NCBI GenBank assembly: GCA_017651245.1
Contig: JAGCDQ010000070.1
Coordinates: forward strand, 1 to 36,676
Direction: 5' to 3'
Source: Bacteroidaceae bacterium
Lineage (GTDB): Bacteria > Bacteroidota > Bacteroidia > Bacteroidales > Bacteroidaceae
DNA length: 36,676 nucleotides
The notes beneath the pieces are model-generated. The model was not told the DNA's origin, did not search any database, and saw nothing but the letters and a program-made list of their open reading frames with translations. Shown here piece after piece: positions 1 through 36,676 of the stretch. The position numbers and the translations under genes were made by a program. The stretch's first letter is position 1. The number at the start of each line of letters is the position of its first letter.

Positions 1-65
1 ACCTTCACATCTCCGTAAACTGGATCTGGAAGCACCACACGCTTCTTTGGTTTAGCTTTTCTCAT
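1..65 (-). CDS. rpsG: 30S ribosomal protein S7, N-terminal part (cut by window edge)
   Basis: The first 21 codons of a minus-strand gene are present and read MRKAKPKKRVVLPDPVYGDV, which is the start typical of S7 in Bacteroidetes. The rest lies outside the window. S7 is the head-domain protein that nucleates assembly of the 3' domain of 16S rRNA. It lies 159 bases downstream of rpsL on the same strand, the usual str order (rpsL-rpsG-fusA), so the two are expected to be cotranscribed. The start codon is the ATG at 63-65. Only the N-terminus can be judged. Confidence 0.93.
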   Translation of the reverse strand, partial: MRKAKPKKRVVLPDPVYGDVK

Positions 66-224
66 TTTTTTGTTTGATTTAATCTTTCTTTAGTCTGAGG
101 CTGCATTTGTGTGTGTGTCTTCAACGCCCACTCAAGGGCATTTACTCAACCCTTCAAGCATTTCCGTCAAACCAAACGTTGTGAAAAAACTGTAGTTACT
201 TTTTTACTTGTGTAAGAAAAAGGA

Positions 225-605
<381 letters not shown>

Positions 606-836
606 TTTGTTTAATTTTTTATTGTTATTATTTAATGATATACATTCTTGTCCGAGTGCCTACCATATCCCTTCCACCCGAAGGGGGAACCATTGCTTTA
701 TGGTCAGCTACCCGCTTTGCTTCGTGCTAAATTTAGTGTCGCCTTTTTCACCAATTCCGCGTCCCGTTTCCAACGGAGCCATACACTCCACACGACACTC
801 AATGTACCTAACTAAGGCACGCACTACTCCAAAAAG
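606..836 (-). other. Long structured leader of rpsL
   Basis: No convincing gene lies in the 513 bases between rpsL and the DUF3467 gene. If the TAACTTTG box at 842-849 is the promoter, the rpsL mRNA begins with about 230 untranslated bases. Within it an outer stem AGTGTCG (735-741) / CGACACT (793-799) encloses a tight hairpin CCGTT-TCC-AACGG (764-776), and a C/G-rich hairpin lies at about 676-692. There is no T-run, so this is not a simple terminator. Leaders of ribosomal protein operons are often autoregulatory; that this one is so is inference. Bases 850-1039 show nothing further that I can identify. Confidence 0.4.
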
Positions 837-841
837 TGGTG

Positions 842-849
842 CAAAGTTA
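842..849 (-). promoter_or_regulatory. Candidate -7 promoter box for rpsL
   Basis: CAAAGTTA on the plus strand reads TAACTTTG on the minus strand, a match to the Bacteroidetes -7 consensus TAnnTTTG. No clean -33 TTTG is seen at the usual distance, so this rests on the -7 box and position only. Confidence 0.45.
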
Positions 850-1039
850 CGCATTTTCTGCCGAATAACATGTTTTCGAAGAAACCTTTTTCTCCCCACA
901 CCGCCAAAAACTTGTATATTTAGCATTATTTAACATATCAAGCACACAAAATCGTCCCTCAAATGGCAAAAAACCTCCCACTTGTGCATTTTCAACCCAC
1001 AAAAAAGGTGTCGGAAAACACCCTTCCGACACCCATAGC

Positions 1040-1116
1040 TTTAACCGTTAACCCTTAATCGTTAACCTATAATCGTTAACCGATAACCGTTAACCTTTAA
1101 CCGATAACCGTTACTC
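1040..1116. repeat. Array of eleven 7-base units next to the DUF3467 stop codon
   Basis: Eleven consecutive heptamers can be read without a gap: TTTAACC, GTTAACC, CTTAATC, GTTAACC, TATAATC, GTTAACC, GATAACC, GTTAACC, TTTAACC, GATAACC, GTTACTC. The array ends two bases before the stop codon (1119-1121) of the minus-strand DUF3467 gene, so it occupies its 3' untranslated region. Confidence 0.85.
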
Positions 1117-1118
1117 AC

Positions 1119-1439
1119 TCACGCCTCCCCCTGCTTGATGGTGAACGGCGCAATTGTGCGTTCGTCCTGCTGCTGTGCCTGCTGCAGACGGATCGTGCCA
1201 AACTGCTGCTCATACTTCTTCACGTTATCCTGCAACGCCATGAGCAGACGCTTTGCGTGTTCAGGAGCCAAGATGATGCGGCTCTTCACTTGTGCCTTCT
1301 GCATGCCAGGCATCATCTGGATGAAATCTGCCACAAACTCACTACTTGAATGGGTAAGGATGGCGAGGTTCGAATACGTACCCTCAGCCACCTCTGGCTT
1401 CAGTTCAATCTGAAGCTGCTGATTGTTATTTTCTGCCAT
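1119..1439 (-). CDS. DUF3467 family protein
   Basis: A 106-residue protein with the sequence type of DUF3467: the N-terminal strand LQIELKPEVAEGTYSNLAIL, the central HSSSEFVADFIQMMPG and the basic segment KSRIILAPEHAKRLL. There is no signal peptide, so it should be cytoplasmic. Members are widespread in Bacteroidetes, where the gene commonly sits between rpoC and rpsL; function is unknown to me. Here rpsL follows as expected, but the gene upstream is a pectate lyase and not rpoC. The tail is Gln-rich (QQAQQQ). The start at 1439 is the natural ATG. A heptamer array abuts its 3' end. Confidence 0.85.
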   Translation of the reverse strand: MAENNNQQLQIELKPEVAEGTYSNLAILTHSSSEFVADFIQMMPGMQKAQVKSRIILAPEHAKRLLMALQDNVKKYEQQFGTIRLQQAQQQDERTIAPFTIKQGEA

Positions 1440-1471
1440 AATCTATTATATATTTAAATATGTGTAATTTT

Positions 1472-1556
1472 TATGATTTGAGGTTGGAGGTTTGAGGTTT
1501 GAGATTTATGATTTGAGGTTTGGCTCCGCCGAGCTGAAGGTTGAGATTTGAGGTTT
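1472..1556. repeat. TTTGAGG-type heptamer tract
   Basis: This stretch is built largely from 7-base units of the type TTTGAGG, TTGGAGG and TTTGAGA, interrupted by a GC-rich segment with GGCTCCGCC near 1523. It lies upstream of the DUF3467 start codon, between that gene and a second array of different units. Confidence 0.7.
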
Positions 1557-1587
1557 GAGATTTTTACCATGCGGCGCCTCAGCCCTC

Positions 1588-1695
1588 TTTAACCGTTAAC
1601 CTTTGACCTTAGACCTTTGACTTTAGACCTTTGACTTTAGACCTTTGACCTCTTTAACCTTTAACCTATAACCTTTAACCTATAACCTTTAACCT
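1588..1695. repeat. TTTAACC / TTTGACC heptamer array abutting the pectate lyase stop
   Basis: About fifteen 7-base units of the type TTTAACC, TTTGACC, TTAGACC and TATAACC run without interruption except for one two-base insertion. The array ends exactly at the stop codon of the minus-strand pectate lyase gene (1696-1698). Confidence 0.85.
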
Positions 1696-2802
1696 TTACA
1701 TTTTCTTGTACCTCTCAATCACCTTTTGGGGACCTTTGCCCACCCACGAGTAACCCGTTCGCCTTTCATACCCCACCTCCGACAACTTCTTGTGGGGCAC
1801 CCCGTCGCGGTCGCAGAACATCGGTTCCGCCCGTTCCAAGTCATAGAACCTTGCCCACAGCAGTTCCGCGCCCTGACGTTCCAGCAAGTGGACATCCTTC
1901 TTCCCCTCCTCATTCGTGAACTGCTCCAGCACCACATCCTTCAGCGCATGAGCCTCCAGCCATTCCACGCCACACTTCACCGCCTCCAGCACCTCCGCCG
2001 ACGGATTCTCCACATCCATCAACAAGTTCAGGATGCCACACGTCTCTCCATAACCCGAATAGGAAAGCAACTCATACGCACGAGCCTTCACCGGCATCAA
2101 TGTCTCCCTGTCATGCTGAGAGCACCACACCGTCCGCTTCCCTGCCTTCCATGCCTCCGTGCCATAATCCAGCACCCTACCCTCGGCATCCACACGAATC
2201 TGGCAATCCAGCACACACTGCAAACCCCGCTCGTAAGCCTCCCGACATTTCTTCTTCATCGACTTCTCCACGCCCATGCATTGGAACCGCTCCGCATCCA
2301 TCGCCACATCCCGCAACATCTTCAGCGCATTCACCATTGCATTGTCGTTAAACGTGATCTGCATCGAATAGTCATCCACCTTCTTCGCAGGGAAGAACTG
2401 AGGGAATCCCCCATTCTTATATTGCATCTTCAGCAAATACTCCACACCCCGCTTGAACGCCGTCGTGTACTGTTCCCTGGTCACAGCCACCACCTCCTTG
2501 TCCATCTCCCTGTGGTTTTCCACCACCACCTGATCCAGTTTCGCCACCGCCTTCGCCAGCGTCTCCATCTCCGAAGTCGTCGCCCCGTTGTCAATCGTTG
2601 CACCGACACCCTTCATCCACGCCTTCAGGTCCTTCGGACTCATGCCCTTCAGCCAATCCTGGTTCTTCGGCCATCCACCCGACTTCATCTGGTACTTCAC
2701 AATCGAGTCCGCCATCTGCTGCACATTCGGCTGAGCCGACAAGCCCAGCGCCCCACAACAAAGCAACACGATGACTGCGATACGTTTCACTTCATTTCTC
2801 AT
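1696..2802 (-). CDS. Secreted pectate lyase, polysaccharide lyase family 10
   Basis: A 368-residue protein starting MRNEVKRIAVIVLLCCG, with a signal peptide ending about GLSAQ. The mature part carries the PL10 (pectic acid lyase) landmarks in order: GGWPKN near residue 40, TIDNGATTSEM near 75, a YLLKMQYKNGGFPQFFP block, ITFNDNAMVNALKMLRDV, and RTVWCSQHDRETLMP. PL10 enzymes cleave polygalacturonate by beta-elimination, usually with calcium and a catalytic arginine. The start at 2802 is chosen because the reading frame upstream runs into the neighbouring oxidoreductase gene and only this Met gives a signal peptide. It has its own promoter at 2811-2842, so it is not part of the GH9 operon. It suggests growth on pectin. 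Confidence 0.88.
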   Translation of the reverse strand: MRNEVKRIAVIVLLCCGALGLSAQPNVQQMADSIVKYQMKSGGWPKNQDWLKGMSPKDLKAWMKGVGATIDNGATTSEMETLAKAVAKLDQVVVENHREMDKEVVAVTREQYTTAFKRGVEYLLKMQYKNGGFPQFFPAKKVDDYSMQITFNDNAMVNALKMLRDVAMDAERFQCMGVEKSMKKKCREAYERGLQCVLDCQIRVDAEGRVLDYGTEAWKAGKRTVWCSQHDRETLMPVKARAYELLSYSGYGETCGILNLLMDVENPSAEVLEAVKCGVEWLEAHALKDVVLEQFTNEEGKKDVHLLERQGAELLWARFYDLERAEPMFCDRDGVPHKKLSEVGYERRTGYSWVGKGPQKVIERYKKM

Positions 2803-2810
2803 TATGAGTG

Positions 2811-2842
2811 CGAAGTTACGACTAATTGAGAACACTACCAAA
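2811..2842 (-). promoter_or_regulatory. Promoter of the pectate lyase gene
   Basis: A -33 TTTG (2839-2842 on the complement) and a -7 box TAACTTCG (2811-2818) are separated by exactly 20 bases, the standard Bacteroidetes spacing. The box ends only nine bases before the start codon, so the transcript would carry very little leader. Confidence 0.6.
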
Positions 2843-2850
2843 TTTTTCGC

Positions 2851-2884
2851 AAAAAAAGGAGAGGTTCCGTGTGGATACCTCTCC
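2851..2884 (-). terminator. Rho-independent terminator after the Gfo/Idh gene
   Basis: A perfect 8-base stem GGAGAGGT / ACCTCTCC (2858-2865 and 2877-2884) is followed on the minus strand by seven Ts (2851-2857). It starts seven bases after the stop codon of the oxidoreductase gene. Confidence 0.85.
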
Positions 2885-2890
2885 TTGTTG

Positions 2891-3880
2891 CTACATATCG
2901 TCATACGGGTAATGGACGCCCCATTTCTGGCGGAAACCGTCCATGAGTTGCATGATGTAGAGAGTTTCGGCATGAGGCATCTCGCGGGGTTCGAGGAGTC
3001 CTTCGGCAAGGGCATCACGACAGGCGAGGAACTGGTATTCGTAGCCCGTAATCTGCTGGGGCACGTGGATGTCCTCAACGAACTCACGGTCGTGGGTGTT
3101 GACGGTGATGCGCTGGGGATTGTTGATGTTGTCGATGATCAGGTTGCCGTCGGTGCCAGCGATGACGCCGATGTTGTCGCCCACACAGGAGGCACTGCTC
3201 TGCACGTTGGCAAGGATGCCGTCGGAGAGGACAAGGCTGATGGCGTTGGTCAAGTCCATGCCTGTGTCGCTCTTCACACATTGGCTCTCGATGCTCACGA
3301 TGTCGGCAGGGAAGAACATACGGACGAAGTTGAGGGCATAGACACCTAAGTCGAGCAAGGCACCACCACAGAGGTCGGCACGCATGATGCGGGGCTTGTC
3401 ACCCATCGAATAGCCCAACGTGGCTGTGACGAGGCGTGGGGTGCCGATGCGTCCGCTGCTGATGAGGTCGCGCACCATCTTGACAGCTGGTTGATAACGT
3501 GTCCAGATGGCCTCGGCAATGAACACCTTCCGTTCGTGTGCCAAATCCAGCACTTCCTTCGTCTGACGTGCGTTTGCCATAAAGGCTTTCTCCACCAGAC
3601 AGGGTTTGCCTGCCAAAATGGCTTCCTTGGTCACGTCGTAGTGGTGAGAGTGAGGGGTGCCGATATAGACGAGGTCGATGTCAGGATCGGCGATGAGTTC
3701 GCTGTACGAGCCATAGGCTTTGGGGATGTTCCACTTCTGGGCAAAGGCTTGCGCCTTCTCCAAGGTTCTTGACCCAACGGCATAGGCTTCACAATCTGCC
3801 AATCCGTTCAAGGTGATGGCAGCTTTCTCGGCAATCCAGCCTGTGGCGATGATGCCGACGCGGAAAGGAATTTTTTTCAT
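2891..3880 (-). CDS. Gfo/Idh/MocA family oxidoreductase (dihydrodiol dehydrogenase-like)
   Basis: A 329-residue protein with an N-terminal Rossmann fold (VGIIATGWIAEKAA, residues 8-21) and the family's nucleotide-binding strand ending CLVEKAF (residues 95-100), where Lys98 corresponds to the lysine of the EKP motif. The C-terminal alpha/beta domain contains GGALLDLGVYAL, the conserved segment of the dimeric dihydrodiol dehydrogenase branch. Such proteins oxidise or reduce sugars and sugar derivatives with NAD(P); the substrate cannot be read from sequence. No signal peptide, so cytoplasmic. It lies 72 bases downstream of a GH9 gene, the gap being filled by a heptamer array, and ends in a strong terminator. 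It may be the last gene of the GH9 operon and process released sugars; that is inference. Confidence 0.85.
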   Translation of the reverse strand: MKKIPFRVGIIATGWIAEKAAITLNGLADCEAYAVGSRTLEKAQAFAQKWNIPKAYGSYSELIADPDIDLVYIGTPHSHHYDVTKEAILAGKPCLVEKAFMANARQTKEVLDLAHERKVFIAEAIWTRYQPAVKMVRDLISSGRIGTPRLVTATLGYSMGDKPRIMRADLCGGALLDLGVYALNFVRMFFPADIVSIESQCVKSDTGMDLTNAISLVLSDGILANVQSSASCVGDNIGVIAGTDGNLIIDNINNPQRITVNTHDREFVEDIHVPQQITGYEYQFLACRDALAEGLLEPREMPHAETLYIMQLMDGFRQKWGVHYPYDDM

Positions 3881-3881
3881 G

Positions 3882-3951
3882 TTTGAGGTTTGAGGTTTGA
3901 GATTGGAGGTTTGAGATTGGAGATTTGATTTTTGAGATTGGAGATTGGAGG
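3882..3951. repeat. Ten-unit TTKGAGR heptamer array between GH9 and Gfo/Idh genes
   Basis: Exactly ten 7-base units fill this 70-base stretch: three of TTTGAGG/A, then alternating TTGGAGG/A and TTTGAGA units, with one variant TTTGATT. The array starts one base after the Gfo/Idh start codon and ends one base before the GH9 stop codon (3953-3955), so it makes up virtually the whole intergenic spacer. Confidence 0.9.
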
Positions 3952-3952
3952 T

Positions 3953-5698
3953 TTATTGGGGGAGGGCATCAAGCCAACAGAGAAAGGCGACAAGGGAGGC
4001 GTTCCAGTTGATGGCGATTTCGTTGGAGGCGTAGGATTCCATGTTGTCGATGTAGGATTCGTCAGGATAGTTGGAGGGATAGACAGCATCATGCATGTCT
4101 CGTTTGTCCTGCTGTCCTGGATTAGGACCGCCTACCAGCATGCCCGGGAAGGGTGCTTCCACAGCGTCTGCCTCAGAGATGCGATGATGAGGATGCATGG
4201 GCGATTGGTCACCAAAGCCTGTCACATAGCAATAGCCTGTGGCATTGCGTCCCAAGAGGTAGTCGGCATTCTGCAAGGCATAGCGACGATACTGAGTGGT
4301 GCCTAACAGGCGGTCGGCATAGAGGAGCGCCATTGCCTGACAACAGCAATGCTCTGCCAGACAACCCCAACCGAAGTCGCGAGGACTGTTGCCATAGGGC
4401 GACTGGAAGCAGGAGGCATCCACCCCCTTGATGACATTGTTGCAATAGGCACAGAAGGGAACGAGCAGGTCGGCAGCCAATTCCTGCGCCTCTTTGGGTC
4501 GGGCGTTCGTGCCGATGGTGACCAGCATATCTGACAACCACTCATACACGCCCAATGCCGACACATTGCCCCACGAAGGTGTGGAGAAGCTTTGTGGCTG
4601 ATACTGACGAGCCTCTTCCAGATAGGAGGTCTTGCCTGTGAGCCGATAGAGTGCCGATGCTGCCCAGAAGAATTCGTCGCGGGCATTGCCGTCGCCATAG
4701 GTGCCTGTGCTGACAGCAGGGTCTTTGAGCTGCTCCTGACGATAGAACGCCGTCGGATGTTCCTTTGCCCACTGGTAGGCACGTTCGGCAGCCTCAGTCG
4801 CCTGTGCCACAAAGTCGGGATAGTCTTTCTGGTAAGGTTCGAAAAGACGAGCTGCATCCGCCATCACGGCAGCAAAGTCGAGGGTGGCAGTCACACTCTT
4901 CGCCACCACATAGCGCGTCTGATGGCAGTCGGTGGGCAACACGAAGCCCTCAAAGTTGGGGGTGGTGAGTTTGTGATACACACCGCCATCATCGGGGTCT
5001 TGCATGGTGAGCAACCACTTCAGGTTGAACATCATCTCATCCAAGAAATCGGGAGTCTTGTTGCCACTCTCAGGGATGTCGGTCTTGAGGCGCACAAAGT
5101 AATCGCGCTGTTGCTCATAAGTGACAAACATGAGTCCGATGCTGAATGCCGAGTTGACGACATATTTGTTGTAGTCGCCAGCATCGTACCAGCCATAGGG
5201 AGAGCTGATGACGGTGCCAGCAGGACGCTTTTCTGTTGCTGCCGAAGGATGCACCAGCACCTGAGTGTCTGGATGCCCCAGCGGTCGGTTGTACGCCCCA
5301 CCCTGCTCAATGGCGATGCCTGAACGGATGAGGTAAAACAGACGAAGGGATGCCTTCGCAATATCTTGATAAGGACGCTTCGACACAAGGAAATCGCACG
5401 ACTGGTCCCCCACACTCACCTGATAGTTTCCTGTGGCAGTGAGTTCCCCAAGATCAACGAGATAACGGGTTTTACCCGACCAAGGCGAAACCGCCTCACG
5501 CATCACCTTAGGAGTGAGCACCTTCCCCTTGGGGGTCGTGACTTTCACTTTCCCCTCAGGATTGACTCCCTCCACGACAATGACTTTTTCCTGACTTGGG
5601 TAGCAACCCACCTGATTGCGACGGATTTCCACCTGATTCTGTACGTGCAAGCCCCACACGGAGGCTGAGAGTGCAATGACCAATAGCGTCCTTTTCAT
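3953..5698 (-). CDS. Glycoside hydrolase family 9 endoglucanase (CelD N-terminal domain + GH9)
   Basis: A 581-residue secreted protein. After a signal peptide comes an Ig-like CelD N-terminal domain (about 23-105, EIRRNQVGCYP opening), then the GH9 (alpha/alpha)6 barrel. The catalytic base motif YDAGDYNKYVVN places the two aspartates at 172 and 175. The conserved histidine segment MHPHHR and the C-terminal SNEIAINWN, with general acid Glu560, are intact. GH9 enzymes are inverting beta-1,4-glucanases acting on cellulose, mixed-linkage glucan or xyloglucan backbones; the exact substrate is not evident. Size and motifs are complete. It starts seven bases after the stop of the larger GH9 gene, so the two are cotranscribed. 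Confidence 0.92.
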   Translation of the reverse strand: MKRTLLVIALSASVWGLHVQNQVEIRRNQVGCYPSQEKVIVVEGVNPEGKVKVTTPKGKVLTPKVMREAVSPWSGKTRYLVDLGELTATGNYQVSVGDQSCDFLVSKRPYQDIAKASLRLFYLIRSGIAIEQGGAYNRPLGHPDTQVLVHPSAATEKRPAGTVISSPYGWYDAGDYNKYVVNSAFSIGLMFVTYEQQRDYFVRLKTDIPESGNKTPDFLDEMMFNLKWLLTMQDPDDGGVYHKLTTPNFEGFVLPTDCHQTRYVVAKSVTATLDFAAVMADAARLFEPYQKDYPDFVAQATEAAERAYQWAKEHPTAFYRQEQLKDPAVSTGTYGDGNARDEFFWAASALYRLTGKTSYLEEARQYQPQSFSTPSWGNVSALGVYEWLSDMLVTIGTNARPKEAQELAADLLVPFCAYCNNVIKGVDASCFQSPYGNSPRDFGWGCLAEHCCCQAMALLYADRLLGTTQYRRYALQNADYLLGRNATGYCYVTGFGDQSPMHPHHRISEADAVEAPFPGMLVGGPNPGQQDKRDMHDAVYPSNYPDESYIDNMESYASNEIAINWNASLVAFLCWLDALPQ

Positions 5699-5705
5699 TT
5701 TTCAG

Positions 5706-8237
5706 TTATTTAGTTCCATTTACAATATTCTTCAACGCAGAGCCAAAGATGATGTACTGCGTGTTGCCTGCAATGGTGCCCTCATTCTGTCCCCAGAGGA
5801 ATGGCCAGTCGTCGAAGTTCTCGAAGTGGTCAGGACGACGGAACAGCAAGCCTGGCGCCACGTTGCCTGGGATGAACGAGAAGTCGGCACGGTTGTTGCC
5901 ATAGAACACCTGCTTGGGACGGGCAGCACCCACCACAGCCACGAAGGAGTAGTTGTGGTAGGGATGGCAGCCGTAGAGCCAATCAGCCGTACGGAACACC
6001 ACATCACGCTTCACGATGTCAGGGAAGTAGATGTGGGCAAAGCAGACGGTAGTGCCGAAGCTGAGCACCTGTCCACCACCAGCCCAGTTGCCCAATCCGA
6101 TGGGCAATCCGTATGGATTCTGAGTGCCAAGACTGTCGATATACACTGCATATTTCTCCACATAAGGACGCAGCCGCTGACGATAAGCCTCATCCATGAA
6201 CGGAATGGCGTCGAGAGCCGTCTGGATGGTGGAGTTCACATTGCGGTCGAGGGCGGTCCAAATCTGGGTGTTGAAGTTGTCGAGGTACTGCTTTTCACGG
6301 GTGGCAGCATAGAGTTGCAAGTTCGTGCCCAAGTCACCACCGCCACGACCACCTCGCTGTCCAGCACGACGGTTGTTCTGCATCAGTTCCGTTGCCTCTG
6401 CCATCAGTCGCTTCGACTGCGTGAGGGCACGGGCGGCAAGGTCATCGTTGTAACCCTGCAAGGCACGACTGGCAGCAGCAAACATGGTGGCTGCCTGGAA
6501 GTCAAGACTCGGATTGCGAGTGGTGAATGCCCACATATCGTCAGGCGTTCCACTCGATTTCCCATCAGCTGACACCTCGTAGGGTTTCAGGCTTGGGTCG
6601 TAGTGAAGACCATCGGTGATGGAGGCAGCATCGCCCAAGTGGTGATAATTGTCCAAAATGGAGTTGGAGAGCGTCGAAGCCATGTGACCAATCTGCTCTG
6701 CCTGTGCCACCAGATTCAAGGTGCCGTGCTCGATGAACTGCAACACATCGGGCACTCCATCAGGACGATGCAAATCCACATAGCGTTGTTTTTGGCTCAC
6801 GAAAGTCTCGTCGCGCTGGGGCTTGAAGAGTTCCCATGTGCGGATGAAGTTCTGCACCACGCTGATGTTGGAACCCGTCTCGATGTCGAAGTCGCCCGCA
6901 TCGAAGAAACCGCCCACGTTCAAGCCAGGAATCAGTTCGTAAGGCTTGTATTTCGTATCGGTGGAGGCTCCCTGACGGTGCAGGTCGAAGTGGTCGCTCT
7001 CTGGCGCTTGCAGATAGCCCTCCTTGAAAGGCTCTCCGTGCCAAGTGCGATAGCCCTCCGTCACATACATGTGGTTCATGTGGATAGGCACCCACACATC
7101 GGTTGTGGCATCGGTAATCTTGTCATAGACATGCTCGTCGATGAGGAAGTCGTTGGTCTTCGTGTCGCCATACTGGATGTAATAGACACCAGGCTGCTTC
7201 ACCGATGAGAAGTCAAACTTCACATAGTTGTACTTGAAGTAGGCGCCCCACTCTTTCAGCCCTCCACGGAAAGCCTCTGTGGTGGTGCCATCCTCGTTGA
7301 TGCGCATGAGCGTCGCCTGAGACTTCACACGGTCGTTCTTGTCCAATTCGATGACAGCCACCTTCGGCTGGTCAGGACGATAACCCACCTGAGAGAAACC
7401 GATGTTCGGTTCACGAATCCAGTTGGGAATGGCATGAGGCTCCACCGTCCAAGTGATCACCTTACCCGTCTTGCCCTTAGGCAGCACACTACGCAGCACA
7501 AACCAGCCGTTCTGTGCCAGCATACGACCATCGTAGAGGCGCAATTCAGCATCCTCGCTGCTGATACGAATCATGCGTTCAGGTGCATCGGAAGCCAAGA
7601 CGATGCTATGTCCTGTCTCAATAGGCAGGGGATCCACGAAGCGGTCGGTGCCCCGATCATCATAAGTTTTAAAACCCTTGAACTGACGAGGTTTCTCGCT
7701 GTTGGGACGCGTGGTCGTGAGACTGGTGGCATATCGGGGCAAACGTCCCAGACGACCATCCATCGAGAAAGTCTTGAGCCAATACTGCGAAGGCAGGAAC
7801 TCCAAGTTGAAGCCAGCATCGCCTGCCAGTTTCTCAGGCACGGGCTTGTCGAGATAGACCGCAATCTCCACAGCTTTTCCCTTCGCTGTGACCACCACCC
7901 GACTGTCGAAGTCGTAATCGTCATAGCGCATGCCCACCTCAATGCTTCCTGCCTCACGATTCACCTTTCGGTTGGTCATCTTGGGCACCAAGTCCCATTG
8001 CTCAGGCGTGTTGTTCAGACGCACAGCACCACCCTGCACAGTGCGCACACCATGATGGATGATTTCGATGCCCGAGTTCTTCTCGTCGTTGAAACCACCA
8101 TTGAAACTGTTGCTGAACACCAGCACGTTCACGCCTTGCCGCTCAAAGTACTCGCGGTCGTTCAACTGTAAATCCTGCGCCTGGCAAACAGTCGCCACAA
8201 GGGACAGGAAGAGATAGGATAGTTTTCTCATTTTCAT
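5706..8237 (-). CDS. Large glycoside hydrolase family 9 protein with extra N-terminal domain
   Basis: An 843-residue secreted protein (signal peptide ending near VCQAQ). Residues about 22-270 form an N-terminal beta-rich domain that I do not recognise. An Ig-like CelD N-terminal domain follows (about 277-368, NIGFSQVGYRP opening), then a GH9 catalytic domain. The GH9 signature GGFFDAGDFD (Asp446 and Asp449) is present, and near the C-terminus NEGTIAGN offers Glu819 as general acid. The barrel sequence differs strongly from the neighbouring GH9, including a Gly/Arg-rich loop RRAGQRGGRGGGD, so the pair probably split the work rather than being simple duplicates. It lies 36 bases after the esterase gene. 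Initiation could also be at Met3. Glucan-type substrate is inference. Confidence 0.88.
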   Translation of the reverse strand: MKMRKLSYLFLSLVATVCQAQDLQLNDREYFERQGVNVLVFSNSFNGGFNDEKNSGIEIIHHGVRTVQGGAVRLNNTPEQWDLVPKMTNRKVNREAGSIEVGMRYDDYDFDSRVVVTAKGKAVEIAVYLDKPVPEKLAGDAGFNLEFLPSQYWLKTFSMDGRLGRLPRYATSLTTTRPNSEKPRQFKGFKTYDDRGTDRFVDPLPIETGHSIVLASDAPERMIRISSEDAELRLYDGRMLAQNGWFVLRSVLPKGKTGKVITWTVEPHAIPNWIREPNIGFSQVGYRPDQPKVAVIELDKNDRVKSQATLMRINEDGTTTEAFRGGLKEWGAYFKYNYVKFDFSSVKQPGVYYIQYGDTKTNDFLIDEHVYDKITDATTDVWVPIHMNHMYVTEGYRTWHGEPFKEGYLQAPESDHFDLHRQGASTDTKYKPYELIPGLNVGGFFDAGDFDIETGSNISVVQNFIRTWELFKPQRDETFVSQKQRYVDLHRPDGVPDVLQFIEHGTLNLVAQAEQIGHMASTLSNSILDNYHHLGDAASITDGLHYDPSLKPYEVSADGKSSGTPDDMWAFTTRNPSLDFQAATMFAAASRALQGYNDDLAARALTQSKRLMAEATELMQNNRRAGQRGGRGGGDLGTNLQLYAATREKQYLDNFNTQIWTALDRNVNSTIQTALDAIPFMDEAYRQRLRPYVEKYAVYIDSLGTQNPYGLPIGLGNWAGGGQVLSFGTTVCFAHIYFPDIVKRDVVFRTADWLYGCHPYHNYSFVAVVGAARPKQVFYGNNRADFSFIPGNVAPGLLFRRPDHFENFDDWPFLWGQNEGTIAGNTQYIIFGSALKNIVNGTK

Positions 8238-8273
8238 TTAGGTATTGTGTCTGTGTAAAGGAATGAAGGGTCA

Positions 8274-9428
8274 CTACTTGAAAATCTTCTGTGCGAAGAG
8301 CGTCAGGTAGATGCGCCAATTACGCCAAATGTGACCCCCATCATTCTCGTAATATTCGTATGGATAGTGATGTTCGTCAAGATAACCACGAAGTTGCGTG
8401 TTCATCTGCATCAGGAAATCCTCCTTGCCGATAGCGATCCAGAAGAGCTTGGGCTTCGAAGCGAAAAGGCGAGCCATCTGCTCATCAAACTTCGCATCAT
8501 TCTGCTGCATCCGTGCTGCTGCCGACTGAAGTCCGTAGTAGTCGAACACCTCAGGATAGAGACGCGAGATGCCGAAGGTGTGACCACCACCCATTGAAAG
8601 TCCCGTCACAGCACGTCCAGAACGCTTTCTGATGGTCTTGTAGTGGCTGTCCACATAGTTCACAATATCCATGAAGCTTTCCTCCATCGTCGCTTTGGCA
8701 CCACGTTGGTTGAAGGCGTTGCCATCAGGGGTGTACATCCCCTCATGCCACCAACCAGGAGCGGCATTGCAGGTTGGGTTACCATTCGGCATCACCACAA
8801 TCATCGGCACACACTTGCCCTCTGCAATGAGGTTGTCCATAATCTGTGAAGCACGACCCAAGTCGCCCCAAGCAGTCTCATCGCCTCCGTGTCCATGCAA
8901 CAGATACATCACAGGGAAGGCTTTCTTGCCGTCGTAGGCAGCAGGCAAATAGACCGTCATGCGGCGTTGTTGCCCCAAGGTGGGGCTATCGTACCACACA
9001 CGGCTCAGCGTTCCATGCGGCACGTTATTGACAGAATAGAGGTGTCCCTTGTCATCGTTAGACTTCGTCACAATGAAGATATTGCTCAAGGTCGAGATGT
9101 CGCGATTGACATAGCTGTTGGCAGGGTCGATGAAACGCTGACCATCCACAGAGAGGCTGTAAGAATACAACTCAGGATTCAATGCGGTCGTCGTTCCTGT
9201 CCAGACACCATTCTCCTGCTTCGTCAGGTTCAGTCGCTGATTGCCAATCTCGTTGAAATCGCCGCTGACCGTCACCCGCTGGGCAGAAGGATCGTAGAAA
9301 TTGAACGTCACAGTACCATCAGCATTCACCACAGGGGACTGCACACGGGGACGCTGTCCCAGCTGCTGCTGAGCAAAACTGCTCATCGCCATCAGGCTGC
9401 AGCACACATAAATCATGAACTTTTTCAT
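8274..9428 (-). CDS. Secreted CE1-like esterase with N-terminal CBM48/E-set domain
   Basis: A 384-residue secreted protein. Residues about 30-120 form an E-set/CBM48-like beta-sandwich (GTVTFNFYDPSAQRVTVSGDF). Residues about 140-380 are an esterase D-type alpha/beta hydrolase: oxyanion segment MYLLHGHGGDETAW, nucleophile GLSMGGG with Ser278, a candidate Asp in GKEDFL, and His366 in DGGHIWRNW. Proteins of this architecture are feruloyl or acetyl esterases that strip side groups from xylan and pectin. Its ATG overlaps the stop of the dehydrogenase gene as ATGA, indicating translational coupling, and the GH9 genes follow closely. An esterase working with glucanases on plant cell wall is the natural reading; substrate is not shown. 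Confidence 0.88.
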   Translation of the reverse strand: MKKFMIYVCCSLMAMSSFAQQQLGQRPRVQSPVVNADGTVTFNFYDPSAQRVTVSGDFNEIGNQRLNLTKQENGVWTGTTTALNPELYSYSLSVDGQRFIDPANSYVNRDISTLSNIFIVTKSNDDKGHLYSVNNVPHGTLSRVWYDSPTLGQQRRMTVYLPAAYDGKKAFPVMYLLHGHGGDETAWGDLGRASQIMDNLIAEGKCVPMIVVMPNGNPTCNAAPGWWHEGMYTPDGNAFNQRGAKATMEESFMDIVNYVDSHYKTIRKRSGRAVTGLSMGGGHTFGISRLYPEVFDYYGLQSAAARMQQNDAKFDEQMARLFASKPKLFWIAIGKEDFLMQMNTQLRGYLDEHHYPYEYYENDGGHIWRNWRIYLTLFAQKIFK

Positions 9429-10609
9429 CCTCTTGCCATTTGATAGATTGCTTGCATATCTTTTGCCTCCAGCACTTTCAAGCCGCCACAGGTACTCTTT
9501 CCGTCACGACTGCACTTGCGGGTCATCTCCTTGATTTCCGCATCGGTGATATCACGTCCGATCAGCTCCTTGATGTTGATAGGCATTCCGATGGCGTGAT
9601 AGAAACGCTCCATCGCCTCGATACCCTTCAGGGCGGTTCCCTCTGGGTTGGTGAAGTCATTAGGAACATCCATCACATTGACAGCAAAGCGCACGAAACG
9701 ACGCAGGTTCTCATGCATCACATAGCGTGCCCAACTTGGCCAGATAGCAGCCAAACCTGCACCATGCGTCACATCGAACATACCACTGAGTTCATGCTCC
9801 AACTGATGCGTTGCCCAGTCTTCGTCCACACCACAGCCCGTCAGACCGTTGTGCATCAAACTGCCGCCCCACATGATCTGGGCACGATAACGATAATCTT
9901 CAGGATTCTTCAACACGGCAAACACGGCATTCTTCATGCTGCGCAACATCGCCTCAGCCAAATCGGTCGTCAAGTCCATATCATCATCTTTGGTGAAGTA
10001 ACGTTCCATTGTATGCATCATCATATCCGTCACACCAGCCGCCGTCTGATAAGGAGGCAACGTGAATGTGCGACGAGGATTCATGATGGCGAACTTCGGA
10101 CGGGACAAATTGTTGGAATAGCCCAGTTTCACATCGCCCTCCTCATTCGTGATGACGCTGGATTCGCTCATCTCACTACCTGCTGCAGGAATGGTCAGCA
10201 CAGCCGCCACAGGCAGCATCTTCGTCGCCTTCTCCTTGCCGAGATAGAAATCCCACACATTTCCCTTGTAAGGCACACCATAAGCGATGCACTTGGCTGA
10301 ATCGATAACGCTGCCGCCACCTACAGCCAAGATGAAGTCAATCCCCTTCTGGCGACACAGTTCAATACCCTTCTGAGCCAATGAGAGTCGGGGATTGGGC
10401 ACGACACCACCTAATTTCACAAAGTCGATACCAGCCTCCTGAAGCTGATTGATAATCTTGACCAAAAGTCCTGAACGGATGGCACTCTGACCACCATAAT
10501 GTACCAGCACCTTCTTGCCGCCATACTTTTTCACCAGACGAGCCACCTGCTCTTCTGATTTCTCACCGAAGATCACTTCGGTCGGAGCATAAAAACTAAA
10601 ATCCTTCAT
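9425..10609 (-). CDS. Iron-dependent alcohol dehydrogenase, YqhD/BdhA type
   Basis: A 394-residue cytoplasmic group III alcohol dehydrogenase. The nucleotide-binding GGGS is at 97-100 with VIDSAK directly after. The metal ligands are Asp195 and His199 (TDMMMHTMERY), His268 (WATHQLEHELSG) and His282 (THGAG), a spacing identical to that of E. coli YqhD (194/198/267/281). Members reduce aldehydes with NADPH, including short aldehydes and butyraldehyde. The motif PAAGSEMSESSVI is typical. It is the first gene of a run with esterase and two GH9 genes and overlaps the esterase by four bases. A role in removing aldehydes freed from plant material or in redox balance is inference. No obvious TAnnTTTG box lies directly upstream. 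Confidence 0.93.
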   Translation of the reverse strand: MKDFSFYAPTEVIFGEKSEEQVARLVKKYGGKKVLVHYGGQSAIRSGLLVKIINQLQEAGIDFVKLGGVVPNPRLSLAQKGIELCRQKGIDFILAVGGGSVIDSAKCIAYGVPYKGNVWDFYLGKEKATKMLPVAAVLTIPAAGSEMSESSVITNEEGDVKLGYSNNLSRPKFAIMNPRRTFTLPPYQTAAGVTDMMMHTMERYFTKDDDMDLTTDLAEAMLRSMKNAVFAVLKNPEDYRYRAQIMWGGSLMHNGLTGCGVDEDWATHQLEHELSGMFDVTHGAGLAAIWPSWARYVMHENLRRFVRFAVNVMDVPNDFTNPEGTALKGIEAMERFYHAIGMPINIKELIGRDITDAEIKEMTRKCSRDGKSTCGGLKVLEAKDMQAIYQMARG

Positions 10610-10648
10610 ATCTCTATCATATAAAAATTACAAATATCAACTTAAATT

Positions 10649-10757
10649 GCGCCGTTGGCGCCGAAGAAAAAATATAAAAAAACAAGTAAAGATATAAAAA
10701 ACAATTTTTATTTATTTTTTCCTGTTTTTACCTATTTTTCTTTCGGCGGCTTGCCGC
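10649..10757. repeat. AT-rich inverted repeat with GC-rich ends
   Basis: The arms at about 10657-10686 (GGCGCCGAAGAAAAAAT...) and 10721-10750 (...ATTTTTCTTTCGGCGGC) are imperfect inverted copies. Each end also carries its own small hairpin: GCGCC-GTT-GGCGC (10649-10661) and GCGGC-TT-GCCGC (10746-10757). It fills the space between the barrel gene stop and the dehydrogenase start. It does not look like a classical terminator. Confidence 0.6.
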
Positions 10758-10775
10758 AATAAATCTCAAGCCTCA

Positions 10776-13673
10776 TTACCTGTCTTTGTTACCCCACTTC
10801 TTGTCATACTTTCCTTCCGTATCAGCCTTTCCGCCAAACACGTTGAGTCGGTAGCGAACGTGCAGCATAGCGTAGGAGTTGATGCTGTTGTAGCGTGTAT
10901 CGCTTCGACTAGTGGCATTCACCCATCGGTCATAATTGCTCTGCTCTCGCAAGAGGTCGTAGAAGTTGAGTGCCACCACGAGCGTCTTGCTTCTGAGGAA
11001 TGTTTTGGAAATCTGTCCATTCCAGATGAGTTCGTTGGTGTTCATCGATGGGTCGTTGTAACCCCTTCGGCTGTGTTGACGCAGGTTCGTGCTGATTTCG
11101 AAGTCTGCAGGCAGTCGGACAAGCATCTGACCACCATAACTGAACTGCCACGTGTCCAGATTCGCATTCGGCTGCAATTCGTTGCGAGTATGCTGATAAG
11201 TCACGTTTCCGTCGAGCGTCACTTCGAGCCAAGAATTGCGGAAGCTGGCATTGAGTCGTTCATTCAGGTTGATGGAACGAGTGGTGTTCTTCTGGGCATC
11301 CGCCTTCTGCTGTGCCACATAGCTCACATAGTTATTATAGCGCGCACGGGTGTCTGTTCCGATATTCCAACGACCTAAGGTATCGATGGCTGTATTGAAC
11401 GTGAAACCACCATCCGCGTTCCAGTTTCCGTTGATGTTCTCAGGACGTGAAGTGCTTCCACCCGTCTCGGCATTGTAGCGTACCAAATTGGAGATGCTGT
11501 TGCGGATGTGACGATAGTTGGCATAGACCACGATGGAGCGTTTCCACTTGGAGATGTAATCGTTGTAATAAAGATTGAGCGTGTTGGTGAACTGAGGCTT
11601 CAATCCCGGGTTTCCCTGCGTGATGTAGAGCGGATTGGAGTCGTCGGTGATGTCGAGCAGTTGCGTGATGTCGGGCTGTCGCGTGTCACCACGATATTGG
11701 ATGCGGAAACTGCTCTGGTCGCTGAACTTATAACGGAAGTTAAAGGTCGGCGTGAAATTCGTCACCGTGCGGACAGTGTCCACATACTTGCCACGATAGT
11801 CCTGAATGAAGTTGGAACGCTGAGGTTGCAGGAGCACACCCACGTTGTAGTCGTATTTCTCCTCACGATGGCGCAAGGTCAAGCGAATGTTGTGAGTGTA
11901 GTTCTTGTACTCAGAATAGCGGCTCAGGTTCTTGTCCAGAAAATCCTCCAGCGGAGCATCCAAAGCGGCAAACGCCGAGTTAGGTCCGAGCCAACTGCCC
12001 CAATCCCGATAGGCTGGCACGATGCCGGCAAAGACATCCGTAGCCTCATGACTGAAATCGAACGTCTGACGGTCACTCTTGTTTTGGTTGTAACGCAGTT
12101 CGTAGCTTACCGTCAGATGCGCACCCTTCCAGAGCGGTTCCGTATAGTTGGTCCTCAACACATAGCCCTTGTTGTCGCTGGGCGTTTCGTTGTAGCGAGC
12201 GGTGAAATAAGTGGAATCCTGTCCTGCCTGATTCTGTTTCAGGAACAAGTGCACCTCGTTGTTCGAGGCATTCTTCTGGCGATTGTCCCCTGCACTACCC
12301 TCCACACGGAGCATGACGTTTCGTCCCTTCGGATTCAAACGACGATAGAACTGCAACATTCCCCAGATGTTTCGGTTGCGCCCATAACTGAGACTGGCCT
12401 GATCGTTTCTGTTCACCGCCAGTTTCCGCTGAGTCATCAGGTCGATGGCTTCGTCGGTCAACGGATTCGTCGTATAAAGATAAGGGTCATCGCTGTAGGT
12501 GGCAGAAAGGGAAGTCGTCGTTCCATCGTTGGTACCCGTCGAACCATTGGCACGCAACATGATGTTGCTCAAGGTGTCAGGCTTCCACTCCACACGCAGG
12601 TTCCCATTCCAGTTATTGCTACGCGTCAAGTTCACGGAAGTGCTGTTGGAGAAGGTACGGTAGTCCTGACTATAGAAGTTCTCACGGGCATTCTCGTTAC
12701 GGTTGTCACCATTTCGATGGTTCCAACGCACACTGAGGTCCACCTTCAACTTTTCATCATCATCATAGTTCAGGTTACCGCTCAACATCTTGTTGGTGTT
12801 CAATCCTCGACGGTTCCACCAACCTGCATTCTCCTCCTTGTTGTTGGCATTGCCCATGATCATGATGCGTGTCTTGTCCGTGAAACTACTGCCCGATCCA
12901 CGCATCGCATAACGCTCTTCCGTACCTCCTGCAATATCGAGATTGGTCATGTAGCCACGATTCATTCCCTTCTTGATGGTGAAATCCAACACGGTTTCCT
13001 TCTCTCCGTCATCAATGCCTGTGATGCGTGACTGGTCACTCTGCTGATCGTAGTATTTCACGTTCTGGATGATGCTCACAGGGAGGTTCTTCAAAGCGGT
13101 CTCGATATCACCCAGCAAAAACTCCTTGCCGTCCACCAATATTTTTTGCACCACCTTACCATTGATGGTGATGTTACCATCCTCGTCGATATCGGCACCA
13201 GGCAGTCGCTTGATGAGTTCCTCCACCGCCGAACCTTCAGGGGTGCGGAATGCCTCGGGGTTGTAGAGCAAGGTGTCCTTCTTCACCACCACTTGTGCCA
13301 CATTCGCCGACACCACCGCCTCTTTCAGCATCCGGTCGTCCGTCGCCATACGGATATTGCCCAAGTCCAAGTTCTGCTCTCGACGGAGCGTCACTTCCCG
13401 TTCTATCGTCTGATAACCCACAAACGAAATCCTCAGTCGGAACGTGCCCACCGTGGGTACATCCACTGAAAAGTTTCCTCGCTCGTTGGAGACAGTTCCT
13501 CCCACGAAAGCACTATCTGCCACAGTAAACAACTGCACAGACACATGTTCCATCGGTTCCTTCGAATCGATATCCGTCAAATAACCATTAATTGTAAAAC
13601 GCCGTGCTTCCTGCGCAAAAGCGCACAACGCGGTTACACAAAGGAGCACAAATAACAATAATATCTTCCTCAT
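10776..13673 (-). CDS. Outer-membrane beta-barrel protein with carboxypeptidase-regulatory-like domain
   Basis: A 965-residue protein with signal peptide (MRKILLLFVLLCVTALCAFAQ). Residues about 25-110 are a carboxypeptidase-regulatory-like beta-sandwich (FTINGYLTD...NERGNFSVDV...LRISFVGYQ). A plug-like segment follows (about 125-235: VVVKKDTLLYNPEAFRTPEGS, then INGKVVQKILVDGKEF), and the rest is a beta-barrel rich in alternating aromatic strands, matching the outer-membrane beta-barrel family related to TonB-dependent receptors. No SusC-type signature and no SusD partner are seen, so a glycan-import role should not be assumed. It stands alone between the dehydrogenase operon and a GH43 gene, and a 16-base palindrome lies about 50 bases upstream of its start. 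Confidence 0.85.
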   Translation of the reverse strand: MRKILLLFVLLCVTALCAFAQEARRFTINGYLTDIDSKEPMEHVSVQLFTVADSAFVGGTVSNERGNFSVDVPTVGTFRLRISFVGYQTIEREVTLRREQNLDLGNIRMATDDRMLKEAVVSANVAQVVVKKDTLLYNPEAFRTPEGSAVEELIKRLPGADIDEDGNITINGKVVQKILVDGKEFLLGDIETALKNLPVSIIQNVKYYDQQSDQSRITGIDDGEKETVLDFTIKKGMNRGYMTNLDIAGGTEERYAMRGSGSSFTDKTRIMIMGNANNKEENAGWWNRRGLNTNKMLSGNLNYDDDEKLKVDLSVRWNHRNGDNRNENARENFYSQDYRTFSNSTSVNLTRSNNWNGNLRVEWKPDTLSNIMLRANGSTGTNDGTTTSLSATYSDDPYLYTTNPLTDEAIDLMTQRKLAVNRNDQASLSYGRNRNIWGMLQFYRRLNPKGRNVMLRVEGSAGDNRQKNASNNEVHLFLKQNQAGQDSTYFTARYNETPSDNKGYVLRTNYTEPLWKGAHLTVSYELRYNQNKSDRQTFDFSHEATDVFAGIVPAYRDWGSWLGPNSAFAALDAPLEDFLDKNLSRYSEYKNYTHNIRLTLRHREEKYDYNVGVLLQPQRSNFIQDYRGKYVDTVRTVTNFTPTFNFRYKFSDQSSFRIQYRGDTRQPDITQLLDITDDSNPLYITQGNPGLKPQFTNTLNLYYNDYISKWKRSIVVYANYRHIRNSISNLVRYNAETGGSTSRPENINGNWNADGGFTFNTAIDTLGRWNIGTDTRARYNNYVSYVAQQKADAQKNTTRSINLNERLNASFRNSWLEVTLDGNVTYQHTRNELQPNANLDTWQFSYGGQMLVRLPADFEISTNLRQHSRRGYNDPSMNTNELIWNGQISKTFLRSKTLVVALNFYDLLREQSNYDRWVNATSRSDTRYNSINSYAMLHVRYRLNVFGGKADTEGKYDKKWGNKDR

Positions 13674-13724
13674 AAAGTGTTGTGTTGTGTGTCTAAATTT
13701 CTCTCTCCATTCATAGACTCCATC

Positions 13725-13740
13725 TTGACATAAATGTCAA
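13725..13740. promoter_or_regulatory. Perfect palindrome TTGACAT-AA-ATGTCAA upstream of the barrel gene
   Basis: A 7+2+7 perfect inverted repeat lies 52 bases upstream of the start codon of the outer-membrane barrel gene. Its size and position fit an operator for a dimeric regulator, but no regulator gene is adjacent and no promoter box could be aligned confidently. Confidence 0.35.
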
Positions 13741-13865
13741 AAGAAACATGAATCTATTATGATTTTTTAACTAAAAGGCGCATTTTTTCATCCGAATAAG
13801 CACAAATACACGGTTTTATAGCGTCTTTTTTAGGCGTTGAAGCCCCTTTCTATGTATTGGCGACA

Positions 13866-15563
13866 TCAGTTCGCCCAATACTTCTTGCCTTTCTCGTCAA
13901 GGTAAAAGCCCTTCGCTGGTTTACCCTTCAGCAGACGGCCTCCAAAATCATAATATCTCGGAATGGACGGAGAAGGTTCGAACACAAAGGGGGCGCTGAT
14001 GCCATCAGGCACTTCGTTTGAGAACTGCCAGGAATCGAACTGAAATGTGGAGGACTCTGTGCAGACAAAATACACATCCTTCGTGCCCTTGCACAATGCA
14101 GGGTCAACATCCACTTTGTAGTCGCTCAGATAGGCAGAGGTGGTCTCTATGGTGGCAACAGGGGTTGAAGTTCTTGTACCCAGACGCACTTCAATGACAC
14201 CCTTTCCCTTGACACTGACGGTGAGGGAGGTAGCCCCAGAAGTGCCGAAATCCACATTGCGCACCAAAGTCCAGGCATCCTTCACCATCTTCACCAACAG
14301 TTTGCTGGAAGCATCATTTCCCAAGTTGCTGATTTCGGTGTTCTTGATCAAATTGGAGAAATGCTCATAGTCCACTCCACCACACGTGGCCATCGTCTCA
14401 GCCTCTTGCAGTTCGTAAGGGTTCAACTTCTTGATGGGCTCCACACCTTTCGAATCCAGCGTCACCGTGCTGATCTTCTGTGCACTCTCTACCACGGTTG
14501 CCTTATTCACACAGATGGAACGGTAGGTGCTGGCATCGCTTGGAACAGCGTTCTTTTTCTTCATGTTTTCCAACAAGGCTCCTGAATGATAAATGTGGTA
14601 GTAAGTGCCTTGAAATTTATGTAGGTGGGAGTGGTTGTTGGGGGAGGTGCCTGGATGAGGACCATAAACGCCCTTGTATTTCCACGAGTCAGGGTCCATC
14701 GGGTCGTCGCTCACCATATAGCACATCGTGCATGAACCTGGGGCTGACACACTAATGCCTTTGTCATTCTGGTATTTATTCCAGTCATTGCGACCTCTCC
14801 ACGATGAGCAGTAAGTATAGACGAACTTGCCACCGATGATGTTCAGTTCGCTGGCTTCAAAGTGGTAGGGAGCAGGCAATTTGACCGCCCTGCCATCAAT
14901 GGCTGTCATGTTGGACTTGAGTTTGGCGATGCGAGCATTGTTAGGCTGCAGGTTGCTGCCTTGATTGTTGGGGTCACCGCCACCAAAAGCGATCCAGCCT
15001 GTTCCGTCTTCATCAATCATCACACCCGGGTCGAAAACCCAGTTGCAGGGACTCACACCCGGTGTGCTGCCAGTAATCATCGGACCATTCAGCGGCGAAG
15101 TCCAAGGACCCACAGGCGAAGAGGCTTTCAATACACCGACACTGCCGCCACTATTGGCAAAGTAAAGGAAGAACTCCGGTTTCCCGATGATGTTGGTACG
15201 CCAAGTCACGGAAGGTGCCCATGACGCAGCGAAACTTCCACCCCATCCTGAGCACACTTTGCCCACATCGATGGTTCCGTGAAAGGTCCAGTTCACCATG
15301 TCATCCGTAGAGAAGACAACCAGCGACTTGATATCGCCATATTTGTTTTCCCCCTTCTTTCCGTTCTTGATGAATTGCTGGTGGTCGTTCGAACCATATA
15401 CGTAGAGACGGCCATTATATTCAAGTGCCGTAGGGTCTGCACAATAGACGGAAGCACTCAGCGGATTGGAATTAGTAGTGCTCTTAAAGAACATGCTTGT
15501 CTGGGCTTTGGCTGTCAAAGACATCGCCACCGCCACAATCGTCAGGAAAAAATTCTTATACAT
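13866..15563 (-). CDS. Secreted glycoside hydrolase family 43 enzyme with CBM6-like domain and C-terminal sorting-type tail
   Basis: A 565-residue protein starting MYKNFFLTIVAVAMSLTAKA. The five-bladed GH43 domain spans about 33-340, with catalytic base Asp43 (CADPTALEYNG), pKa-modulating Asp178 (WVFDPGVMIDEDG) and acid Glu236 in FEASEL. Residues about 395-520 look like a CBM6 carbohydrate-binding module (ELQEAETMATCGGVDYE...). The last 32 residues contain YYDFGGRLLKGKPAKGFYLD, resembling the tails of secreted Prevotella and other Bacteroidetes proteins. GH43 enzymes remove arabinose or xylose units or cut arabinan. A farther upstream start would add a non-signal segment and cross the divergent promoter region, so 15563 is preferred. 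Confidence 0.87.
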   Translation of the reverse strand: MYKNFFLTIVAVAMSLTAKAQTSMFFKSTTNSNPLSASVYCADPTALEYNGRLYVYGSNDHQQFIKNGKKGENKYGDIKSLVVFSTDDMVNWTFHGTIDVGKVCSGWGGSFAASWAPSVTWRTNIIGKPEFFLYFANSGGSVGVLKASSPVGPWTSPLNGPMITGSTPGVSPCNWVFDPGVMIDEDGTGWIAFGGGDPNNQGSNLQPNNARIAKLKSNMTAIDGRAVKLPAPYHFEASELNIIGGKFVYTYCSSWRGRNDWNKYQNDKGISVSAPGSCTMCYMVSDDPMDPDSWKYKGVYGPHPGTSPNNHSHLHKFQGTYYHIYHSGALLENMKKKNAVPSDASTYRSICVNKATVVESAQKISTVTLDSKGVEPIKKLNPYELQEAETMATCGGVDYEHFSNLIKNTEISNLGNDASSKLLVKMVKDAWTLVRNVDFGTSGATSLTVSVKGKGVIEVRLGTRTSTPVATIETTSAYLSDYKVDVDPALCKGTKDVYFVCTESSTFQFDSWQFSNEVPDGISAPFVFEPSPSIPRYYDFGGRLLKGKPAKGFYLDEKGKKYWAN

Positions 15564-15598
15564 CAGTTTCAGTGAGAATTTAGGTATGAATTGGGTTG

Positions 15599-15606
15599 CA
15601 AAGTTA
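15599..15606 (-). promoter_or_regulatory. -7 promoter box for the GH43 gene
   Basis: CAAAGTTA on the plus strand reads TAACTTTG on the minus strand, 36 bases before the GH43 start codon. It faces away from the box serving the divergent GH2 gene. No clean -33 element was found. Confidence 0.5.
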
Positions 15607-15668
15607 GAAAAAAGTTCACAAACTAAAAAATAATCCTTGCTCCTAATCCCTAACTTCCAACTTTTTCG

Positions 15669-15676
15669 TACCTTTG
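15669..15676 (+). promoter_or_regulatory. -7 promoter box for the GH2 gene
   Basis: TACCTTTG matches the TAnnTTTG consensus and lies 37 bases before the GH2 start. With the box at 15599-15606 it makes a compact divergent promoter pair within 150 bases, which may allow shared control of GH43 and GH2. Confidence 0.55.
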
Positions 15677-15712
15677 TCCCGAAATTCAAAACCTATTTAA
15701 TCAGTTGCTAAC

Positions 15713-17536
15713 ATGAAAAGAACATTACATCTTGTTTTGACACTCGTCTTGGGGACATTGCTCCCCACCTCCATCATGGCTGAAACGATTCCCTTGGTGG
15801 GCAACGTATTGGAACGCAAAATCACCTCGCTGAACGGCGACTGGAACTACATCGTGGATGTGCAGGAAGAGGGCTATTATGACTATCGCATGAACCCGAC
15901 CTCTTGGGGATTCTTCCGCAATGCGAAGCCACAGCGTCCAGAAGACCTCATCGAGTATGACTTCGACACCTCTCCCACCATGCCCATTCCATCCGATTGG
16001 AACACGAGGGACGAACGCCTGTTCTTCTACGAGGGAACGGTGTGGTTCAAGAAGAGCTTTGACTGGCATCCCACTCAGGGACGCAACACCCTGCTCTACT
16101 TTGGTGCGGTCAACTACGACTGTCACGTTTATGTGAACGGCACGAAAGTGGGACACCACATCGGTGGCTTCACCGCTTTCAACTTCGATGTGACCCAGCA
16201 GCTGAAGGAGGGCGAGAACACCGTCATCGTGAAGGTGGACAACAAGCGCCATGCAGAGGATGTGCCCACGCAGATCTTCGACTGGTGGAACTACGGCGGC
16301 ATCACCCGCGACGTGTTGCTGGTGGATGTAGCGCCACTCTACATCGAGAACTACTCCCTGCAAATCCAGAAGCCTTTCCAGAAGAAGGGCGACAAGCTCA
16401 ACGCACAACAGCTCCTGCAATTTGCTGTGAAGCTGAACAAGGCAGAGGCTGGGCAGCAAGTGACGCTGAGCATTCCAGAACTGAAATACAAGGCCACCCT
16501 CACCACAGATGCGGAGGGAAAGGCAGCGCTGCCCTTTATGGCAAAGCCCCAGTTGTGGTCGCCTGAGAATCCCAAACTCTATCGGGTGGAACTCACCCTG
16601 AACGGCGAGACCCTCACCGACAACATCGGTTTCCGCACCATCGAGACCCGCGACAAGGAGATTCTGCTCAACGGCAAGCCTATCTTCCTCAAGGGCATCT
16701 CCATCCATGAGGAGAAGCCCAACGGCGGCGGTCGTGCCAACTCCACCGAGGACGCTCACACCCTCCTCTCGTGGGCAAAGGAACTGGGTTGCAACTTCGT
16801 GCGTCTGGCACACTATCCCCACAACGAATACGCCATCCGTGAGGCGGAGCGCATGGGCATCCTCGTCTGGTCGGAGATTCCCGTCTATTGGACCATCGCC
16901 TGGACCAACACCCAGACCTTCGAGAATGCACAGGCACAGTTGCGTGATATGATTGCACGCGACCAGAACCGCGCCAACATCATCATCTGGAGCATCGCCA
17001 ACGAGACGCCCCACTCTCCTCAGCGCGATTCCTTCCTCAGCAGACTTTCTCAGTATGCCCGCACGCAGGACAACACCCGCCTCATCTCGATGGCGATGGA
17101 GGTGACGGGGGCTTCGAACTACGTGAACCGTCTGAACGACAACATGAATCAATATGTGGATGTGGTGAGCTTCAACCAGTACATCGGCTGGTATCGCGAC
17201 GTGAACGATGCGCCCAAGATGAAGTGGGAGATTCCTTACAACAAGCCCGTCATCATCAGCGAGTTCGGGGGTGGTGCCAAAGCGGGCTATCATGGAGCCC
17301 AGAACCAGCGCTGGACAGAGGAGTTCCAAGAGAACCTCTATCGCGAGAACATCGCCATGATTGACAAGATTGAGGGACTGGCAGGCACCACGCCTTGGAT
17401 TCTCAAGGACTTCCGTTCACCCCGTCGCGTGCTTCCCGACATCCAGCAATACTACAACCGCAAAGGACTCTTCAGCGACAAGGGCGAGAAGAAGAAAGCC
17501 TTTTACGTGTTGCAAGAATGGTACAAGAATAAGTGA
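15713..17536 (+). CDS. Secreted glycoside hydrolase family 2 enzyme, likely beta-glucuronidase type
   Basis: A 607-residue protein with signal peptide (ends about IMAET). Domains in order: jelly-roll sugar-binding domain (about 30-210), Ig-like domain (about 212-310), and a TIM barrel (about 312-600). Acid/base Glu431 lies in SIANETPHS and nucleophile Glu517 in IISEFGGGA. The C-terminal YNRKGLFSDKGEKKKAFYVLQ carries Asn582-x-Lys584, equivalent to the NxK motif that binds the carboxylate of glucuronic acid in beta-glucuronidases. A beta-galactosidase or galacturonidase is possible, but the motif favours uronic acid. It is the only plus-strand gene of this region, divergent from GH43, and abuts manA end to end. 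Removing glucuronate from xylan or pectin side chains would suit the neighbourhood. Confidence 0.87.
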   Translation: MKRTLHLVLTLVLGTLLPTSIMAETIPLVGNVLERKITSLNGDWNYIVDVQEEGYYDYRMNPTSWGFFRNAKPQRPEDLIEYDFDTSPTMPIPSDWNTRDERLFFYEGTVWFKKSFDWHPTQGRNTLLYFGAVNYDCHVYVNGTKVGHHIGGFTAFNFDVTQQLKEGENTVIVKVDNKRHAEDVPTQIFDWWNYGGITRDVLLVDVAPLYIENYSLQIQKPFQKKGDKLNAQQLLQFAVKLNKAEAGQQVTLSIPELKYKATLTTDAEGKAALPFMAKPQLWSPENPKLYRVELTLNGETLTDNIGFRTIETRDKEILLNGKPIFLKGISIHEEKPNGGGRANSTEDAHTLLSWAKELGCNFVRLAHYPHNEYAIREAERMGILVWSEIPVYWTIAWTNTQTFENAQAQLRDMIARDQNRANIIIWSIANETPHSPQRDSFLSRLSQYARTQDNTRLISMAMEVTGASNYVNRLNDNMNQYVDVVSFNQYIGWYRDVNDAPKMKWEIPYNKPVIISEFGGGAKAGYHGAQNQRWTEEFQENLYRENIAMIDKIEGLAGTTPWILKDFRSPRRVLPDIQQYYNRKGLFSDKGEKKKAFYVLQEWYKNK

Positions 17537-18580
17537 TTACTTCTCCGTGATGTGTAGGAAGCGCGAAATGACGCTTCCTATACTTTTATCCATATTGTCG
17601 ATATAGGCATCGAGAATACGGGTCTTTCCGTGGAGCGGAATGACGTCATAGTCAGCGATGGAGGCAGGAATCAGGGTGCTGTTTCCCTCACGAAGGAGGA
17701 TTTCGTCCCCCGTGGTGCGCATGCGGATTTGGCAATCGCCCTTGATGCACATGCTGATGATGAAACTGTCATACTTGATGAGGTTGCGGTGGAACGTGCC
17801 CGTCATCTCCGTCACCCTCACACTGAAATAGGGAGAATCGATGATGCGGTTGGCACGTCCGACGGCATCATTGTATTGTGTGCGGTATTCCTCCTCCACC
17901 TTGAAGTCCAACGCCTGCGACGCCAGTTCCGTGTGCAGTTCTCGGGGTTTGCCGTCCATCCCCGGACGGTTGTAGTCGAAGATGCGGTAGGTCACGTCCG
18001 ACGACTGCTGCACCTCCGCCAGCAAGATGCCGCCACAGATGGCATGCACTCGTCCGGCAGGCAGGTAGAACACATCCCCAGCCTTCACCTCGTGCCTTGC
18101 CAGCACCTCCACGATCGTGCCGTCCTCCACCCTCCGCTTATAGTCCTCAGGCGTGATCTCGTCCTTGAATCCCGCATAGAGGTGGCTTCCAGGCTTCGCA
18201 TCGATGATGTACCAGATTTCGCTCTTGCCAAACTTCCCATGCTCCCGTTGCGCCATCGCATCGTTCGGATGCACCTGAATGCTCAAGTCCTTCTCCGCGT
18301 CGATGAACTTCACCAGCAAGGGCAACTTGCCGCCATACTTCCTTGCCACCTTTCCGCCCAGGATACGGGCAGGCGACAGGCTGATGACGCTGTTCAGGTC
18401 TTGTCCCGCATAGGCTCCGTTGCTGATGATGCTCGTGCTCGACGGCACGGCACTCACCTCCCAACTCTCCCCTATCGGCTCATCCGACGCCTCCAAGCCC
18501 TTGTAGGGACGCAGACGCCTGCCTCCCCACACAATCTCATGCAGATTCGGTTCAAACAAGAACGGATACAACTTCTCCAT
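17537..18580 (-). CDS. manA: Mannose-6-phosphate isomerase, class I
   Basis: A 347-residue cytosolic enzyme interconverting mannose-6-phosphate and fructose-6-phosphate. Zinc ligands are visible: Gln102 and His104 in SIQVHPND, Glu121 in KSEIWYII, and His179 in GDVFYLPAGRVHAI. The substrate-site segment IFDYNR is also present. The start is set at the ATG at 18578-18580 (MEKLYPFLFEPNLHEIVWGG); the frame stays open nine codons further to a TTG, but that overlaps the promoter box. Its stop codon (17537-17539) directly adjoins the stop of the convergent GH2 gene with no base between. The product feeds mannose from glucomannan into glycolysis or supplies GDP-mannose. Confidence 0.95.
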   Translation of the reverse strand: MEKLYPFLFEPNLHEIVWGGRRLRPYKGLEASDEPIGESWEVSAVPSSTSIISNGAYAGQDLNSVISLSPARILGGKVARKYGGKLPLLVKFIDAEKDLSIQVHPNDAMAQREHGKFGKSEIWYIIDAKPGSHLYAGFKDEITPEDYKRRVEDGTIVEVLARHEVKAGDVFYLPAGRVHAICGGILLAEVQQSSDVTYRIFDYNRPGMDGKPRELHTELASQALDFKVEEEYRTQYNDAVGRANRIIDSPYFSVRVTEMTGTFHRNLIKYDSFIISMCIKGDCQIRMRTTGDEILLREGNSTLIPASIADYDVIPLHGKTRILDAYIDNMDKSIGSVISRFLHITEK

Positions 18581-18604
18581 ATCAATGACTATCAAATGCG
18601 ATTG

Positions 18605-18612
18605 CAAAGTTA
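18605..18612 (-). promoter_or_regulatory. -7 promoter box for manA
   Basis: TAACTTTG on the minus strand, 25 bases upstream of the manA ATG. It supports the chosen start because a TTG start would overlap the box. The upstream -33 region is occupied by TTGAAAA heptamers. Confidence 0.55.
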
Positions 18613-18614
18613 CG

Positions 18615-18732
18615 AAAATAATTGAGAATTGAAAATTGAAAATTGAAAATTAGTGAACAAAACGGGAAATAACTGAGGGAAAAAACACGCCTGACAATAA
18701 AAATCTCAATTTTCAATTCTCAATTTTCAATT
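18615..18732. repeat. Two inverted heptamer arrays between manA and the DUF4332 gene
   Basis: The left array (about 18622-18652) consists of TTGAAAA/TTGAGAA units and the right array (about 18706-18732) of CTCAATT/TTCAATT units. The two are reverse complements and could pair into a long stem across a 50-base loop. Both keep a 7-base period. Confidence 0.75.
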
Positions 18733-18740
18733 AAAAACAC

Positions 18741-18748
18741 TACCTTTG
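18741..18748 (+). promoter_or_regulatory. -7 promoter box for the DUF4332 gene
   Basis: TACCTTTG fits the TAnnTTTG consensus, 63 bases upstream of the start codon. The TTCAATT heptamers lie where the -33 element should be. Confidence 0.5.
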
Positions 18749-18810
18749 CCACCAGAAGCGATTGAGCAACAACAATCCATTTATTATCAACATTCAAAAC
18801 TTTTACTACT

Positions 18811-19218
18811 ATGGCCTACAAAATCATTGACGTAGAGGGTATCGGTCCCGTGTATGCTGAGAAACTGCAAGCAGTCGGCATCAAAACCACCGAAGAGTAT
18901 CTGGAAAAGTGTGCAACTCCAGCAGGTCGCAAGGCATTGGCTGAAGAGACAGACATCAGCCCCAAGCTCATCCTCAAGTGGGCAAACCACGCTGACCTCT
19001 TCCGCATCAACGGCATCGCCAGCCAGTTCGCCGAACTGCTCGAGGCAGCAGGCGTTGACACCGTGAAGGAATTCCGTCACCGTGTGGCAGCCAACCTCCA
19101 GCCCAAGCTTGTCGAGGTGAACGACGAGAAGAACCTCTGCAACCGCGTCCCCAGCGTTTCCGAACTGGAGAAGATGATTGCTCAGGCAAAGGAACTCGAG
19201 CCAGTGCTCAGCTACTAA
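18811..19218 (+). CDS. DUF4332 helix-hairpin-helix protein
   Basis: A 135-residue protein made of two helix-hairpin-helix-type halves: IDVEGIGPVYAEKLQAVGIKT near the N-terminus and FRINGIASQFAELLEAAGVDT in the middle. This is the DUF4332 pattern. GxG hairpins of this kind usually contact DNA backbone, but no enzymatic residues are apparent and the biological role is not known to me. No signal peptide. The gene is monocistronic: it has its own -7 box and a strong terminator 30 bases after the stop. It marks the right edge of the ordinary chromosomal genes before the accessory region. Confidence 0.85.
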   Translation: MAYKIIDVEGIGPVYAEKLQAVGIKTTEEYLEKCATPAGRKALAEETDISPKLILKWANHADLFRINGIASQFAELLEAAGVDTVKEFRHRVAANLQPKLVEVNDEKNLCNRVPSVSELEKMIAQAKELEPVLSY

Positions 19219-19248
19219 CCTCAAAACAAACAGTGAACTTATAAGACA

Positions 19249-19293
19249 GAGGCTCTCACCCCAAACACAAGGGTGGGAGCCTCTCCTTCTTTA
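19249..19293 (+). terminator. Rho-independent terminator of the DUF4332 gene
   Basis: A 13-base stem GAGGCTCTCACCC (19249-19261) / GGGTGGGAGCCTC (19271-19283), with one G-T pair and a nine-base loop, is followed by a T-rich run. Confidence 0.88.
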
Positions 19294-19372
19294 ACCTTTA
19301 ACCGTTACTGCCTTTGACCTTAGACCTTTGACTTCAGACCTTAGACCTTTGACTTCAAACCTCAAACGCTAA
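19290..19372. repeat. Heptamer array running into the end of the P5-like gene
   Basis: Units TTTAACC, TTAGACC, TTTGACT and TCAAACC repeat with a 7-base period (one two-base slip). The minus-strand reading through the array supplies the last codons Phe-Glu-Val and the TGA stop (19355-19357) of the P5-like gene. Confidence 0.8.
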
Positions 19373-19864
19373 AGCGTAGCCTTTTCGAATTTCCTCCCTC
19401 CTAATGAGGTCAGCACAGCTATTGCCATTTTCCACCAACGCCATCGCTCGGACGAGTTCGCAAGCCCAGTAGGCATCATCGTCTTGGAGGCTGCCGATGT
19501 TCAGGATGAAATTGGGTGGTACCTCCATTTCTTGACACACCCTGTCAATGTACGCTTGCGTGTTGTTTTCGTTGGGTGGTGCCCACCGTTCGATAATAGT
19601 ACGCACGGATGTTCGTTTGTACTTCACTCTATAGGTTCTCAGCAGTCGGAAAGCAGCCCTGTAGCCCCATTCCATTGCCTTGAACTGATAAAAGCTCTTG
19701 TCGTTCTGCTCTTTCAGCAGACCGTTGACCTTCGGTCGAAAGCCTTCACGCTCGGCAGAGTTCAAGCAAGTTTGACTCTGCTCTTGCTCAACCAGGCCTT
19801 TCCATTGATCCTTACCCTTGCGGATATTCAACGGATTGCAATTTCTAATTCCTCTTGGTATCAT
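19355..19864 (-). CDS. Phage structural protein P5-like / lysozyme-like protein
   Basis: A 169-residue protein starting MIPRGIRNCNPLNIRKGKDQ. The RGIRNxNPLNIR opening, the FKAMEWGYRAAFRLL segment and the IIERWAPPNENNTQAYIDRV block are those of proteins annotated as structural protein P5 in Bacteroidetes elements and phages; the fold is thought to be lysozyme-like, though catalytic activity is not shown here. The start at 19864 is preferred to one 12 codons upstream, since the family begins at this motif. The C-terminus ends in repeat-derived codons, so it may have been trimmed or extended by the repeat. It is the last gene of the replication-type module, 63 bases after the VapE-like gene. Confidence 0.7.
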   Translation of the reverse strand: MIPRGIRNCNPLNIRKGKDQWKGLVEQEQSQTCLNSAEREGFRPKVNGLLKEQNDKSFYQFKAMEWGYRAAFRLLRTYRVKYKRTSVRTIIERWAPPNENNTQAYIDRVCQEMEVPPNFILNIGSLQDDDAYWACELVRAMALVENGNSCADLIRREEIRKGYALAFEV

Positions 19865-19886
19865 AACTTCAAAATTAAAAGTAAAA

Positions 19887-19925
19887 ACCTTAATGTCCAA
19901 AGTGAATAACTGAATAAGTGAATAA
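19887..19925. repeat. 39-base sequence, inverted copy at 36568-36606
   Basis: This stretch includes three GTGAATAA-type 8-base units and the segment TTAATGTCCAAAG. It is the reverse complement of 36568-36606 with one mismatch. It lies between the VapE-like stop codon and the P5-like start. Confidence 0.8.
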
Positions 19926-19927
19926 CC

Positions 19928-22393
19928 TTACGGCAACTCATTCACCAATTTGCGATACAAACCGTACTTCACCTTCTCAACGAGTTTCTCGTTTTGGAAA
20001 CGAGTGATGGCTTTCGATGCCGAAGGTTGAGAACATCCAAACACATCCATAAATTGCTGTGTCTTGAACTCCTCAGGCAACTTCCTGAAGCACTCGTCGT
20101 AGCGTGTGGTGCGTCTCCTGACGATGAACTCCTTGTTCTGGTCGGCAAAGTAGTTGAATGCCATTTCGCCAAAGAAGAACTGCTGGCACTTGTACTGAAT
20201 CTCCATCGCCAGACGGCAGAGCTGTTTATCCCTTTCATCCATCGTCAGCGTCTTGTTTTCCTGCCACTCCTCCCAATGGCGCATCAGGATGAAAGGCAGC
20301 GAGACACCGATACCGTAGTATGGGATTCGCTTCAGGATGGTCCTGTCTGCCTTGTCACCATTGAACTCAGCGATTTCCAGACGGCTGCTCTGCCAGTCGA
20401 AGGTCTCATCGTTCAGCGGCTCTATGGGCAGTTCACCTTCCACCTTGTCGAGTCTATAAGCCCAAGTCTTCAAGGTCTCGTTGGCATTGGGATCCACTTG
20501 CTGGTGTCGCTTCGCCATGCCCTTGTCAGGCAGTGGAATCACCGCCAGTCGGGTGCTCATACCCGTGCCGAAATTCCGTTGGTTCACCTTCCTGTGCAGG
20601 GCGTATGGAGTGCCTGTATAGATGAAGTTCCAATAGATGTTGAACATACCCGTGTAGCTCTCCTGATTGGCATACATCTGACCCTCCTCCTCGTTGTGAA
20701 AGGCTTTCAGCTCCATGATCTCGCGGTCTTTCCAGTCACCACCCTTGTTCTGCTTGGTGACGTTATCCAGTTCCGCATCGAACGAGAACATGTGGAGGTT
20801 CAGAGGCTGACCTTGCACCTTCTCCACAGCCGCATTCATGTGTCGGATAAACTCACCCGTAGACGTTCTTGCCGGGTGCACGCGAATACCCACCACAGGA
20901 CGCTTCAGCGCATCGCCTTTCTGGGCTTTCGTGCTGGTGGTTCGTTCCGTCCTGCCATCCTTGTATCGGTTCACCGCATCAATCAGGCATTGGTCTGCCT
21001 GAATCATCGGGTCGGCAATCTTCTTGTAGAACTTCTCCACGATGTTCTTGCCGGCACCTGGGTCACCGATGATGAAGATGCAGTAGTTCAACCTGCGCAC
21101 CAGCTCAGGCTCGTACCAGAAATGATAGAAAGCCCTTGTCATCAATGTGCCGAATAATGCCGCGCTGCTAAACCACACCGCAGGCAACTTGTGCGGATGC
21201 ACATTCAGGAACAGCTCCTTCATGCAGGGATAGTGCTTCGACATTTCTTGCAGTTCCTCTGCCCACTTGTCGAGGGGAAGCGTGCCGTAAACATCATCCT
21301 CGGATTTGAGGTTGGAGGTTGGAGTTTTGAGGTTTTTTTCTTCGGCTCCTGTAGCTTTGAGGGCTTCTTTCATCCGCTTGGGTATCCCCTTCAGGAATTC
21401 GTAGCCTTGCGCACTCTTCACGGTGGTAGCCACATCCTCACCCCGTTCCTCGATGATTTCCTGCACAAATGGCGTTTCACGCAGAATCTGCTCTATCAGC
21501 TTCGCATCGTTGTCGGTGATGTAGCGCAGATGGTCCGCCAGCACCAACGATGTCCTGTGCCTGTCACCCTGTTCAATCTTCTTGCCGCCAATCCACGCTT
21601 CCACGATCTTCTGATACGGAACACCGTGATATGAAAGTTGAGAGTTGAGAGTTGAAAGTTGAGAGTTAGAGTTATCACTTGAACCTTGAACCTCTTGAAC
21701 TTTTGAACCCTCCACTTTTTTCGTCGGCTGGCTATTGCCCGCATGATACGCTTCATTGTATTTCTCTCCGAAGGCATCGTCCTGATACGAAATCAGTCGT
21801 GTTTCGTCAATAAAAATCACATCTTCACTCGTCGTTAGGAACGCCCCTCGGCTGGCATCCTTGCAGCTCTCGTCAGGGTTCAGTCCCAGCTTCTGCGAGA
21901 AATCAATCTGGTTGTCTATCAGGTTGCCCACATTGGCATCGGCGACAAACACCACTTTCAATCCATGCCCACTTGGAGTGACGAACACAAAAAGTATTCG
22001 CTTTTTATCCTCCTCACTCAATCGTGCGTAGGCTTCATCCCAAATCTCCTTCAGCGGACGCTCAAAGTTAGGGTTATCGTTATCGTCACCCTCGTTCACA
22101 TGGTCGAAGTCAATCACGCACAACCCGTTCAGTCGGCAGTGGCTCTGCAGTCGCCAGAAGCCTTTCACTTCCCTCTCTTTGATTTTCTTTACTGATTCCT
22201 CGAAAGTGCCAATAAAGATTGCCAGTGGCAGCGCCTTCTTCTTCGCGTCGTAGCCATTCTTGTCGCCTTTGGCAAGTGCCTCCCTTGCCTCTTTCACTTT
22301 TCTGATAGTTTCAGGCGCCGAAATGAGCGCCCGAAACTGTTCTTTAGTCACTACCTCGGTTGGCACACCGAAGCTTCGTTGATAACAAAACAT
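19928..22393 (-). CDS. VapE-like replication protein: BT4734-type primase domain + DUF3987 ATPase
   Basis: An 821-residue protein. The N-terminal 200 residues resemble the BT4734-like family with archaeo-eukaryotic primase motifs: acidic pair in CVIDFDHV (Asp95, Asp97) and SGHGLKVVF (141-149). The C-terminal half is DUF3987, with P-loop GDPGAGKN at 443-450 and a small winged-helix-like tail. Such proteins start or unwind replication of plasmids, phages and conjugative elements. Residues about 227-254 and 352-366 are low-complexity linkers (NSQLSTLNSQLS; LKTPTSNLKSE) encoded by heptamer repeats. The gene overlaps the 151-residue gene upstream by 43 bases and is part of its operon. Start is the first ATG; a short shift is possible. 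Confidence 0.8.
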   Translation of the reverse strand: MFCYQRSFGVPTEVVTKEQFRALISAPETIRKVKEAREALAKGDKNGYDAKKKALPLAIFIGTFEESVKKIKEREVKGFWRLQSHCRLNGLCVIDFDHVNEGDDNDNPNFERPLKEIWDEAYARLSEEDKKRILFVFVTPSGHGLKVVFVADANVGNLIDNQIDFSQKLGLNPDESCKDASRGAFLTTSEDVIFIDETRLISYQDDAFGEKYNEAYHAGNSQPTKKVEGSKVQEVQGSSDNSNSQLSTLNSQLSYHGVPYQKIVEAWIGGKKIEQGDRHRTSLVLADHLRYITDNDAKLIEQILRETPFVQEIIEERGEDVATTVKSAQGYEFLKGIPKRMKEALKATGAEEKNLKTPTSNLKSEDDVYGTLPLDKWAEELQEMSKHYPCMKELFLNVHPHKLPAVWFSSAALFGTLMTRAFYHFWYEPELVRRLNYCIFIIGDPGAGKNIVEKFYKKIADPMIQADQCLIDAVNRYKDGRTERTTSTKAQKGDALKRPVVGIRVHPARTSTGEFIRHMNAAVEKVQGQPLNLHMFSFDAELDNVTKQNKGGDWKDREIMELKAFHNEEEGQMYANQESYTGMFNIYWNFIYTGTPYALHRKVNQRNFGTGMSTRLAVIPLPDKGMAKRHQQVDPNANETLKTWAYRLDKVEGELPIEPLNDETFDWQSSRLEIAEFNGDKADRTILKRIPYYGIGVSLPFILMRHWEEWQENKTLTMDERDKQLCRLAMEIQYKCQQFFFGEMAFNYFADQNKEFIVRRRTTRYDECFRKLPEEFKTQQFMDVFGCSQPSASKAITRFQNEKLVEKVKYGLYRKLVNELP
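21304..21331. repeat. In-frame heptamer tract inside the VapE-like gene (second linker)
   Basis: Four units TTTGAGG, TTGGAGG, TTGGAGT, TTTGAGG lie within the coding sequence and encode LKTPTSNLK-type linker residues. The same units form the non-coding array at 3882-3951. Confidence 0.85.
21634..21704. repeat. In-frame heptamer tract inside the VapE-like gene (first linker)
   Basis: Units GAGTTGA/AAGTTGA (about 21634-21667) are followed by CTTGAAC-type units (about 21678-21704). Because 3 x 7 = 21 bases, the translated tract has a 7-residue period (NSQLSTL, NSQLSYH). Confidence 0.85.
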
Positions 22394-22806
22394 TTGTCAA
22401 TCTTGCTGGTTAAGTTGTACAACTCTCTCCTTACGTCAATCAATCCTTTCGCCTCGAAAGTGAGCCATGCCACCACCTGATGTTCCTTGGCTGCGAAGCG
22501 CACCTTCACGTTGTCCTCATTCAGCAGGAACTCCCCATCCGGCATCTGTGGCTCCTCAATTTCCATGTCCTTCGTCAGCTTTGCCAGTTCCCTGTGGAAG
22601 AAAGCGACCTTGTCAGGCACATTCTCAGGACACTTCAACTCAATGCACGTCAGCGGATTCTTGCCATTGGTCAGATACCGCTTTGACTTACCCACCTTCT
22701 TCACCTCTTTCTGGCTTGGCTCGCCCTGAGCCTGTGGGTCAACCTCTATCGAACCGTCATCATAGATGCGGGTATTCGACTTGTAAGATCTCTGCAACTT
22801 TTTCAT
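22351..22806 (-). CDS. Hypothetical protein in replication module
   Basis: A 151-residue protein that I do not recognise. The first 50 residues are polar and basic (RSYKSNTRIYDDGSIEVDPQAQG, then KKVGKSKRY), which suggests a disordered, nucleic-acid-facing N-terminus. The remainder alternates strands and helices (CPENVPDKVAFFHRELAKLTKD; VKVRFAAKEHQVVAWLTFEAKG). No signal peptide or membrane segment. Its ATG overlaps the stop of the preceding OB-like gene as ATGA, and its 3' end overlaps the VapE-like gene by 43 bases, so all three are translationally linked. A replication accessory role is inferred from context only. Confidence 0.6.
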   Translation of the reverse strand: MKKLQRSYKSNTRIYDDGSIEVDPQAQGEPSQKEVKKVGKSKRYLTNGKNPLTCIELKCPENVPDKVAFFHRELAKLTKDMEIEEPQMPDGEFLLNEDNVKVRFAAKEHQVVAWLTFEAKGLIDVRRELYNLTSKIDKCFVINEASVCQPR

Positions 22807-23096
22807 ACCATCGAGATTTTGTCAATGTAAATCGTCGTAGCTTGCATGGATTCGCCAGTCTTCTCCGACATCCAATTTCTCACAACCATAGAGCATTGCA
22901 CTCTGTAAGCGTAGTTCTTGTCAAACATCGGACAGTTAACTGCTCTCTCACCTGTCACCTCGCCCAAGAACGTGTCGATACCATCAGTCAGCTTGAAAGT
23001 GACGGCATTCATCACCTTCTCCTGACCCGTCTTCTTGTCGGTGTACTTCCTTGTGGAAAGTGCCGACTGTTCCAAAATTCTAACAGTCTTTTCCAT
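22803..23096 (-). CDS. Small protein, possibly OB-fold single-strand-binding type
   Basis: A 97-residue protein starting MEKTVRILEQSALSTRKYTD. The pattern of five short strands (VMNAVTFKLTDGIDTFLGEV; YAYRVQCSMVVRNW; QATTIYIDKISMV) and the length are compatible with a small OB fold, as in single-strand-binding proteins of phages, but no family motif is decisive. The start at 23096 is chosen because the upstream frame lies across the promoter box. It is the first gene of the operon OB-like, 151-residue protein, VapE-like, P5-like, and is linked by an ATGA overlap to the second. An upstream terminator and iteron-like repeats separate it from the S24 gene. Confidence 0.6.
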   Translation of the reverse strand: MEKTVRILEQSALSTRKYTDKKTGQEKVMNAVTFKLTDGIDTFLGEVTGERAVNCPMFDKNYAYRVQCSMVVRNWMSEKTGESMQATTIYIDKISMV

Positions 23097-23166
23097 AAAT
23101 CTTAAACTATTTTGAATGATTAAACTCTTGAACCTTTTCCTTCTGTCGTTTTCCTTGATGACGATG

Positions 23167-23174
23167 CAAAGGTA
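23167..23174 (-). promoter_or_regulatory. -7 promoter box of the replication operon
   Basis: TACCTTTG on the minus strand, 70 bases before the start of the OB-like gene and just past the terminator of the S24 gene, so this operon is expected to be transcribed separately from the S24 gene. Confidence 0.5.
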
Positions 23175-23181
23175 CGGACAT

Positions 23182-23212
23182 AAAAAAAGCGACGGAATCA
23201 AAATTCCATCGC
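23182..23212 (-). terminator. Rho-independent terminator of the S24 peptidase gene
   Basis: Arms GCGACGGAAT (23189-23198) and ATTCCATCGC (23203-23212) pair with one mismatch and a four-base loop, followed on the minus strand by seven Ts (23182-23188). Confidence 0.85.
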
Positions 23213-23317
23213 TGTAGAGTTTGTGAGAGTTTTATGTAGAGTTTTGCCCTTCCGTGAGAGTTTTCACCCCAAATGCCCCGTTTTCGTGAGAGTTTGTGAG
23301 AGTTTTGTGAGAGTTTT
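23213..23317. repeat. Seven iteron-like direct repeats (GTGAGAGTTT / TGTAGAGTTT)
   Basis: Five copies of GTGAGAGTTT begin at 23223, 23254, 23286, 23296 and 23307, and two variants TGTAGAGTTT begin at 23213 and 23235. Most are spaced 10-12 bases apart, about one helical turn. The last copy touches the S24 stop codon. They precede the replication operon, so iterons or binding sites for a replication or regulatory protein are plausible. Confidence 0.8.
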
Positions 23318-24162
23318 CATGCTTTTCCCAACAAGTCTTGCATTTGCTGGGCTATCTTCACATAGTCCTTGTAGCGTTTCCCCTGCACAGGGGCATTCAA
23401 CTCATTCCACATCGCAACAGGCTTCTTGAAACTCTGCACAGCCAGACGTTGCATCTCGACCCTTGTAGGCAGGCTTTTGTGTTCAGGCACCTCAGCCCTC
23501 ACCAACTGGCAGAAACCCTCGAAGTCACCATCCGACAGCACCCCTTCATCCTCCAGCACTCGGCACACGGCATACCACCGTCTGCCCACTTCCACCATCG
23601 GAGCCACCTCCCTGATAGCCCTTGCCACCTGTTCAGGACTGATGCCCTTCGGTTGCTGCTTCCTTGCCTTGTTGATGATTTTCATGCAAGTGCGATAATT
23701 GACACGAGGAGCCCGTCTTGTCACCTGATTCACCACACCAGCAATCCAAACATGATCATAATCCTCCAACCTGAAAGGCTCATAGGCATCGTTCTGAGGC
23801 ACCAGCCAGGGATGCCCTTCCTCATCCTCGCAGTAGGTCTTGACCGTGAAATCATCATCCAGATAAGCCAGCACGATGTCGCCATCCGACACATCACCCG
23901 TCGTCACCACCTGCAACAAGTCGCCATTCAAGATGTCAGCACCCTTCATCGAATCGCCCTTCGCCTTCACATAAAACTCCGACTGCATCGACAAAAATTC
24001 CCTCGGAATCATTATTGTTTCCTTCATCACATCGCCCACGCCATTGGGAACGCCACAAGCCACCTCATTGTCGTAGAGCGGCACAGGCGTGTCGCACAGC
24101 ATCGGTTCCCAGCCCTGCTGTTCCAATGCCTCAAAAATCTCTTTCAATTCTTTCTCATCCAT
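23317..24162 (-). CDS. S24-family peptidase, UmuD-like, with extra C-terminal domain
   Basis: A 281-residue protein. Ser71 in KAKGDSMKGADI and Lys108 in DDDFTVKTY form the LexA/UmuD catalytic dyad, 37 residues apart exactly as Ser60-Lys97 in UmuD. A Cys36-Gly37 pair (EVACGVPNG) sits where UmuD is cut at Cys24-Gly25. There is no N-terminal helix-turn-helix, unlike LexA or phage repressors; residues 1-30 are one acidic helix. Residues about 145-281 are a mainly helical extension (PEQVARAIREVAPMVEVGRRW...) that I do not recognise and that may bind DNA. The gene has its own promoter with a dyad and its own terminator. A self-cleaving, stress-triggered switch for the element is the likely role, by inference. 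Confidence 0.78.
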   Translation of the reverse strand: MDEKELKEIFEALEQQGWEPMLCDTPVPLYDNEVACGVPNGVGDVMKETIMIPREFLSMQSEFYVKAKGDSMKGADILNGDLLQVVTTGDVSDGDIVLAYLDDDFTVKTYCEDEEGHPWLVPQNDAYEPFRLEDYDHVWIAGVVNQVTRRAPRVNYRTCMKIINKARKQQPKGISPEQVARAIREVAPMVEVGRRWYAVCRVLEDEGVLSDGDFEGFCQLVRAEVPEHKSLPTRVEMQRLAVQSFKKPVAMWNELNAPVQGKRYKDYVKIAQQMQDLLGKA

Positions 24163-24196
24163 AGTTATACCATTATTAAGTTAATAAAAACGGGTG

Positions 24197-24233
24197 CAAA
24201 GTTATGCTCAAGTTGTACCATAACTCGGCACAA
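24197..24233 (-). promoter_or_regulatory. Promoter and dyad operator of the S24 gene
   Basis: A -7 box TAACTTTG (24197-24204 on the complement) is followed upstream by the dyad TTGTACC-N7-GGCACAA (24213-24233; 21 bases, one mismatch between arms). The dyad occupies the space where RNA polymerase would bind, as expected for a repressor site, perhaps of the S24 protein itself. Confidence 0.5.
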
Positions 24234-24258
24234 GTTTGAGAAAAATGACATAAAGAGA

Positions 24259-24300
24259 TAAAAAAACGCTCCCACACCGATGATTTACGATGTGGAAGCG
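24259..24300 (-). terminator. Terminator of the helicase / GIY-YIG operon
   Basis: Imperfect hairpin CGCTCCCACACCG (24267-24279) / CGATGTGGAAGCG (24288-24300) is followed on the minus strand by a run of Ts (24260-24266). It lies after the 136-residue membrane protein gene. Confidence 0.75.
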
Positions 24301-24346
24301 GATTATGAAAAGTGTAATTTGAGAGGTAGCAAATGAACAAAAACAC

Positions 24347-24757
24347 TTATTTCTCCATAATCATGATTTTGGGCACGGTCTTGTCCATTCCATTTTTTGT
24401 CTCGTATTGGAATGTTCCATTCATTCTTACAACACCACCTTCTGGCACTTTTACAATTTGTTCGTCATAGAAAGTCGTTCCTTCCTTTCCAATCAAGAGG
24501 TAAACTGGTCCTATATATAAACCATTTTCACGTCCATTCACCAACGCTACATTGTCTTCCAAAACTTGGAAAATCTGAAACGATTTTTCATGAATGATTT
24601 CTCCATTCTCGAAACCTTCATACAAAGAGGCGACATTCTCATTTTCGATAATCGTCGTTTGTTGTTTTGTTCCTATACTATAAAGGATAAAACCAACGAT
24701 TACCATTAGAAGTATACCAGTAGCCATACCTCCAATAAATATTAATACATTTTTCAT
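24347..24757 (-). CDS. Small membrane-anchored hypothetical protein
   Basis: A 136-residue protein with one N-terminal hydrophobic helix (about residues 4-28, VLIFIGGMATGILLMVIVGF) and a soluble remainder rich in short strands (KSFQIFQVLEDNVALVNG; GPVYLLIGKEG; VVRMNGTFQYETKNG). There is no Cys lipobox, so it is predicted to be anchored in the inner membrane with the soluble part outside. I do not recognise the family. It is the last gene of a run with the helicase-nuclease and the GIY-YIG-like gene: the gap to the latter is 51 bases and a terminator follows. If the operon is a defence system, this could be a membrane effector or sensor, but it may equally be an unrelated passenger. Confidence 0.65.
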   Translation of the reverse strand: MKNVLIFIGGMATGILLMVIVGFILYSIGTKQQTTIIENENVASLYEGFENGEIIHEKSFQIFQVLEDNVALVNGRENGLYIGPVYLLIGKEGTTFYDEQIVKVPEGGVVRMNGTFQYETKNGMDKTVPKIMIMEK

Positions 24758-24808
24758 ATCATTCTACCCTTATTTGTGTCGGGCACAACTGTTAATTGTT
24801 ATCGTAAA

Positions 24809-25360
24809 TTATAGAGACAATTTCCCTTTATACTTTAGCTTATCAGCGGCAAATAAGGTTTGGGGGTCGCTGTAATAAACCATAGCTTCAGGGATAGTTG
24901 CAGGAACACTGTTTCTCTTTCTATTCAATATGTAGCTACCATTTTCTCTTAGCCATTCATTAAAAATATACACATCATTAACAGGCGGTTTTTTGTTTGT
25001 TCTATTCTCAAGATATTTCTCACCAACACCTATGTTAGCAAGTACGCTTGTGATGATATTCTCACATATTCTCACTTCAGACTCACTGGCTCTCTTATTG
25101 ACTATTGTACCAATCCAAATTTGGAGCGAGAATCTGTCATTCTCAAAATCATGTATATGGTGATTATGATTCGACATCCTTTTCCCTATGGACTGTTTAA
25201 ATGCCATACCACAATAAAACCTATCCTTTCCCGTTTTTTGTTTCGCTTGAAAGACATACAGGTTAAAGGTTTCAGGTCGAGATGCCTCCCAATCCTTCAT
25301 ATCTTTTCTCGTCTCAAATGGACCATACCATTTTATGAGATAGGTATCTATTTTTTTCAT
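24809..25360 (-). CDS. GIY-YIG nuclease-like protein
   Basis: A 183-residue protein starting MKKIDTYLIKWYGPFET. The segment NLYVFQAKQ (33-41) corresponds to the GIY strand and RFYCGMAFKQSIGKRMSNH (47-65) to the YIG strand plus the following helix with Arg61. ESEVRICENIIT (92-103) supplies acidic residues at the place of the catalytic glutamate, with Asn101 nearby. This matches the order Tyr, Tyr, Arg, Glu of GIY-YIG nucleases, though YIG is replaced by YCG. The C-terminal 60 residues are not recognised. The start at 25360 is chosen because upstream codons overlap the helicase gene. It lies 49 bases downstream of the helicase-nuclease gene on the same strand and is probably cotranscribed with it. 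Confidence 0.6.
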   Translation of the reverse strand: MKKIDTYLIKWYGPFETRKDMKDWEASRPETFNLYVFQAKQKTGKDRFYCGMAFKQSIGKRMSNHNHHIHDFENDRFSLQIWIGTIVNKRASESEVRICENIITSVLANIGVGEKYLENRTNKKPPVNDVYIFNEWLRENGSYILNRKRNSVPATIPEAMVYYSDPQTLFAADKLKYKGKLSL

Positions 25361-25409
25361 AATTCCCTGGATGTATAATTTACAATCTCGAATAATATCT
25401 GCAATTCCA

Positions 25410-28352
25410 TTATGAATTTTTATCAACCATTTCCATCCATTTCTTGACCTGCTCAATACACCAAGGCAACTGGTCGCGGACTTGTTGAACCCAGAAACGG
25501 ATGACATCCCAACCTTCACGCATCAGAGCTTGATTACGTAGTTGGCCATTATAGGAAAGTTCACCTGTCCAAGTCTGGTGATACATCGCCCCATCCACCT
25601 CTATGTCAAGTTTCTTCCCTTTATGGAAGAGGGCAAGATCAAGGTAATATTTGTCCACATGATATTGAGCAGTTACAGGAATGCCTGCATCAGATAGGGC
25701 TTGTTGTAATATGTGTTCCCACTCGGATGATTCCACAGGCGCATCTTTCCCACAGCTATATTCTGCAAAATGCTCCAAATAGCTGACACCACATTGTTTG
25801 CAATATTTTTTGTCTCCAACTGTCACCAACAATGCTCTTGCTCTTGTGATGGCTACATTAAACAAGTTCCCTGTTGATTTCAGAAACATCAGACTTTGTG
25901 ACTTGGTTCCATCAGAAACAACAGGAGAGAAAATAATCACATCTCTTTCATCACCTTGAAATTTGTGTACGGTATCAATAAGAATCTTGTTATGTAGCTC
26001 CAAATAGTTACGTAATTCAGAATCACGCTCTAATGCTTTGGTTATCATTTCTGCCTGTAGATGGAAAGGAGTAGTGACACCAATACTACCATCAAACTCA
26101 AGTTCCATTGCCATGCGTCTAAGGATACGAATCACACCCTCTGCTTCCTGAAGATTGTATGCACCTCCTGTTTCTGGGCGTATGGTCTTTCCTTTCACAT
26201 CCATCCATTGCATTCCTAATATAGGTTTCCCATTATTGGGCGATTGTAAACGGCTATAATCAGTTGCAATGCGAAGTGTGTTATCGTAAAATTCTTGATT
26301 TGAGAACTGGATGATGTCAAGGAAACTACGATGATGGTCTCGTAATTGTATAATATTCTCAGCCTCTGTCATGCTTTCAGCAAGGTCATAGATTGAGCAA
26401 CCTCGATATGACCATCTTGGCTCTATTTCATTGTTTAGGATTAATGACAAATCTGTCTGCTTGCTCAGAATACAAATGTGATTCAGTTGTTGTTTGTCAC
26501 CTATAACAGCCACACGTTTTGCTCTCATAAGCAATGGAATCATAGATGCAATATCACATTGGCTGGCTTCATCAATGATAAGCAAATCATAAATGGCTTC
26601 TTTGAAAGGAATTCGTCTGCGTGCACTCAAAGATGTAATGGCACTTACAGGCAGCAACTCCTTCAATGCAGGAAAGTAATTATCAACATGGTTGTGCTCG
26701 AGAAGGCTTATATAATCATGCAAGTATCCTCTTTTCGTGGTGTTGAATGAACCAATATGTTGATTCAGCCATGAGTTCCATGCCGTCCTTGCCTTTGCTT
26801 GTAATTCCACATGCTCTGCCATCATTGCTGCATCAAGCTGTTCAAGTGATGCGGAATCACACATCTCTGCAAGAAGGTTGTTGTAATTTGCAATCAGACT
26901 CAAATCAACCATCAGAGACTTGTATTCCGTATCGAACGTCATCCACTCACGTTCTGACATTTGAGGAGTCACCCTTAGCCCTGGATGATATTTTTCCATA
27001 AACGAGTTGATAGAACATTTGACATCCTCCAAATCATTTATGATTTTCTTCTCCCAACGTTTTCTAAATAATTTGTCGAATAACTTGTGAGGTCCTTCTT
27101 GTAAGCATAAACGATACTCTATAAAGATATCATATGCCTTTTTAACTACATCTATTTCGTTCTCAGTTATTACTCCAATCCATTGTTGATATTTGTCTCT
27201 AATCGCACAAACAGATTGTTCCAATTCATCCAGTTTGTTTCTGTTCTCGACGATTTGCCATTTATATTCACGCTTAGCATCATAGCTTGAATACACACGT
27301 TTGTATTCACCCAAAGCATTTGCATACGAGTCCCCTTTTGCATATGCCTTTTCCCATAATTGGGCATAATCAGATATACATTGTTTTGCGCTCTTTTCGT
27401 ATCTAAGAACTAACGGCAATTCATTATTTAGTGAGTTGACACGCTTCACCACAACATCTACAGCATTGTTGTTTTTGCTGGTAAACAACACATTCTGACC
27501 CGCAATTGCTGCATTGATAATGAGATTAGCTACAACTTGTGTCTTGCCGGTTCCTGGAGGACCTGCTATCAAAGTGACATCAGCACTCAGAGCTGAACGG
27601 ACAGCTTTTTCTTGTTCATCATTTAGGGGCAGAACCTCAAGTATTTCTTTTTCGTACGGAGGATTTTTGGAAAATTGCTTGTGGAGAAACTTCCATAATA
27701 TAGAGTGCTGAATGTCATAATCGCCCCAATTACTAAGATTGACTAATTCATTGCTTAATCCTACAGTATATGGTGTGGGATCTTTGGCAAATAGGATTGC
27801 ACGATTCAAAATGCCATCTGGGTCGTCAATCCTCAATTGTCCTTTCTTCAAGTTCTCTATATCTAAATCATCTCGCCATTCCCAATCAGGGCGAATAGTT
27901 CTAAGCAAAGTGACTTTCTCTGACAAAACATCAAATGCCGCATGACCATCTGTGAAGCCCAATTCCGCCTCCAGTTCTCTCAATTCATAAATGTTCTCCG
28001 TCTTTTCGTTAGTAGAGTACTTATCTATGATGTCCTTATTTATCAGCAATTCATCATCGATTGAAAAACCTTCTGGCTTACCATGAGTCCCATCATTATA
28101 TGTGACTTGGATAATGAACAATGGAGAAAGGAAATGTTTGCTCTTCAAAACAGGATAACCTATTAGCAAATCTTTCTCGTTGTCATGATTGCCTCGAAGA
28201 AAAGCCCCAATTTCAGGCTGCTTCAATGCCCCTTTGTTTAGCCAAGGCAAACCTTTATAAGATTGCTCGTCTTTCATTGAAGCACGGAGAGTGGTATTAC
28301 TCTCCAATGCAATACAACTGATATAATATTTACAAAGGGACGATAATGTCAT
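25410..28352 (-). CDS. SF1 helicase fused to a PD-(D/E)XK (DUF559/Vsr-like) nuclease
   Basis: A 980-residue protein. Residues 1-230 are an N-terminal region that I do not recognise. The SF1 (UPF1-like) core has the Q-motif LNDEQEKAVRSAL (243-255), Walker A GPPGTGKTQ (264-272), Walker B IIDEASQ (592-598), motif III GDKQQLNHI (618-626), HKFQGDERDV (796-805) and motif VI VAITRARA (833-840). A long helical insertion (about 300-590) lies between motifs Ia and II. Residues about 870-975 are a restriction-fold domain with Asp905 in YYLDLAL, DIEVDGAMYH (916-925) and a RNQALMREGWDVIRFW helix, typical of DUF559. Such helicase-nuclease fusions are common in defence islands. It heads a run with the GIY-YIG-like gene. 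Met26 is an alternative start. Confidence 0.88.
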   Translation of the reverse strand: MTLSSLCKYYISCIALESNTTLRASMKDEQSYKGLPWLNKGALKQPEIGAFLRGNHDNEKDLLIGYPVLKSKHFLSPLFIIQVTYNDGTHGKPEGFSIDDELLINKDIIDKYSTNEKTENIYELRELEAELGFTDGHAAFDVLSEKVTLLRTIRPDWEWRDDLDIENLKKGQLRIDDPDGILNRAILFAKDPTPYTVGLSNELVNLSNWGDYDIQHSILWKFLHKQFSKNPPYEKEILEVLPLNDEQEKAVRSALSADVTLIAGPPGTGKTQVVANLIINAAIAGQNVLFTSKNNNAVDVVVKRVNSLNNELPLVLRYEKSAKQCISDYAQLWEKAYAKGDSYANALGEYKRVYSSYDAKREYKWQIVENRNKLDELEQSVCAIRDKYQQWIGVITENEIDVVKKAYDIFIEYRLCLQEGPHKLFDKLFRKRWEKKIINDLEDVKCSINSFMEKYHPGLRVTPQMSEREWMTFDTEYKSLMVDLSLIANYNNLLAEMCDSASLEQLDAAMMAEHVELQAKARTAWNSWLNQHIGSFNTTKRGYLHDYISLLEHNHVDNYFPALKELLPVSAITSLSARRRIPFKEAIYDLLIIDEASQCDIASMIPLLMRAKRVAVIGDKQQLNHICILSKQTDLSLILNNEIEPRWSYRGCSIYDLAESMTEAENIIQLRDHHRSFLDIIQFSNQEFYDNTLRIATDYSRLQSPNNGKPILGMQWMDVKGKTIRPETGGAYNLQEAEGVIRILRRMAMELEFDGSIGVTTPFHLQAEMITKALERDSELRNYLELHNKILIDTVHKFQGDERDVIIFSPVVSDGTKSQSLMFLKSTGNLFNVAITRARALLVTVGDKKYCKQCGVSYLEHFAEYSCGKDAPVESSEWEHILQQALSDAGIPVTAQYHVDKYYLDLALFHKGKKLDIEVDGAMYHQTWTGELSYNGQLRNQALMREGWDVIRFWVQQVRDQLPWCIEQVKKWMEMVDKNS

Positions 28353-28388
28353 TTTTCTCGCAAATAATAAGATATAACAGTTTTTAGT

Positions 28389-28538
28389 TTATTTTGTAAT
28401 CTTTCCCCATACATCCTGTTTAGCTGTATACACTGAATCAAGCACTACATTCCCATCCTTGTCAAAGCCATAGAACTTCTCTCCATCCCTCACACGAGCA
28501 GATGGCGAGTAAGCCAACCTAACAACTATTACAAACAT
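28389..28538 (-). CDS. Small unrecognised ORF, possibly a gene fragment
   Basis: Fifty codons from ATG (28536-28538) to TAA encode a 49-residue peptide beginning MFVIVVRLAYSPSARVRDG and containing YGFDKDGNVVLDSVY. The composition is protein-like and a good promoter (-33/-7, 20-base spacing) lies about 45 bases upstream. The F/Y-D-x-x-G-N pattern resembles repeat units of the secreted protein encoded at 29301-30359, so it may be a remnant of such a gene. No function is evident. Confidence 0.4.
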   Translation of the reverse strand: MFVIVVRLAYSPSARVRDGEKFYGFDKDGNVVLDSVYTAKQDVWGKITK

Positions 28539-28581
28539 GATTCATTTCATTGGCTTTTGGGTCTTAGATGGGTTTCAGTTG

Positions 28582-28613
28582 CGAAGGTACGACATTATTT
28601 TATCCCTACCAAA
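28582..28613 (-). promoter_or_regulatory. Promoter upstream of the 49-residue ORF
   Basis: A -33 TTTG (28610-28613 on the complement) and a -7 box TACCTTCG (28582-28589) are 20 bases apart. The -33 half lies in a 39-base sequence duplicated at 36410-36448. Confidence 0.5.
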
Positions 28614-28646
28614 TAAATACAAAGAAAAAAAGTTTGGGAAGGAGTA
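28608..28646. repeat. 39-base direct repeat, copy 1 (copy 2 at 36410-36448)
   Basis: The 39 bases, including the run AAAGTTTGGGAAGGAGTA, are identical at both places. In both cases a rho-independent terminator for the minus strand follows directly at the higher-coordinate side. Confidence 0.88.
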
Positions 28647-28688
28647 TAAAAACGCCTCCAACTCTGAAGATTAGGGGAGTGGAGGCGT
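28646..28688 (-). terminator. Strong minus-strand terminator (copy 1 of a repeated hairpin)
   Basis: Stem ACGCCTCCA (28652-28660) / TGGAGGCGT (28680-28688), extended by ACTC/GAGT, is followed on the minus strand by TTTTTAT. A near-identical hairpin occurs at 30746-30788. No gene lies between it and the promoter box at 28781. Confidence 0.8.
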
Positions 28689-28769
28689 AAGGGGGGATGT
28701 TATTATTTCCAATTTTCTGTTCCATTGTATATGAATGCACTACTTATTTACGCATCAACTGCTTTATCA

Positions 28770-28954
28770 CATTTCGAAGGCAAAGTTACGTGTTTTTCAT
28801 GAAGTGACAGCGGATAGGGTGTGGAAAAGTTTTGTCGCCAAAAAGCAACAACTAAATCATTCTAAAACAATAGCTTGCAAAGAAAAATGTTACATGATTG
28901 AAAAAAAGTGGTGTGGAAAAGTGATGGATGTAACATCATTTTCAGATGTTTTTT
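28770..28954. repeat. Three-copy intergenic element, copy A
   Basis: Shares about 185 bases with copy C (35538-35716) and its core, from 28818, with copy B (30538-30673). Internal features are two GTGTGGAAAAGT boxes and two ATGTTACAT/ATGTAACAT boxes. A TAACTTTG -7 box (28781-28788) lies at its left end, pointing left. It follows the terminator at 28971-29010. Confidence 0.9.
28781..28788 (-). promoter_or_regulatory. -7 promoter box at the edge of copy A
   Basis: TAACTTTG on the minus strand. In copies B and C the box at the same place is TAATTTTG and drives a secreted-protein gene. Here only about 95 bases separate it from the terminator hairpin. Confidence 0.45.
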
Positions 28955-28970
28955 GGGGGAGGTGTGAGAA

Positions 28971-29010
28971 TAAAAAAGAGAGGAAATCATGCTGTTATGA
29001 CCACCTCTCC
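28971..29010 (-). terminator. Minus-strand terminator before copy A
   Basis: Stem GAGAGG (28978-28983) / CCTCTC (29004-29009) with a 20-base loop is followed on the minus strand by six Ts. Confidence 0.65.
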
Positions 29011-29044
29011 TTTATAGTTTTAGAACATGGGAATTACAATGTTT

Positions 29045-29140
29045 TCAGGAAAAACTGCACAGCCTTAAGCAGGGGTTGCAGCTCATTTTGAATAATAGAA
29101 AAGACAATATCACCATTGCTGCAATTATTATCTTTTTCAT
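29045..29140 (-). CDS. Short hydrophobic peptide ORF
   Basis: Thirty-one codons beginning MKKIIIAAMVILSFLLFKMS, then a Cys-containing tail, ending at TGA (29045-29047). It looks like a signal peptide or lone membrane peptide and sits between a gene remnant and a terminator. It may be the N-terminal part of a lost secreted-protein gene or a real small membrane peptide; no ribosome-binding evidence decides. Confidence 0.3.
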   Translation of the reverse strand: MKKIIIAAMVILSFLLFKMSCNPCLRLCSFS

Positions 29141-29153
29141 TCTCTTTTACTTA

Positions 29154-29260
29154 TTATGGAATCCTTTTCAATGTGAAAGTGGCATCAGAGTTGCCGTTCC
29201 TGTCATAAACCTCTTTTCTTTTGGTGTATCCTCCACTGATGTGTTTATTTGTTCGTATAA
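29154..29260 (-). pseudogene. 3' remnant of a secreted YDxxGN-repeat gene
   Basis: On the minus strand, a frame ending at TAA (29154-29156) reads GGYTKRKEVYDRNGNSDAT followed by FTLKRIP. The YDRNGN motif is like the units of the protein encoded at 29301-30359, but no start codon, signal peptide or 5' part is present. It is read here as the last codons of a deleted paralogue. Confidence 0.4.
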
Positions 29261-29273
29261 CGAATAAGTTTTG

Positions 29274-29305
29274 CAAAGTTAGACAAAATAATGCAACTTT
29301 TCAAA
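29274..29305 (-). promoter_or_regulatory. Promoter overlapping the end of the YDxxGN-repeat gene
   Basis: A -33 TTTG (29302-29305 on the complement) and -7 TAACTTTG (29274-29281) have the standard 20-base spacing. It would transcribe only the remnant and the short hydrophobic ORF before the terminator at 28971. Confidence 0.5.
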
Positions 29306-30359
29306 ATATCGTATAGTAAAAGCGCGTTTCAACTCTATCATCATCGTCCTCATCATCCTCGTCTTCGTCCAGATGCCAAAGACGGGACTTCTGCATGAGC
29401 TTATGATGATACTTGATGTCCATGTAGAGGGGATTCCTCAGGTTCACCATCTTGGGTATCAGGCCATTCCCCATGATAGACGCCCCTTCTTGATTCAGGT
29501 CATAGATGTAAGTCTCAGAAAAGACGTGCGTCCACTTTGTCTGCCCCGTTCTTCTGTAAATCCTTGCCTGCAAGAGGTTTCCCTGAGGGTCAAACAGGTA
29601 ATCTTGCATGGATTCTCTATCCCCATGATCCCTCAGCCGCAGAATGATTTTCACTTCATTCATCCAATCTCCATTATACGAGACCTCACTCCTTTTCCAC
29701 TCTCTTGCTTCCTCCCCATCATAAATGGAATCTACGGATGCCGTCATCCTCCCTTTCTCGTCATAATGCCTGATTTCCACATTCTTCTTGGGATTCGCTT
29801 CCAAATCTTCGTCCACCACTTTGACTTGGTTCCCCTTGGCATCATATTCATAATGAATCACATCCGTTTTCTTCCACTCTCCATTCCTTTTCCTATAGTC
29901 GGATGTTGATTGCAAATGTCCCTGCTCATCATATTGGTAATCCGTATAACTTTCCACCTGAAGACCTTTTTCTCTGTCAAGACCCTCCACCCATCCTGAC
30001 CGATGAATCTTTCCCTCACTTCCATAAGTGTAGTACGTGTAAGACTTTTCCCCAATCTTCCATTCTCCATCATTGGAGAGGAAACTGAAAACACGCAAGG
30101 TGTCGTTGCCCTGCTCATCATAGAAGAACTCTCTTTTATTTGTCAAAGACCACGTTTCATTTTCAGACCTATCGTAATACAGAATCCGCTCCACTTTCCC
30201 TTCCTCTGTATAGGAGAACTCAAATTTCCTTGTTTGTTCTGGCTGGTTGTCATCACGAACGACAATACTGTCCAGCTGTCCCACATACTGGTTTTTCTGT
30301 GCCTGCATCCCAAGCACGCTCAGGCATGATGTCATTAAGAAAAGAGTCAGCTTTTTCAT
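29301..30359 (-). CDS. Secreted protein with RHS-like YD repeats
   Basis: A 352-residue protein with signal peptide MKKLTLFLMTSCLSVLGMQAQ. The mature part is made of repeating units of 25-35 residues with Y-D-E-x-G-x motifs (FFYDEQGNDTLRVF; YQYDEQGHLQSTSDY; YEYDAKGNQVKVVD; HYDEKGRMTASVDS), a YD/RHS-like beta pattern seen in secreted Bacteroidetes proteins of unknown function. Near the C-terminus is a stretch of aspartate and glutamate (LDEDEDDEDDDDRVE) before RFYYTIF. Signal peptide and about 110 bases of 5' leader are nearly identical to those of the gene at 34057-35436, although the mature proteins are unrelated. Repeat copy B lies directly upstream. Location is periplasm or surface; function unknown. 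Confidence 0.7.
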   Translation of the reverse strand: MKKLTLFLMTSCLSVLGMQAQKNQYVGQLDSIVVRDDNQPEQTRKFEFSYTEEGKVERILYYDRSENETWSLTNKREFFYDEQGNDTLRVFSFLSNDGEWKIGEKSYTYYTYGSEGKIHRSGWVEGLDREKGLQVESYTDYQYDEQGHLQSTSDYRKRNGEWKKTDVIHYEYDAKGNQVKVVDEDLEANPKKNVEIRHYDEKGRMTASVDSIYDGEEAREWKRSEVSYNGDWMNEVKIILRLRDHGDRESMQDYLFDPQGNLLQARIYRRTGQTKWTHVFSETYIYDLNQEGASIMGNGLIPKMVNLRNPLYMDIKYHHKLMQKSRLWHLDEDEDDEDDDDRVETRFYYTIF

Positions 30360-30459
30360 GATTGTTTTTTTTTATAGTTGTCTCTACCTCTATATTCCCC
30401 ATTTTTGAAAAATGTATAATCCAAACAGCAACTTTTCTTCATCAAAGCTGCATTTTTAA

Positions 30460-30673
30460 CATTTCGCTTGCAAAATTACATGTTTTTCTCCCAACTACCA
30501 AAGAATTCAATTTACAAAAAATTTACATTTTAATTTGGGTGTGGAAAAGTAAAGTCGCCAAAACACGTCAACTAAACCATTCTAAAACAATGACTTGCAA
30601 AGAAAAATGTTACATGAGTGAAAGAAATGGGGGTGGAAAAGTGATGGATGTTACATCATTTTCAGATGTTTTT
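30460..30673. repeat. Three-copy intergenic element, copy B
   Basis: The core (30538-30673) matches copies A and C, including both GTGGAAAAGT boxes and both ATGTTACAT boxes. The part next to the promoter (about 30488-30536) is different from A and C and contains a -33 TTTG. It lies upstream of the YD-repeat gene and directly follows the terminator at 30746. Confidence 0.88.
30471..30502 (-). promoter_or_regulatory. Promoter of the YD-repeat secreted protein gene
   Basis: A -33 TTTG (30499-30502 on the complement) and -7 TAATTTTG (30471-30478) are separated by 20 bases. The leader to the ATG is about 105 bases and homologous to that of the gene at 34057. Confidence 0.6.
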
Positions 30674-30745
30674 CTGTTCCAAAAACAGCGAAGACTCCAA
30701 AAAATCCTCAATAAAGAAATAACGAATAAAACGGTGAGAAAGCAA

Positions 30746-30788
30746 TAAAAAACACCTCCGACTCTGATGATTTGGGGAGTGGAGGCGT
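30746..30788 (-). terminator. Terminator of the decayed toxin-antitoxin locus (copy 2 of the hairpin)
   Basis: Stem ACACCTCCGACTC (30752-30764) / GAGTGGAGGCGT (30777-30788) is followed on the minus strand by TTTTTTATT. It is a near copy of the hairpin at 28646-28688 and lies 18 bases after the stop of the toxin remnant. Confidence 0.8.
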
Positions 30789-30805
30789 ATGGGGGAGAAT
30801 AATAG

Positions 30806-30901
30806 TTATCCGAACAAATCCGAATGGGTTCCTGTACCTGTAAAGAGAAGGGTTAACTCCGTGTCCTTGCGAAAGGACTTCGTCATTTGAATTTCGTACA
30901 T
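30806..30901 (-). pseudogene. YafQ/RelE-family toxin with internal deletion
   Basis: Thirty-one codons read MYEIQMTKSFRKD followed by TELTLLFTGTGTHSDLFG. The first part is the N-terminal strand and helix start of a YafQ-type mRNA interferase and the second part is the family's C-terminal strand ending TGTHSDLF. The roughly 60 central residues, including the catalytic histidines, are missing, and the two ends are joined in frame. It must be inactive. It starts four bases after the antitoxin stop, as in an intact operon. Confidence 0.82.
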
Positions 30902-30905
30902 GTGC

Positions 30906-31109
30906 TTAGATTCCTAATGACTGAAACATTTCTTCTGAAGAGGAGAACTTCTCCACACGTCCTGCTAACTTATCTTCCTGTGAGCGAAGATAGCTACTCT
31001 TTGACTTCTGAGAAAGTTTATGGGTCAGAACGCCTAATGCCTTCAAATATACCATCAATGCCTTACCATTGGTGGAACGTTCATTTACTGTAATTGCGTA
31101 TGTTGCCAT
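30906..31109 (-). CDS. Antitoxin of the YafQ-type locus
   Basis: A 67-residue protein beginning MATYAITVNERSTNGKALMV. The N-terminal ITVNERxxxGKAL pattern is characteristic of Bacteroidetes antitoxins paired with RelE/YafQ toxins, with the N-terminal half for dimerisation and DNA binding and the C-terminal half (GRVEKFSSSEEMFQSLGI) for toxin wrapping. Its cognate toxin gene downstream has lost the middle of its coding sequence, so this is an orphan antitoxin. Its promoter region (31117-31176) is identical over 60 bases to that of the second antitoxin at 36091-36351. It may still repress that promoter, which would couple the two loci. Confidence 0.78.
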   Translation of the reverse strand: MATYAITVNERSTNGKALMVYLKALGVLTHKLSQKSKSSYLRSQEDKLAGRVEKFSSSEEMFQSLGI

Positions 31110-31116
31110 AGCTATT

Positions 31117-31176
31117 TCCTTTCTTTATTCTTTTCAGTTGCAAAGATACTACATTTCTTTCGATATTACCAAATAA
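31117..31176. repeat. 60-base promoter repeat, copy 1 (copy 2 at 36359-36418)
   Basis: Sixty bases are identical between the promoters of the two antitoxin genes, although the proteins differ. The block holds both -7 and -33 elements and ends close to the start codons. Confidence 0.92.
31141..31173 (-). promoter_or_regulatory. Promoter of the YafQ-type antitoxin
   Basis: A -33 TTTG (31170-31173 on the complement) and -7 TATCTTTG (31141-31148) are separated by 21 bases, 31 bases upstream of the ATG. Confidence 0.65.
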
Positions 31177-31182
31177 TTTCGT

Positions 31183-31209
31183 CACTTTTTCTTTTTCACT
31201 CATTCACCA
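31183..31209. repeat. 27-base direct repeat at the 3' end of the MG2-type gene (copy 1)
   Basis: Identical to 33885-33911. The repeat covers the last codons (Val-Asn-Glu), the stop and about 13 bases downstream of the MG2-type gene. Confidence 0.9.
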
Positions 31210-33868
31210 ACACTTTTCCGTCTTCTGTCATTCCTTCCACACTGATGTACATCTCCTCGCAAGTGGAGTTGTTGAAGAACTCCACTTTGGCTTTACCTTG
31301 GGCATCAGTCTTGATGTCGGGTTGCCACCAGATGGTGCGTCGGAAATCCGCCATCGGGGGAATCACGCTGTAGTCCTCTGTCTTGAAGGTGGAGGCTTGG
31401 TTGAACCCTTGGAAGTAGGTGCGGCGAAGTCCTTTGTTGCTCTCGGTGCTGTACCTGATATGCGTGTAGAAATACACTCGGACAGCATTATTCGTTTCCT
31501 TGGGGCTGTCTGGCACAATGTACAGGCTTTTTATGTCGCTCATCCAGAATGGAAAGAATCTGTGGAAGAGAGCTCCGAAGTTACTGGAGACTCCTCCCAG
31601 CGGCTCATTATTGCAATTCTCAAAGTCATCTAAAGGAGTTCCTAAAATCCTATCCACAGTAGTACTTATTGATGAATTCAAGCCCACCCCGTCACTTCCT
31701 TCAAAAAGATCTATCATTCTATCTCCATTATCCACAATCCATTTGATGGGACGACCTCCATAGGATATCCTTCCAGATGTGGAGTCTCTTGGCATTTCCG
31801 AGCAAACAAACATTTTATTGTTCTTGCAAAGGAACTCAAAGATGGTCAATTCAGGCTCGCCCCTGTCAAGAATCTTTTCCAGTTCCTTATCTATGTCATA
31901 GTATAATGTTGCATACTGTTTCCCATACGCCTCATTCTTGTATCTCCAATCATCATTGGTGAAGTACCGCTTCTTTGCCTTCACCGTCACGTTCTGCAAT
32001 ACGTGGTCTTTCTCTGTGATGGGAATGAACTCGTCTTCCTCCTCTTCCAACTCCTCAAAGGGCTTCTTCACAAAAGCATTGGGCTTAAGCGGATGCAGGA
32101 TGGTTTCTTCAAGGGGAGTGAGGTATCTTGCCTCTGGCGAGAACTGTCTGTCAATCCCCACATAATAGGTCTTGGTCTTTTCTTTCTTCTTCCCGTCCCT
32201 CGTCGTGTAGATGCACATCTTCCATTCGCCATCTATAAACGGCAGTTTGAAAGCATAGCTGCCTACAGAATCTGTCCTTGTGTTGCCAATCAGGCTCTGT
32301 CCTTTCTCGTTATAAAGGATGGCATACAGATGGACGTTTGAAACAGGATTTCGCTTACGATAGACGTTCAACTTGCCAAACAGGTAGAACTGGTCTTCAA
32401 TAGGCTGTGCCTTGCGGAAACTGTACCTTCCCGACATCAATCTCCAGTCATAGCGTCGCCAGCCTTGCGTCAGCATCAACAGGTCGGCATCTTGTCGATG
32501 TTCCTTGTCGTCTGCCTCGAAGTAGTAGTCAACATTGTGGATATAGCCCTTCACTTCAGAACTGAGCAGCATCCAGGTCTTCATGTTGCCTTGCTTGCCG
32601 TTCGTCATGTTTTTGGCATCAATCGCAGAGAAAGAGAGGTTGGCATGAGGTTTTGTCTGCAATTCCAATTCCACCTTTCCACAAGGTTTCAACTTACTTG
32701 TCTTAGCCACAATTCGGATGCTATCCGATTTGTCTGGCTTAGGACACAAGAAGAAAAGTCTTTCTGCCACAATCCTTCCCATACTGTCAAAGAAGGTCAT
32801 CTGGTTCACTCCCTCTGGCATAGATTGTCTGTCCAGCTCTATCTCGATGAGTGGGGCAGCAGTCAGTGTGTCGCATCGGAAGATGTTGCCGTTATGCATG
32901 AGGACATAACCCAGTTGATTGCCACAGAGGTTGTCTGTGCATTGAAGAGTGGCAAGCATGTTCTCGTTGACTGCATCCACATGAAGCGCACATCCTTCCT
33001 TCTTTGCTTCTGGCAGCGTGAAGTGCTGCACCCCTCTACTCATTCTCTTCCTGAGGTTCCTCATCTGGAAAGTCAGCTTGCCTGAATCTGGCACCAGTTC
33101 AAAGATTCCCCTTCCCAATGTGTCCGTCTGGACAGAGGCAAGCACGTCTCCTGCCTCGTTCATCACAAAGCCTTCTCCCTCGTGCGGATGCCCGTTGTCA
33201 TCCACTGCCAATACCGCCACACGGCATTTCTTGCCCACGATGAGGTCACCACCTTCGGGGTAGAACTTCACGCTGATGGTCTTCATCAGGTCGTTGGTGT
33301 AGATGCCCTCGTCTATCGCATTCTGGTAGAGCGAGTCCTCGCTGATGCGGTTGTTAGGGTCACGGGCTGAATAGAGCATGGTTCTTATGGTCAGGTCGGA
33401 GTAGTCGCCCTCCTTCTTGGGAGCCTTGAACACAGGGAAGACACGGGAGAACACAGCGTTCGTTCCCCAGTTGGTCATGTAGCGAGTGTAGGCACGAACC
33501 TCATAATAGCCCGATGTGAGCAGGGTGTCCAGCTTGATGTCCCCATGAGACACTCCTAAGGAGTCGATGGGGTATTTGCGTGTCTTGACCACATCGCCAC
33601 TCGGATTCAGCAGTTCCACATACAGCACCTTGCTCAAGTCCGACAAATGTCCGTTGTCTGTTCTTGTTACATAGGCCTTGAACCAAAGGGTTTCATTCTC
33701 GAAGTAGCCCATGTTGTCGAAGTGCAGATACACCTTCTCCTGTGGCATCACCTTATTGAAGTTCATCGCCTTCTGGATATACGACAAGATGCGCGTTGTC
33801 TCCTCACTTTGTGCATGTATGGACAAAGTAAAGAGCATCAAGAATAATATGTGGAGCAGTTTGTACAT
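31196..33868 (-). CDS. Large secreted protein with MG2 (macroglobulin-like) and plug-like domains
   Basis: An 890-residue protein starting MYKLLHILFLMLFTLSIHAQ, a clean signal peptide. Residues about 38-150 (PQEKVYLHFDNMGYFENETLWFKAYV..., SGYYEVRAYTRYM) are an MG2-type macroglobulin domain. Further beta domains follow, including a carboxypeptidase-regulatory-like one near 505-570 (NVYRKRNPVSNVHLYAILYNE). An acidic stretch EELEEEEDEF precedes a plug-like domain (VTVKAKKRYF ... GGRPIKWIVDNG). This layout is common in Bacteroidetes surface proteins of unknown role. The frame extends 11 codons to a GTG, but the ATG at 33868 gives the standard signal peptide. The gene is bracketed by a 27-base direct repeat. 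Confidence 0.75.
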   Translation of the reverse strand: MYKLLHILFLMLFTLSIHAQSEETTRILSYIQKAMNFNKVMPQEKVYLHFDNMGYFENETLWFKAYVTRTDNGHLSDLSKVLYVELLNPSGDVVKTRKYPIDSLGVSHGDIKLDTLLTSGYYEVRAYTRYMTNWGTNAVFSRVFPVFKAPKKEGDYSDLTIRTMLYSARDPNNRISEDSLYQNAIDEGIYTNDLMKTISVKFYPEGGDLIVGKKCRVAVLAVDDNGHPHEGEGFVMNEAGDVLASVQTDTLGRGIFELVPDSGKLTFQMRNLRKRMSRGVQHFTLPEAKKEGCALHVDAVNENMLATLQCTDNLCGNQLGYVLMHNGNIFRCDTLTAAPLIEIELDRQSMPEGVNQMTFFDSMGRIVAERLFFLCPKPDKSDSIRIVAKTSKLKPCGKVELELQTKPHANLSFSAIDAKNMTNGKQGNMKTWMLLSSEVKGYIHNVDYYFEADDKEHRQDADLLMLTQGWRRYDWRLMSGRYSFRKAQPIEDQFYLFGKLNVYRKRNPVSNVHLYAILYNEKGQSLIGNTRTDSVGSYAFKLPFIDGEWKMCIYTTRDGKKKEKTKTYYVGIDRQFSPEARYLTPLEETILHPLKPNAFVKKPFEELEEEEDEFIPITEKDHVLQNVTVKAKKRYFTNDDWRYKNEAYGKQYATLYYDIDKELEKILDRGEPELTIFEFLCKNNKMFVCSEMPRDSTSGRISYGGRPIKWIVDNGDRMIDLFEGSDGVGLNSSISTTVDRILGTPLDDFENCNNEPLGGVSSNFGALFHRFFPFWMSDIKSLYIVPDSPKETNNAVRVYFYTHIRYSTESNKGLRRTYFQGFNQASTFKTEDYSVIPPMADFRRTIWWQPDIKTDAQGKAKVEFFNNSTCEEMYISVEGMTEDGKVLVNE

Positions 33869-33884
33869 GGAGTTATAGATTTTC

Positions 33885-33911
33885 CACTTTTTCTTTTTCA
33901 CTCATTCACCA
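33885..33911. repeat. 27-base direct repeat upstream of the MG2-type gene (copy 2)
   Basis: Identical to 31183-31209. Here it lies 16 bases upstream of the ATG and still carries the bases encoding Val-Asn-Glu-stop, as if it were the tail of a lost paralogue in tandem. Confidence 0.9.
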
Positions 33912-34056
33912 TTTACTTTTTTAATTATTGACAGCACAGAACTTCACAGTCCCGTGCTGCCCATAGCGTGATTTTTCTTGCATGTGTTGCTACTAAATCT
34001 TTTACTAATCTATCGAAAAAAACCATCTTGTTGTTTCTGTTTATCCAGCCTTCCAA

Positions 34057-35436
34057 CTATTTGGCCACTTGGTTTTGCCGTTCCTCGCTTCTAAGATAAA
34101 CCATCAAGAGCTCTGCAATGTCTTTCATTCTGCCTGTAAAAATGGATTGGGGAATCAATTGTTTCAGCACTTTTGACGGCAATGCCCCTTCCTGTATGAA
34201 GCACAAGGAGCAACCTTCCTCGTTTCCATGTTCCTTCAGGTAGTTCCTGAGGATGGAGTCGGTCTCCTCTGCAGTATGGTATTTGTTGGCGTTCTCTATC
34301 ACTTCGTCTGCCTTGATCCAATTATTGTAGAATCCTGTTCCACTCACATAGAAAGAGCCATTCATCACTTTCACCTCAGCCTTTTCGCCTGGCACGAAGG
34401 GGAATCGGACGCAATGGGTGCAGATGGAGCCATCAGGGAATGTGGCGAACAAGTCTGCCAGATAGGGCTTGTCGAGATAAGTGGAGAAGGAACACTTCTT
34501 GTCTTTGGCAGCAATGTCAGCAATCTGGTTTCTGCCATATCCGTTCAGCACGTTATACAAATACACCAGATAGCCGGAATCACCGATGCCCTCTGAGATG
34601 TGGACGTTCATGCTGAAGTTGGGTTTTCTCTTCTTAGACTGTTCTGCCTTGCGAACGCCTATTATCTGGTAGTGCTGCTTATCATCATGATAAGAAAAGA
34701 ACTTCGCGCCCTTTGGCAATGGCTCGAAGGCGTAGTAACCACCGAACACGCGCACATCCTGGCTGTTGTTATCATCCACTTCTCCCATCAGGGCACGCTT
34801 CAGCTTGTACTGGTTGCCTGCTTCATCTTCAAGATATGCCTCTTTGGAAATGTTCATTTTATATGTGTGCTCGTTGTACACAATCCTGCACACGGTCTCC
34901 TCCTCATTGAAAATGACATCCTTTATATACATAGAGTTGGGCACGCTTGTGTCTTTGTCATACGCTACATCCTTCCACACTTTGCCCTTCACCTTGGGCA
35001 GATGAGGCGATTCCCATTTAGTTTCCTTTCTGACAGCTTCCACGGCACGAGCGATTTTCATCCTGTAGCTATAGGGTCTTTCCATTTCGAAATAACCGTT
35101 GTGCACCGTCAGTTTCACCGTCTCGCCTGGCACGAAGAAGAGACCAATCCACGCAGAGCAAAGTTCGCCTCCAGGGAAGATGCAGCGTACGCGGCCAGCC
35201 TTCATCTTGTCCAACGGAATGGAATAGGTGAATCGCTTGTTCACCACAGGAACTGTGGCGATCGGCTTGCTGTCCTCATCAATCCTGAAATACTCGTCGC
35301 CTATATAGATGTTGTAGCACGAGTCCGTGATATTCTCATCCACATAGCCGTCAATCGTAAATACTTGTTTCTCTTGTGCCTGCATCCCAAGCACGTTCAG
35401 GCATAATGCCATTAAGAAAAGAGTCAGCTTTTTCAT
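34057..35436 (-). CDS. Secreted protein with two DUF4369-like domains, no thioredoxin domain
   Basis: A 459-residue protein with signal peptide MKKLTLFLMALCLNVLGMQAQ. Residues about 25-122 and 273-372 are related to each other: FTIDGYVDENITDSCYNIYI / FSMNVHISEGIGDSGYLVYL, and FFVPGETVKLTVHNGYF / FPFVPGEKAEVKVMNGSF. They resemble the DUF4369 domain found ahead of thioredoxin domains in Bacteroidetes TlpA-like proteins. Between them (about 165-270) is another beta domain with FEPLPKGAKFF. No CxxC thioredoxin motif is present, so redox activity is not expected. The C-terminal 85 residues are helical. Signal peptide and leader match the gene at 29301-30359. Repeat copy C lies upstream. Envelope location is likely; function unknown. 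Confidence 0.7.
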   Translation of the reverse strand: MKKLTLFLMALCLNVLGMQAQEKQVFTIDGYVDENITDSCYNIYIGDEYFRIDEDSKPIATVPVVNKRFTYSIPLDKMKAGRVRCIFPGGELCSAWIGLFFVPGETVKLTVHNGYFEMERPYSYRMKIARAVEAVRKETKWESPHLPKVKGKVWKDVAYDKDTSVPNSMYIKDVIFNEEETVCRIVYNEHTYKMNISKEAYLEDEAGNQYKLKRALMGEVDDNNSQDVRVFGGYYAFEPLPKGAKFFSYHDDKQHYQIIGVRKAEQSKKRKPNFSMNVHISEGIGDSGYLVYLYNVLNGYGRNQIADIAAKDKKCSFSTYLDKPYLADLFATFPDGSICTHCVRFPFVPGEKAEVKVMNGSFYVSGTGFYNNWIKADEVIENANKYHTAEETDSILRNYLKEHGNEEGCSLCFIQEGALPSKVLKQLIPQSIFTGRMKDIAELLMVYLRSEERQNQVAK

Positions 35437-35537
35437 GATTGTAAATTTTATTAGTTGTTTCTATTTGTATATTACCCGTTTTACTAAAAATGTATAATCC
35501 GAAAGGCACTTTTTTTACATGATAGGTGCATTTTTAA

Positions 35538-35716
35538 CATTTCGCTTGCAAAATTACGTGTTTTTCATGAAGTGACAGCGGATAGGGTGTGGAAAAGTTT
35601 TGTCGCCAAAATACAACAACTAAATCATTCTAAAACAATAGCTTGTAAAGAAAAATGTTACATGACTGAAAGAAACTGGTGTGGAAAAGTGATGGATGTT
35701 ACATCAAATTTTAGAT
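35538..35716. repeat. Three-copy intergenic element, copy C
   Basis: Nearly identical to copy A over most of its length and to copy B over the core. It contains both GTGTGGAAAAGT boxes and both ATGTTACAT boxes. It lies between the terminator of the YoeB locus and the promoter of the DUF4369-like gene. Confidence 0.9.
35549..35556 (-). promoter_or_regulatory. -7 promoter box of the DUF4369-like gene
   Basis: TAATTTTG on the minus strand, at the same position within copy C as the box of copy B. No -33 TTTG is found here, unlike copy B. The leader to the ATG is about 108 bases. Confidence 0.45.
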
Positions 35717-35738
35717 ATCAGGGGATTCTATAATAACG

Positions 35739-35759
35739 AAAACGCCCCAAAAAGGGACG
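35739..35759 (-). terminator. Terminator of the YoeB locus
   Basis: Stem CGCCCC (35743-35748) / GGGACG (35754-35759) with a five-base loop is followed on the minus strand by TTTTCG. It lies 59 bases after the toxin stop. Confidence 0.5.
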
Positions 35760-35818
35760 AAAAGAAAAAGTGTAAACAGTATGAAACTAGTTTCAGTATT
35801 TCAGAAATAATATGTTGA

Positions 35819-36094
35819 TTATTTGTCGTTGTAGTGTTCTTCTGCCTGGATAATTAGGACGGTAACACGGTCATCATAAATGTCGTAGATGATGCGGTCA
35901 GCGGCAGTGATGTGGCGCGAGTAGGTCACGTCGTGCCCACCGACAAGAGGTTCTGGATGCCCAAGACCAGTACGAGGATGCTCCATGATGTCGAGCAGAA
36001 TCTTGGTAGCTTTCTTAAATAGGCGTGGATTGGATTTCTTCCACTTCCGCAACGTCTTGTCCGCTTCCTTGGAATACTCTATCGTGTACATCAT
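35819..36094 (-). CDS. YoeB-family (Txe/YoeB) toxin
   Basis: A 91-residue RelE-fold mRNA interferase of the Txe/YoeB family: YTIEYSKEADKTLRKWKKSN at the start, HPRTGLGHPEPLVGGHDVTYSRHI in the middle, RIIYDIYDDRVTVLIIQAEEHYNDK at the end. The C-terminal His84-Tyr85 pair and the Arg and Glu positions of the YoeB active site are present, so it looks intact. These toxins cut mRNA in the ribosomal A site when free. The ATG overlaps the antitoxin stop as ATGA. Initiation may be at either of two successive ATG codons. Confidence 0.9.
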   Translation of the reverse strand: MMYTIEYSKEADKTLRKWKKSNPRLFKKATKILLDIMEHPRTGLGHPEPLVGGHDVTYSRHITAADRIIYDIYDDRVTVLIIQAEEHYNDK

Positions 36095-36351
36095 AGACTG
36101 TCGAAGTATTTCTGCATCTCCTCAGGAGTGTGGCATGAAATGGTCTCGCCTTTGGCGTATTCCTCACGGGCTTTCTTCATCGAACGGCGCAGGGCGGGCG
36201 TAATGCTTCTGTCATCGTTGATGGTGGCGGTGCGCACCGATGCGATGCCACGAATCAGTTTCAAGGCTTTCTTGATATCGGCCACCACGGCATTGTCCTC
36301 CAGCGTGATAATCATCTGGGTGGACGGAGGTGTTAAAGTTGTTGCAATCAT
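36091..36351 (-). CDS. Antitoxin of the YoeB-family locus
   Basis: An 86-residue protein directly upstream of and overlapping the YoeB-type toxin. The N-terminal half (MIITLEDNAVVADIKKALKL) has the strand-helix pattern of a small dimerisation domain; the C-terminal half (MKKAREEYAKGETISCHTPEEMQKYFDSL) is the helical toxin-binding tail common in antitoxins of RelE/YoeB toxins. Its fold family (Phd/YefM or another) is not certain. The promoter is a 60-base sequence identical to that of the orphan antitoxin at 30906-31109. Met13 is an alternative start. Confidence 0.8.
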   Translation of the reverse strand: MIATTLTPPSTQMIITLEDNAVVADIKKALKLIRGIASVRTATINDDRSITPALRRSMKKAREEYAKGETISCHTPEEMQKYFDSL

Positions 36352-36358
36352 CTTGTTG

Positions 36359-36418
36359 TCCTTTCTTTATTCTTTTCAGTTGCAAAGATACTACATTTCT
36401 TTCGATATTACCAAATAA
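36359..36418. repeat. 60-base promoter repeat, copy 2
   Basis: Identical to 31117-31176 and overlaps the 39-base repeat that continues to 36448. Confidence 0.92.
36383..36415 (-). promoter_or_regulatory. Promoter of the YoeB-locus antitoxin
   Basis: A -33 TTTG (36412-36415 on the complement) and -7 TATCTTTG (36383-36390), 21 bases apart, 31 bases upstream of the ATG. Confidence 0.65.
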
Positions 36419-36448
36419 ATACAAAGAAAAAAAGTTTGGGAAGGAGTA
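36410..36448. repeat. 39-base direct repeat, copy 2 (copy 1 at 28608-28646)
   Basis: Identical to 28608-28646. Here it adjoins a T-run and hairpin at 36451-36501. Confidence 0.88.
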
Positions 36449-36450
36449 AT

Positions 36451-36501
36451 AAAAAACGAAGTCCCGCCGTGGTACGCATTGTTAGGAGGCGTGACGGGAA
36501 C
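36451..36501 (-). terminator. Minus-strand terminator upstream of the YoeB locus
   Basis: Stem GTCCCGCC (36461-36468) / GGCGTGACGGGAAC (36488-36501) with a small bulge is followed on the minus strand by six Ts. A promoter lies only ten bases further upstream, with no gene between. Confidence 0.55.
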
Positions 36502-36509
36502 TGTTGCTA

Positions 36510-36541
36510 CGAAGTTAGTGCTTTTATTAAAAACCACCAAA
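36510..36541 (-). promoter_or_regulatory. Promoter without an evident gene
   Basis: A -33 TTTG (36538-36541 on the complement) and -7 TAACTTCG (36510-36517) are separated by 20 bases. The transcript would meet the hairpin at 36451-36501 after about 55 bases. Confidence 0.5.
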
Positions 36542-36567
36542 TAAAAGCGGTGTTTTTTCATCAGAAG

Positions 36568-36606
36568 TTATTCACTTATTCACTTATTCACTTTGGACAT
36601 TAAGGT
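36568..36606. repeat. 39-base sequence, inverted copy of 19887-19925
   Basis: Contains three TTATTCAC units and CTTTGGACATTAAGG. It matches the reverse complement of the leader of the P5-like gene with one mismatch. Bases 36607-36676 show no gene that I can identify and end in an AT-rich run. Confidence 0.8.
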
Positions 36607-36676
36607 ATTTGAATACTCACAAGGAGGAAGGTAATCATCAGTGATAGGTTATTTAGAATTTTTATATTATATATAT

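Follow-up and report, generated by a model that had tools for sequence, protein, structure and literature searches.

Two-operator promoter elements in a Bacteroidaceae genome, probably the regulatory sites of a putatively membrane-spanning TPR regulator family

Results

The window, by which we mean the whole stretch of 36,676 nucleotides analyzed, holds three intergenic elements, A, B and C, which an initial annotation had described as copies of one element with paired boxes. A repeat search of the window bears this out. Over 176 bp A matches C at 93% identity, and B lies in the same ungapped register at 70%. When the three are aligned, the boxes are common to all and B carries a 30-bp insertion. 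A block of 386 columns is common to B and C. Exact matches to GTGGAAAAGT number six in the window, two in each copy as had been claimed, and they stand 92 bp apart in every copy (28821/28913, 30541/30633 and 35589/35681). Allowing one mismatch raises the number to 14 where 2.88 are expected, a count reached by 0 of 100 shuffles. The ATGTTACAT-like boxes also lie where they had been placed; with one mismatch they give 17 matches against 8.9 expected, and two shuffles reach 17.

The features of the elements all lie on the minus strand, and in that direction every copy is itself a promoter: a distal box, TTTTCCACmC, is followed after 92 bp by a proximal box and after a further 40 bp by a Bacteroidetes -7 box, TAnnTTTG, with the extra 30 bp inserted in B. 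In copy C the distal box CTTTTCCAC (35681–35689) has an outer ATGTAACAT box upstream of it (35696–35704) and an accessory ATGTAACAT box within the distal unit (35655–35663); the proximal box, again CTTTTCCAC (35589–35597), lies 40 nt before the -7 box TAATTTTG (35549–35556). Copy B has its distal box at 30633–30641, the accessory ATGTAACAT box at 30607–30615, the proximal box at 30541–30549 and the -7 box TAATTTTG at 30471–30478. Its proximal box is 70 nt from the -7 box because of the 30-bp insertion, and the copy therefore departs from the 40-bp rule. In copy A the corresponding boxes are at 28913–28921 (distal), 28887–28895 (accessory ATGTAACAT) and 28821–28829 (proximal), with the -7 box TAACTTTG 40 nt further on (28781–28788). 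The left-end, minus-strand -7 box of the initial annotation is thus found in all three copies. Its statement that the copies are always next to a promoter needs rewording, since the promoter is there in all three but is contained in the element and does not lie beside it.

Copies B and C stand before genes for secreted proteins, which they probably serve, as had been proposed. The TA of the -7 box is 120 nt from the ATG in C and 119 nt in B. The first target of copy C (34057–35436, minus strand) encodes a secreted protein of 459 amino acids with a weak DUF4369 match below cut-off, and a homologue stands after the same element in genome G032. The next long gene on the same strand (31196–33901) encodes a 901-residue protein with a weak MG2 match. 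It probably belongs to the copy C operon, and homologues come after elements at other loci. The copy B target (29301–30359, minus strand) encodes a secreted 352-residue protein with a weak RHS-repeat match; at locus L183 a protein 43.5% identical to it starts 700 nt past the -7 box of the element. No gene directly follows copy A. About 90 bp downstream of it on the minus strand is a terminator-like hairpin (28645–28690, about -18 kcal/mol) with a T run after it, and copy A could give rise to a short minus-strand transcript ending there. Beyond the window, contig C35 of the same genome carries three further full elements, and C74 has a form with a single box.

A pattern that leaves out the -7 box was run on the 45 genomes of the genus. 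All 17 elements that it found are followed by a -7 box, at 40 nt from the proximal box in 16 of them, with box-to-box distances of 91–93. A single-box scan of the 45 genomes gave exactly 40 nt in 22 of 29 hits; the backwards control gave 5 hits. A wider scan, of a collection of 84,980 species, made no reference to genes and left 31 x 31 = 961 spacing combinations open. It returned 38 loci, 35 of which, including 11 that re-find loci from earlier searches, fall at box distances of 79–81 or 91–93 with 40–41 bp to the -7 box (12 of the 961 combinations). The remaining three are on Firmicutes-labelled contigs. These counts come from genomes related to each other, with thresholds set after the data had been seen. 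Flanking genes and their orientation, a check proposed with the initial annotation, were consistent: where sequence was available, 13 of 14 genus elements and 32 of 33 wide-scan loci have a same-strand gene downstream, L183 being ambiguous. Linkers between the boxes are still similar in the 81-bp group (median identity 0.66) and the 92-bp group (0.56), which means that shared ancestry accounts for some of the conservation in these groups. Those of the 79-bp group are near random (0.38 versus 0.27 for shuffled sequence).

Matches to a sequence model with E above about 1e-6 were left out of the element counts. At E<=0.1 the model matches 43 of the 45 genomes, which looks like background promoter similarity, and such matches were not counted. 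Among 13 model-match loci inspected (L160–L172), a TTTTCCAC-type proximal box stands at 40 nt in L160–L163 (one mismatch in L161), and a TTTTCCAT-type proximal box is present in L166 and L169. L160, L162 and L163 share the stretch from box to -7 with the wide-scan loci L207, L182 and L177, respectively; these three loci, all of the 79–81 class, were also weak matches in the earlier model search. The ATGTTACAT boxes are less constant in relatives than the GTGGAAAA boxes. One unit of the 91–93 class preserves them well, but judged by eye they are not constant in the 79–81 class, and we demoted them as candidates for the main site.

The elements are linked to genes for a family of TPR regulators distantly related to DUF6377/BT3442. 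Going forward from the elements, 19 of the 22 loci in the 79–81 class have such a regulator as their first downstream gene, two of them being cut by contig ends and matching weakly (L191, E 2e-16; L209, E 7e-6). In the 91–93 class it lies directly upstream in five of 13 loci and downstream in one, and it is found at none of the three outlier loci. Loci with no adjacent regulator are L178, L182, L201 and seven of the 13 in the 91–93 class. In the reverse direction, a TTTTCCA pair of similar geometry, one mismatch allowed, is present at 22 of 27 regulator loci, upstream of the gene in 18 and downstream in four. The reversed box gave 0 of 27, and among 105 letter orderings only the box itself and two shifted versions of it exceeded 5. 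Leaving out five loci already known, the count is 17 of 22, and the 17 newly found loci use TTTTCCAT, mostly TTTTCCATrGG. No pair was detected at L258, L259, L261 or L267, and L266 has a single box only. No clear pair adjoins ten further loci of the genus with conserved paralogues; at one of these, L153, a degenerate match occurs at 42 nt. All ten genomes with strong elements, nine of which are training genomes, fall among the 12 of 45 that have close regulator homologues. As exceptions, G006 and G020 have the regulator without a strong element, and G028 has elements without a regulator at E<=1e-30. Searching from either side thus links the conserved putative operator to the regulator gene, which is the mark of a one-component regulon.

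In the genome of the window, regulator P0006 on contig C35 adjoins its own element, and a paralogue is on C39. Residues 54–607 of P0006 align to 6–562 of the 563 positions of NCBIfam BT3442_fam (NF053779; E 1.8e-22), scoring 79.8 bits where the equivalog cut-off is 940. An alignment of nearly full length so far under the cut-off makes it a relative, not a member. Against Pfam DUF6377 (PF19904) it scores 29.1 bits, under the gathering score of 36.7. Ten of 18 relatives match DUF6377 at E<=0.1, and all six with scores shown are below cut-off. The C-terminal domain is 42–51% identical between the classes versus 20–28% elsewhere. Seventeen C-terminal segments gave no significant HTH or other Pfam match (an Xre-like HTH in one of 17, E 0.17). 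A search of PDB sequences gave no significant match, and GerE was matched in neither search. Among the 18 full-length regulator proteins, two match the Xre-like HTH (best E 0.00075). With no significant Pfam or PDB match, DNA binding by this domain is proposed from its conservation and from the linkage.

Discussion

The copies are very probably the upstream activating region and promoter of a regulon controlled by a probably membrane-anchored one-component TPR regulator of gut Bacteroidales that would bind the boxes, a reading drawn from sequence comparison. Of the roles offered in the initial annotation, an upstream activating region with two regulator sites is strongly supported by the fixed spacings, the -7 box in 17 of 17 elements and the two-way linkage to the regulator. 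The regulator, the geometry and the wider spread had been missed.

The operator would be an 8–10 bp site, TTTTCCACmC, in two copies separated by about 92 bp. The nearer copy lies 40 bp from TAnnTTTG, just upstream of the -33 region. The protein predicted to bind the operator, a relative of the DUF6377/BT3442-type TPR proteins, would be a one-component regulator that spans the membrane, with an N-terminal TPR part that is probably periplasmic, one internal hydrophobic helix and a conserved C-terminal domain of about 98 residues that probably binds DNA. P0006 and/or the C39 paralogue is the likely regulator in this genome. Once bound to the proximal site, the regulator would recruit polymerase, acting by activation and not repression in answer to a presumed inducing signal, and the distal site would probably contribute through cooperative binding or a short DNA loop. 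The predicted targets are secreted and probably surface proteins (the MG2-like protein, lipoproteins and a lectin-transglutaminase protein) and ECF sigma operons.

We think it unlikely that the boxes are the operator of another transcription factor, with TPR regulator genes merely frequent members of its regulon. In favour of that reading, the regulator gene of the 79–81 class sits downstream of the boxes and might be no more than one of the targets, seven of the 13 loci in the 91–93 class have no regulator nearby, and the C-terminal domain has no clear DNA-binding match. However, at the five loci of the 91–93 class where the regulator lies upstream of the element, it is not the element's target. 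Box type, TTTTCCAC or TTTTCCAT, also goes with regulator subfamily, and residues near the putative recognition helix separate both groups, although relatedness could explain that match.

A plain MITE-like transposable repeat spreading in the genome, another of the earlier suggestions, is very improbable. The 93% identity of A and C and the block shared by B and C do indicate recently duplicated segments, but a search of positions 26000–36676 for inverted repeats of at least 30 nt found none, the elements keep one orientation relative to the downstream gene (the 13 of 14 and 32 of 33 above), linkers of the 79-bp group are near random, and a different box, with almost the same geometry, accompanies the distant regulators. 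Nor is there much to be said for a structured RNA or small peptide, a reading with hardly any likelihood left: the plus-strand QLNHSKT frame, open in all three window copies, is otherwise open only in G032 and G036 (five of 17 elements) and has stops in the other 12, as the doubt already raised about a peptide had anticipated, while the suggested covariation check by alignment yielded 0 consensus pairs with RNAalifold on 17 sequences. Single-strand folds of four leader regions gave no reliable shared structure.

Returning to the TPR regulator and its paired operators, we offer a broader and more speculative proposal, one we hold to be possible and somewhat short of an even chance. Membrane-spanning TPR regulators of the Bacteroidales may share a rigid cis-architecture, with operators 77–93 bp apart and the nearer 40–41 bp before the -7 box, in which subfamily half-sites (TTTTCCACmC versus TTTTCCATrGG) form a readable recognition code. 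A membrane-bound regulator bridging both sites could then form a small DNA loop and draw the promoter towards the inner membrane. Having a concrete candidate operator with its geometry, and the version used by a second subfamily, makes regulons predictable from sequence alone, and the predicted targets point to control of proteins of the cell surface, the envelope or competition. Among the open-licence PMC papers searched, largely by titles and the starts of abstracts, we found no description of the box, of the regulator or of an operator for its family.

In Bacteroides thetaiotaomicron, the BT_3442–BT_3433 cluster combines the TPR protein BT_3442 with a small Ig-fold protein, beta-trefoil proteins and MACPF lipoproteins, and the sections of that account covered here describe no operator or regulatory role (PMC2954219). 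P0006 resembles this cluster in its nearly full-length match to BT3442_fam and in the genes that come after it, which encode a small lipoprotein-like protein and a protein of the ricin-type lectin/transglutaminase kind. It differs in scoring far below the family cut-off, and no MACPF match occurs among the proteins scanned here. Sigma-ABfr promoters of Bacteroidetes have TAnnTTTG at -7 and TTTG at -33 (PMC7366714). Every one of the 17 genus elements likewise ends in TAnnTTTG; at the -33 place there is a TTGG-like stretch in the 79–81 class, weaker in the 91–93 class. Unlike those promoters, the elements add two fixed operator boxes upstream. LuxR/GerE-type activators join a sensor and a C-terminal DNA-binding domain in a single polypeptide and use tandem operators just upstream of the core promoter. 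The arrangement predicted here is similar in both its single-polypeptide layout and its operator position, but the sensor would be a TPR domain, probably across the membrane, and the two sites are 77–93 bp apart.

A paired box at a fixed distance from a promoter

The initial annotation described a three-copy intergenic element with internal paired boxes beside a minus-strand promoter, and we find it real and non-random. Copies A (28770-28954), B (30460-30673) and C (35538-35716) each carry two exact GTGGAAAAGT boxes, 92 bp apart in all three, with none elsewhere in the window. On the minus strand the box reads CTTTTCCAC, and the -7 box proposed at the element end is present in each copy as TAnnTTTG on that strand. 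This sequence with TTTG at -33 is the deduced primary promoter consensus of Bacteroides fragilis, and the -7 of the TAnnTTTG consensus is confirmed in Flavobacterium johnsoniae, as given in an excerpt of PMC7366714.

An alignment block of 386 columns at 77% identity is common to copies B and C (30285-30667 and 35361-35716); it begins in the element, spans the leader and extends into the signal peptide (MKKLTLFLM...). The mature proteins behind it differ, one weakly RHS-like and the other weakly DUF4369-like; the block is a promoter-leader-signal-peptide cassette ahead of different proteins. A terminator-like hairpin (28645-28690) stands after copy A and leaves it a promoter serving no gene, from which a transcript of roughly 100 nt may arise. 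A similar hairpin lies near an element at 30735-30800. Separately, 31117-31176 and 36359-36418 hold one promoter-like stretch of 60 bp with 100% identity, the second place preceding what appears by eye to be a toxin-antitoxin gene pair (35819-36351).

Searching 45 genomes of the genus with a 34-bp composite pattern lacking the -7 gave 17 elements in nine genomes, against one match for the backwards control. A second TTTTCCAC follows 91-93 bp further on in all 17, though two of these lack one letter. In 16, the start of the -7 lies exactly 40 nt past the proximal box, the exception being copy B with its 30-bp insertion. Leaving out the elements that reach contig ends (G026c, G030b and G041), a same-strand gene lies shortly downstream of 13 of 14, the exception being copy A. 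A sequence-only model, its additions counted outside its training set, contributed two elements in genome G015, each directly after a regulator gene. In G017 and G028 it added three weaker elements, spaced 92 and 40, and three more with degenerate boxes.

A single-box form also exists. On contig C74 of the source assembly it equals the element minus the inter-box stretch, with 40 nt to a -7, upstream of an apparent ECF sigma gene (read by eye), and G032, a related genome, contributes two more. A single-box scan returned 29 matches in 18 of the 45 genomes, and in 22 of these matches the -7 lay exactly 40 nt away; the backwards control gave five.

Linkage to a TPR regulator family

Contig C35 of the source assembly holds three of the 17 genus elements. 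One lies about 55 bp after the gene for P0006, a 608-aa TPR protein, and precedes a small lipoprotein-like protein and a lectin/transglutaminase protein. P0006 resembles DUF6377 (E 9.5e-7, under the gathering score) and is distantly related to BT3442_fam; its genome has regulator paralogues on C35 and C39, either of which may act on the window copies. Close homologues (E<1e-100) occur in 12 of the 45 genomes, including all ten with strong elements (E<1e-14), nine of which supplied the training set. The hypergeometric probability of this co-occurrence is 2e-8, with kinship not corrected for and thresholds set afterwards. With G017 and G028 included, 10 of 12 element genomes have a close homologue; in G017 a regulator match of E 1.3e-60 is cut short by the contig end, and G028 gave none at E<=1e-30.

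The pattern TTTTCCACmC N67-97 TTTTCCACmC N15-45 TAnnTTTG was scanned against genome_contigs, described as 84,980 species. It matched 38 loci, with boxes 79-81 bp apart in 22 and 91-93 bp in 13; in these 35, the distance to the -7 is 40 nt in 33 and 41 nt in two. The remaining three (83/43, 83/49 and 95/41), on contigs labelled Clostridia, Lachnospiraceae and Oscillospiraceae, look like chance matches, and regulator profile A5 found no adjacent regulator at any. In the 91-93 class, 11 of 13 loci, matched up through the lengths of their contigs, had been found by the genus pattern or the sequence-only model, L179 and L183 being new. The L183 contig is labelled Selenomonas yet encodes a homologue of P0002 from the window, and is therefore likely mis-binned. 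The 79-81 class consists wholly of loci absent from the previous element counts, although three of its 22 (L177, L182 and L207) had surfaced as weak matches in the earlier sequence-model search.

When flanking genes were searched with A5, 19 of the 22 loci spaced 79-81 bp had a regulator homologue as the first downstream gene, counting weak matches at L191 (2e-16) and L209 (7e-6), whose genes are cut by contig ends; L178, L182 and L201 gave no such match. In the 91-93 class the regulator lies directly upstream at L174 (two ORFs), L179, L202, L203 and L206 and downstream at L208, and the other seven of 13 showed no adjacent regulator ORF with this profile. Of the 22 loci spaced 79-81 bp, 11 carry a homologue of window protein P0003 (E<1e-5), that at L200 with 30% identity over 488 columns.

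The linkage also holds in reverse. A search of 261 family genomes with the L197 regulator retrieved 28 homologues in 23 of them, and 27 loci remained after L264, with no usable ORF, was left out. A pair, defined as two TTTTCCA with at most one mismatch each, 70-99 bp apart, the nearer 39-41 nt before TAnnTTTG, was present at 22 of 27, upstream of the gene in 18 and after it in four; the reversed box gave 0 of 27. Among 105 letter orderings of the box, 93 gave zero, and only the box and two shifted forms exceeded five. Upstream of regulator genes, exact TTTTCCA occurs 20 times within 15-74 nt of a -7, and 17 of these stand 40 or 41 nt away from it. Five of the 22 loci were known (L240, L241, L254, L255 and L257). 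The 17 new ones, including two weak matches of the earlier sequence-model search (L245 and L265), all have T rather than C after the box (TTTTCCAT, mostly TTTTCCATrGG), with box distances of 77-82 when each locus's listed distance in that range is used. A conserved regulator paralogue, by eye near an apparent recN in several genomes, showed no clear adjoining box pair at L137 and L146-L154, 10 loci in all, with a degenerate match standing at 42 nt in L153; this paralogue may act on the elements in trans.

Conservation of box and domain

Among the 15 loci whose boxes are 79 bp apart, linker sequences are close to random (median identity 0.38 versus 0.27 shuffled), and the spacer to the -7, which contains a -33-like TTGG, is better kept (0.63). 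Linkers are still similar in the 81-bp (0.66) and 92-bp (0.56) groups. Compared with the L202 regulator, those of the 79-81 class show 42-51% identity in their last 98 residues and 20-28% over the rest, and 17 of 18 regulators have an internal hydrophobic segment. Residues of the C-terminal domain, including positions in the putative recognition helix, tell the two box groups apart, but these groups are also clades. The comparison set 16 sequences against 23 rows, at least three of them repeats of one protein, and left out L247, which is truncated at its contig end. The core of the argument is that one DNA box and one protein domain are conserved in parallel.

At L140:5100-5160 (G015, contig C49) the palindrome GGAGGTGGAAAgcagTTTTCCACCTC contains a single box that precedes another regulator paralogue, and in the 81-bp loci L186, L198, L204 and L209 an inverted second half stands near the distal box. 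These arrangements hint that the protein may bind as a dimer.

Lipoprotein-like proteins of the regulon (L063:5410-5889, L063:16898-17524, L065, L066, L068, L069 and L138) share an N-terminus of about CSQDDDxYxSDMYTLAEMGTR and differ behind it. Its acidic stretch resembles the lipoprotein export signal described in an excerpt of PMC5080379. The MYTLAE part falls outside this likeness.

Proposed mechanism

The promoter, the box pair, their geometry and the linkage are what the analysis shows. We propose that the putative DNA-binding C-terminal domain of the regulator binds the box, and that binding beside the -33 would activate transcription. The distal site may provide cooperativity or a loop, and the TPR part would sense something outside the inner membrane. 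In open-licence PMC literature, covered mostly as titles and starts of abstracts, we found no description of this operator or its rigid geometry, of the change of box between subfamilies, or of a regulatory role for the family. A one-component regulator with tandem operators is of a kind already known.
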